A stretch of 35,092 nt of DNA from a virus, in the IMG/VR virus record IMGVR_UViG_3300032293_000273, positions 1-35,092 of that record. One strand, written 5' to 3'. Numbering within the stretch: position 1 is the stretch's first letter; every line of letters begins with the position of its first letter. The position numbers and the translations under genes are program-made. The notes under the pieces were generated by a model that saw only the letters and a list, made by a program, of their open reading frames with translations, was not told the origin of the DNA and did no database searches. Below are positions 1 to 35,092 of the stretch, piece by piece.

Positions 1-2443
1 CAAAGTGAGCTCTACCAGCACCAAACAATACACTCTCTAGCTTAAGAACATTACCTAATGTAGGTTGTCCAAAAGATGTTTCAGGTGAGTTAAACACCTG
101 TCTGTATGGTGACTCATTATTATTAAACCCATCTAGCTTTTGAGGATAGCAGGCAAGGTTTTCATTAGTATTAGCAGCAACAATAGTATATCTAGGACTT
201 CCACTTATACGTACAGGAACAATTGTTGAGTTTATTGTTACTGGATTACCATAGTAAACTGTAATGTTTTGAGTGGCTTGTGTAACTGGATCTATGTATC
301 TAAAAGTAGCATATGCTAGAATAGCACTAGTCATTGTGATTGTAAATGCTGTATTTGTAACATTTACAAATGTAGCTGTTCCTGGACTATTTAGAACAGG
401 AAGTGTAATAGAACATATCTCAGTTGTAGCAGTAGTAAAACTTAATGTAGTTGGCTCTCCTGTAAAACAATCTGTATATTGTAAAGTACCAGCAGCTGAT
501 ACTGTCATCTTATACGTATCACATTGAGAGTTGTAAGCATTATTTCTCTCAAGCAAGAATGGATCTTCATTAAGATCATTGTATGGATAGTTAGGATAGT
601 AGTAGTATGTAGCATTAGGATCACTAGGATTTTCTCTAGTGTATTTACCTACGTTTCTAAGAATACCCTTAGCAATGATAGATTTGTTTGTACTTCTATT
701 ACCTCTTACTATTTTGAATCCAACAATAGAGGCTTTCTCTTCAGCTGTTAAATTAGATGCTTGGATGAGAAATGCTATTTGTTGTACGTCTATCTTTACA
801 CCAATTGGATACACAGCACTAGCGTTTTGCATCACTGGTTGTATCTGTCCACCAGAATATATAATAGGTGCACTTTCAAAGTGAGGACTTACAAGAACAT
901 CAGGAAACTTGTGATGTCTAATAGGTTGACCAGCAAGGTCTCCCCACATATCCACATTGCATGGATATGTATCAGTTGATTCCCAGTAAGCAAAGTCTCC
1001 AGATTGATATGAATAAGCCTCTCCTATCTTTTCATCATCTGTTGTGGGAACAGGATAAGTAGCAGTTACGCTAGCTGTATTGTATATTCTCCAATAAGGA
1101 GCACTAGTTCCTTCTCCAATAAAATCATCATTGGTATTTGGTACAACAACTAAATCAGTAGATGTTGCTGTTCTACCAGGGATATGGAAACCATCTGTTT
1201 GTTTACCATTATCTAATAGAAACACTATCTCAAATGGATACACTTCATCTCTTAAATATCCTCTAAGATTAGCAGTGTAAAATCCATCAGCGTATGTATT
1301 GTTAGCTGGTAACTTATATGTCTCCCACTGAAGCTGAATCTTATTAGCTATTTGCTGATAGTTGATTCTGTCAATAGAAGTTAGGTTATCCCAAACAATA
1401 ACATCCTGTACGTTTGTAACGTCTTGAGCAATATCATAGTAAGCAAACTTCTCAAGTATGTCATTAAGACTTAAAGGAATTTGAGTTACATTCTGACCTG
1501 TATAAGTAATAAATGTAGACTTCTCTTGGATGTTATATGTTCCCACCAATTCTACAGTGGTTCCATTATTAATGGTTTTAATAACAGCCAAGTTAAAGTA
1601 TTGGAAGTATCCTGTAATATCTAAGTTACTGATATTCAACACAATAGACTTACCTACAGAATATTGAAAATCAGGAGTTGTTATCTCTGTGTTTGCAATA
1701 GATGTAGGATTGGTAACTGAGTAGTATGATGTATATGCATCTCCTGATGCATTAGCGTATTGAATAGCAAATTGATAAGTACCAGCTTTTAAATCTCCTC
1801 CTATAACAATGTCAGTGACATCTAGACTAGGGATTTGAAAGTTAGGTTGTACCTTTAACTTATTACAATCTAAGGTTGCTTCGATGATTGGATCACAAGT
1901 TTCATCTCCTACATAAGTTGTGATGTAAGGAACTTGTTCAATATTAATGTATCTTCTTGGATTTAATCCATCTGTCCAATAAACCTCTGTTGTACAGTTA
2001 GTAATCTTATGTACAACCTTTTTAATTGGATAGTTTATATCAAAGTTTAAACATGGAGAGTTAGCACAAACTGTTAATTCTGTTTTAGGAATAGGAGTAC
2101 AAAGTGTGTGGTATACACAATCATTGTTATCCATATATCCTATCTCACTTCCTCCTGTTTCAGGATTAGTTAAGAAGAATATGTGTTTGCTTTTCTCTTG
2201 GATGAAGTGTGTACCAATAAGTTGATAGCCTTCAGGAAAGTTTAAACAGAACACGTTAGCTGGTTCATTCTGATAGTTTACAGAATTAGAGTCAAAGTTT
2301 TCTAATGCTGCATTCAGGGCATAAGAAAGTTTCCCCTTCTGTACTTGATTTACAGAAGAGTCCATGTCTAGCCCCACTCTACCAAGATTGAATTCTTGTC
2401 TTATGTTAGATGTTCCTTGATTATCTGTTCCAGCCTCTGCCAT
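1..2443 (-). CDS. Muzzle-like giant tail protein, crAss type (partial, C-terminus beyond window)
   Basis: An open frame starts at the ATG at 2443-2441 (MAEAGTDNQGTS...) and stays open to the left edge, giving about 814 residues; the stop lies outside. I read the first roughly 170 codons and a stretch near 530-650 by hand. The latter contains GKYTRENPSD and YPNYPYNDLNEDPF, which resemble the muzzle protein at the tail tip of crAss-like phages (phicrAss001 gp44) as I remember it. The start overlaps the upstream gene by 23 nt in another frame, as is common in this block. By family, the protein would form the large assembly at the distal end of the short tail. Its place at the end of the ring-protein cluster fits. 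The small plus-strand frames at 273-979 lie inside it and are shadows. Medium-high confidence for a large tail protein, medium for the muzzle role. Confidence 0.75.
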   Translation of the reverse strand, partial: MAEAGTDNQGTSNIRQEFNLGRVGLDMDSSVNQVQKGKLSYALNAALENFDSNSVNYQNEPANVFCLNFPEGYQLIGTHFIQEKSKHIFFLTNPETGGSEIGYMDNNDCVYHTLCTPIPKTELTVCANSPCLNFDINYPIKKVVHKITNCTTEVYWTDGLNPRRYINIEQVPYITTYVGDETCDPIIEATLDCNKLKVQPNFQIPSLDVTDIVIGGDLKAGTYQFAIQYANASGDAYTSYYSVTNPTSIANTEITTPDFQYSVGKSIVLNISNLDITGYFQYFNLAVIKTINNGTTVELVGTYNIQEKSTFITYTGQNVTQIPLSLNDILEKFAYYDIAQDVTNVQDVIVWDNLTSIDRINYQQIANKIQLQWETYKLPANNTYADGFYTANLRGYLRDEVYPFEIVFLLDNGKQTDGFHIPGRTATSTDLVVVPNTNDDFIGEGTSAPYWRIYNTASVTATYPVPTTDDEKIGEAYSYQSGDFAYWESTDTYPCNVDMWGDLAGQPIRHHKFPDVLVSPHFESAPIIYSGGQIQPVMQNASAVYPIGVKIDVQQIAFLIQASNLTAEEKASIVGFKIVRGNRSTNKSIIAKGILRNVGKYTRENPSDPNATYYYYPNYPYNDLNEDPFLLERNNAYNSQCDTYKMTVSAAGTLQYTDCFTGEPTTLSFTTATTEICSITLPVLNSPGTATFVNVTNTAFTITMTSAILAYATFRYIDPVTQATQNITVYYGNPVTINSTIVPVRISGSPRYTIVAANTNENLACYPQKLDGFNNNESPYRQVFNSPETSFGQPTLGNVLKLESVLFGAGRAHF

Positions 2444-3407
2444 ATCTTGAGCTTCTATTTGGTAATTCATATTGTCCAAAGCGTTGTAAGTCATTTCTTA
2501 CTCTTCTTTGTTTAGTCCATGCATCTTGTTTCTTAATCTCAATCATTGCCATTATAAAAGCCTCATCATGTAATGCTTTATAATAAACTAGCTTTTGTTG
2601 TATCTGTTGGAATGTTTCATCAGTTAACTGATTAGACAATGTTTCAAACACTTTATATTTAATATACGCTTCAACAAACTCTCTGATACGATAGTTGTCT
2701 GGAATCAATTGATTACCAACACAGTCATACTCTGTAGCATAGAATATCAAATGCACCACTCCATTTCTAAAGTTGGTAACAAACTTATTGTCTCTAATAT
2801 CAAAGCTATCATAACTAGCAGATCCTGGAGTGAACTCTCTAATAGGAGGAGCAGTTTGATAAAACTCCCAAGCATCTGTATAAGTTACGTCACAGTTTTG
2901 TCTTGCAGAAATATTACCTGGTTTAAGTAAGTATTCATGTCTGAAAGCTCTGGTTCCTTGTTGATTAGTTTTATATACAGCTGGTATGATTTGAGGTAGA
3001 CAACTTCCATCACACTCAGGATTAGTACAAGCGTTGTCATGTTGACAATCTACACAAGGGGTACCACCCACTGTTACAGGAGTTACCTGTATAGTGGTTT
3101 GAGATACTGCTTGAGAATAGAATGAATTGGCTGTTTGATAAGGGTATCCTTCTGCTGCTGTACACATCCAAGCTTCTCTCACAGCATAAAAGTTATCTGG
3201 GAGTCTAGCTTCAAAGTCTTCTACATATAACACCTCTTCACTAATAACATACGTTGCCCTACCTAGTTTCATAAGACACTTATCTAAGTAGGTTGGGAAC
3301 ATTAGATCATCTACTGCTCCTGTATCAAAATAAGACTTTAACTCTTCCTTGACAGTTGAATAAACTGGATCAGGAGAAACAAAGTTATACTTGTAATAAT
3401 ATGACAT
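2421..3407 (-). CDS. Tail ring/adaptor-like structural protein
   Basis: 328 residues starting MSYYYKYNFVSPDP. The N-terminal 90 residues (VKEELKSYFDTG, LMFPTYLDKCLMKLG, EARLPDNFYAVREAW) look like phage neck/ring adaptors that stack under the portal. Residues about 110-140 hold a Cys cluster (CVDCQHDNACTNPECDGSC) that could bind metal or form disulfides. The C-terminus is basic and Arg-rich. It lies directly upstream of the muzzle-like gene, the position taken by ring protein 1 in phicrAss001, but that equivalence rests on position only. It overlaps the muzzle start by 23 nt, which suggests translational coupling. It could instead be a tail tubular protein. Confidence 0.7.
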   Translation of the reverse strand: MSYYYKYNFVSPDPVYSTVKEELKSYFDTGAVDDLMFPTYLDKCLMKLGRATYVISEEVLYVEDFEARLPDNFYAVREAWMCTAAEGYPYQTANSFYSQAVSQTTIQVTPVTVGGTPCVDCQHDNACTNPECDGSCLPQIIPAVYKTNQQGTRAFRHEYLLKPGNISARQNCDVTYTDAWEFYQTAPPIREFTPGSASYDSFDIRDNKFVTNFRNGVVHLIFYATEYDCVGNQLIPDNYRIREFVEAYIKYKVFETLSNQLTDETFQQIQQKLVYYKALHDEAFIMAMIEIKKQDAWTKQRRVRNDLQRFGQYELPNRSSRYGRGWNR

Positions 3408-3413
3408 GTTATT

Positions 3414-3890
3414 TTATTTTTTCCATTCACAGTAGATGTTCTGATACTTACTGTCAATGTTTATGTAATGGGATAGTAATCTAGACGTTGCACGAGAGGG
3501 CTTGAAATACCACAGGTCTATGTTTCTGATTCTTGTAGATTCTTTGAACCACATCCAGCCAAAGAAAAATCCTTCTGTATGATAGTTGAAATTGTATATG
3601 CGTTTACCTTTCTCCTTGGTCTTTTTCCAATCTATAGGTAAGTTAACCACCTCTTTACCATCTACAGTTTTTAGCTTTCTTCTCTTCTTCTTGTTAATGG
3701 AGAACTCTCCAAAGCCAAAAGGAAGTCTTGCTTTCTCTCCTGTTTCTAGAATGTAGTTTTTAAAATAGTCATTATATAGATATATAATGTTTTTCCACTG
3801 GTCAAATGTAACCTTTACAGTGGGGTTTTTATTGCAAAAATTATTATAGTTTTCTTTACTAGAACTTCTCCAATCTATTTTTGTACGCAT
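3414..3890 (-). CDS. Conserved crAss-like structural-block protein, basic
   Basis: 158 residues, Lys/Arg/Trp-rich. The stretch LPFGFGEFSINKKKRR (about 57-72) recalls the IHF/HU-type signature GFGxF followed by basic residues. The C-terminal part (FFFGWMWFKES, LWYFKPSRATSRLLSHYI) matches a pattern I remember from a conserved gene beside the ring proteins in crAss-like phages. Its start meets the stop of the 3890-4621 gene. It may bind DNA or be a small virion component. I cannot name a function, and the IHF resemblance may be only local. Confidence 0.65.
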   Translation of the reverse strand: MRTKIDWRSSSKENYNNFCNKNPTVKVTFDQWKNIIYLYNDYFKNYILETGEKARLPFGFGEFSINKKKRRKLKTVDGKEVVNLPIDWKKTKEKGKRIYNFNYHTEGFFFGWMWFKESTRIRNIDLWYFKPSRATSRLLSHYINIDSKYQNIYCEWKK

Positions 3891-4621
3891 TAGTTAGTGT
3901 TGGTTGTATTTGGTGCTTGACCATCAACCCCATCTGATGTTTGATCTGTCTTCAATCTGAAATAAGTTGATAACAGTTTTTGAGATGTTAGTTCTAGCAC
4001 CTGCTTTTCTAAATATCCAGGGCAGCCATATTCCTTATCTAAAGGATTCTTGCAGAGCTCATCTGTAGTATAGTCTACATTACCACAGCCACACTCAGGA
4101 AACATTATTTCATTAGGTACATCTTCTTCAAAGAAAGCAGAAATTCTTGCTGCCTTTAGCAATGGATTACTGATGTATAAGTAACCACCATTGGCTATCC
4201 AATAGTATTGTTCATTCTTAATGATAGGAAGTTTCAATAGATTTAAGTATCTGTTGATAGTAATCTCTTTGAATCTTTTCCCTTGTCCACCCATAGCGTT
4301 GATAGAATATACACCCTGGATAACATACTGATAGTTTCCTTCTGTAATGCGAGGAAGTTTGTATCTGCTTCTTGCTACGTTACATGGGTCTACATATTCA
4401 CAACATTCAGAAATAGGAACTTCTATCATCTCAAGGCATGGGATGGTAGTAAACAAAGTATCAGTAGCCCAAAGCTTTCTGAGATTTGTCTCACGTTTAA
4501 CTAATAACTGTGTGTTGTTCTTAATCTCAGAAGCAACAACCCTATCAGTGATAAGGTTATCTGTGGACAGCAACTTGTGCATTCCACGAACGTCTGAAAC
4601 TAATTTCCTTAATGTTGCCAT
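3890..4621 (-). CDS. Neck/tail ring protein, crAss-like
   Basis: 243 residues starting MATLRKLVSDVRGMHKLL. The N-terminal segment (about 1-65) is helical and contains LVKRETNLRKLW. The middle (VIQGVYSINAMGG, YYWIANGGYLYISNP) is strand-rich. The C-terminal helix LELTSQKLLSTYFRLKTDQ resembles the closing helix of head-tail adaptor proteins. The tail is Thr/Asn-rich and probably flexible. Between about 185 and 210 there are Cys-rich turns (CGCGNVDY, YGCPGY). It shares a base with the phosphoesterase stop and lies in the ring-protein cluster. Virion role likely, exact ring position unknown. Confidence 0.65.
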   Translation of the reverse strand: MATLRKLVSDVRGMHKLLSTDNLITDRVVASEIKNNTQLLVKRETNLRKLWATDTLFTTIPCLEMIEVPISECCEYVDPCNVARSRYKLPRITEGNYQYVIQGVYSINAMGGQGKRFKEITINRYLNLLKLPIIKNEQYYWIANGGYLYISNPLLKAARISAFFEEDVPNEIMFPECGCGNVDYTTDELCKNPLDKEYGCPGYLEKQVLELTSQKLLSTYFRLKTDQTSDGVDGQAPNTTNTN

Positions 4622-5871
4622 TATAAATATTGTTTGAATATATTTGTCATTCCTGAGCCTTGTTCTATTAAGAAGGCAGTCACTTCAGCCTTAGACATTA
4701 CGTGACCATTCTTATCATCCCAAAGACTCTTAGCACTAGAGAATGCTGGAATTTGGTAAAATTTAATACCATTGAAATCTTGACTAACTTCATGGTGTTT
4801 ATCTCCTGTGAATATGTAGAAGTTGTCATGGAAAGACCATGCTTCTCTAAATTCTATTGGAAATAATGCTGCAAGCTTAGCTGGCTTTAAAGCATCTCCA
4901 TGATTAAACATCAATGCTGAACCACCATAGCTTACATACTTTCTATACTTAGGACTCACATCAAATGTAAGTCTGTTTGTATTTCTAAAATAGGTTTGTA
5001 ACCAAGTAACTAAATGCCATCCTACATACTCATCATGATTACCTGCTACATAGATTACATTTACATTCTCAGCGTATTGTAATAACATTGTAATCATTAA
5101 TACCTCGTGGTCACATATGAAGCTAAATGAATCTTGATATGTGTGAGTGTTTGTTTGAGGAGTGCCTTTAGTTGTAGTTCCTGTGAACTCACTATTGAAT
5201 TCATCAGAACCAATAATATATGTAATTTGCTCTAGGTTATTTGAAAGCTGTGCTTGATTAGCAATAAGCTCCACCTTGTACATGATAGAAGCTAGTCTAT
5301 CAGCGATGTTGTTATTACCATCAATATCATATTTGTTCAAATGAGAGTCTTGCTTATTGATAACCAACATGGCAGGAAACTTATGTTCAGAGAACTTAGG
5401 ACTCATAACTTCCTGACTAACAGGCTGATATGATGCTAAAAAGTCTACAAAACTATCTTGAAAAACTTGTTCTGTAGACTTCTTACCTAACCATGCTTTG
5501 ACTTGCCAATGAGGACTGTTTCCATTCCCCCAGAAGTTCTGTACATATTTAGTTATTTCCCATTTCTCTGTGTCTATGTGACACTTCTCAATTAGTTCAT
5601 CTAAGCTCTTAACCTCTTCGCTAAAATTAGCTACCACCTCTCCTGTACCCTTTATAAGATCTTCTGTAAACTTAACCACTCTATCTTCTAAGTCTGCTAT
5701 GTAGTTTCCTATCTCTGCGTCTTCTTGTGCGTTTTCTTCTTTTCTGATGTCTGCTAACAGACCATCTATCTCTGCCTCTGTAATTCCTAGCTTATCAGCA
5801 TAGTATTTTTTTGATTTCTTCCAATGCAGCATCTGTTGAAGTTGCTCCAAAAGACTTTGGTTTTCAGGCAT
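4621..5871 (-). CDS. Calcineurin-like metallophosphoesterase
   Basis: 416 residues. The five metal-site blocks of the calcineurin-like family appear in order: INKQDSHLNK (D-x-H), IIGSDEFNSE (GD-type), YVAGNHDEY (GNHD), LMFNHGD and FTGDKHHEV (GxHH-type). The N-terminal 110 residues are helical and acidic (LGITEAEIDGLLADI looks like a helix-turn-helix), separate from the enzyme domain. By family the enzyme cleaves phosphodiester or phosphomonoester bonds with two metal ions; the substrate is unknown. It begins its own transcription unit behind a promoter at 5900-5931 and is followed without a gap by ring proteins, so it is made late and may be packaged or act in assembly. Some crAss-like phages carry such a gene at a similar place, from memory. 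Confidence 0.85.
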   Translation of the reverse strand: MPENQSLLEQLQQMLHWKKSKKYYADKLGITEAEIDGLLADIRKEENAQEDAEIGNYIADLEDRVVKFTEDLIKGTGEVVANFSEEVKSLDELIEKCHIDTEKWEITKYVQNFWGNGNSPHWQVKAWLGKKSTEQVFQDSFVDFLASYQPVSQEVMSPKFSEHKFPAMLVINKQDSHLNKYDIDGNNNIADRLASIMYKVELIANQAQLSNNLEQITYIIGSDEFNSEFTGTTTKGTPQTNTHTYQDSFSFICDHEVLMITMLLQYAENVNVIYVAGNHDEYVGWHLVTWLQTYFRNTNRLTFDVSPKYRKYVSYGGSALMFNHGDALKPAKLAALFPIEFREAWSFHDNFYIFTGDKHHEVSQDFNGIKFYQIPAFSSAKSLWDDKNGHVMSKAEVTAFLIEQGSGMTNIFKQYL

Positions 5872-5899
5872 ATGTAGGTAAGTTTAGTTAAAATTAGCG

Positions 5900-5931
5900 T
5901 AAAGATAGGAACTATTTTTGACATACCCAAA
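5900..5931 (-). promoter_or_regulatory. Bacteroidota-type promoter for the phosphoesterase-ring-muzzle unit
   Basis: On the minus strand, TTTG (5931-5928), 20 nt, then TATCTTTA (5907-5900). This matches the -33 TTTG / -7 TAnnTTTG consensus with one change (final G to A). The -7 box ends 28 nt before the ATG at 5871, and the element lies just downstream of the terminator at 5986-6014, so transcription restarts here. Confidence 0.6.
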
Positions 5932-5985
5932 AATTTACTAACTAATTTAATTATATAGAATAACTTTTTTTGTTAGAGTTAAAAC

Positions 5986-6014
5986 AAAAACCCCCAGCCT
6001 AGAAAGGCCAGGGG
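5986..6014 (-). terminator. Leftward intrinsic terminator after the tail-fibre genes
   Basis: On the minus strand, CCCCTGGCC, loop TTTCTA, GGCTGGGGG: a 9-bp stem with two G-U pairs, then TTTTTG. It lies between the stop at 6056 and the promoter at 5931. A second hairpin (ACTCTG 6017-6022 with CAGAGT 6035-6040, then TTTT on the plus strand) sits beside it and could act weakly in the other direction. Confidence 0.8.
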
Positions 6015-6055
6015 ATACTCTGTAAACCAACAAACAGAGTTTTTGATATTTTATA

Positions 6056-6595
6056 TTAAGGACATGCTGTTGTAGCAATAATAAATCCACCATTGTCTAC
6101 TTGGTAGCTATCTGATCCAGCTCCTTGAGAATACCATTGGTTACCACCAACTACAGGAGTCACACCACATTCACCCTCTACCCATAATCTTGTAGGAGCT
6201 AAAGCGTTGTCAGTATCAAACAATGTTAAACTTCCTAAATGAGCACATGCAGTAGCATTGTTAGGATATAAGTTTATTTGCTGACATGGTGCTGGTGTAG
6301 TTGTAGTTGTTGTAGTTGGAGGAGCTGTAGTAGTAGTTGTTGTTGTACTACTGCTTGTAGTTGTTGTTGTAGTGGTATTAGCAATAAGCATATCAATAGA
6401 GTTGGTACAGGTTCCTGTAGAAGTCACTCTAATGATTGTAGCATCATTAGGAACACCTGCTAAGCTGTACCCTGCTAATAATGCTGATTTAGCTACACCT
6501 GTAGCTAGTGGAGTAGTGTATCCATCTGAATTTGAATAGATGTTGAAAGGACCTGTATCTGCCCCAGCTAGGGTTAATGTTATTAAGACTGTCAT
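6056..6595 (-). CDS. Thr-rich surface/tail protein, adhesin-like
   Basis: 179 residues in three parts. Residues 1-70 (LITLTLAGADTGPFNIYSN, DGYTTPLATGVAKSALLAGY) form a compact strand-rich module that I recall from other Bacteroidota phage tail proteins. Residues about 73-103 are almost only Thr, Ser, Pro and Ala, a mucin-like linker. The C-terminal about 75 residues contain four Cys (ACAHLG, GECGVTP, TTACP) and look like a small disulfide or beta domain. It is the last gene before the terminator and lies next to the collar fibre, so a virion-surface role is likely. The Thr tract could be glycosylated. The receptor is unknown. Confidence 0.65.
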   Translation of the reverse strand: MTVLITLTLAGADTGPFNIYSNSDGYTTPLATGVAKSALLAGYSLAGVPNDATIIRVTSTGTCTNSIDMLIANTTTTTTTSSSTTTTTTTAPPTTTTTTTPAPCQQINLYPNNATACAHLGSLTLFDTDNALAPTRLWVEGECGVTPVVGGNQWYSQGAGSDSYQVDNGGFIIATTACP

Positions 6596-6618
6596 ATTTA
6601 AATTGATTTTTTAGTTGG

Positions 6619-6882
6619 TTATGGACACTCACTCAATAGAGCACAAAGAGCAGTTTTTAACTGTACACTGTTTCCAATAGCAGTTAGAATTGTTTGAGCT
6701 AAGAGTGTTGGGTCTAGGTCAGCGTCTATCTTTTGGAGAGCCACTGTTACGTTATCATTTGTTTCTATACCTGTATTAGGAAGATTAGCACCTGTGTATT
6801 TTACATTGTTTGTGCCAATGCAATATCCAGGACCTGCAGTTTGTCCTTCTGGGGTATAGCATGGATTATAAATATTTACCAT
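6619..6882 (-). CDS. Small tail-fibre-associated protein sharing a motif with the collar fibre
   Basis: 87 residues, unknown function. It contains YTGANLPNTGIETNDNVTV, closely related to YTGDDVPALGIQTNDSLFT near the N-terminus of the neighbouring fibre at 6893-8026. Common skeleton: Y-T-G-x3-P-x2-G-I-x-T-N-D. Before it comes a Cys/Gly-rich start (CYTPEGQTAGPGYCIG); after it a helix (LDPTLLAQTILTAIG) and a closing CALLSECP. The shared unit probably docks both proteins to the same partner. Only 10 nt separate it from the fibre gene. Confidence 0.65.
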   Translation of the reverse strand: MVNIYNPCYTPEGQTAGPGYCIGTNNVKYTGANLPNTGIETNDNVTVALQKIDADLDPTLLAQTILTAIGNSVQLKTALCALLSECP

Positions 6883-6892
6883 TTTGTTTCTA

Positions 6893-8026
6893 TTAAGGGA
6901 TGTACATTATATAATATGCAGCAATTACAGGTTGAATATTTGAGTGAGCTACATTGTCACCTGTAGGTTCAACTGTTATAGATACGTTATTAGCAGCGTT
7001 TGAAGTCACTGTAATTCCAGTGGTAGCTGTTGTTGTTGGAACATTAGTAGGAGTTCTATCTACAATACCAATGCTACCTGAACTGCTCCAACCTTCTGGT
7101 GTGTTGCCTACATAGTGGCTATGACCAGGATCATTTAACGTAACAATTGCTGTGCCTAAAGCATTATGTGAGTGAGCTGGTAGTTGTGAAGGAACAAGCA
7201 CTATTGAGTTTGCTCCTGCTGTACCAGATAGTGCGTAGTTTGGATTACCAGCAAATGCAGGATCTACAGCAGGGTCAAGACCAATTCCTACAGGAGGCAC
7301 ATTAGCAATAGCTCCTACAGCAACACGTCCTCTTTTATCAGGAGTGCCATTTAAGCCATTGCATAGATACACCTTATTGAATCCATTTGCTGGAATACCA
7401 GCACCTGTTCCATCAAAGTTAGACAATGAACCATAGTATTCATATGCCACGAAAGGAATCATCTTTGCAGACTGTTGAGTTGTACCACCTGCTTGACTAG
7501 CTAAATAAGCTGCAATCAAAGCATCTAGATCTGCCAATTTAACATAGTTTGTATCAAGATCTAATGTAAGAGCAGCTAAGTCAGCTTCTACTACACAGAG
7601 CTTTGTTATAACAGCTTGTAATACAGCATGTGTATCACTAGAGTCTGTTACACCACTTAGGCAGTCTACATCATAATCAGCATTTAGTATTGCTAGTGTT
7701 CCATCAATTGCATCTACTTGTGTTTGTAACTCACAAGCAGCTCTTACCAAAGCAGACAACACCTCTACTAAGTTAGGTGTTCCTTCTGGTAAATATTGCT
7801 CTACTAGTTCACAATAATATAATGGGTTAATGGTTATGTCAATGCCAGTGCCATCTAAGAAAGAAACAACCTTATCAATAAGAATGTTCTCTATAGTGAA
7901 CAAGGAATCATTGGTTTGAATTCCCAAAGCAGGTACGTCATCACCTGTGTATCTAACACATTGGTCAGACACAATCTCTACGCATCCATTGTAACAAGCT
8001 TCAGGAGGGCAATTTGAACAAGACAT
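6893..8026 (-). CDS. Tail fibre with C-terminal collar domain
   Basis: 377 residues. The N-terminus has a Cys-rich start (CSNCPPEACYNGC) and the docking motif YTGDDVPALGIQTND. Residues about 40-180 are helical with repeating hydrophobics, probably the trimeric shaft. From about 180 a phage tail-collar domain follows: PDKRGRVAVGA (about 228-238), LPAHSHN (about 285), DPGHSHY (about 302) and the closing NIQPVIAAYYIMYI. The two HxH pairs match the metal-binding His of collar/T4 gp12-type fibre tips. By family it would bind the host surface. Thr/Asn-rich loops between the HxH pairs and the end are where specificity would lie. Confidence 0.8.
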   Translation of the reverse strand: MSCSNCPPEACYNGCVEIVSDQCVRYTGDDVPALGIQTNDSLFTIENILIDKVVSFLDGTGIDITINPLYYCELVEQYLPEGTPNLVEVLSALVRAACELQTQVDAIDGTLAILNADYDVDCLSGVTDSSDTHAVLQAVITKLCVVEADLAALTLDLDTNYVKLADLDALIAAYLASQAGGTTQQSAKMIPFVAYEYYGSLSNFDGTGAGIPANGFNKVYLCNGLNGTPDKRGRVAVGAIANVPPVGIGLDPAVDPAFAGNPNYALSGTAGANSIVLVPSQLPAHSHNALGTAIVTLNDPGHSHYVGNTPEGWSSSGSIGIVDRTPTNVPTTTATTGITVTSNAANNVSITVEPTGDNVAHSNIQPVIAAYYIMYIP

Positions 8027-8034
8027 TTTATAAT

Positions 8035-8301
8035 TTATTTATGAATTAAAACTTTAACTCTACTAGCTATTCTCTGTACAGAGAAGTGATTGGCATAGTC
8101 TGGATTACAATACTTGTATGTTAGTATTCTTTTGTAATTCAACAGCTCACCAATTGGACTACACGCAAGGTTATAGTTCATAGAGAATATGATATTGTTA
8201 TATTGAATCTTAGCTAACTCAGTTAGCTTACAATCAATATCTTGAAGCAAGACAGGGATGCTTGCACATTCTATACAGTTAGTTAATCTTGGCTGCAACA
8301 T
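8035..8301 (-). CDS. Small conserved tail-block protein
   Basis: I chose the start at 8301 (MLQPRLTNCIECASIP, 88 residues) because the longer frame from 8358 would run deep through the zinc-ribbon gene at 8279-8413. With this start the overlap is 23 nt. The protein is mostly helical with LLQDIDCKLTELAK and five Cys; similar short helical proteins sit between tail genes in crAss-like phages, from memory. Function unknown; perhaps a tail assembly or chaperone factor. Confidence 0.6.
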   Translation of the reverse strand: MLQPRLTNCIECASIPVLLQDIDCKLTELAKIQYNNIIFSMNYNLACSPIGELLNYKRILTYKYCNPDYANHFSVQRIASRVKVLIHK

Positions 8302-8413
8302 ATTTAATAAATTTTGTAGCTTGTTGAGCAGCAGCATGGCATGCTGAACATAAGCCATTAATTAATTGACATCCACAACCAAATTTAGCTCCACAGTTTC
8401 TACAGTTTGCCAT
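8279..8413 (-). CDS. 44-residue zinc-ribbon microprotein
   Basis: The ATG at 8413 opens 44 codons ending in TAA at 8281-8279. The protein is MANCRNCGAKFGCGCQ... followed by LCSACHAA. The pairs CxxC (4, 7), CGC (13, 15) and CxxC (22, 25) are the ligand pattern of a small zinc ribbon. The start lies one base after the stop of the 8415-8972 gene, and the Cys codons would be improbable in a chance frame. I recall similar Cys-rich tiny proteins in the tail block of crAss-like phages. Function unknown; metal-stabilised tail or assembly factor is a guess. Confidence 0.7.
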   Translation of the reverse strand: MANCRNCGAKFGCGCQLINGLCSACHAAAQQATKFIKYVAAKIN

Positions 8414-8414
8414 A

Positions 8415-8972
8415 TTAATAAAAGTTAACGATGTAATTATTTCCAGAACAACCACAATTGCTCCTAATAAAATTGTTTAACATATTGTTTGCCTGTATAT
8501 AAAGCTTGTTAGCAGTGTCTACAGCACAGTTGTTTGCAGCAGCTATTGAACCTGATATCATAAAAGAGATGCTAGTCAATGTCACTTTTGATTGTGTTTT
8601 GATAGCAAGATCACATTCCATCATATCAAGCTTCATGAAAGCATTGTCAAATTTCTCTTGTATAAGCTCAGTACGCATGATGTTCTTTTCTACATTATAA
8701 GTAAGAGCAGGTGCCACTGTATACTTTAGATAGTATATGCCATCTGGTAGAGGAATCAATGGTTCACCTACAACACTAAGTCCTAAAGATGCAGAATTAA
8801 ATATATTAAAGTCATTTGGAACAAATGGTAAAGATACCACTCCAAAGTTGGGTACTGTTATTTCTATTGTAGGGGAGCTTACAACAGGAGGATCTGTGTC
8901 ATATGTTGAAGCATCAGCAACACCCAATGTTAGGGTGTTATAGGTTGGTATTACCAGTATATCTAAGACCAT
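8415..8972 (-). CDS. Putative tail protein
   Basis: 185 residues. The first about 95 are strand-rich with many Pro/Val/Thr and read like an Ig-type or baseplate beta domain (PTIEITVPNFGVVSLPFVPN, DGIYYLKYTVAP). The remainder is helical (MRTELIQEKFDNAFMKLDMM) and ends in SNCGCSGNNYIVNFY. It follows a strong terminator at 8981-9028, and I found no promoter in the 80-nt gap, so expression probably depends on readthrough. It is followed by the zinc ribbon after 1 nt. Virion role inferred from position. Confidence 0.6.
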   Translation of the reverse strand: MVLDILVIPTYNTLTLGVADASTYDTDPPVVSSPTIEITVPNFGVVSLPFVPNDFNIFNSASLGLSVVGEPLIPLPDGIYYLKYTVAPALTYNVEKNIMRTELIQEKFDNAFMKLDMMECDLAIKTQSKVTLTSISFMISGSIAAANNCAVDTANKLYIQANNMLNNFIRSNCGCSGNNYIVNFY

Positions 8973-8980
8973 GTTATTTA

Positions 8981-9028
8981 AAATAAAAATGCCAGAGGAT
9001 TTGAGAATATCCTCTCACCCTCTGGCAT
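8981..9028 (-). terminator. Strong leftward terminator after the abundant virion protein gene
   Basis: On the minus strand, ATGCCAGAGG (9028-9019) pairs perfectly over 10 bp with CCTCTGGCAT (8998-8989), with a second inner hairpin (GAGAGGATATTCTC region) in the loop, followed by TTTTATTT. It would lower transcription of the tail genes relative to the virion genes upstream. Confidence 0.85.
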
Positions 9029-9056
9029 AGGTTAATATGATAACTACCTTATTCTA

Positions 9057-10220
9057 TTAAGGAATCAAAGTAGTTGTTGTTGAAGTACTAGGCCATACAG
9101 TTGTAGTGGTAGATGTTGTTGTGATACAAGCATTGTCATCAACTACAGCTCCTAAGGCAGCTTCTAATACAGCTTCAATTGCAGAACTTAAGTTTTGAGG
9201 AGTAGCAATAATTACAGTGCTATCTTCCATGATGTAATCACCCCATTGGTAAGCTGATTTGTCATACTCGTTAAACTTGATGTAGAAGGTATTGTAGGTA
9301 GTACCATCTGTTACCCAGCTTTCAAAGTTTTCGTTATAACCAACCATTCTGTACAAATGCTTAAGGTAACCAGCTTGGTAGCTATAGAAATTCTTTTCTA
9401 ATTGTTGAATTTCTGCAGAAGTACCAGAAGGATAACTAGAGCGTTGTACAATCACAGGCTCAGCAACAAAGTTACATCTGTCAGCAACAATGAAGTCAGC
9501 AGTAGTTGCAGGACCAGAATACACGAATGTGCGGAAGTAAAATCTGTCATACTCCCAAGGGAATGCAGCAACATCACATGGCTGACCATACACAGTTAGA
9601 GGCTTACCAGAGATAACTAATACAGCATTCTGATCATTTCCACGTCTTTGGAATTGGTAGAAAGTGTTGAAAGAAATGTTGTCTGGGTTATCACCAGGAG
9701 CTTGTTGTGTCAACTTAATGATAAATTGATCAATTAAAGCAGGCACATCAACGTCAGTGCAAGGATCACCACCACAGTCACAACAAGGAGCTTGTACAGT
9801 TACTGAACGAGTGAAACCATTGAAGTATAGGGTATCAACGTAAGAAGAATGACCACGTAAAGTTAATGTTACGATGTCACCACATTTAACAGTCCAACCA
9901 CCAACTTCAGTTACTTGGTTAGACACTGTAGAACATCCTGTAACTTTGTACCATTCTGTTACATTTGATTTACCATTACCTCCAGAGTTTAAAGGTCCAG
10001 CAATTTTGTCTGAACGCTTAGAACCCTGTAAATAAGTATTAACTCTACCTTGAGCTACATAGAAATAAGGTGCTCCAGCAATGTTACCAGCGTTGGCAAC
10101 AGTGTAGTCACTCTTAAAGAAACCAACTTGACCAGCTGTTAAATTTTGTGTGGAACCAGAGCTAGGTAGAGAATTTCCTACTGGAACCACAAAGAGCGTG
10201 GTTAATGAAAAATCAGCCAT
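9057..10220 (-). CDS. Major virion-like protein with Thr-rich C-terminal tail
   Basis: 387 residues starting MADFSLTTLFVVPVGN. The body is strand-rich with few Lys (TAGQVGFFKSDY, DIVTLTLRGHSSYVD, FNGFTRSVTV), plus a Cys pocket APCCDCGGDPC at about 142-152. The last about 22 residues are nearly all Thr/Ser (TTSTTTT, STSTTTT). It lies between adaptor proteins and a strong terminator, and its composition (Gly, Asn, Thr, Tyr) is typical of an abundant structural protein. In crAss-like phages this place holds a tail hub or head-decoration protein; I cannot decide which. A Thr-rich tail also occurs in the 6056-6595 protein. Confidence 0.65.
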   Translation of the reverse strand: MADFSLTTLFVVPVGNSLPSSGSTQNLTAGQVGFFKSDYTVANAGNIAGAPYFYVAQGRVNTYLQGSKRSDKIAGPLNSGGNGKSNVTEWYKVTGCSTVSNQVTEVGGWTVKCGDIVTLTLRGHSSYVDTLYFNGFTRSVTVQAPCCDCGGDPCTDVDVPALIDQFIIKLTQQAPGDNPDNISFNTFYQFQRRGNDQNAVLVISGKPLTVYGQPCDVAAFPWEYDRFYFRTFVYSGPATTADFIVADRCNFVAEPVIVQRSSYPSGTSAEIQQLEKNFYSYQAGYLKHLYRMVGYNENFESWVTDGTTYNTFYIKFNEYDKSAYQWGDYIMEDSTVIIATPQNLSSAIEAVLEAALGAVVDDNACITTTSTTTTVWPSTSTTTTLIP

Positions 10221-10250
10221 TTTGTTTTATTTTAAATTGTAAAGAAAAAA

Positions 10251-10982
10251 TTACTCGTTTGTTTGTATTCTGTATATGGAGCTTTGAACAGCAGATTGGT
10301 TCTCTGTGTACATTGCTAGGTTTTGTACTGTAAGGTCTAGTAACTCATCTTCAAGATATGTTTCTAGTTCACAGTCAGAATTTATAGAGTTTGTACCATC
10401 AAATCTCACGTATCCAACTTTATCTATATATTGTGGGTAACGCATGTATGAGATGTATATTTGTGTAGGTGTAAATGTACCATCTGTAAATATAGAAATC
10501 TCATCAGAAGATAGGAAGTTGAATGTTTCTTGATATTCAAAGGATGGTCTGTAGTGAGTGTTGTTTAAGCAGAATTGTAAATCACCATGCTTAGCCAAGT
10601 CTCTATTTATCCAAATCTTTCTATCTGTACATACACCTTTGTCTGCTAATACATAACTATCAATGTAGAACATGTATTTAGGAGTGAGCAAATGAATATT
10701 TGCAAACCATTGATTTAATTCAGCATTCTTAATTGTTAAGTTAAGAGGTTGATGATTGTAGGCCATCACCAGACTTTGTAGGTCTTCATAACGCTTTTTA
10801 AAAGCATCTAGACCTTGTCCTGATACAGTACTAAAACCATCAACCTTTTGCTTTATAAGTTTTATCTGAGCCTCATTCAATGCTAGAATTTTATCTTCTA
10901 GATTGATTTGCTGATGTTCATTTGTTGATAGTTTATTTAGTTTCTGATCAATTTTGTATAATAAACTATCTACAGGGATCAT
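10251..10982 (-). CDS. Ring/adaptor-like protein
   Basis: 243 residues. N-terminal about 80 residues form a coiled-coil-like helix (YKIDQKLNKLSTNEHQQ). The rest is an adaptor-like fold: YISYMRYPQYIDKVGYV followed by CELETYLEDELLDLTVQN, the closing helix typical of head-tail connector proteins that pack against the portal. It overlaps the upstream gene by 4 nt (ATGA). It may correspond to ring protein 2 of phicrAss001 (gp40), by position only. Confidence 0.65.
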   Translation of the reverse strand: MIPVDSLLYKIDQKLNKLSTNEHQQINLEDKILALNEAQIKLIKQKVDGFSTVSGQGLDAFKKRYEDLQSLVMAYNHQPLNLTIKNAELNQWFANIHLLTPKYMFYIDSYVLADKGVCTDRKIWINRDLAKHGDLQFCLNNTHYRPSFEYQETFNFLSSDEISIFTDGTFTPTQIYISYMRYPQYIDKVGYVRFDGTNSINSDCELETYLEDELLDLTVQNLAMYTENQSAVQSSIYRIQTNE

Positions 10983-11944
10983 AATGAAGCTATTTTTTTA
11001 CCTTTTAATTTACCTTCTAAAGTCAATAATTGATCTTGGTTGTCATCATCTGCTAAGAACTTAACTAAATCATCTTCATCCTTAGCTATTTCAAACTCAC
11101 CTTCGTAAACTTTACCATTAGGTCTCACTCTATAAATAGAATGTGCAATGGCTTGTTTAACTAAATCTTTAATATGGAGTAAGTTTTCCTTCATGTCTGC
11201 AAATCTGTTAAATACCTCAATTGGACTTAACCCTTGATATTTGCCATTCTTGAATTCTGTTTGTTTTAATAGGTTATCTACTTGATTGTATATAGTTTCT
11301 TCTTTAGAATCATCTGATACTGGAAGACCAAGTAGACGAGCCACTTTCTTCTTCTTTTCAGGAGTCATATCATCAAACTTGATGATTGCTTTATTAATAA
11401 GTTGTTTCTTCTTGAAGATCACCTTATTCTCAATCTCATCATCAGCAACATAATATTGGATGTCTGCTGGATATTCACCACGCTCCCAAGCTTGATATGA
11501 GCTTGCAATTGTTGGATGAACTCTTAACCATGCAAACGCTAGTTCTTGTAATGGTACACTTAAGTCAAAGAAATTATCACCATCTGATAACTTAACAGGT
11601 TGCACGTGCAGAGAGTCATCAACAGAAGTTGATAAACCATAGTTCCAAAACTGAGCACGAGGACCCAAGTCAACATTCAAAGCATCTTCAAGCTTTTGTT
11701 TTAACTCTGTTACTCTTTCAACCTCCATCTCTCTTTCAAGAGGATCAGAGATTCTTCTGATGTAAGCAGCTTTAGGATCTAATCCAGTTCTGTACTGACC
11801 ATCTAACTCTTTGTAAGGATATTTAAAGACTCCTGTACCAGGAATCCTAGTGTACCCTTTCTGTGCAAGTCCACCTTGCATTGTCTGCAATTGAGAGTTA
11901 TTGTACTCTTTCTTAATAGTAGAGATTTTTCCTATCTTACCCAT
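10979..11944 (-). CDS. Conserved crAss-like structural protein next to the capsid gene
   Basis: 321 residues, no recognised domain. The start is basic (MGKIGKISTIKKEY). The middle has AFAWLRVHPTIASSYQAWER and PADIQYYVADDEIENKV. Residues about 175-300 are helical and charged (DDMTPEKKKKVARLLGLPV looks like a SAP-like or helix-bundle element). The ATG follows a G-free leader nearly identical to that of the scaffold gene, so both are probably translated strongly. It lies between capsid and ring genes; a head-completion or auxiliary capsid role is possible but not shown. Confidence 0.6.
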   Translation of the reverse strand: MGKIGKISTIKKEYNNSQLQTMQGGLAQKGYTRIPGTGVFKYPYKELDGQYRTGLDPKAAYIRRISDPLEREMEVERVTELKQKLEDALNVDLGPRAQFWNYGLSTSVDDSLHVQPVKLSDGDNFFDLSVPLQELAFAWLRVHPTIASSYQAWERGEYPADIQYYVADDEIENKVIFKKKQLINKAIIKFDDMTPEKKKKVARLLGLPVSDDSKEETIYNQVDNLLKQTEFKNGKYQGLSPIEVFNRFADMKENLLHIKDLVKQAIAHSIYRVRPNGKVYEGEFEIAKDEDDLVKFLADDDNQDQLLTLEGKLKGKKIASL

Positions 11945-11968
11945 ATGTAGTTGTTTTTATTTGGTTTA
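11945..11968 (-). promoter_or_regulatory. Repeated G-free leader before the 11944 gene
   Basis: Read on the minus strand, AACCAAATAAAAACAACTAC runs into ATATG. The segment before the scaffold start (14960-14983) differs at only two of 24 positions. It contains no G and no Shine-Dalgarno motif, consistent with the unstructured A-rich initiation regions of Bacteroidota. Confidence 0.5.
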
Positions 11969-11974
11969 TTTGCA

Positions 11975-12106
11975 GATGGTTCCCATCGAAGGGAATGCAA
12001 TTAACAACTTAGTTAATCCATCCATCTGTGTGAGAAGACTCCCCCACTGGGAGGAGTGGGGGGGAATTCTTCTCTGTATAGTAATTCTAACCCTAAGATT
12101 AGAATT
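11975..12106 (-). other. Hairpin-rich gap after the capsid gene
   Basis: The gap holds three stems. Nearest the capsid gene, AATTCTAA/TTAGAATT (12090-12083 with 12106-12099, 8 bp) includes the stop codon. Next comes a two-part stem: gagaaga 12032-12038 with tcttctc 12068-12074, enclosing cccccact 12041-12048 with agtggggg 12055-12062. Last, ttccc 11980-11984 with gggaa 11991-11995. None is followed by a T-run, so simple intrinsic termination is unlikely. RNA processing or protection of the capsid mRNA 3' end is an alternative. Confidence 0.6.
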
Positions 12107-13652
12107 GTGGTATTTCTTCGATTAACACAGTACGTGATAAATCTTCGATGAACACATCACAACGATCTTTCATCCATAATTCATAACCAGGGAATTTGTT
12201 CGCAGAACTCATACCTTGAGACTTAGCAAAACCTAAGTGGTGACGAGTACCATCGATATAACCCCAAGTCATTGAAGGAGCACCTTTCATACGTACTTCA
12301 CGAATGTTGTTCACCATAGAACCATCGCTCATAGGAGATACGTCAAATACCATGAATACAGGTGTAGACTTCTTGTTCTGTCCAAATTCTAAGTTAGTTT
12401 GAGGAAGGTCTAATTCTTTTAAGTGAATTAGTTCAACACGACCAGTTTCACGTGTAACCATTGCATCGAATGCAAAGTTGTAAGTGATGTGTTGACCTTC
12501 TCCTTGTAAATAACGATTACCAGAATCAGCCATGAAAGTAAGACCACTGTTTAAAGCGTCTGTCTTTAAAGCTTGTTGGAATACGTCAAAACCAGCTTCG
12601 TTAGTGTACATTTTAACACGTCTGTCTTTAACATCCACACGTCTGTAGAATAAGTCACCAAATACAGCACGAATCAAGTTAGCTGTAAACTCACCACGAT
12701 TGTATTGTACTAAGTTACCATTGTTACGCATTCTGTGATATACACCAGCAGAAGTACGCTTTAATTCTTGCTTAGAACCATTAGTCTTCACAGTACCAGG
12801 ACGAGCCCAGATCATACGCTTAACTTTTAATTCTAACATAGACTTACGCATCCAGAACTCAATAAATGGTTCCCATTTAACATCATTACGAGTTAAAGGT
12901 AATTGGTTACGTCTTTGAGGAGCATATACTAAGATATCCAATGGATTACCTTTGCTATCTCTCATCATTTTGTCATCAGCCCATTCAGTGATTTTGTGCT
13001 CATAACCATATGCAGAACCTAAAGATTCAAACATAGTAATTTGCTCACCTAAACGAGGAAGACCTAATAAGTCTTGGTCAAATTCACCAATAGCAGCGTC
13101 AACTAGTTCTAGTTCAATACCAACTTGTAAGAAAGTTGAACTTACAAAATCTACAGTTGGGTTATCACTTACTAAAGTGAAAGTGTATAAGAAACCAACG
13201 TTCCAAGGAACTGGATCTTTTACAACGTAGAAACGTGGACCATATTGACGAGTACCTACAGATACAATTGCGTTCTTAGAGAACTCATTAGTGTCAATGA
13301 TTAATTGAAACTCTTGACCATCAATACCAGGCTTAGATAATTCCTGAGTTGAAGTTGGAACGTCAATGATTTTAGGGAACTTGTAAGGAACTTGTACTTG
13401 CCACTTCCAAGCATCACTGTTGTTGTCAATGTAGTAAGGAGTAGACTTGTTGATCATGTCTAGGAAATCATTACTGTACAAAGAACTCTGAGTATACAAA
13501 CTGATGATTTTTTTATCATAATCAGCAGGCTCAGTTGAGTGAAAGCTTTCCAAGTGGTTCGCATCAGTCAATTTACCTACTGCACGCTTGTCCATAGAAG
13601 CGATTCTAGCATAGGTAAAACCAGTTAAACCTGGGATTGTTTGAATTGCCAT
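12099..13652 (-). CDS. Major capsid protein, crAss-like
   Basis: 517 residues, a usual length for crAss-like capsid proteins, which have the HK97 fold. Recognisable stretches are YNRGEFTANLIRAVFGDLF, the segment around EAGFDVFQQALKTDAL, and the C-terminal part with MTWGYIDGTRHHLGF and DRCDVFIEDLSRTVLIEEI. Codon use is regular. It lies directly downstream of the scaffold-like gene (35 nt) and is followed by the hairpin-rich gap. No separate promoter is seen, so it is transcribed with the scaffold gene from the promoter at 14991-15021. High confidence from order, length and remembered sequence pattern. Confidence 0.88.
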   Translation of the reverse strand: MAIQTIPGLTGFTYARIASMDKRAVGKLTDANHLESFHSTEPADYDKKIISLYTQSSLYSNDFLDMINKSTPYYIDNNSDAWKWQVQVPYKFPKIIDVPTSTQELSKPGIDGQEFQLIIDTNEFSKNAIVSVGTRQYGPRFYVVKDPVPWNVGFLYTFTLVSDNPTVDFVSSTFLQVGIELELVDAAIGEFDQDLLGLPRLGEQITMFESLGSAYGYEHKITEWADDKMMRDSKGNPLDILVYAPQRRNQLPLTRNDVKWEPFIEFWMRKSMLELKVKRMIWARPGTVKTNGSKQELKRTSAGVYHRMRNNGNLVQYNRGEFTANLIRAVFGDLFYRRVDVKDRRVKMYTNEAGFDVFQQALKTDALNSGLTFMADSGNRYLQGEGQHITYNFAFDAMVTRETGRVELIHLKELDLPQTNLEFGQNKKSTPVFMVFDVSPMSDGSMVNNIREVRMKGAPSMTWGYIDGTRHHLGFAKSQGMSSANKFPGYELWMKDRCDVFIEDLSRTVLIEEIPQF

Positions 13653-13687
13653 TTGTTATTCTTTTTAATTTTTGTTATATAAAATTG

Positions 13688-14959
13688 TTATTGAAACCAA
13701 GAAGTTTGTTTAGTTGCTGGTTTAGATTTCACTGAACTCTTCTGGGCTTGTCTGGCAACCTCACCAAATAATTCATTTGACTTTTTGGTAATACCTGTCT
13801 TTTGAATAATAGATAATGTAGGATCTTTCTCCATTATCTTCATGATCAACGCAAGCTTTACTTTTGTTGCATGATTCTCAGGACGTTTAAGCTCCAGAAT
13901 AGTCTTATCAAAGTCTGTGAGAGTCTCACCAGAATTTGTTTTGTACTTGTCTGTTACTAGGAAATCTTGTAGTTCACCAGCTAGTTTTGGATTAATTGGT
14001 ATGCCATCAAATTCTTTAGCTTTGAGCTTCTCCTGTAAAACTTGGTTTACATTCTGATAGTACTGCTGTTTGATAGCCTGTTGCTGTTGTAATTGAGATT
14101 CTTTTTGTTGCTCCATTTGTTGGAGCTTTGCAGTTTCTTTCTTTACTAATACTTTATGGTGCTTGGTAGCAACGTTCTCAAGGTCACCATAGTTTTTAAG
14201 TCTTTCAACCTCTGTGTCTACATCTTCTTTATCAAAGCCTTGATCTGTAAGTGCTTGTCTAATAACAGCAACTTGGTTATTCTCTTGGCTAAGGTCCATC
14301 TCAGTAAAAGATTGGATTTGATTGTAGGCACCAAAGTAGTCTTTAGGATCTACACCTTTTACAAATATGGCATCGAATGCTTGTTGATAATCTTCTCCAA
14401 ATTGACCAATGAAGTTATTTACAATTTCAATAGCTCCTTTCTTCTTCTCTGCTTGGAACTTTTCCAAGAAAGCTTCTGGGGTTTCTATTGGTGCATCTTC
14501 TTCCTCATCATCATCTTTAGAGAAAACACCTAGTTTGAAAAGGTCTCTTGATAAAGCAGTGAATTGGTTTGTACCTTCTTCTTCACCTTCTTCATCACTA
14601 TCTTCTTGATTATCAGCATCTTGTGCAACAGTCTTTTTAGCTGGTGCTGGTGCTGGTTCATCTTCTTCACCTTCTTCTTCATCTTCTCCATATAAGAAAC
14701 TTTGAATATCCTTTACAGGATTTTCATCTTTCTTATCTTCTTCTGGAGCAGGCTCTGAAGCAGCTGGTTGTTTAGAAGTAGTTTTCTTAACTGGAGCAGG
14801 AGCAGGATCATCTTTAATATCCTGAATTTCATCAGGATTAGATGTTGCACTGTCAGGACTCAATAAGTCATTTAATAACTCTTGACTTCCCATTCCCATG
14901 TCCATAGTATCTTGAATACTAAAGTTACCCATTTGGGGCATATCTAGATTTTCAGCCAT
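13688..14959 (-). CDS. Acidic scaffold-like head assembly protein
   Basis: 423 residues. The N-terminal 40 are Met/Asp-rich. Residues about 50-135 are a low-complexity acidic stretch with Pro-Ala linkers (DEEEGEEDEPAPAPAKK). From about 260 a Gln-rich coiled coil follows (KLQQMEQQKESQLQQQQ), and the C-terminus is basic (KSSVKSKPATKQTSWFQ). This layout (disordered acidic part, coiled coil, short basic end) and the place just before the capsid gene are typical of scaffolding proteins, which guide shell assembly and then leave. No protease motif is visible in the window, so how it would be removed is unclear. It has its own promoter and a G-free leader. Confidence 0.7.
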   Translation of the reverse strand: MAENLDMPQMGNFSIQDTMDMGMGSQELLNDLLSPDSATSNPDEIQDIKDDPAPAPVKKTTSKQPAASEPAPEEDKKDENPVKDIQSFLYGEDEEEGEEDEPAPAPAKKTVAQDADNQEDSDEEGEEEGTNQFTALSRDLFKLGVFSKDDDEEEDAPIETPEAFLEKFQAEKKKGAIEIVNNFIGQFGEDYQQAFDAIFVKGVDPKDYFGAYNQIQSFTEMDLSQENNQVAVIRQALTDQGFDKEDVDTEVERLKNYGDLENVATKHHKVLVKKETAKLQQMEQQKESQLQQQQAIKQQYYQNVNQVLQEKLKAKEFDGIPINPKLAGELQDFLVTDKYKTNSGETLTDFDKTILELKRPENHATKVKLALIMKIMEKDPTLSIIQKTGITKKSNELFGEVARQAQKSSVKSKPATKQTSWFQ

Positions 14960-14983
14960 ATGTAGTTGTATTTATTTGGTTTT
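14960..14983 (-). promoter_or_regulatory. Repeated G-free leader before the scaffold gene
   Basis: Read on the minus strand, AACCAAATAAATACAACTAC precedes ATATG. It is 22 of 24 identical to the leader at 11945-11968. Confidence 0.5.
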
Positions 14984-14990
14984 CAAGGTG

Positions 14991-15021
14991 TAAAAGTATA
15001 TTAAGTTAATGTAATAGCAAA
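14991..15021 (-). promoter_or_regulatory. Bacteroidota-type promoter for scaffold and capsid genes
   Basis: On the minus strand, TTTG (15021-15018), exactly 19 nt, then TACTTTTA (14998-14991): the -33/-7 consensus with one change (final G to A). The -7 box ends 31 nt before the scaffold ATG. It lies in the only sizeable gap (about 120 nt) between portal-side and capsid genes. Confidence 0.65.
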
Positions 15022-15079
15022 GACACGAGGCTCTATATAGACTATTATTCAGTATAATATAGCATTAACTTTTTTTACT

Positions 15080-15610
15080 CTAATCTAATTTGTTAGTGAA
15101 ATTGTCATTTATCAATCTAAAGCTTCTTATTGGAGCAATGTCTGTAAGCGTAACTTGTTGAACCTCAACACCCCACTTCCTTGCCTCCACCCTAACTTTC
15201 TTGCTAAGAGTGTTGTCAAGCTCTGTATCTGTACACTCTTCTAAGGTCATAGACATGATGACGTTTTTAATTATGCTTTGAGACATATCTGACAGGGCAT
15301 CTTGGGCATCATACACTTCTAGTAGAAATGTCTTGACATCTGCTATCTTATATTTAATAAGTCCCTTCACCACAATGTTCTGTTTGTCTTTAGTATACAA
15401 AGATTGTGCATCTAAGCTAAGGGTTGTCACAACGACATGTTGATCTATCACCTCATCAAAGAAGGGAAGTTTTAAATGTATCCCTGGTTTGAGCACTGAA
15501 TGAAATCTACCAAACCTGAGTAACACAGCCTCTTCATAATCTCTGATTATAATAAAAGGTATTATCTGGTGCCACCATTGTGATAAGATTTCAATCAGTT
15601 TATCAAACAT
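15080..15610 (-). CDS. SPFH/band-7 (stomatin/HflC-like) protein
   Basis: 176 residues. After a short hydrophobic N-terminus (WWHQIIPFIII, about 12-22) comes the band-7 signature: EEAVLLRFGRFHSVLKPGIH then KLPFFDEVIDQ, LSLDAQSLYTKD, GLIKYKIADV, and the helix ECTDTELDNTLSKKVRVEA. Family members form membrane-bound rings and in bacteria often control the FtsH protease (HflK/HflC). The phage copy is short: it stops right after the SPFH domain and has no coiled coil. It begins 3 nt after the portal stop. A role at the host membrane, or protection from FtsH, is inference. Confidence 0.85.
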   Translation of the reverse strand: MFDKLIEILSQWWHQIIPFIIIRDYEEAVLLRFGRFHSVLKPGIHLKLPFFDEVIDQHVVVTTLSLDAQSLYTKDKQNIVVKGLIKYKIADVKTFLLEVYDAQDALSDMSQSIIKNVIMSMTLEECTDTELDNTLSKKVRVEARKWGVEVQQVTLTDIAPIRSFRLINDNFTNKLD

Positions 15611-15612
15611 AG

Positions 15613-18195
15613 TTATTTAGTTTTCTTAGCTCTTCCCTTAGCATTTTCTTTAGCAACAGCTAAATCATTTGCTTGATTCTCTCTAGCTACTTGTAGTTTT
15701 TGTTTTTCTAATTGTAGCTTTTCAGCAGCAAGTCTGTTTTTAGTTTGAACATCTTGCATTTTCATTTGATAGTCTCTAGAAGCATTATCTCTTTCCATTG
15801 CTATCTTTTCAATTTCTAAAACATCAGGAGTTCCTGATTCATCAACGTCTGACAAAGGACCTGCTTTAGACTCAGCTGCAATTAGAGCAATTTCTTTCTT
15901 ATTGATTCTATCAAGTTCTAAATTGTAATTGTCATTCTCAATTTTCTCTTGAGCTAACTGTTGTTGTAATTGTAATTGAGCTTGATTTTGTTGTTGTTGT
16001 TGCTCAAGTTCTTGTTGCTTCTGCTGTAATTGTTGATTCTGAAGTTGCTCTTGTCTTTCCTTAAGTGTCTTAAATACTCTCTTCATTTGTCTCATGGAGT
16101 TAGTACTGTAAAGCTCAATTACATCATGTAAAGACCCACCATTCTGAATAACAGCTTGAGACAATCCTCTAATTTCATCAAATGCTTTTCTATCTTCAGG
16201 TCTGTTAGTTAAGTAAACTTTTAAATCTCTAAATCTAAGATCTGTACCATTTACAGTTACAAATGCAGACTCTCCTTCATTAGTAATGTAAGATATAGTT
16301 GATTGTGGCTTCTTAGCTTCTACATACAAAGCTGCATCAATAATGGCTTGGTAAAGCTGACCCATAATATATTCATGTGCTACGAACAAAGGTTCTGTCT
16401 GAGCATATGATTGTGTAATAGCTGCATTAGTACCTGTAGCTGATTCACTAGCAGTTACAGAGCCAAGTCTTTGTCTTGACATACCTATGAGTTCCCAACA
16501 TTCATTCTTTATCTGTTGTGCTAGAGTATATCTTGCTTGGATCTCCTGCGTACGTGTGAGGTCTAAGCTGGTATATTGGTTGAAGCTAGAAGGACTCTTT
16601 AAGTTCTCTGGGCTGTCATCCACAAATACCACACCTCTGTTACGTGCTTCCATTTCCCATACATCAAGAGCATCTTGTGCATCTCCATCTTTAGGAATAG
16701 GAATATGTCTGATAGACATTAACTGAACCTTACCCACTTCTTTCTCAAGTAGCTTATACAACTGGTTCATACAAACGTTGTATATAACCTGGAAAGGTTT
16801 CATCATATCTACCAAGCTCTTAGCTTCTGTATTCTTTATCTCAAAGGTTTGACCAATGATAGGACAGTAAGGTAATAACTTGTATGGTTTAATATGATAG
16901 ATATCTGGTCCAATCTTGATACCTTGGTACCACTGATTAATCCAACCCCATTCTAGAGAAATCTCTGTAGGAATTGTTTTACCTTTATAATTTTCATCAA
17001 CAAGCGTAGATTGCTCATTGCCCATCTCATCTAAATAAATAACTTTACCAATCTTCTTCTTAGAAATCCAATAAGCTCTAACAACAACATACTTGTAACC
17101 AAATGAGCTTACGTTAGATGTAAGTCCTAAGAAATCCTGAAGACCATCATTGTTCTCTTTCATCTCTGATTCAATGATCATTCTTGTTTGTAGAACAAGA
17201 GGATCGTATGTATCATACTGAACAGAGTCAATACCTGGGATAGCATTAGGATTACCAAGGTTTGATTCACGTACATTGATAAGACCATAGTCTTGTAGAG
17301 AACTACGTAAGTGATCTATCTCTTCTTTAGTTAAGTCAGGGATAGCTTCAATGATTTCAGATAGTTCCATAACTTGTACAATACCAGCAGCATATGCTCC
17401 TTGTGCACGACCTGTAGGATCTGAAATCCACTTTCTATCTGGTGTAGTTAAGAACCAAGTGTTCTTAGGGTTAGCCACCTCAATGTTAAATCCAAGTTTT
17501 GAGTTGTCTTCGTATATATGGAAGAACTCTCTAGCAGAGATTAGTAAATCTCTGAATGAATCTTCTCCTTTCTCTTTTAAATTAAACTCAACCTTTTGAG
17601 CTGAAAGAATATGATTTGCCCATTTTTCAGCAACAGATGTATAAGAATCTAATTCATCCTTTACCTCATCCATTGTCAATTGTTGCAAATCTTCATCATC
17701 AATTTCTTCTCCTTCAATCATAGCTTTTTCTTGTATCTTCTTCTTAGCTTGACTGATGATATAACTATTTAATATTTGTGTCTTAAATTGTAATTCTTCA
17801 GCTTGACTATCATCATCAAAAGCTTTTACAAGAAACGCATCTGGTCTTTTAGAAATCTCTCCTACTAGTTCATTGATAGGAGTGGTCATTATAGAATAAT
17901 GTTTTACATAGGCAGGAAGCTCAAGATCTGCTGTGAGCACGTCTGTAAAGCTTCTAACTTCTGGTTCAACATAAAAGTCTTCTCTTCTTAAAATACCTTT
18001 GATAAGATCATAGTTCTTTACAAACGTATCTCTACTCTTAACATACTCAGCATAAGCTTTGTTTGCAAAGTAGTCCATTGTGTTCTTTACCCAACTCTCA
18101 TCCTGCTTCTCCTTATCAGTTTTAAACTGATCTGGAAATATGTTTAAATAGGCATACCTTATGGTAGCGTCTTTCGTATATCTTATAATTGCCAT
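15613..18195 (-). CDS. Portal protein, crAss-like
   Basis: 860 residues, long as crAss portals are. The central stretches PFQVIYNVCMNQLYKLLEKE and VQLMSIRHIPIPKDGDAQDA, then NECWELIGMSRQRLGSV, are typical of the portal wing and stem. Residues about 700-860 form a Gln/Lys/Glu-rich coiled coil ending in a basic KGRAKKTK tail. By family it makes the dodecameric ring at the capsid vertex through which DNA enters. It shares one base with the terminase stop. The Q-rich extension probably forms the portal barrel projecting into the capsid. Confidence 0.88.
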   Translation of the reverse strand: MAIIRYTKDATIRYAYLNIFPDQFKTDKEKQDESWVKNTMDYFANKAYAEYVKSRDTFVKNYDLIKGILRREDFYVEPEVRSFTDVLTADLELPAYVKHYSIMTTPINELVGEISKRPDAFLVKAFDDDSQAEELQFKTQILNSYIISQAKKKIQEKAMIEGEEIDDEDLQQLTMDEVKDELDSYTSVAEKWANHILSAQKVEFNLKEKGEDSFRDLLISAREFFHIYEDNSKLGFNIEVANPKNTWFLTTPDRKWISDPTGRAQGAYAAGIVQVMELSEIIEAIPDLTKEEIDHLRSSLQDYGLINVRESNLGNPNAIPGIDSVQYDTYDPLVLQTRMIIESEMKENNDGLQDFLGLTSNVSSFGYKYVVVRAYWISKKKIGKVIYLDEMGNEQSTLVDENYKGKTIPTEISLEWGWINQWYQGIKIGPDIYHIKPYKLLPYCPIIGQTFEIKNTEAKSLVDMMKPFQVIYNVCMNQLYKLLEKEVGKVQLMSIRHIPIPKDGDAQDALDVWEMEARNRGVVFVDDSPENLKSPSSFNQYTSLDLTRTQEIQARYTLAQQIKNECWELIGMSRQRLGSVTASESATGTNAAITQSYAQTEPLFVAHEYIMGQLYQAIIDAALYVEAKKPQSTISYITNEGESAFVTVNGTDLRFRDLKVYLTNRPEDRKAFDEIRGLSQAVIQNGGSLHDVIELYSTNSMRQMKRVFKTLKERQEQLQNQQLQQKQQELEQQQQQNQAQLQLQQQLAQEKIENDNYNLELDRINKKEIALIAAESKAGPLSDVDESGTPDVLEIEKIAMERDNASRDYQMKMQDVQTKNRLAAEKLQLEKQKLQVARENQANDLAVAKENAKGRAKKTK

Positions 18196-20234
18196 TATGA
18201 AAACAATTTATTGCGTTTATATTTATTTTTTGATCTTCCAAACATATCACCTCTAGCATCAGTGAAAAGCACATTGCCTCTTTTCTTCTTAAACATAGAT
18301 GTTACTCTTTCATCTGATGTACCTCCTATCTTTCCCATAATTGGATCCATCTTTAGAGCCTGTGCTATGGCAAGTTCAGCAGCTACAATTCTATCGAAGT
18401 TACCTTGGTCATTATACTGAATAATCTCTTCTAGTAACACAGGATCAAATATCTTGCTTACACCCAACACTTCTCTAATCACTTCTCCTTGTTCATTTGT
18501 CTCTTTGAATATGGCATTTTCCATATACTTTTTAAGACATGTGTGTAGATAGTCAATGATCTTCTCTGATGAACGATGGATACCATAATCTCTTTTTACA
18601 GTGGTGTTTGGTACAATCTCTTTCAGCCATTCAGGTTGTTTCTCTAAATAATGAGCATCCCCTTTAGCTTTCATATATTCAATAAAGGATATATCATCAT
18701 TCTCACACAAGGTTCTAGCGTTGTAATACTTGATAAGTAAGCGAGCTTGTTCTTCCCAAGTTTCTTTCTTATCAGGTCTTGCACAATACGAAGCTACGAA
18801 CATATCCTGATATTTCTCACCAGTAATTTCATGCATCCTCTTATATATGTATACAGAGCCTAGTGAACTTGAATAAGCAGATTTACCTTGTCTGTATGGA
18901 TCGACCCCAGCTACGTACAATCCATAAGGAGGATTGTCTATTGGGAATTCATATATTACGACAGGTGCATCTTTCTGATCTGAGTTTTTCAGAGGGAAGT
19001 TTGTAATAGGAAGCTTGTCTGTAAACTCATGTTTTATAACTCCTTCATCATTAAACAACACAACAGGAGTACCTGTTCTTTCTTGTTGTAACAATCTACT
19101 CTTCTGCCTCTTAGCTATCTCAATATCAAAGATGTTTGTATCCTCATTTAAAAAGATGTCATCCACCTCCATTGGGTAGTACATCTTTTCTTTTAAATAG
19201 GCTATTCTATCTCCAGCTTTCTTAAGTCTGGTCAAGTTATCATTGGTTATTTGAAGAGCTTTTTCTTCATTGCTGACAAGCATCTTCACCTGATATAGGT
19301 CTGAACTTAATGGTTGATTTAGGTATTCTCCTAGTGTGGAGTCTTCCTTAGCTTCCATTCTATACTTTGCTGGGATGAACAAGCCATGAACACGTTTGTC
19401 ATCCTTATCATTATTATATGTAAGGAAGTTAAAGTTGTCTACGTCAAACATCAGACTCTTGGCATCCATGAATTTCTTCATGTCACCACCTGTACCTGTA
19501 AGGATGGGGCTACATCCCCAACCAAATGGTGTGGTAAAACCTGGAATTGCAGCTTGCAATCCACGTAAGAAGTTACCTTTACCTATCTCATCAATGATGA
19601 GCTTTCTAGGTTTTGTACCTGCGATAGCTTCCTCATTGTTACCTTCATCAAGGTTACGTATTAGAATGGAAGAGAATGGGATACGTTCTCCACCCTTGGT
19701 TTTTATACCTAGTGTAACCTGGTTTTTCCAGTTATCCTCAATTCTCTGCCATCTCCAATACTCAGGAATGAAATTCAATCCTTTGTCAATCTTATCAGTA
19801 ATCAGTTTAATATCTGGGGCATTTAAGCCTGCAATGATATTCTGACTGTTTTCATCAAAGGTTGCACCCCATGCAATATAGGATGCTTCTAAAACTGACT
19901 TGGCAAAACGTCTAATACCTAGAATGACTAAGCCTCTTTTATCTTTTTGAGCTCTGTCAATTTCGTTTGTCACAAGCCATTCATTATCTCTCAATAGGGG
20001 ATTGGCATATTTCTGTGCAATCCTCCCATAACTATCAATTATATCAACTTCTGTGTGCCAGATGTTTAGGTGCCAATAAAGAAAGGGGTTAATATAAACC
20101 CCACCCATCATTGCACCATTTAAACAAAGATCCTTATGAAAATCATGAAAGGGTTTGCACTCTTCACTATTTCTATCAGGGATCCTTTTCTGGTTAATGA
20201 ACCAATCCTTATAGTCTATAGTTTGTATGTTCAT
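18195..20234 (-). CDS. terL: Terminase large subunit
   Basis: 679 residues with ATPase then nuclease domains. ATPase: a degenerate Walker A LGIRRFAKS (about 105-113), Walker B KLIIDEIGK with D215/E216, and coupling motif LTGTGG (about 245-250). Nuclease (RNase H fold): GVDPYRQGK with D445, CENDD with E511, and D614 in NFDRIVAAE, the expected three acids. It powers DNA translocation into the prohead and cuts the concatemer. The Walker A lacks the usual Gly pattern, as I recall for other crAss-like terminases. It overlaps the upstream small gene by 4 nt and the portal by one base. Confidence 0.92.
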   Translation of the reverse strand: MNIQTIDYKDWFINQKRIPDRNSEECKPFHDFHKDLCLNGAMMGGVYINPFLYWHLNIWHTEVDIIDSYGRIAQKYANPLLRDNEWLVTNEIDRAQKDKRGLVILGIRRFAKSVLEASYIAWGATFDENSQNIIAGLNAPDIKLITDKIDKGLNFIPEYWRWQRIEDNWKNQVTLGIKTKGGERIPFSSILIRNLDEGNNEEAIAGTKPRKLIIDEIGKGNFLRGLQAAIPGFTTPFGWGCSPILTGTGGDMKKFMDAKSLMFDVDNFNFLTYNNDKDDKRVHGLFIPAKYRMEAKEDSTLGEYLNQPLSSDLYQVKMLVSNEEKALQITNDNLTRLKKAGDRIAYLKEKMYYPMEVDDIFLNEDTNIFDIEIAKRQKSRLLQQERTGTPVVLFNDEGVIKHEFTDKLPITNFPLKNSDQKDAPVVIYEFPIDNPPYGLYVAGVDPYRQGKSAYSSSLGSVYIYKRMHEITGEKYQDMFVASYCARPDKKETWEEQARLLIKYYNARTLCENDDISFIEYMKAKGDAHYLEKQPEWLKEIVPNTTVKRDYGIHRSSEKIIDYLHTCLKKYMENAIFKETNEQGEVIREVLGVSKIFDPVLLEEIIQYNDQGNFDRIVAAELAIAQALKMDPIMGKIGGTSDERVTSMFKKKRGNVLFTDARGDMFGRSKNKYKRNKLFS

Positions 20235-20563
20235 CGTCTATTTTTAAGGAACTCTTCAGCTGCTCCAGATAACTCACCCTTACCTCTAATCTCCACCTTA
20301 GCTTCTTCAGCACTCCTTAACTTATCTACCACCTCTACTAAGGCTAAGTAGTTTTTCATTGTCTCTTGTACAAATTTACCTTGTGCTTCAATAGAGGCTA
20401 TGACCATAGGTAACATTCCTCCTTTAGCTGTAGGTTTCCACTCAATCCTATCTTTTAATTCATGTAGTGGGTTTGCATCAACATAAGCTTTCCATGAAAC
20501 AAGCTGTGATTCAGCCCATTCAAGCTCTGTATTTATATATGTAGTTTTCTTAATAGTTGCCAT
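20231..20563 (-). CDS. Small helical protein upstream of terminase, possible small terminase subunit
   Basis: 110 residues, mostly helical (LEWAESQLVSWKAYVDAN, MVIASIEAQGKFVQETMKNY) with a charged C-terminus. It ends overlapping the terminase start by 4 nt (ATGA type), so the two are probably translationally coupled. Small terminase subunits usually lie here and have this size, but I see no clear helix-turn-helix. The assignment is by position and is weak. Confidence 0.6.
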   Translation of the reverse strand: MATIKKTTYINTELEWAESQLVSWKAYVDANPLHELKDRIEWKPTAKGGMLPMVIASIEAQGKFVQETMKNYLALVEVVDKLRSAEEAKVEIRGKGELSGAAEEFLKNRR

Positions 20564-20837
20564 CTTCTTCCTCCTCTTCTTTTAGAATGTTATCAAGATC
20601 CATACCTTCTTTGATAATTCTGTCTAATTCAGACTCATCTGTATGGGGGACATCCATCTCTATTTCAGACTTATATTTGCTAAGAGCAAATGCAAGTTCT
20701 TTATCTGTTATGCCCCAAATGTCACCATATCCATCAAGAGCTGTGGCTAAATGTCTTCCAACGTTATATGTAGGAAAACTTTTATGTAGTTCTTGTAGAA
20801 TAGTAATGACTTCTATATATGGAGTCTTTTTACTCAT
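20550..20837 (-). CDS. Small acidic protein, unknown function
   Basis: 95 residues. Helical N-terminal part (YIEVITILQELHKSFPTYNV) followed by LDGYGDIWGITDKELAFALS and an acidic end (KEEEEEDGNY). It overlaps both neighbours by 4-14 nt within the terminase-side operon. The end resembles nucleic-acid mimics or flexible interaction tails, but no family is recognised. Confidence 0.65.
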   Translation of the reverse strand: MSKKTPYIEVITILQELHKSFPTYNVGRHLATALDGYGDIWGITDKELAFALSKYKSEIEMDVPHTDESELDRIIKEGMDLDNILKEEEEEDGNY

Positions 20838-21094
20838 ATCAATTGGTTTAAATCCTCGTCTGTTAGTTTTGGTTCTTTTATCTGTAAGTCTAATGTCTCC
20901 TCAAATTTCTCAATAGTCTTTGCTCCTTCTTCTGTCATGTAGTCTTTTGTAAAGACAATGGCCATCTTGTCAAAGTCTTTACCAGGCACACCTGATATAT
21001 CAATATAGTCTACCCCCTGGTTGTACAGGTCAACAAGCGTATCAATCAGCTTGTCTAAAGGTATCTTCTCGATTCTCACTTCTCTATTTTCCAT
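20834..21094 (-). CDS. Small protein of unknown function
   Basis: 86 residues, no recognised family. It reads as alternating strands and helices (LDKLIDTLVDLYNQGVDYID, KMAIVFTKDYM) with an acidic C-terminus. It overlaps the zinc-ribbon gene start side by 11 nt and the next gene by 4 nt, so it belongs to the same transcript. Confidence 0.65.
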   Translation of the reverse strand: MENREVRIEKIPLDKLIDTLVDLYNQGVDYIDISGVPGKDFDKMAIVFTKDYMTEEGAKTIEKFEETLDLQIKEPKLTDEDLNQLI

Positions 21095-21383
21095 AGACTT
21101 CTTTTTTAAGTGCCTCCTCTTCTTCCCTGTCAGACATTACAGCCTTCCATTTTTCAAGAGGACACTGGCAAGATAAGCATTTTGTTTTAGCAGCTAACGT
21201 ACAGCCACAGTCTGTGCAATGTACGTCAGGTCTGATGGTTTTATGTTTTGTAGATATCAAAGCACAGTCTTCACATATGGCCATTCTTTCCTCACTAACT
21301 TCCTTGATGTACTTTCTCATCTCCTTAGCAGGGAACAGATTGTTCTTCCATCCCTCATATATTTGGGAAAAGCTAATCTTCAT
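21084..21383 (-). CDS. Zinc-ribbon protein (CxxC...CxxCGC...CP-KW type)
   Basis: 99 residues. Metal ligands: CEDC (C37, C40), CTDCGC (C56, C59, C61) and CLSCQCPLEKW (C69, C72, C74). The order CxxC - CGC - K-rich - CPLxKW is a widespread phage and plasmid zinc-ribbon pattern. Function is not known; a nucleic-acid-binding or transcription-modulating role is plausible. It overlaps the IHF/HU-like gene by 11 nt. Confidence 0.75.
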   Translation of the reverse strand: MKISFSQIYEGWKNNLFPAKEMRKYIKEVSEERMAICEDCALISTKHKTIRPDVHCTDCGCTLAAKTKCLSCQCPLEKWKAVMSDREEEEALKKEVYGK

Positions 21384-21726
21384 GTGTAACTTTACTATTA
21401 AGCAGTTTAATTAATGCTTCTGTCTTTTCTAGTGTCACCTTAGATGCGTGCTTCTTTTGCTCTGTTGTATTTGGGTCAGCCAGGAAGCGTTCCATTGCTA
21501 GCTTTTTGCCAAGCAACGCTACTATCTTCTTTTTGGCCTTCTTCTCATTGAAGTAAAACTTCCCAAACCCAGAAATCTCAAGACTATTATGTAGGTCCAT
21601 TGCCTCATTGGCAGATTGAAACTGATGATTTACAATGGTTTCAATCACCTTCTCAGAGACCATTATCTTCACTGCTAGGGTTCTGATAAGATAGTCTTTG
21701 ACAGACATACTCACTGGCTTATCCAT
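21373..21726 (-). CDS. IHF/HU-like DNA-bending protein
   Basis: 117 residues. The first 70 match the HU/IHF fold: helical start (DYLIRTLAVKIMVSEKVIETI), then LEISGFGKFYFNEKKAKKK, where GFGxF plus basic residues marks the start of the DNA-binding arm. The arm itself seems shortened: after KKAKKK the sequence is helical instead of giving the full RNP-type loop. crAss-like phages are known to carry IHF-type subunits. A role in genome compaction or initiation complexes is inferred. It overlaps the winged-helix gene by 8 nt. Confidence 0.75.
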   Translation of the reverse strand: MDKPVSMSVKDYLIRTLAVKIMVSEKVIETIVNHQFQSANEAMDLHNSLEISGFGKFYFNEKKAKKKIVALLGKKLAMERFLADPNTTEQKKHASKVTLEKTEALIKLLNSKVTHED

Positions 21727-22078
21727 GCAGCATACTTATTTGTAATATAATATCCTTGTCAAAGTTTAATAGTATGACAGGATTCACCTTCACCTTTGTC
21801 CCATCCTTTACAAAAACCCCCATTTTCTTTAGCTTGGAAATGATGTTATTAATAGCTGGAGGTGTGCTGTCGTATTTGTCACAAAACTCCTTCCTTATAT
21901 TAGCATAACTTATATTCCCCTTTATAGCTGTAAAAGCTATTAGCTGCACTTCCCTGTTTGTAAGCCTTAGATTGTTTACAGCTGACAACAGCCTGTAATA
22001 CTTCTCAGCTAGAGCATAGTTGTCTAACCCTGAAGTTTTCAGTCGCTGTACAATTGGTTGTGTTGGGTTGGTTTCCAT
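21719..22078 (-). CDS. Winged-helix transcriptional regulator-like protein
   Basis: 119 residues from METNPTQPIVQRL. I chose the ATG at 22078, not the one at 22093, because the latter lies in the -7 box of the promoter at 22093-22123. Residues about 40-100 look like a winged helix: LTNREVQLIAFTAIKGN, SYANIRKEFCDKY, STPPAINNIISKLKKMGVF (recognition helix), then the wing VKDGTKVKV. It heads the leftward operon that runs toward terminase and has a perfect host-type promoter, so it may be an early regulator. The target is unknown. Confidence 0.75.
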   Translation of the reverse strand: METNPTQPIVQRLKTSGLDNYALAEKYYRLLSAVNNLRLTNREVQLIAFTAIKGNISYANIRKEFCDKYDSTPPAINNIISKLKKMGVFVKDGTKVKVNPVILLNFDKDIILQISMLHG

Positions 22079-22092
22079 AATTAGTTGACACA

Positions 22093-22123
22093 CAAAGGTA
22101 TGTATATCTTTACGATCTACAAA
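22093..22123 (-). promoter_or_regulatory. Perfect Bacteroidota promoter for the leftward operon
   Basis: On the minus strand, TTTG (22123-22120), exactly 19 nt, TACCTTTG (22100-22093): every consensus position matches. The -7 box ends 14 nt before the ATG at 22078, so the leader is very short. Confidence 0.75.
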
Positions 22124-22158
22124 TAACTATTTTAGTTATAAGGAAAGTTAATGCTATA

Positions 22159-22443
22159 TTATGCATCAAATCTTCTGAATACAGCTATAAAGCAAAACAA
22201 AAGGAGCCCTATTCTGAGCTCCTGTTCAAGACCACCTTCTGTAAGGGTGTAGTTTCTATTAGACACACCTAGCTCAAAGTTATTAAAGTCTGTAGGCATA
22301 AACTCTATACCTATCTCCCATTCATCGAAATAGTAGAATCCCCATCCTATTACACCCACTATCATCAGTATCAGCGTACCAACCAGTATTTGTACTATCA
22401 TCATATCCAAGCTTCTTTGTCGAGGGAGGAGTTTATTCCCCAC
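22159..22443 (-). CDS. Small membrane protein
   Basis: 94 residues with a strong transmembrane segment at about 16-38 (MIVQILVGTLILMIVGVIGW) and a weaker hydrophobic one near the C-terminus (GLLLFCFIAVF). The region between is acidic and strand-like. The ATG at 22443 gives a 10-nt gap from the promoter; MM at 22404-22399 is an alternative start. First gene leftward of the control region. Superinfection exclusion or another membrane role is possible but not shown. Confidence 0.6.
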   Translation of the reverse strand: MGNKLLPRQRSLDMMIVQILVGTLILMIVGVIGWGFYYFDEWEIGIEFMPTDFNNFELGVSNRNYTLTEGGLEQELRIGLLLFCFIAVFRRFDA

Positions 22444-22453
22444 CCTCCACCCT

Positions 22454-22486
22454 CAAAGGTAATGGTAATTAATATTACCCACCAAA
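22454..22486 (-). promoter_or_regulatory. Bacteroidota-type promoter for the membrane-protein gene
   Basis: On the minus strand, TTTG (22486-22483), 21 nt, TACCTTTG (22461-22454). The -7 is identical to that of the 22093 promoter; the spacer is 2 nt longer. A second -7-like box, TAAATTTG (22490-22483), overlaps the -33 element but has no TTTG at the right distance. Confidence 0.55.
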
Positions 22487-22509
22487 TTTATTTTTATATG
22501 CCCATAAAT

Positions 22510-22584
22510 ATAATGTGTCATAAAAGGGACATATTATATGTATATGGGTATAATAAGACACATTATGTAAAGCTATTGCTTTAC
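22510..22584. repeat. Inverted repeats in the control region
   Basis: ATAATGTGTC (22510-22519) and GACACATTAT (22557-22566) are perfect inverted copies 37 nt apart, enclosing the smaller palindrome ACATATTATATGT. Next to them GTAAAGC (22567-22573) pairs with GCTTTAC (22578-22584) over a 4-nt loop. This arrangement suits operator sites or a cruciform. Confidence 0.65.
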
Positions 22585-22740
22585 AAAACGTAAGGCTAGG
22601 TAAAGCTACAGCTTGACAATCTAGGAAGTAAAACACAGCCAAACTAGGAAGTCTGCATAAAACTTTGGAAAAATTCATGCAATCTATCTTTTGCTTTGAT
22701 CATATACACAATTTTCTATATGCCCCTGTTCTTATCAACC

Positions 22741-22860
22741 CATCCCCCCTAGCACCCAAAATTTTCTACTAGCCCCCATTTCTATTGTATCTGAGGGAGG
22801 GGAGCCTAACCCAGATTGCACCCCCCTGTACGAAAAGGGGGAACGACACATCCCCCCTAG
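22741..22860. repeat. Direct repeat CATCCCCCCTAG, two copies
   Basis: The 12-mer occurs at 22741-22752 and again at 22849-22860. More C-tracts (22821-22826, 22773-22778 region) lie between. C-runs are rare in the AT-rich rest of the window. Confidence 0.6.
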
Positions 22861-22916
22861 AACACATTTAACGAAACCAAAAGTGCAGTCAGCACTATAA
22901 AAACTGAATCTTCGTT

Positions 22917-23339
22917 ATGGTTATTAATTCTGGTAACTTCTCAGGTGGCAACAATTTCAGTGCTTACAACACTAAGGGCGAAAGAATCCACATTCATGGC
23001 AGACAAATGGAAGCATTGGGCTACAAGCCTGGTGACACAATAACCTATCCATTCTTTGTGATTGCTGAGAACAAGACTTATGGTGCGAGACCAATACTTG
23101 ACGATAATGGCAAGCCTGTCCTTAATGCAGATGGCACACAAAAGCTATTACCTTACGCTGATGGCAAATTCACCATGACTCGTGCCACAGCAACTGCTGT
23201 GTTCAAGACCAAAGAAGACTACATCAACGCTTACGTTCTTGACAAGACATTGGAAGCTGAAGTGGCTAATGCTGTGAAACGTGAGATGAATGCTGTTGGC
23301 ATTACATCACACGCTGAACTAGAAGCACTATTAGGCTAA
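22917..23339 (+). CDS. First rightward protein, unknown (possible nucleic-acid-binding)
   Basis: 140 residues, no family recognised. The middle is strand-rich and basic-polar (NTKGERIHIHGRQMEALGYK, GDTITYPFFVIAENKTYG, RPILDDNGKPVLNADG), and a helix ends the protein (LEAEVANAVKREMNAVGI). Codon choice (aagcct, gacaag, cgtgag) looks more GC-rich than in the following small genes, which often marks a highly expressed gene. It stands alone between the control region and a strong terminator. A single-strand DNA-binding or coating protein fits such a monocistronic unit, but this is a guess. Confidence 0.75.
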   Translation: MVINSGNFSGGNNFSAYNTKGERIHIHGRQMEALGYKPGDTITYPFFVIAENKTYGARPILDDNGKPVLNADGTQKLLPYADGKFTMTRATATAVFKTKEDYINAYVLDKTLEAEVANAVKREMNAVGITSHAELEALLG

Positions 23340-23350
23340 ACAATTCCATA

Positions 23351-23388
23351 ACAAGAGGCTTGGACAATACTCCAAGCTTCTTGTTTTT
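23351..23388 (+). terminator. Intrinsic terminator after the first rightward gene
   Basis: ACAAGAGGCTTGGA (23351-23364) pairs with TCCAAGCTTCTTGT (23371-23384) over 14 bp with one G-U pair, loop CAATAC, then TTTTT. Confidence 0.9.
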
Positions 23389-23445
23389 CCTAAACGTATA
23401 TAAGGGTGGGTGTTATTAGCACGTTTGGGTGGGGCTTTGACAGCA

Positions 23446-23499
23446 TAACACATTGATTCTCAATATTTTATCTGTGAAAATGTGAGAAGGTGTGTGTTA
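23446..23499 (+). other. Long imperfect hairpin in the gap 23390-23582
   Basis: Three stems stack: TAACACA (23446-23452) with TGTGTTA (23493-23499), TTCTCA (23457-23462) with TGAGAA (23483-23488), and ATTTT/AAAAT near the apex, separated by a 4-by-4 internal loop. There is no T-run, so it is more likely a leader structure or protein site than a terminator. I see no gene in the 193-nt gap around it. Confidence 0.5.
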
Positions 23500-23582
23500 C
23501 ATTGCCACATATACATACATTTTAACAACATTCAAAAACCAGCTATACATTAACAATATATATAGCATTAACATACAATTAT

Positions 23583-23765
23583 ATGTTCATACTAATCAAA
23601 GGTAAAGATGCAGTTGGTGTCATTAGAGATATAAAGTTTATTCCTAGGATAGGAGAGAATATATCATTCTGGTATGAGGATAATATAGTTGAAGGTAAGG
23701 TTAGGGATATATTCTATTTTATTGATACACATCAAACCATGCACAGAATAGAGATTTATATATAA
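23583..23765 (+). CDS. Small beta-rich protein, unknown
   Basis: 60 residues, alternating strands (FILIKGKDAVGVIRDI, ENISFWYEDNIVEGKVRDI, HRIEIYI), like a small SH3-type barrel. The ATG follows an AT-rich leader with almost no G. Function unknown; the tandem RNA element lies directly downstream. Confidence 0.55.
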   Translation: MFILIKGKDAVGVIRDIKFIPRIGENISFWYEDNIVEGKVRDIFYFIDTHQTMHRIEIYI

Positions 23766-23803
23766 TGTACCATTTCAGCTTCCCAAGGGCTGACAGATGT
23801 AAT

Positions 23804-23893
23804 TATTGTTGACTGATGAAATCAGGATAAATAGTAAACAACAATATAAGAACCTAACAGAGTGAAAAGTCACGTCAAATAGTAAACTGTTAG
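23804..23893 (+). ncRNA. Tandem structured RNA element, two copies of one fold
   Basis: Copy 1 (23804-23846): outer stem TATTGTTG/CAACAATA, an unpaired A, inner hairpin CTGAT-GAA-ATCAG, then the linker GATAAATAGTAAA. Copy 2 (23854-23893): outer stem CTAACAG/CTGTTAG, A, inner hairpin GTGA-AAAG-TCAC, then GTCAAATAGTAAA. Both linkers are 13 nt and share AAATAGTAAA; both outer and inner stems differ in sequence but still pair. Eight bases separate the copies. No open frame covers them. A hairpin TCAGC/GCTGA (23775-23793) precedes, and a short TCTG-AGTA-CAGA hairpin with a T-run (23901-23920) follows. It could be a riboswitch-like leader of the 23946 gene, a free small RNA or a processing site. 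I do not recognise it as a known RNA family. Confidence 0.6.
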
Positions 23894-23945
23894 TATTATA
23901 TCTGAGTACAGAGGGATTTTTATTCATACACCAAAAACCAATCAT

Positions 23946-24128
23946 ATGCAGTACGTATTTCTTAAATCAGGGATAGAAATCAGATTCAACCCTGAAAAAT
24001 GTGATTTCTCTTTCAATGATAGAGGATATTTTGTTGGAGATGTAGGATTAGCCAGAGGGTCAGGATATATTAATGTGGAGAGTTTTACTTTCCATATGGA
24101 TGATATATCTTGTCATTGGGTTAATTAA
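23946..24128 (+). CDS. Small protein downstream of the tandem RNA, unknown
   Basis: 60 residues (MQYVFLKSGIEIRFNP..., FNDRGYFVGDVGLARGSGY). Strand-rich, single Cys at 18 and one near the end. The start is preceded by CCAATCAT and no Shine-Dalgarno. If the RNA element is regulatory in cis, this is the gene it would control. Confidence 0.55.
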   Translation: MQYVFLKSGIEIRFNPEKCDFSFNDRGYFVGDVGLARGSGYINVESFTFHMDDISCHWVN

Positions 24129-24151
24129 TTTGTTGCACATGGAATACATTA

Positions 24152-24188
24152 GAATATATATGCTGAGGCAACATTAGGCTATATATTC
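24152..24188 (+). repeat. Perfect 9-bp inverted repeat before the 24225 gene
   Basis: GAATATATA (24152-24160) and TATATATTC (24180-24188) with a 19-nt loop. A weak T-containing stretch follows (GCTTTCTT), so it may be a poor terminator or a leader hairpin. Confidence 0.45.
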
Positions 24189-24224
24189 GCTTTCTTACAC
24201 ACACACACATTAAAAAACATACAT

Positions 24225-24623
24225 ATGAAACTAGAACTTATTAAAGACGACAACAACAAACTTAGTGGTTACAAAATCATTAGGGAGACAGAAGATGAGC
24301 TCGAAGCCATTGAGATGGTTAGAGATATGTACTTCTGGGGACATTTAGGTAAGCTTAAATATGGTGGACGCAGTTCTGCTCCTGGAACTGATGACACGTC
24401 TGAGCTTAGATTTGTTACAGAAGAGTATGCAGAGCAGGAGAAGGCTGAACATTATAAGAAGTTAGAAGCATTAAGAGAGCAAAGAAACGAGCAATATATT
24501 TGTGAACAATGTGGTAATTCAGTAGATGGTAGCTTTGGTGATACAAGAGAAGAGGTTAAGTATTTTTCATCTAAGGGAGTAGAAACACTTAAAGTGTGCT
24601 CTCATTGTCACAATGAAGATTAA
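24225..24623 (+). CDS. Protein with C-terminal zinc ribbon, unknown
   Basis: 132 residues. N-terminal part is mixed (KLSGYKIIRETEDELEAIEM), a charged helix follows (EYAEQEKAEHYKKLEALREQ), and the C-terminal about 45 residues carry ICEQCGN and KVCSHCHNED, a CxxC/CxxC zinc ribbon. It is preceded by an AC-repeat leader free of G and followed by a strong terminator, so it is its own unit. Nucleic-acid or protein binding through the ribbon is likely; the role is unknown. Confidence 0.7.
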   Translation: MKLELIKDDNNKLSGYKIIRETEDELEAIEMVRDMYFWGHLGKLKYGGRSSAPGTDDTSELRFVTEEYAEQEKAEHYKKLEALREQRNEQYICEQCGNSVDGSFGDTREEVKYFSSKGVETLKVCSHCHNED

Positions 24624-24636
24624 TATATTAAATAAT

Positions 24637-24691
24637 ACATATCCTTTTGGATTAGCCTTGTACGTACGAAAGGTAAAGGATATGTTTTTTT
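24637..24691 (+). terminator. Intrinsic terminator after the zinc-ribbon gene
   Basis: ACATATCCTTT (24637-24647) pairs perfectly with AAAGGATATGT (24675-24685), with a small inner stem CCTT/AAGG, followed by seven T. Confidence 0.88.
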
Positions 24692-24716
24692 ATAACACAC
24701 ATTAACACACAAACAC

Positions 24717-24980
24717 ATGAACAACGAAATTCAAACAGAATTAATGACATCTATGGCTGCTGCTGTACCACTTAAACACCTATTTAGGCAAGTGGAAATG
24801 GCTATTAATGAGTATAAGAAAGATCCAACAGAGATGGCAGAGGATTATATAATATTCACAATGCACATTGCTCTTATGGGACGTATTATACAAAAAGGTC
24901 ATAGAACAAGCGAAGAGCTTAAACAAGACTTAATCAGTCAAGATCCAATTAATCATTTATTTAACGTAAACAACAATTAA
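24717..24980 (+). CDS. Small helical protein, unknown
   Basis: 87 residues, almost entirely helical (LKHLFRQVEMAINEYKKD, EDYIIFTMHIALMGRII). The start follows the G-free leader TAACACACATTAACACAC. First of three genes up to the terminator at 25374; the next two encode a lipoprotein and a membrane protein. Confidence 0.65.
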   Translation: MNNEIQTELMTSMAAAVPLKHLFRQVEMAINEYKKDPTEMAEDYIIFTMHIALMGRIIQKGHRTSEELKQDLISQDPINHLFNVNNN

Positions 24981-24985
24981 CAAAC

Positions 24986-25126
24986 ATGAAAAAGATTTTA
25001 TTTATTATGCTCGCAGCGATAGTTATGCTATCATCTTGTGTATCAGTGAGACAAACATGTCCTTCAACAGATCCACAATATTTCTACAAACAAGTGGGTG
25101 CAAAGCCTTATTATTACAAACGTTAA
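24986..25126 (+). CDS. Phage-encoded small lipoprotein
   Basis: 46 codons from the ATG at 24986 to TAA at 25124-25126. The protein begins MKKILFIMLAAIVMLSSC: two Lys, a hydrophobic core and the lipobox LSSC with the acceptor Cys at 18. The mature part is 29 residues with one more Cys and a Tyr/Lys-rich end. It would be exported and anchored in the inner or outer membrane. Such tiny phage lipoproteins can block superinfection or act in lysis (o-spanin); the sequence does not decide. It starts 5 nt after the previous stop. Confidence 0.75.
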   Translation: MKKILFIMLAAIVMLSSCVSVRQTCPSTDPQYFYKQVGAKPYYYKR

Positions 25127-25135
25127 TAACATATT

Positions 25136-25345
25136 ATGAAAAAGCTAAATATTATTATGTCAGTTTTGCTATTAGTATGTACCACTGTATTACTCACTGG
25201 ATTACCATTGGTGGTTCAGCTTGACTTTGGTCAATGGCTTGTATTAACATGTCTTATACTAATGGGATATACAGGTTCTTATCTATACTTTGATAACTAT
25301 CTTGATTTTGTTAAGATGGAAGAGAGGTTAAAGCGTGAAGATTAG
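25136..25345 (+). CDS. Small two-segment membrane protein
   Basis: 69 residues: transmembrane segments at about 7-27 (IMSVLLLVCTTVLLTGLPLV) and 33-52 (WLVLTCLILMGYTGSYLYF), then a charged cytoplasmic tail (VKMEERLKRED). It lies 9 nt after the lipoprotein gene and ends 28 nt before a terminator. A holin is one possibility by size and topology, but nothing specific shows it. Confidence 0.65.
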   Translation: MKKLNIIMSVLLLVCTTVLLTGLPLVVQLDFGQWLVLTCLILMGYTGSYLYFDNYLDFVKMEERLKRED

Positions 25346-25373
25346 TGTTTGTTTAATATGTGTGTTTGAAATG

Positions 25374-25404
25374 AGGACTCTGCTCCCCCCAGCAGGGTCC
25401 TTTT
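25374..25404 (+). terminator. Intrinsic terminator after the membrane-protein gene
   Basis: AGGACTCTGCT (25374-25384) pairs with AGCAGGGTCCT (25391-25401) over 11 bp with one G-U pair and a C-rich loop, then TTTTG. Confidence 0.88.
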
Positions 25405-25432
25405 GTTTTCTCACAAATATTAACGACATTTG
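25402..25432 (+). promoter_or_regulatory. Likely Bacteroidota-type promoter
   Basis: TTTG (25402-25405), exactly 19 nt, GACATTTG (25425-25432); only the first base of the -7 differs from TAnnTTTG. The -33 overlaps the terminator T-run, and the ATG follows 24 nt after the -7. Confidence 0.5.
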
Positions 25433-25456
25433 TAATAACCAATTAAACGATATTAT

Positions 25457-25996
25457 ATGTTCATTCTAGCTAAACTAGTATTCAAATCATATCTGCCTGA
25501 GGAATTAAAGCCAGGCATGTGGTTTGTATCCAAGCATAGAGATGTGGTGTATGGTGCAGTTTATGAATACCTGCGTGTACACCAATTACAGACAGTTCCT
25601 CAGGATATGGACAGCTACATTGCAAATAATGGAGCACCTGTTGAACCATATATTGTCCAACCAATGGTCAATGCTGATGATGTAGAAGAGATCTTGGCAT
25701 TCCCCAACCAAATAGGATGGTGGGATGATGAAGACTCAGATGACATAGAAGACTTGTCTGTAGCTATAATAAACAAAAACATATATGGTGAGAATGGTGA
25801 GAATGGACTAATAGCATTATATGTTGATGATTATGTTAGACAGCCAATATTAGTAGAAGGTCAAGTTGTTATTAGAGATTCATATGCTGTGAATGAGGTG
25901 AAAGAAGAGAAAGATGATGAGATGTGGGACGATATGGATGATAATGATAACGATGACTATAATAAAGAGTATTATGAAGACCATAACACAGAGTAA
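25457..25996 (+). CDS. Acidic protein of unknown function
   Basis: 179 residues. N-terminal half is mixed (LPEELKPGMWFVSKHRDVVY, EILAFPNQIGWWDDEDSDD). The last about 30 residues are almost only Asp, Glu, Asn and Tyr (DDMDDNDNDDYNKEYYEDH), a strongly acidic tail that could mimic DNA or bind a basic partner. Function not recognised. It overlaps the next gene by 23 nt. Confidence 0.65.
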   Translation: MFILAKLVFKSYLPEELKPGMWFVSKHRDVVYGAVYEYLRVHQLQTVPQDMDSYIANNGAPVEPYIVQPMVNADDVEEILAFPNQIGWWDDEDSDDIEDLSVAIINKNIYGENGENGLIALYVDDYVRQPILVEGQVVIRDSYAVNEVKEEKDDEMWDDMDDNDNDDYNKEYYEDHNTE

Positions 25997-26162
25997 AAGC
26001 GTTGTACAACAAGTATTAGACTTATTATATAAGAATAAAACAGTTGAAAATCAACCATTAAAGCTTGAGATAAAGCTTAGGTCTACTGCCACACCAGATG
26101 AGCAGCTGGACATAAATCAATGGCATCAGTTAATTCATGAGATGAATAACAAAAAAAGTTAG
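25974..26162 (+). CDS. Small helical protein, unknown
   Basis: 62 residues from the ATG at 25974 (MKTITQSKSVVQQVLDLL). The frame is open from 25914, but that start would overlap the acidic gene by 83 nt and give an odd Met/Ile-rich start; the downstream ATG is preferred. Ends with TAG, 30 nt before a terminator. Confidence 0.55.
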   Translation: MKTITQSKSVVQQVLDLLYKNKTVENQPLKLEIKLRSTATPDEQLDINQWHQLIHEMNNKKS

Positions 26163-26191
26163 ACGTGGAATAGTGGTTAGTTAGTAAAGAC

Positions 26192-26219
26192 AAGGCCCTG
26201 CAGAAATGTGGGGCCTTTA
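26192..26219 (+). terminator. Intrinsic terminator
   Basis: AAGGCCCTGCA (26192-26202) pairs with TGTGGGGCCTT (26207-26217) over 11 bp with two G-U pairs and a GAAA loop, followed by a T-rich stretch (TTATTATTTATTT). Confidence 0.85.
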
Positions 26220-26251
26220 TTATTTATTTATTTATTTAAAAACACATACAT

Positions 26252-26533
26252 ATGAAAAAGAACATGAAAATGTACTCAAAAGAAGAGTTAAGCACAATGC
26301 AAGAAATGGCTAAACAGCCTGTTTCAACAACCAAATTAGCTAGAAAGCTAGCTAAACAGTTCAACAGAACATACGCAGGAGTCTATTCAAAGCTATTGTT
26401 TATGCGTAGAGGCATAACAGTAGAAGCAAAGATTGCTGCTACAAAGACACCAGTCCAAACCAAAAGTCACACAATTAGTAGTAGACCTACCAAGATAGAG
26501 ATATCTGATGCAGGTATGACATTTTATTTCTAA
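26252..26533 (+). CDS. Basic helix-turn-helix-like protein
   Basis: 93 residues, net basic. Residues about 8-50 (EELSTMQEMAKQ, STTKLARKLAKQFNRTYAGV) look like a SANT/homeodomain-type helix bundle in which LARKLAKQFNRT spaces two helices. The C-terminus is Thr/Lys-rich and ends in strands. DNA binding is likely; no closer family. The leader (AAAACACATACAT) has no G. Confidence 0.6.
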   Translation: MKKNMKMYSKEELSTMQEMAKQPVSTTKLARKLAKQFNRTYAGVYSKLLFMRRGITVEAKIAATKTPVQTKSHTISSRPTKIEISDAGMTFYF

Positions 26534-26554
26534 CAACAATAAATACTAACAACC

Positions 26555-26803
26555 ATGTCTTACACTCTAGTCTTCAGTGCTAAACCGCACAGCAAACGTA
26601 CAATTACAGTGTACGAACCAACAACACAAACCTCGTCTCCTTATGTTAAAACAATTAGAGCATGCTCTAAGCTAATAGATGCCATCTTTGCAGCTAAAAT
26701 ACAGCAAAGACCAACTAAGCGTATACATATGAAAGGAGGCAGATATATGTACATCACCTCTGATGAGTATCAACTAGTCAGAGTAAAAAACTTCCAAAGA
26801 TGA
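26555..26803 (+). CDS. Small basic protein, unknown
   Basis: 82 residues, strand-rich with many Arg/Lys (KPHSKRTITVYE, KRIHMKGGRYMYI). Preceded by a 21-nt G-free gap. Its stop overlaps the next ATG as ATGA. Nucleic-acid binding is possible from charge only. Confidence 0.6.
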   Translation: MSYTLVFSAKPHSKRTITVYEPTTQTSSPYVKTIRACSKLIDAIFAAKIQQRPTKRIHMKGGRYMYITSDEYQLVRVKNFQR

Positions 26804-26955
26804 TATATTTTATTATCTTTGTGTTAGTCATCTTTAATATATGGCTGTCCTATGAGTTTCATAGGGCACCATATATGGATGATGATGGTCACATAATAAA
26901 CAAGAAAAATGATATTACAGTTAAATCCAATGATACCAATAGTGAGAGTCTGTGA
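26800..26955 (+). CDS. 51-residue membrane-anchored microprotein
   Basis: The ATG at 26800 overlaps the preceding stop (ATGA); 51 codons end in TGA at 26953-26955. A single transmembrane helix at the N-terminus (MIYFIIFVLVIFNIWLS) is followed by a polar tail with DDDG. The ATGA coupling supports it. Function unknown. Confidence 0.6.
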   Translation: MIYFIIFVLVIFNIWLSYEFHRAPYMDDDGHIINKKNDITVKSNDTNSESL

Positions 26956-27115
26956 TAAGATGGAAGGCTATGCTTTTCTGGTTATTGATTATAGCCAAGA
27001 ACATAACCTTTTATTTACATGTGCAATGGATGATGGAGAGATATGGACACTGACAAACAAGGAGATTAGATTCTGTAAGAACATATCATTAGAGAGATAT
27101 AATGTTAATTTATAA
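26909..27115 (+). CDS. Small protein, unknown
   Basis: 68 residues (MILQLNPMIPIVRVCDKME..., LLFTCAMDDGEIWTLTNKEI), strand-rich with a barrel-like pattern. It overlaps the microprotein gene by 47 nt in another frame, a long overlap, so one of the two starts could be wrong. Confidence 0.55.
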   Translation: MILQLNPMIPIVRVCDKMEGYAFLVIDYSQEHNLLFTCAMDDGEIWTLTNKEIRFCKNISLERYNVNL

Positions 27116-27126
27116 AACAATTAAAG

Positions 27127-27399
27127 ATGGCAAAGAGTAAAAAAAACCTCATAGATGGATACTTCTTCATGAGTGTAATTGATGGTGAAGTAAATATAGA
27201 CTGTTCAGGTCATGATGCTAAAATAGCTGCAGCATTTGCAACAATCATTGTTGGCAATGATAAAGAAGGAGCTGGTGTAAAGAGCATATTAGCCACAGCT
27301 ATTGCTATTGCTGCTGCTGAATTAGAAAATGAGAAATATATTTCTAAAAAGAGCAATAAAGTGCACAAAACAGTGAAAAAAGAGGCAAAAAAGAAATAA
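27127..27399 (+). CDS. Small protein with Lys-rich tail, unknown
   Basis: 90 residues. The middle is an Ala/Ile-rich helix (SILATAIAIAAAELENEKYI), and the end is strongly basic (KVHKTVKKEAKKK). The start is 11 nt after the previous stop. The Ala-rich stretch is interrupted by polar residues, so an amphipathic helix is more likely than a membrane segment. Confidence 0.65.
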   Translation: MAKSKKNLIDGYFFMSVIDGEVNIDCSGHDAKIAAAFATIIVGNDKEGAGVKSILATAIAIAAAELENEKYISKKSNKVHKTVKKEAKKK

Positions 27400-27409
27400 A
27401 TTTCCAATT

Positions 27410-27793
27410 ATGAGAAATATATTGCACATTGTAGTACTATTATTCAGTCTGAATGTATGTGCTCAAACAACAGCTGTCCAAGTACAGCATGGTAAATACA
27501 TCAATAAGCAGTGGAAATACAATGCACCAAAGGTGACTAATATTCCTGTTACACTTGACTATCCCAATGTTACTGTTGGAGATAGCACATACAAGCTCAC
27601 TGCTAACGTAGGAGATACAACAACTTCTACATATAATCTTTACGTTTCACATTGCGTAAACAATAAGAACGCTGTAGGTACACTAGCTATTTGTATATAC
27701 AATGATGGTTCTTATTATCTGTCTGTATCCTATGGTAATCTAATTAGAAGATATACACTTAAATACAATGACTATGAAATGGGAAATAATTAA
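27410..27793 (+). CDS. Secreted protein with signal peptide
   Basis: 127 residues starting MRNILHIVVLLFSLNVCAQ: positive N-terminus, hydrophobic core and a CAQ end, the usual signal-peptide cleavage region in Bacteroidota. The mature part is strand-rich (KVTNIPVTLDYPNVTVGDS, DGSYYLSVSYGNLIRRYTLK). It would act in the periplasm or outside. No enzyme motif is visible. Phage proteins with this layout can alter the cell envelope or receptors, but this is inference. Confidence 0.7.
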   Translation: MRNILHIVVLLFSLNVCAQTTAVQVQHGKYINKQWKYNAPKVTNIPVTLDYPNVTVGDSTYKLTANVGDTTTSTYNLYVSHCVNNKNAVGTLAICIYNDGSYYLSVSYGNLIRRYTLKYNDYEMGNN

Positions 27794-27995
27794 TGATGCA
27801 CCAAAGGTTGGTGATGTCAGATTCAAAACCAAGTTTGCATGGCTACCAACACGTGTTCTAAGCAAGATAACTAACACAGATCATATGATATGGTTAGAGT
27901 TGTATATTGAAGAACAAGAGTACATAACAAAACATAATAGTTGGGATGGTTCATATCAAGTTTGGTACACTGTAGCTAAAACAATACATATATGA
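27774..27995 (+). CDS. Small protein, unknown
   Basis: 73 residues from MKWEIINDAPKVGDVR; an ATG two codons earlier (27768) is equally possible. Trp/Lys-rich strands (VRFKTKFAWLPTRVL, SYQVWYTVAKTIHI) suggest a small barrel. It overlaps the secreted-protein gene by 20 nt and the next gene by 4 nt. Confidence 0.6.
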   Translation: MKWEIINDAPKVGDVRFKTKFAWLPTRVLSKITNTDHMIWLELYIEEQEYITKHNSWDGSYQVWYTVAKTIHI

Positions 27996-28204
27996 AAACA
28001 GCAGTAGATTGGTTAGTAGACCATTTATATTTGGTTATACCTTATGAAGAAAGAAACTTTCTCGAAGGCTTAAGAAAAGAAGCACTTGAAAAAGAAAAAG
28101 AGCAGATAATGATGGCTTATAACGATGGGTATGTTAATAAAGCATTTGATAAACAAAGAAATCCATTAGAATACTATAACCAAACCTATAACCAAAAAAA
28201 ATAA
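27992..28204 (+). CDS. Small conserved phage protein (AVDWLVDHL type)
   Basis: 70 residues. The start AVDWLVDHLYLVIPYEE and the charged helix LEKEKEQIMMAYNDGYVN match a pattern I recall from many Bacteroidota phage proteins of unknown role. The 4-nt overlap with the preceding gene (ATGA) suggests coupling. Confidence 0.7.
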   Translation: MKTAVDWLVDHLYLVIPYEERNFLEGLRKEALEKEKEQIMMAYNDGYVNKAFDKQRNPLEYYNQTYNQKK

Positions 28205-28207
28205 CCT

Positions 28208-28297
28208 ATGAAGGTGATAATAATAACAATTATTGTATGGGAGATAGTAAGAGGAACACTAAGAAAGTTAATCCTAAAGTACATGAACGAAAGGTAA
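28208..28297 (+). CDS. 29-residue hydrophobic microprotein
   Basis: ATG at 28208, 29 codons, TAA at 28295-28297. A hydrophobic start (MKVIIITIIVWEIV) is followed by basic residues. It lies 3 nt after the previous stop and overlaps the next ATG by one base (TAATG). Such short frames can arise by chance; position and composition are the only support. Confidence 0.4.
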   Translation: MKVIIITIIVWEIVRGTLRKLILKYMNER

Positions 28298-28392
28298 TGT
28301 TTGCTTATTTTTCTATTGCTATACTTGCATGGATAGGGTTATTTGTAATGGGTGTATTTCAGAAGATTATAGAACTATTTAAAAAAGATTAA
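28297..28392 (+). CDS. 31-residue membrane microprotein
   Basis: ATG at 28297, 31 codons, TAA at 28390-28392, 2 nt before the polymerase ATG. Almost the whole chain is one transmembrane helix (YFSIAILAWIGLFVMGVF) with a Lys-rich end (KIIELFKKD). Function unknown; tight packing between genes supports it. Confidence 0.45.
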   Translation: MFAYFSIAILAWIGLFVMGVFQKIIELFKKD

Positions 28393-28394
28393 AT

Positions 28395-30347
28395 ATGAAT
28401 GTATTGATTTATGACATTGAAACACTCAAGGAGTTGTTTCTTGTGGTGGTGTACAAACCAGACACAGATGTTACATATGAATTCCAAGTGAGTGGATGGA
28501 CTAATCAATTAGATGCATTCATTAGATTCACAGAGGAACATGATGAACATTATTGGGTGGGCTATAATAATCTACGCTTTGATAGTCAAGTAGTTGAGCA
28601 TGTGCTCAGGAACTATGAACATTGGCATGAGATGAGTGGATTAGAGATATGTGCCATCATAGCACAGAAAGCTGCAGATACTATTCATGATGCAAACTTT
28701 GATGTATTTCCTGAGTATAAAGAAGAATGGTTGAGTCTTAAGCAATTAGATTTGTTCAAGATTAATCATTATGATAACAAGAATAGACGTGTGAGCCTGA
28801 AGAGATTGGAGTTTGAGATGGACTTTGAGAACATTGAAGAGATGCCAATACACCATCTTAAAGAGAACATGACCAAGGAAGAAGTTATTGAGACCATCTA
28901 CTATTGTCACAATGATGTGCAGGCTACATATGAGTTCTACAAGATAACTACAGGTGATACAGAACATCCATTGTATAAAGGTAATAACCAAATAGAACTG
29001 AGAGAAGATATATATGAAGAGTTTGGTATTCCTTGCTTAAACTATTCTGATTCCAAGATTGGTGATGAAATGATTAAGAAGTTTTATTGTGAACAGAAGG
29101 GTATACAGTATTCTGATCTTCCAAAGAAAGGACTATTCAGAAAGGATGTGAGAGTTAAAGATTGTATTGCTGATTATGTAGCATTCCAGACACCAGAGCT
29201 ACAAGAGTTCTTAAAGAGAATTAGCAAAGAACGTCTTACAATGAAGGACGAGTTTAAAGAATCATTAGAGTTTTATGGCAACACATACACCTTTGCAAAG
29301 GGTGGTCTTCACACAGAGAACAAGCCTAAAGTATTTGAAGCTGATGATGATACACTCATTGTAGATTGGGATGTGTCTAGCTATTATCCTGCCATCATCA
29401 TTAACAATGGTAAATATCCTGGACATCTAGGTTCTGAATTCCTTAGAGGTTACAAGACAATGTTTGATAAAAGACTTGAGCTTAAACCACTAGCTAAGAA
29501 GGACAAGAAGATTAAAGGTATTGTTGGTGCTCTAAAGCTTGCTGTTAACTCTGTGTATGGTAAGAGTTCTGATATGCAGTCGTGGATCTATGATAGACAA
29601 CTAACTATGTTTACCACTATTACAGGTGAACTCAGTCTTCTCATGCTCATCGAAGCATATGAACTAGCTGGCATACATGTTATATCTGCTAATACAGATG
29701 GAGTGACAATACTTGTAAAAAATGCAAGTTTTGATACTATGACTGCTATTAACAAGTGGTGGATGGATGTAACACAATATGAGCTGGAACGCACTGATTA
29801 TCAGAAGATTATATTCTCAACAGTAAATGACTATTTAGCAATTAAAACAGATGGAGAAATTAAAAAGAAAGGTGATTTCCTCACTGACTTTGAGCTACAC
29901 AAGAATAAGTCAGCTAGGATTGTACCTATTGCTCTCGAGCGTTATTATGTTAATGATATCCCTGTGGCTGATACCATTCGTAATCATACAAACATATTTG
30001 ACTTTTGCCTCAGGCAGAAGGCAAGCAAAGACTTTCACTACGAAGGTCACAGCAAAGAAAATAAAACAATCTACAACAAACTGATTAGATATTATGTATC
30101 TAACACTGGTGAGAAGTTATTGAAGGTGAAGAATGAAAACTCAGATAGTGGTGCAGCTGATGTAATACAAGTGGAGGCAGGTGAATGGGTGATGCATGTA
30201 TGCAATTATCTATTACCAGACCATCCATTAGACAACATCAATCATGCATATTATATTGAGCGTGCTGAGTCAATCATCAATAAAATACAGTTTGCAGGTA
30301 GAAAGAGAAAGATTATTGTTAACCCACAACAAATGACATTATTCTAA
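28395..30347 (+). CDS. Family B DNA polymerase
   Basis: 650 residues. Exonuclease (proofreading): Exo I YDIET (D7, E9), Exo II GYNNLRFD (N59, D63), Exo III YCHNDVQ (D174). Polymerase: motif A DVSSYYP (D326, S329, Y331), motif B KLAVNSVYG (K381, N385, Y388), motif C NTDGV (D435) in place of the usual DTDS. It is short for the family, with only about 50 residues between motifs A and B. It replicates the phage genome with the DnaB-like and DEIH helicases downstream. Some crAss-like phages have a family B enzyme and others a family A enzyme. All catalytic acids are present. Confidence 0.9.
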   Translation: MNVLIYDIETLKELFLVVVYKPDTDVTYEFQVSGWTNQLDAFIRFTEEHDEHYWVGYNNLRFDSQVVEHVLRNYEHWHEMSGLEICAIIAQKAADTIHDANFDVFPEYKEEWLSLKQLDLFKINHYDNKNRRVSLKRLEFEMDFENIEEMPIHHLKENMTKEEVIETIYYCHNDVQATYEFYKITTGDTEHPLYKGNNQIELREDIYEEFGIPCLNYSDSKIGDEMIKKFYCEQKGIQYSDLPKKGLFRKDVRVKDCIADYVAFQTPELQEFLKRISKERLTMKDEFKESLEFYGNTYTFAKGGLHTENKPKVFEADDDTLIVDWDVSSYYPAIIINNGKYPGHLGSEFLRGYKTMFDKRLELKPLAKKDKKIKGIVGALKLAVNSVYGKSSDMQSWIYDRQLTMFTTITGELSLLMLIEAYELAGIHVISANTDGVTILVKNASFDTMTAINKWWMDVTQYELERTDYQKIIFSTVNDYLAIKTDGEIKKKGDFLTDFELHKNKSARIVPIALERYYVNDIPVADTIRNHTNIFDFCLRQKASKDFHYEGHSKENKTIYNKLIRYYVSNTGEKLLKVKNENSDSGAADVIQVEAGEWVMHVCNYLLPDHPLDNINHAYYIERAESIINKIQFAGRKRKIIVNPQQMTLF

Positions 30348-30601
30348 TGGGTAAGATAAATCGCGAGACAATAGCTGACCACTTGGTAGACTACCAGTTA
30401 GGAATGATTGGTAAGTCTACACAAGAGGCACATATGACAAAAGAATGGTACAATAAATGGACCATGACACAAGAGCAACACGATCAGTTCAAAGCTTATG
30501 CATTACCACTAATCAAAAAAGTGTTTAAATGTAATAAGTCAAGAGCTGAGAGTACGTTTGATTTTTTTGATTTACAATTTGGATTACGTATTAAAAATTA
30601 A
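30347..30601 (+). CDS. Small conserved helical protein, unknown
   Basis: 84 residues, helical (NRETIADHLVDYQLGMIGK, WYNKWTMTQEQHDQFKAYAL, CNKSRAESTFDFFDLQFGLR). The ATG shares its A with the polymerase stop, so translation is coupled. I recall similar proteins in many phages, always without a known role. A replisome accessory is possible from context. Confidence 0.7.
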   Translation: MGKINRETIADHLVDYQLGMIGKSTQEAHMTKEWYNKWTMTQEQHDQFKAYALPLIKKVFKCNKSRAESTFDFFDLQFGLRIKN

Positions 30602-30605
30602 AACT

Positions 30606-30701
30606 ATGGAAAAGCAATTATTTGTTATTGATGGTTACAAGATCTGGGCTTATACAATAGAAGAAGCTCAAAAACATTACGAAATGATAAAAAACTTTTA
30701 A
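30606..30701 (+). CDS. 31-residue microprotein, unknown
   Basis: ATG at 30606, 31 codons (MEKQLFVIDGYKIWAYTIEE...), TAA at 30699-30701; 4 nt after one gene and 2 nt before the next. A strand-helix pattern of this kind occurs in short phage proteins. Support is positional. Confidence 0.5.
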   Translation: MEKQLFVIDGYKIWAYTIEEAQKHYEMIKNF

Positions 30702-30703
30702 TT

Positions 30704-31252
30704 ATGGGAGCAAGTTGGTTTCAACAAGTAGGATATGGTAAAACATTAGATAATGCATACAAAATTGCTTGTGAAGAAGCAGAAGTAGAGTATGGACATC
30801 AAGAAGGATATAATGGTACAATTAGCACTACAACGTATGCTAAAGATATTACACAAGAATATCATAGAAGTAAACTAGATTTAGAACAATTTGTACGTTC
30901 TAAGATGGAAATGTTAAACAAAAGAGACTGTTGTGCAATTTGCTTACAGGAGCCTGTTGGAAATAAGAACAAAACTAAGTCTCAAGTGGAGCATATATTT
31001 ACACCAGGTACAAAGAAATGGGTACTTAAATACACAGTTAGACATGGTGATCATTTTATTGGTTCATGGAATACAAAAGGTGATGCTGTAAAAGATGCAC
31101 GTAGGTATACAGAGAACAATCAAGTGGCTACAACAATAGAAATGGAAAAAGTTTTAGACAAGGGTAGTAACAGAGTAGCTATAATAAAATACAAGAAAGC
31201 ACTCACAGAGAGACCAGGTAGATGGATGTTCTTTGGTTACGCAGCAGAATAA
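30704..31252 (+). CDS. Conserved phage protein (YGKT-x-AYK / GYNGTI type), unknown
   Basis: 182 residues. The N-terminus (VGYGKTLDNAYKIACEEAE, YGHQEGYNGTISTT) is a pattern I know from many phage hypothetical proteins. Residues about 77-90 contain CCAICLQEPVG, a possible metal-binding Cys pair. The C-terminal half is strand-rich (KKWVLKYTVRHGDHFIGSW). No function is known to me. Confidence 0.7.
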   Translation: MGASWFQQVGYGKTLDNAYKIACEEAEVEYGHQEGYNGTISTTTYAKDITQEYHRSKLDLEQFVRSKMEMLNKRDCCAICLQEPVGNKNKTKSQVEHIFTPGTKKWVLKYTVRHGDHFIGSWNTKGDAVKDARRYTENNQVATTIEMEKVLDKGSNRVAIIKYKKALTERPGRWMFFGYAAE

Positions 31253-31266
31253 TTAAAATTAAATAT

Positions 31267-31617
31267 ATGAACAAAGAATTTATTCCTTATGAACAAGCAT
31301 TAGAACTTAAAGAATTAGGTTTTGATGAATCCTGTTATTATGATTATAATTTTGGTGGTGAGATTACTAATAAATGGGCTATTGGACTTGTTCCTGCACC
31401 ACTCTACCAACAAGCATTTAGATGGTTTAGAGAGAAATATGATTTGCATGTTTCATTTGGAAGATTATATGATACTGCTGAAACAAAAAAGTATGTAATT
31501 GATACATATAATGAAATATGTTCTTATGAAGTTGATTATAGTGGTGGACACTCTACTTATGAAGAAGCAGAACTTGCTTGTCTTAAAAAATTAATTGAAA
31601 TAGCTAAAAACAAATAA
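31267..31617 (+). CDS. Conserved phage protein, unknown (YEQALELKELGF type)
   Basis: 116 residues from MNKEFIPYEQALELKELGF. The frame opens at 31222, but that start overlaps the previous gene and adds a poor N-terminus; the ATG at 31267 fits the familiar family start. The middle has APLYQQAFRWFREKYDLHVS and the end a helix with EEAELACLKKLIEIA. The family is common in phages and has no assigned role. Confidence 0.75.
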   Translation: MNKEFIPYEQALELKELGFDESCYYDYNFGGEITNKWAIGLVPAPLYQQAFRWFREKYDLHVSFGRLYDTAETKKYVIDTYNEICSYEVDYSGGHSTYEEAELACLKKLIEIAKNK

Positions 31618-31619
31618 CC

Positions 31620-31643
31620 ATGAGTGATATATCAGCATGTTAA
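31620..31643 (+). pseudogene. Possible fossil start of the displaced zinc-protein gene
   Basis: Two nt after the preceding stop, ATG opens seven codons (MSDISAC) and stops. The gene at 32387, beyond the endonuclease, starts MADISCC, matching five of seven residues. The junction taacc-ATG is also the usual spacing here. A remnant left when the endonuclease gene inserted is a plausible reading, but seven codons are little evidence. Confidence 0.35.
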
Positions 31644-31668
31644 TTAATTGTTAAATGACAGATATTAC

Positions 31669-31699
31669 TTTGTGCTTAACGAATTTATACATATATTTG
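31669..31699 (+). promoter_or_regulatory. Perfect Bacteroidota promoter before the endonuclease gene
   Basis: TTTG (31669-31672), exactly 19 nt, TATATTTG (31692-31699), matching every consensus position. The ATG of the endonuclease is 13 nt after the -7, as in the promoter at 22093. Confidence 0.75.
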
Positions 31700-31712
31700 T
31701 AAAAAATATAAC

Positions 31713-32375
31713 ATGAAAAAGTTAAAGTTAGTTGAAGGTGATATAGTAAATAGTCATAATATAATTTTTATAAGGGATATAGTTTCCTGTGTTGATGTTT
31801 CTGGTAGAAAAAGAAGAAGAGCTTTATTTAAATGTCATTGTGGTAATTTATTTGAATCTAGGCTTAGCGACATATTCAAAAAAAGAACTAGTTGTGGTTG
31901 CAACAAAGGAGTTAAACCAAATGTATACAATGAAGGAGATTTAATCAATGGTATTAAATTTATAAAAACATTAGGTACAATAAATTATTCTCAAAGAGCT
32001 ATTTTTGAATGTCCTATTTGTAATAAACATTGGGAGAGTTTTGTATCAAATATTCAAGGAGGACATACTAAATCTTGTTGTAAAGTAAAAAGAGGATGGT
32101 CAAGATCACAATGGACTAATTTATCTAATACAGCAACTTTATATAAAGTTAGAATGTACAATGATAATGAGTCTTTTATTAAAATTGGAATTACTAAAAA
32201 CTCTATCAACAAAAGATTTAGTGGTATTCCATACAAGCATGAAGTTATTAAAACAATAACAGGAGATTCTGGATATATATATGATCTAGAAAATAGAGTT
32301 AAAACATTATTTAAAAAACATAAGTACACACCATTAATTAAATTTAAAGGTGAAACTGAATGTTTTAAACATTAA
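31713..32375 (+). CDS. GIY-YIG-type homing endonuclease with two zinc ribbons
   Basis: 220 residues. N-terminal part: two Cys clusters, FKCHCGN (C41, C43) with SCGC (C61, C63), and FECPICN (C100, C103) with SCC (C122, C123), i.e. duplicated zinc-binding DNA-contact units. C-terminal domain: LYKV (143-146), IKIGIT (156-161), Arg168 in NKRFSG and GETECF with Glu216, the layout of a divergent GIY-YIG nuclease (T5orf172/MUG113-like). Such free-standing enzymes cut sites in related phages and spread their own gene. Base composition is more AT-rich than its neighbours, it has its own promoter, and it separates two genes that otherwise pack tightly. Site and cofactor are unknown. Confidence 0.7.
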   Translation: MKKLKLVEGDIVNSHNIIFIRDIVSCVDVSGRKRRRALFKCHCGNLFESRLSDIFKKRTSCGCNKGVKPNVYNEGDLINGIKFIKTLGTINYSQRAIFECPICNKHWESFVSNIQGGHTKSCCKVKRGWSRSQWTNLSNTATLYKVRMYNDNESFIKIGITKNSINKRFSGIPYKHEVIKTITGDSGYIYDLENRVKTLFKKHKYTPLIKFKGETECFKH

Positions 32376-32386
32376 AATTAAAAATC

Positions 32387-32644
32387 ATGGCTGATATTTC
32401 TTGTTGTAATGGTGGTAGTTGTCCATTAAGACTACACTGCCACAGATACACTTGCCCTAAAGAAGAATTAGGGCAATCTTATTTTAAGGACCCTCCATAT
32501 GAAATGAGCATGATAACAAGTGAGATATTTAACTCAGTTGGTGTAATGACATTCACGTGCCCATTCTTTTGGAACAATCAAGAACTCAAAGATGAAAGAC
32601 CAAAGTTTGAAAATAATAGAGGATTGGGAGAGGGAATCTCTTAA
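32387..32644 (+). CDS. Cys-rich small zinc-binding-like protein
   Basis: 85 residues. Cys at 6, 7, 12, 18 and 24 (SCCNGGSCPLRLHCHRYTCP) and a later one in FTCPFFW. The N-terminal pattern CxxxxCxLRxxCxRY is familiar from small phage proteins of unknown role. The start resembles the short frame left of the endonuclease, so this gene was probably adjacent to the 31267-31617 gene earlier. Confidence 0.7.
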   Translation: MADISCCNGGSCPLRLHCHRYTCPKEELGQSYFKDPPYEMSMITSEIFNSVGVMTFTCPFFWNNQELKDERPKFENNRGLGEGIS

Positions 32645-32783
32645 AGATTTAGTATATTTGCAAGAAGAAATAACTTTAATGCAACAAGAGGTTGATAAAC
32701 AGCCTGCTATGATACAAGTTATTGATAAGGACAAAATACTAAACAGAAGACATGAACATCAAAATGACGTTCTCCCATTTTGA
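32592..32783 (+). CDS. Small coiled-coil protein, unknown
   Basis: 63 residues, charged helices (KIIEDWERESLKDLVYLQEE, LMQQEVDKQPAMIQVIDKDK). It overlaps both neighbours by 53 and 32 nt in other frames. The gap it covers would otherwise be about 107 nt. Could be real or partly spurious. Confidence 0.5.
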   Translation: MKDQSLKIIEDWERESLKDLVYLQEEITLMQQEVDKQPAMIQVIDKDKILNRRHEHQNDVLPF

Positions 32784-33372
32784 GGAGCTACTTAAGTCTG
32801 GGTATAGCCTAGACATGCTATTTTTCATTATGTTAGTTGAAGATGGATCAGACGTAGACAGTCTGTGTGAAGCACCAAAATTAAAGATGCTACACCAAAC
32901 TGTACGCAGAAAAGGTCTATTGTCAGAAGCTAATAAAGTTACTATTCTTGGTAAGGAACTACTTGCTTTTCTAAATGAAGAGAAGGAAGTTAAAGTGCCT
33001 AAGAAGAAGAAAACAGACACTGACTTTGATAAGTGGTGGGGTTTGTATCCAGGTACAGACACCTTCACTTATAGGAGTCAATCATTTACAGGTACACGCA
33101 GCATGCGTACAAAGAAAGAAGAATGCAAGATGAAATACAATAACATCCTTGCAGAAGGTGACTACACAGCCAAAGAGCTATTAGCAGCGTTGGAGTATGA
33201 AATCTTACAGAAGAAAGAGAATTCAATCAAGACAAAGACTAATAGACTCACATTTATGCAGAACAGTCTCACCTATCTCAATCAGAGGTCATTTGAACCA
33301 TTCATTGAACTAGTGAGAGAGGGTAAGACTGTTAAAGAGTCTGCTGAACCAATTAAAGGAATGGATATATGA
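32752..33372 (+). CDS. Replication-module protein, possible helicase loader or initiator
   Basis: 206 residues. The first about 80 (FSHFEELLKSGYSLDMLFFI, LHQTVRRKGLLSEANKVTIL, GKELLAFLNEE) look like a winged-helix domain. A basic linker KVPKKKKTD follows. Residues about 95-200 contain FDKWWGLYPGTDTF and AALEYEILQKKENSIKTK, then NRLTFMQNSLTYLNQRS. The order winged helix - linker - helical domain directly upstream of a DnaB-like gene recalls DnaD/DnaT-like loaders. This is inference from place and layout. ATG at 32764 is an alternative start. Confidence 0.6.
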   Translation: MNIKMTFSHFEELLKSGYSLDMLFFIMLVEDGSDVDSLCEAPKLKMLHQTVRRKGLLSEANKVTILGKELLAFLNEEKEVKVPKKKKTDTDFDKWWGLYPGTDTFTYRSQSFTGTRSMRTKKEECKMKYNNILAEGDYTAKELLAALEYEILQKKENSIKTKTNRLTFMQNSLTYLNQRSFEPFIELVREGKTVKESAEPIKGMDI

Positions 33373-34430
33373 GTTTTGAAGATTTAAAACGAGAAGTTCA
33401 AGCTGGCCTAGATGGTAGAAACAATGGCATACCTATGGGCTTTGAGAGATTGAACAAATACATTGGTATCAGAAAAGGTATGTACACTCTGATTGGTGGC
33501 CTCACTGGGTCAGGTAAAACTAGCTTTGTAGATGATGCTTACGTTTTAAATCCATTTGATTGGTTTATCAGTCAGAAAGACCCAGAAGTGAAGTTAAAGA
33601 TCATATATAGATCTATGGAGCGTAGCAGAACATATAAGTTTGCCAAGTGGATCAGTAGAAAGATATTTCTAGACCATGGAGTAATCATACCTGTATCCAA
33701 GCTATTAGGTTGGACAGATAAGATGAACCATGATGAGCACGATCTGTTCCTGATGTATGAAGATTATATGGATAGTATGAAAGATGTAATCACCATCATT
33801 GATGGACCAGAGAACCCAATTGGTATAGCAAAACATCTGAGAGACCATGCATTAGCTAATGGTGTAATGGAAGATGTAGATCAATACAACAAGAAGTATA
33901 TCCCTAATAATGATAATGAAATCACTATTGTTGTTGTTGATCATATAGGCTTGTTGAAGCCAACAAAAGACCATCCCACAAAGAAGCAATCCATAGATAA
34001 GATGTCAGATGAGCTTAGATATGCTCGTGACATGTATGGATATACTCCTGTGATTGTCAGTCAGTTCAATAGAGACATATCCAATCCTATTAGGATTAAG
34101 AATGGTGACGTAGAACCACAGCTAGAAGACTTTGCTGAGAGTTCTCAGACACAGAATGATGCTGATGTTGTCCTAGCACTGTTTGACCCCATGAGGTATA
34201 AGGTACCAGACCCTAGTGGATATGACGTAAACAAATTAAGAGATGAGTTTGGTGCAAAGTATTTCAGATCATTGAGACTAATTAAGAATAGTTATGGTGA
34301 AGATGATGTGAGAATAGGACTGGGCTTTCTTGGCCACGTTGGTATGTTCAAAGAGCTACCAAAGGTTAAGTATATGAATGAGAACGTGTATGATGAAATT
34401 ATTAATAAAACTTTCTTTTTAAACAAATGA
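33369..34430 (+). CDS. DnaB-like replicative helicase (ATPase domain)
   Basis: 353 residues, only the RecA-type motor domain of DnaB. Walker A GGLTGSGKTS (K50, T51); the catalytic Glu in YRSMERS (E84, equivalent to SLEM of DnaB); Walker B ITIVVVDHIG (D191); motif H3 VIVSQFNRD (Q232). The N-terminal primase-binding domain of DnaB is missing, so loader or primase contacts must be made differently. The ATG overlaps the preceding stop by 4 nt. It probably unwinds DNA ahead of the family B polymerase. Confidence 0.85.
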   Translation: MSFEDLKREVQAGLDGRNNGIPMGFERLNKYIGIRKGMYTLIGGLTGSGKTSFVDDAYVLNPFDWFISQKDPEVKLKIIYRSMERSRTYKFAKWISRKIFLDHGVIIPVSKLLGWTDKMNHDEHDLFLMYEDYMDSMKDVITIIDGPENPIGIAKHLRDHALANGVMEDVDQYNKKYIPNNDNEITIVVVDHIGLLKPTKDHPTKKQSIDKMSDELRYARDMYGYTPVIVSQFNRDISNPIRIKNGDVEPQLEDFAESSQTQNDADVVLALFDPMRYKVPDPSGYDVNKLRDEFGAKYFRSLRLIKNSYGEDDVRIGLGFLGHVGMFKELPKVKYMNENVYDEIINKTFFLNK

Positions 34431-34431
34431 T

Positions 34432-34632
34432 ATGAAATTAAATATTAAAACCTACAATACATTACCTACAAAGAAAAGCCATTGGTGGCAAATAGTATTA
34501 TTCCCCACTGTAAGCTTAATGAATAACATACAGAAGCATGATCCATATGTTGCTGTAAACATAGAATACTTATTTTGGTCAATTACAACAATATTAAGTT
34601 ATGGCAAAAAAGGAACTCTCTCTACGAGATAA
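34432..34632 (+). CDS. Small protein, unknown
   Basis: 66 residues (MKLNIKTYNTLPTKKSHWWQ...). The ATG lies 1 nt after the helicase stop and the end overlaps the next helicase start by 32 nt. The middle is hydrophobic and aromatic (YLFWSITTILSY) and could be a membrane helix. Position favours a real gene; the function is not recognised. Confidence 0.5.
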   Translation: MKLNIKTYNTLPTKKSHWWQIVLFPTVSLMNNIQKHDPYVAVNIEYLFWSITTILSYGKKGTLSTR

Positions 34633-35092
34633 GAGACAAGCAGAGTTTGCTCAGGTGTTTCTAGACCATGGAGAGTTTGGCATCCTAAATCTATGTCCTA
34701 GGTTTGGTAAGATCTTTACAACCATCAATATCCTAGAAAAGATGGATAAGGACATTAACATCCTCATAGCATATCCTGACATAAAGATTAAGAATGCATG
34801 GGAAGAGCATTTTGTACTTAGAAAGTATAAGAATAGCAACATGACATACACCACACACATGTCGCTTAAGAAGCACACAGGTGGTGTATTTGACTTAGTT
34901 ATACTGGATGAGATACATTTACTCTCTGAGGCACAAATAGAGGCTGTAAAGGAGCTAAAATGCGTAAGCGTACTTGGTCTTACAGGCACCCTGTCTTCAC
35001 AGACAGAGCACATATTAGGAACAGAGCTAAAACTACCTGTCTTAGCTACATATTCCATAGAACAAGCCATTCAAGAAGGAGTTGTAACAGAC
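34601..35092 (+). CDS. Superfamily 2 DEIH-box helicase (partial, C-terminus beyond window)
   Basis: 164 codons from the ATG at 34601 to the right edge. Motif I is PRFGKI (33-38), where the usual Thr/Ser after Lys is Ile. Motif II is VILDEIHLL (D103, E104, H106), motif III GLTGTLSS (about 126-133), the TGT variant of TAT. The first 20 residues contain the Q-motif-like LRDKRQAEFAQVF. Helicases of this type in crAss-like phages are placed in the replication module and help open DNA or remodel forks. The second RecA domain is outside the window, so the exact subgroup is undecided. Confidence 0.8.
   Translation, partial: MAKKELSLRDKRQAEFAQVFLDHGEFGILNLCPRFGKIFTTINILEKMDKDINILIAYPDIKIKNAWEEHFVLRKYKNSNMTYTTHMSLKKHTGGVFDLVILDEIHLLSEAQIEAVKELKCVSVLGLTGTLSSQTEHILGTELKLPVLATYSIEQAIQEGVVTD

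Follow-up and report, generated by a model that had tools for sequence, protein, structure and literature searches.

A phage homing endonuclease-like cassette that probably carries a replacement start for the gene it enters

Free-standing homing endonucleases of phages usually lie between genes or split them, and a host gene must tolerate the damage (PMC2988022). The Seg and Mob enzymes of T4-like phages resemble the element described here in being phage-borne, free-standing, of GIY-YIG type (Seg) and able to spread into nuclease-free relatives; they are encoded in intergenic positions and cleave hundreds or thousands of bases from there, or else they split a gene, as in Aeh1 mobE and T4 mobA (PMC2988022). 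Unlike these, the insert at the present locus lies within its target gene, at codons 6-7, and supplies a new start. The nearest precedents are endonuclease ORFs of fungal mitochondria with replacement gene ends, mobile ORFs that bring in a foreign C-terminal gene end and leave the native end stranded (PMC3630166, citing Allomyces atp6). In Allomyces atp6 and in Glomus atp6, atp9, cox2 and nad3, as here, an endonuclease ORF lies in a coding gene together with a foreign replacement piece, the native piece is stranded, and the chimeric gene was gained by horizontal transfer (PMC3630166). The hallmark of that type, a foreign part carried along and a native part stranded, was also found at our locus; however, the fungal cases concern the 3' (C-terminal) end of mitochondrial genes and mostly LAGLIDADG enzymes (one GIY-YIG), whereas here the 5' end of a phage gene is replaced, the enzyme is T5orf172/GIY-YIG-like and the stranded piece measures only 5-7 codons. 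Because the 5' and not the 3' end is replaced, the locus is best described as a mirror-image variant that works like the Allomyces/Glomus type without being a member of it.

Tremella introns carry N-terminal duplications, and are similar in being mobile elements with a duplicated, apparently foreign N-terminal gene part (PMC7315562), but those are intron-type or co-transcribed mitochondrial inserts, whereas no intron was found here. Among phages, the PHROG 681 endonucleases (e.g., Acinetobacter phage Ab5, MT836429) share the order of Cys-rich repeats followed by T5orf172, with conserved R and E; in the two PHROG 681 copies tested outside our set (L081 and L083), unlike in the DNA studied here, no stranded start of the downstream gene was detected. 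In the open-access literature we found no report of a phage nuclease carrying a new start for its target.

The DNA analysed is a single virus record, referred to below as the window (Table 1). A sequence-only reading had proposed that a homing endonuclease gene with its own promoter was inserted into or beside the start of a zinc-protein gene, leaving a fossil start, and this insertion reading is supported by our analysis. The MSDISAC frame does begin 2 nt past the upstream TAA (31615-31617), the gene on the far side does begin MADISCC, with the nuclease ORF in between, and the insert region is AT-rich as described (23-28% GC, versus roughly 30-40% in the flanks). A second fossil-type frame, MTDITLC, had escaped that reading. 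Its term "zinc protein" reflects the Cys pattern, the sole basis of the inference, and the family concerned, PHROG 20586, has no assigned function; we refer to it as the Cys-rich gene, which as a whole, rebuilt start included, spans 32387-32644. The 3' end of the upstream neighbour gene (31556-31617, ending in YEEAELACLKKLIEIAKNK) has approximately 87-90% DNA identity to gene ends in L001, L002, L004 and L005; the genes sharing this YEEAELACLKKLIEIAKNK end otherwise differ, as a conserved C-terminal module on varied small genes.

Table 1. Features of the window and of the locus around the nuclease gene.
Feature	Position	Strand	Remark
Virus record (window)	35,092 bases		Source IMG/VR
Phage DNA polymerase, PHROG 1252	28395-30347		Neighbour gene in window
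DnaB-like helicase	33369-34430		Neighbour gene in window
Upstream neighbour gene	31222..31617	+	Alternative start ATG at 31268 possible
Fossil start 1, ATGAGTGATATATCAGCATGT, MSDISAC then stop	31620..31640	+	Start of the recipient's own Cys-rich gene
14-nt TAATTAATTGTTAA	31641..31654	+	Resembles leader before gene start in L001/L005
Fossil start 2, ATGACAGATATTACTTTGTGC, MTDITLC	31655..31675	+	Between fossil 1 and nuclease
Promoter-like TTTG-N19-TATATTTG	31669..31699	+	Spans fossil 2 and leader
Nuclease gene, 220 aa (220 codons)	31713..32375	+	PHROG 681 "endonuclease"
Short A-rich spacer, part of cassette	32376..32386	+	Precedes rebuilt start
Replacement 5' end, ATGGCTGATATTTCTTGTTGT, MADISCC	32387..32407	+	Carried by cassette
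Recipient's own Cys-rich gene body, from codon 8	32408..32644	+	Match to L004

A scan of IMG/VR for the Cys-rich gene returned eight close records (L004-L011), none of which has the nuclease at this place, and in all of which the gene start is unsplit. In L004, the homologue of the upstream gene ends and is directly followed by the Cys-rich gene with ATGTCAGATATATCAGCATGCAATGGTGGTAGTTGTCC, exactly the arrangement expected of a relative lacking the nuclease, with the upstream stop followed by the start that is a fossil in the window. The L004 junction reads ATGTCAGATATATCAGCATGC and then at once AATGGTGG, the left part corresponding to the window fossil and the right part to the window gene body. 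BLAST aligned window positions 31555-31639 with L004 4937-5020 at 87% identity across the gene junction, broke off at 31639 and restarted at 32405 at the adjacent L004 position. Codons 3-7 of fossil 1 match L004 at 14 of 14 nt, with divergence afterwards; the remaining differences between the two starts (AGT for TCA, TGT for TGC) leave Ser and Cys unchanged. From codon 8 onwards, the window gene is identical to L004 over the first 60 nt (60/60) and agrees at 219 of 234 nt overall, whereas its rebuilt seven-codon start agrees at only 13/21 nt and is closest to MPDISCC alleles such as L027; such a stretch next to 60/60 identity has a probability of about 3e-5 under the local identity. Judged from these alignments, the seven codons beyond the window nuclease are foreign. 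The insertion thus lies within the coding sequence, immediately behind the first Cys codon, and not beside the start. Of the two fates proposed earlier for the target gene, rebuilding stands, although the new 5' end is a foreign one travelling with the nuclease and was not duplicated locally from the fossil.

The same short stranded frame was found in none of the nuclease-free relatives compared, and the whole records of L004, L005, L009, L010, L011 and L070, which may be incomplete, gave no nuclease match. Taken across records, the site is polymorphic for presence and absence, being filled in the window, L001, L002 and L086 and empty in L004-L011 and L070. Another small Cys-rich ORF (MATSTCCGAQTTMPEIGICPDC...) lies between the upstream and target genes in L005 (4878-5000) and also in L006-L008, suggesting that genes are often gained and lost at this junction. 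In L009, a homologue of the window's upstream gene is located elsewhere, after the DNA polymerase (3812-4165), which suggests that small genes are shuffled around the locus.

A search with the nuclease protein retrieved two further filled records, L001 and L002, at 63% identity to the window nuclease; both have a stranded MDITMCL frame upstream of the nuclease, and a downstream Cys-rich homologue beginning MDITLC. Comparison of these two records, which are closely related but have different gene bodies, indicates what moves. Their fossils differ at 3 of 18 nt, all synonymously, as expected from divergence as gene starts before insertion, whereas their rebuilt starts are identical. From the fossil end to the rebuilt Cys codon, only 2 of 734 nt differ (99.7% identical), compared with 47 of 192 nt (24%) in the gene body beyond that codon, evidence of horizontal spread between different recipients. 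A two-change-point fit delimited a conserved block at 4713-5452 (lnL gain of 72 over one rate), of which the left edge is bounded only to 4713-4799 and the right edge to 5445-5452, which comprises the Cys codon and its predecessor. At third codon positions, the nuclease has 1/220 differences and the gene body 26/64 (Fisher P = 3e-18), and protein-level selection therefore cannot account for the contrast between cassette and body. The near-identical cassette beside a divergent body implies that the rebuilt start moves together with the nuclease, independently of the gene that it now begins, and the end of the block at the Cys codon implies a mobile unit made up of the nuclease and a replacement gene start.

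The empty allele of the L001/L002 locus was recognized in L070, where the L001/L002 upstream gene (79% identical) is directly followed by ATGCCAGACATTACTAAATGT, the same gene body and the same downstream gene. At its insertion point, L070 (3320-3346) has two extra bases (TGT-GC-AAAGGG) that break the frame from MPDITKC; they may have been left by repair of a cut or introduced during assembly. Translation might resume at an internal ATG (3337), giving MCKGDNC. A third lineage, L086, was found by a motif search for the GYIYDLEN box of the nuclease and encodes a protein 57% identical to that of the window. Its fossil ATGCCCGATATAACAAT (MPDIT) overlaps the stop of the preceding gene and its rebuilt start ATGGACATAACGAAATGC (MDITKC) overlaps the nuclease stop codon; the fossil matches MPDIT only and has lost the Cys codon, and an empty counterpart of L086 was not found. 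The downstream genes match PHROG 20586 in L001 (E 5e-12) and L086 (E 2e-6), and weakly in the window (E 0.002). These comparisons show a single nuclease lineage established in three gene contexts, each time at the first codons of the same gene family. All four copies with fossil, nuclease and rebuilt start are on metagenomic contigs; scans of GTDB genomes detected no copy of the nuclease in bacterial genomes, and in named phages only distant relatives were found.

The N-terminal half of the nuclease is Cys-rich, with zinc-finger-like modules (CxCG...CGC, CPxC...CC), and the C-terminal half is a T5orf172/MUG113, GIY-YIG-like domain. The window protein matches PHROG 681 (E 8e-23), and the window, L001 and L002 proteins match PF10544 (T5orf172) at E 0.008-0.011, which falls short of Pfam's cut-off; the more distant relatives L081-L084 exceed the cut-off. 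NCBIfam and anti-phage defence models gave no match. The whole-protein model was unusable (pLDDT 55), and the C-terminal domain was modelled alone (pLDDT 75). Its matches in BFVD are phage T5orf172 proteins and intron-associated endonucleases (TM about 0.75-0.81), with the T5 Orf172 protein of Bacillus phage BCP8-2 as the top viral match (TM 0.81, E 1.1e-6), and it has no matching solved structure in the PDB. The earlier description as GIY-YIG-like is thus borne out by sequence and predicted fold, only by way of the divergent T5orf172/MUG113 branch. Y144, K157-x-G159, R168 and E193 are invariant across six diverse members, and the conserved Tyr, Arg and Glu are assumed, by analogy, to form a catalytic active site. 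Between the window and L001, the nuclease has a dN of 0.26 against a dS of 1.03, indicating that the protein is kept under purifying selection; dN is below dS in the body of the Cys-rich gene as well.

We consider it highly probable that this free-standing T5orf172/GIY-YIG-like protein is a homing endonuclease that targets the start of PHROG 20586 genes, with cleavage deduced from the position of the join, and that its mobile unit includes a replacement start. The mobile unit would consist of the leader with its promoter, the nuclease ORF and the foreign first 6-7 codons of the target gene. In an empty allele, the nuclease would cut at or beside the first Cys codon, and repair would copy the cassette in, fusing the foreign start in frame to the recipient body. 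The alignments fix this right-hand join at the Cys codon, while the repair route is an extrapolation from it. The old start persists as a short dead frame ahead of the nuclease and, with the target split and the foreign start unlike the native half-site, re-cutting should stop. As traced by the alignments, the stranded start, its insertion point, the foreign replacement start and the joint movement of nuclease and start are each documented.

Chance can be rejected as the origin of the fossils. The motif ATG(NNN)GAY-ATH-[ST]-N-TGY has an expected frequency of about 1e-6 per base under a Markov model of the region, giving a chance of about 1e-4 (about 7e-5) in the window leader, and about 2e-4 occurrences of the shorter MxDIT match are expected in the L086 leader. 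In the loci retrieved when the motif was scanned, it occurred only at family gene starts or adjacent fossils. Fossil 2 of the window is closest in sequence to the fossil of L002 and to MPDISMC alleles. It was probably stranded in an earlier recipient that then served as the donor, and TAATTAATTGTTAA is probably donor flank; the window cassette would then have arrived with about 35 nt of donor flank, fossil 2 included. A search for a donor with the MTDITLC start gave seven matches, none of them convincing; among them, L071 and L074 have Cys-rich genes starting MTDITLCVNTKCPLK, preceded by a different leader. Homology does not account for the left join in the window. An improbable alternative, itself a variant of the same mechanism, is that two insertions were nested, a first cassette after fossil 1 having provided MTDITLC and a second having entered after MTDITLC, with the first nuclease deleted down to 14 nt. 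With nested insertions, the position of fossil 2 behind fossil 1 and ahead of the nuclease would need no illegitimate left join; however, they require a near-complete deletion that left no remnant, and the 14 nt resemble the ordinary leader of the gene. Donor flank carried along with the cassette remains the best reading of fossil 2 and the 14-nt leader.

The short frames might also be no fossils at all and encode functional leader peptides, retained because they regulate nuclease translation, which we regard as quite unlikely. The synonymous-only differences between the L001 and L002 fossils would be consistent with such peptides, as would the L086 fossil frame (4349-4405), which continues for 18 codons until its TGA overlaps the nuclease ATG and suggests that this fossil now serves translational coupling. 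Against this, the frames match the start of the neighbouring gene in each lineage, differ between lineages and are absent as separate frames from the empty relatives. A later regulatory role is compatible with a fossil origin. The nuclease's own promoter, as claimed by the sequence-only reading, has a candidate in TTTG-N19-TATATTTG, which we take to be a Bacteroidota-type pattern, although chance alone would produce 1.5 matches of this kind per window. TATATTTG occupies the same position in the nuclease leaders of the window and of L001/L002. In L001 (4706-4762), a 17-bp hairpin covers the fossil end and the leader, with its outer stem over the nuclease start codon (-27.3 kcal/mol, z -7.6) and TATATTTG in its 3' arm; the window leader has no such hairpin (z -0.8). 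Hairpins of this kind, together with a promoter that bypasses them, are described for T4 I-TevI, segB and Aeh1 mobE (PMC2988022), and hairpin and promoter control recalling I-TevI and mobE is offered here as a lead only.

The two similar starts that flank the insert could alternatively result from an ordinary intergenic nuclease insertion that left a local tandem copy of the gene start, as staggered-cut repair might do, and would then involve no foreign start. This is very unlikely, and is already largely refuted by L001 and L002, where the fossils are different and the rebuilt starts are not, so that the rebuilt start must move with the nuclease; in addition, the rebuilt and native starts of the window differ at 8 of 21 nt and the divergence ends abruptly at codon 8. 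Least credible of all is a group I intron or other spliced element holding the nuclease, with MSDISAC spliced to NGGSCPL and the downstream ATG incidental: intron-borne nucleases are common in phages, and fusing fossil 1 with codon 8 would yield a flawless native protein, MSDISACNGGSCPL, but positions 31000-33000 contain no Rfam intron or ribozyme match at E up to 5. Apart from the nuclease ORF, the insert has only about 100 nt, which could not accommodate a group I core. The downstream start, moreover, keeps the reading frame, is present in every lineage and overlaps the nuclease stop in L086, where the upstream piece lacks the Cys codon.

More tentatively, and on balance doubtfully, such elements may form a distinct phage class of "start-swap" homing cassettes specialized on one conserved gene start, in which the foreign start would both repair the gene and remove the cut site, and the stranded start would double as a binding site or RNA leader controlling the nuclease (a promoter element inside fossil 2 in the window, the hairpin in L001, the overlapping frames in L086). 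A replacement start would solve the problem of host-gene damage without an intron or intein, allowing the element to sit in coding sequence, and deletion of the cassette would be costly because the target gene would then lose its start. Phages would thereby gain a counterpart to the hybrid genes of fungal mitochondria, and a start-carrying cassette would explain short dead reading frames that precede nuclease genes.
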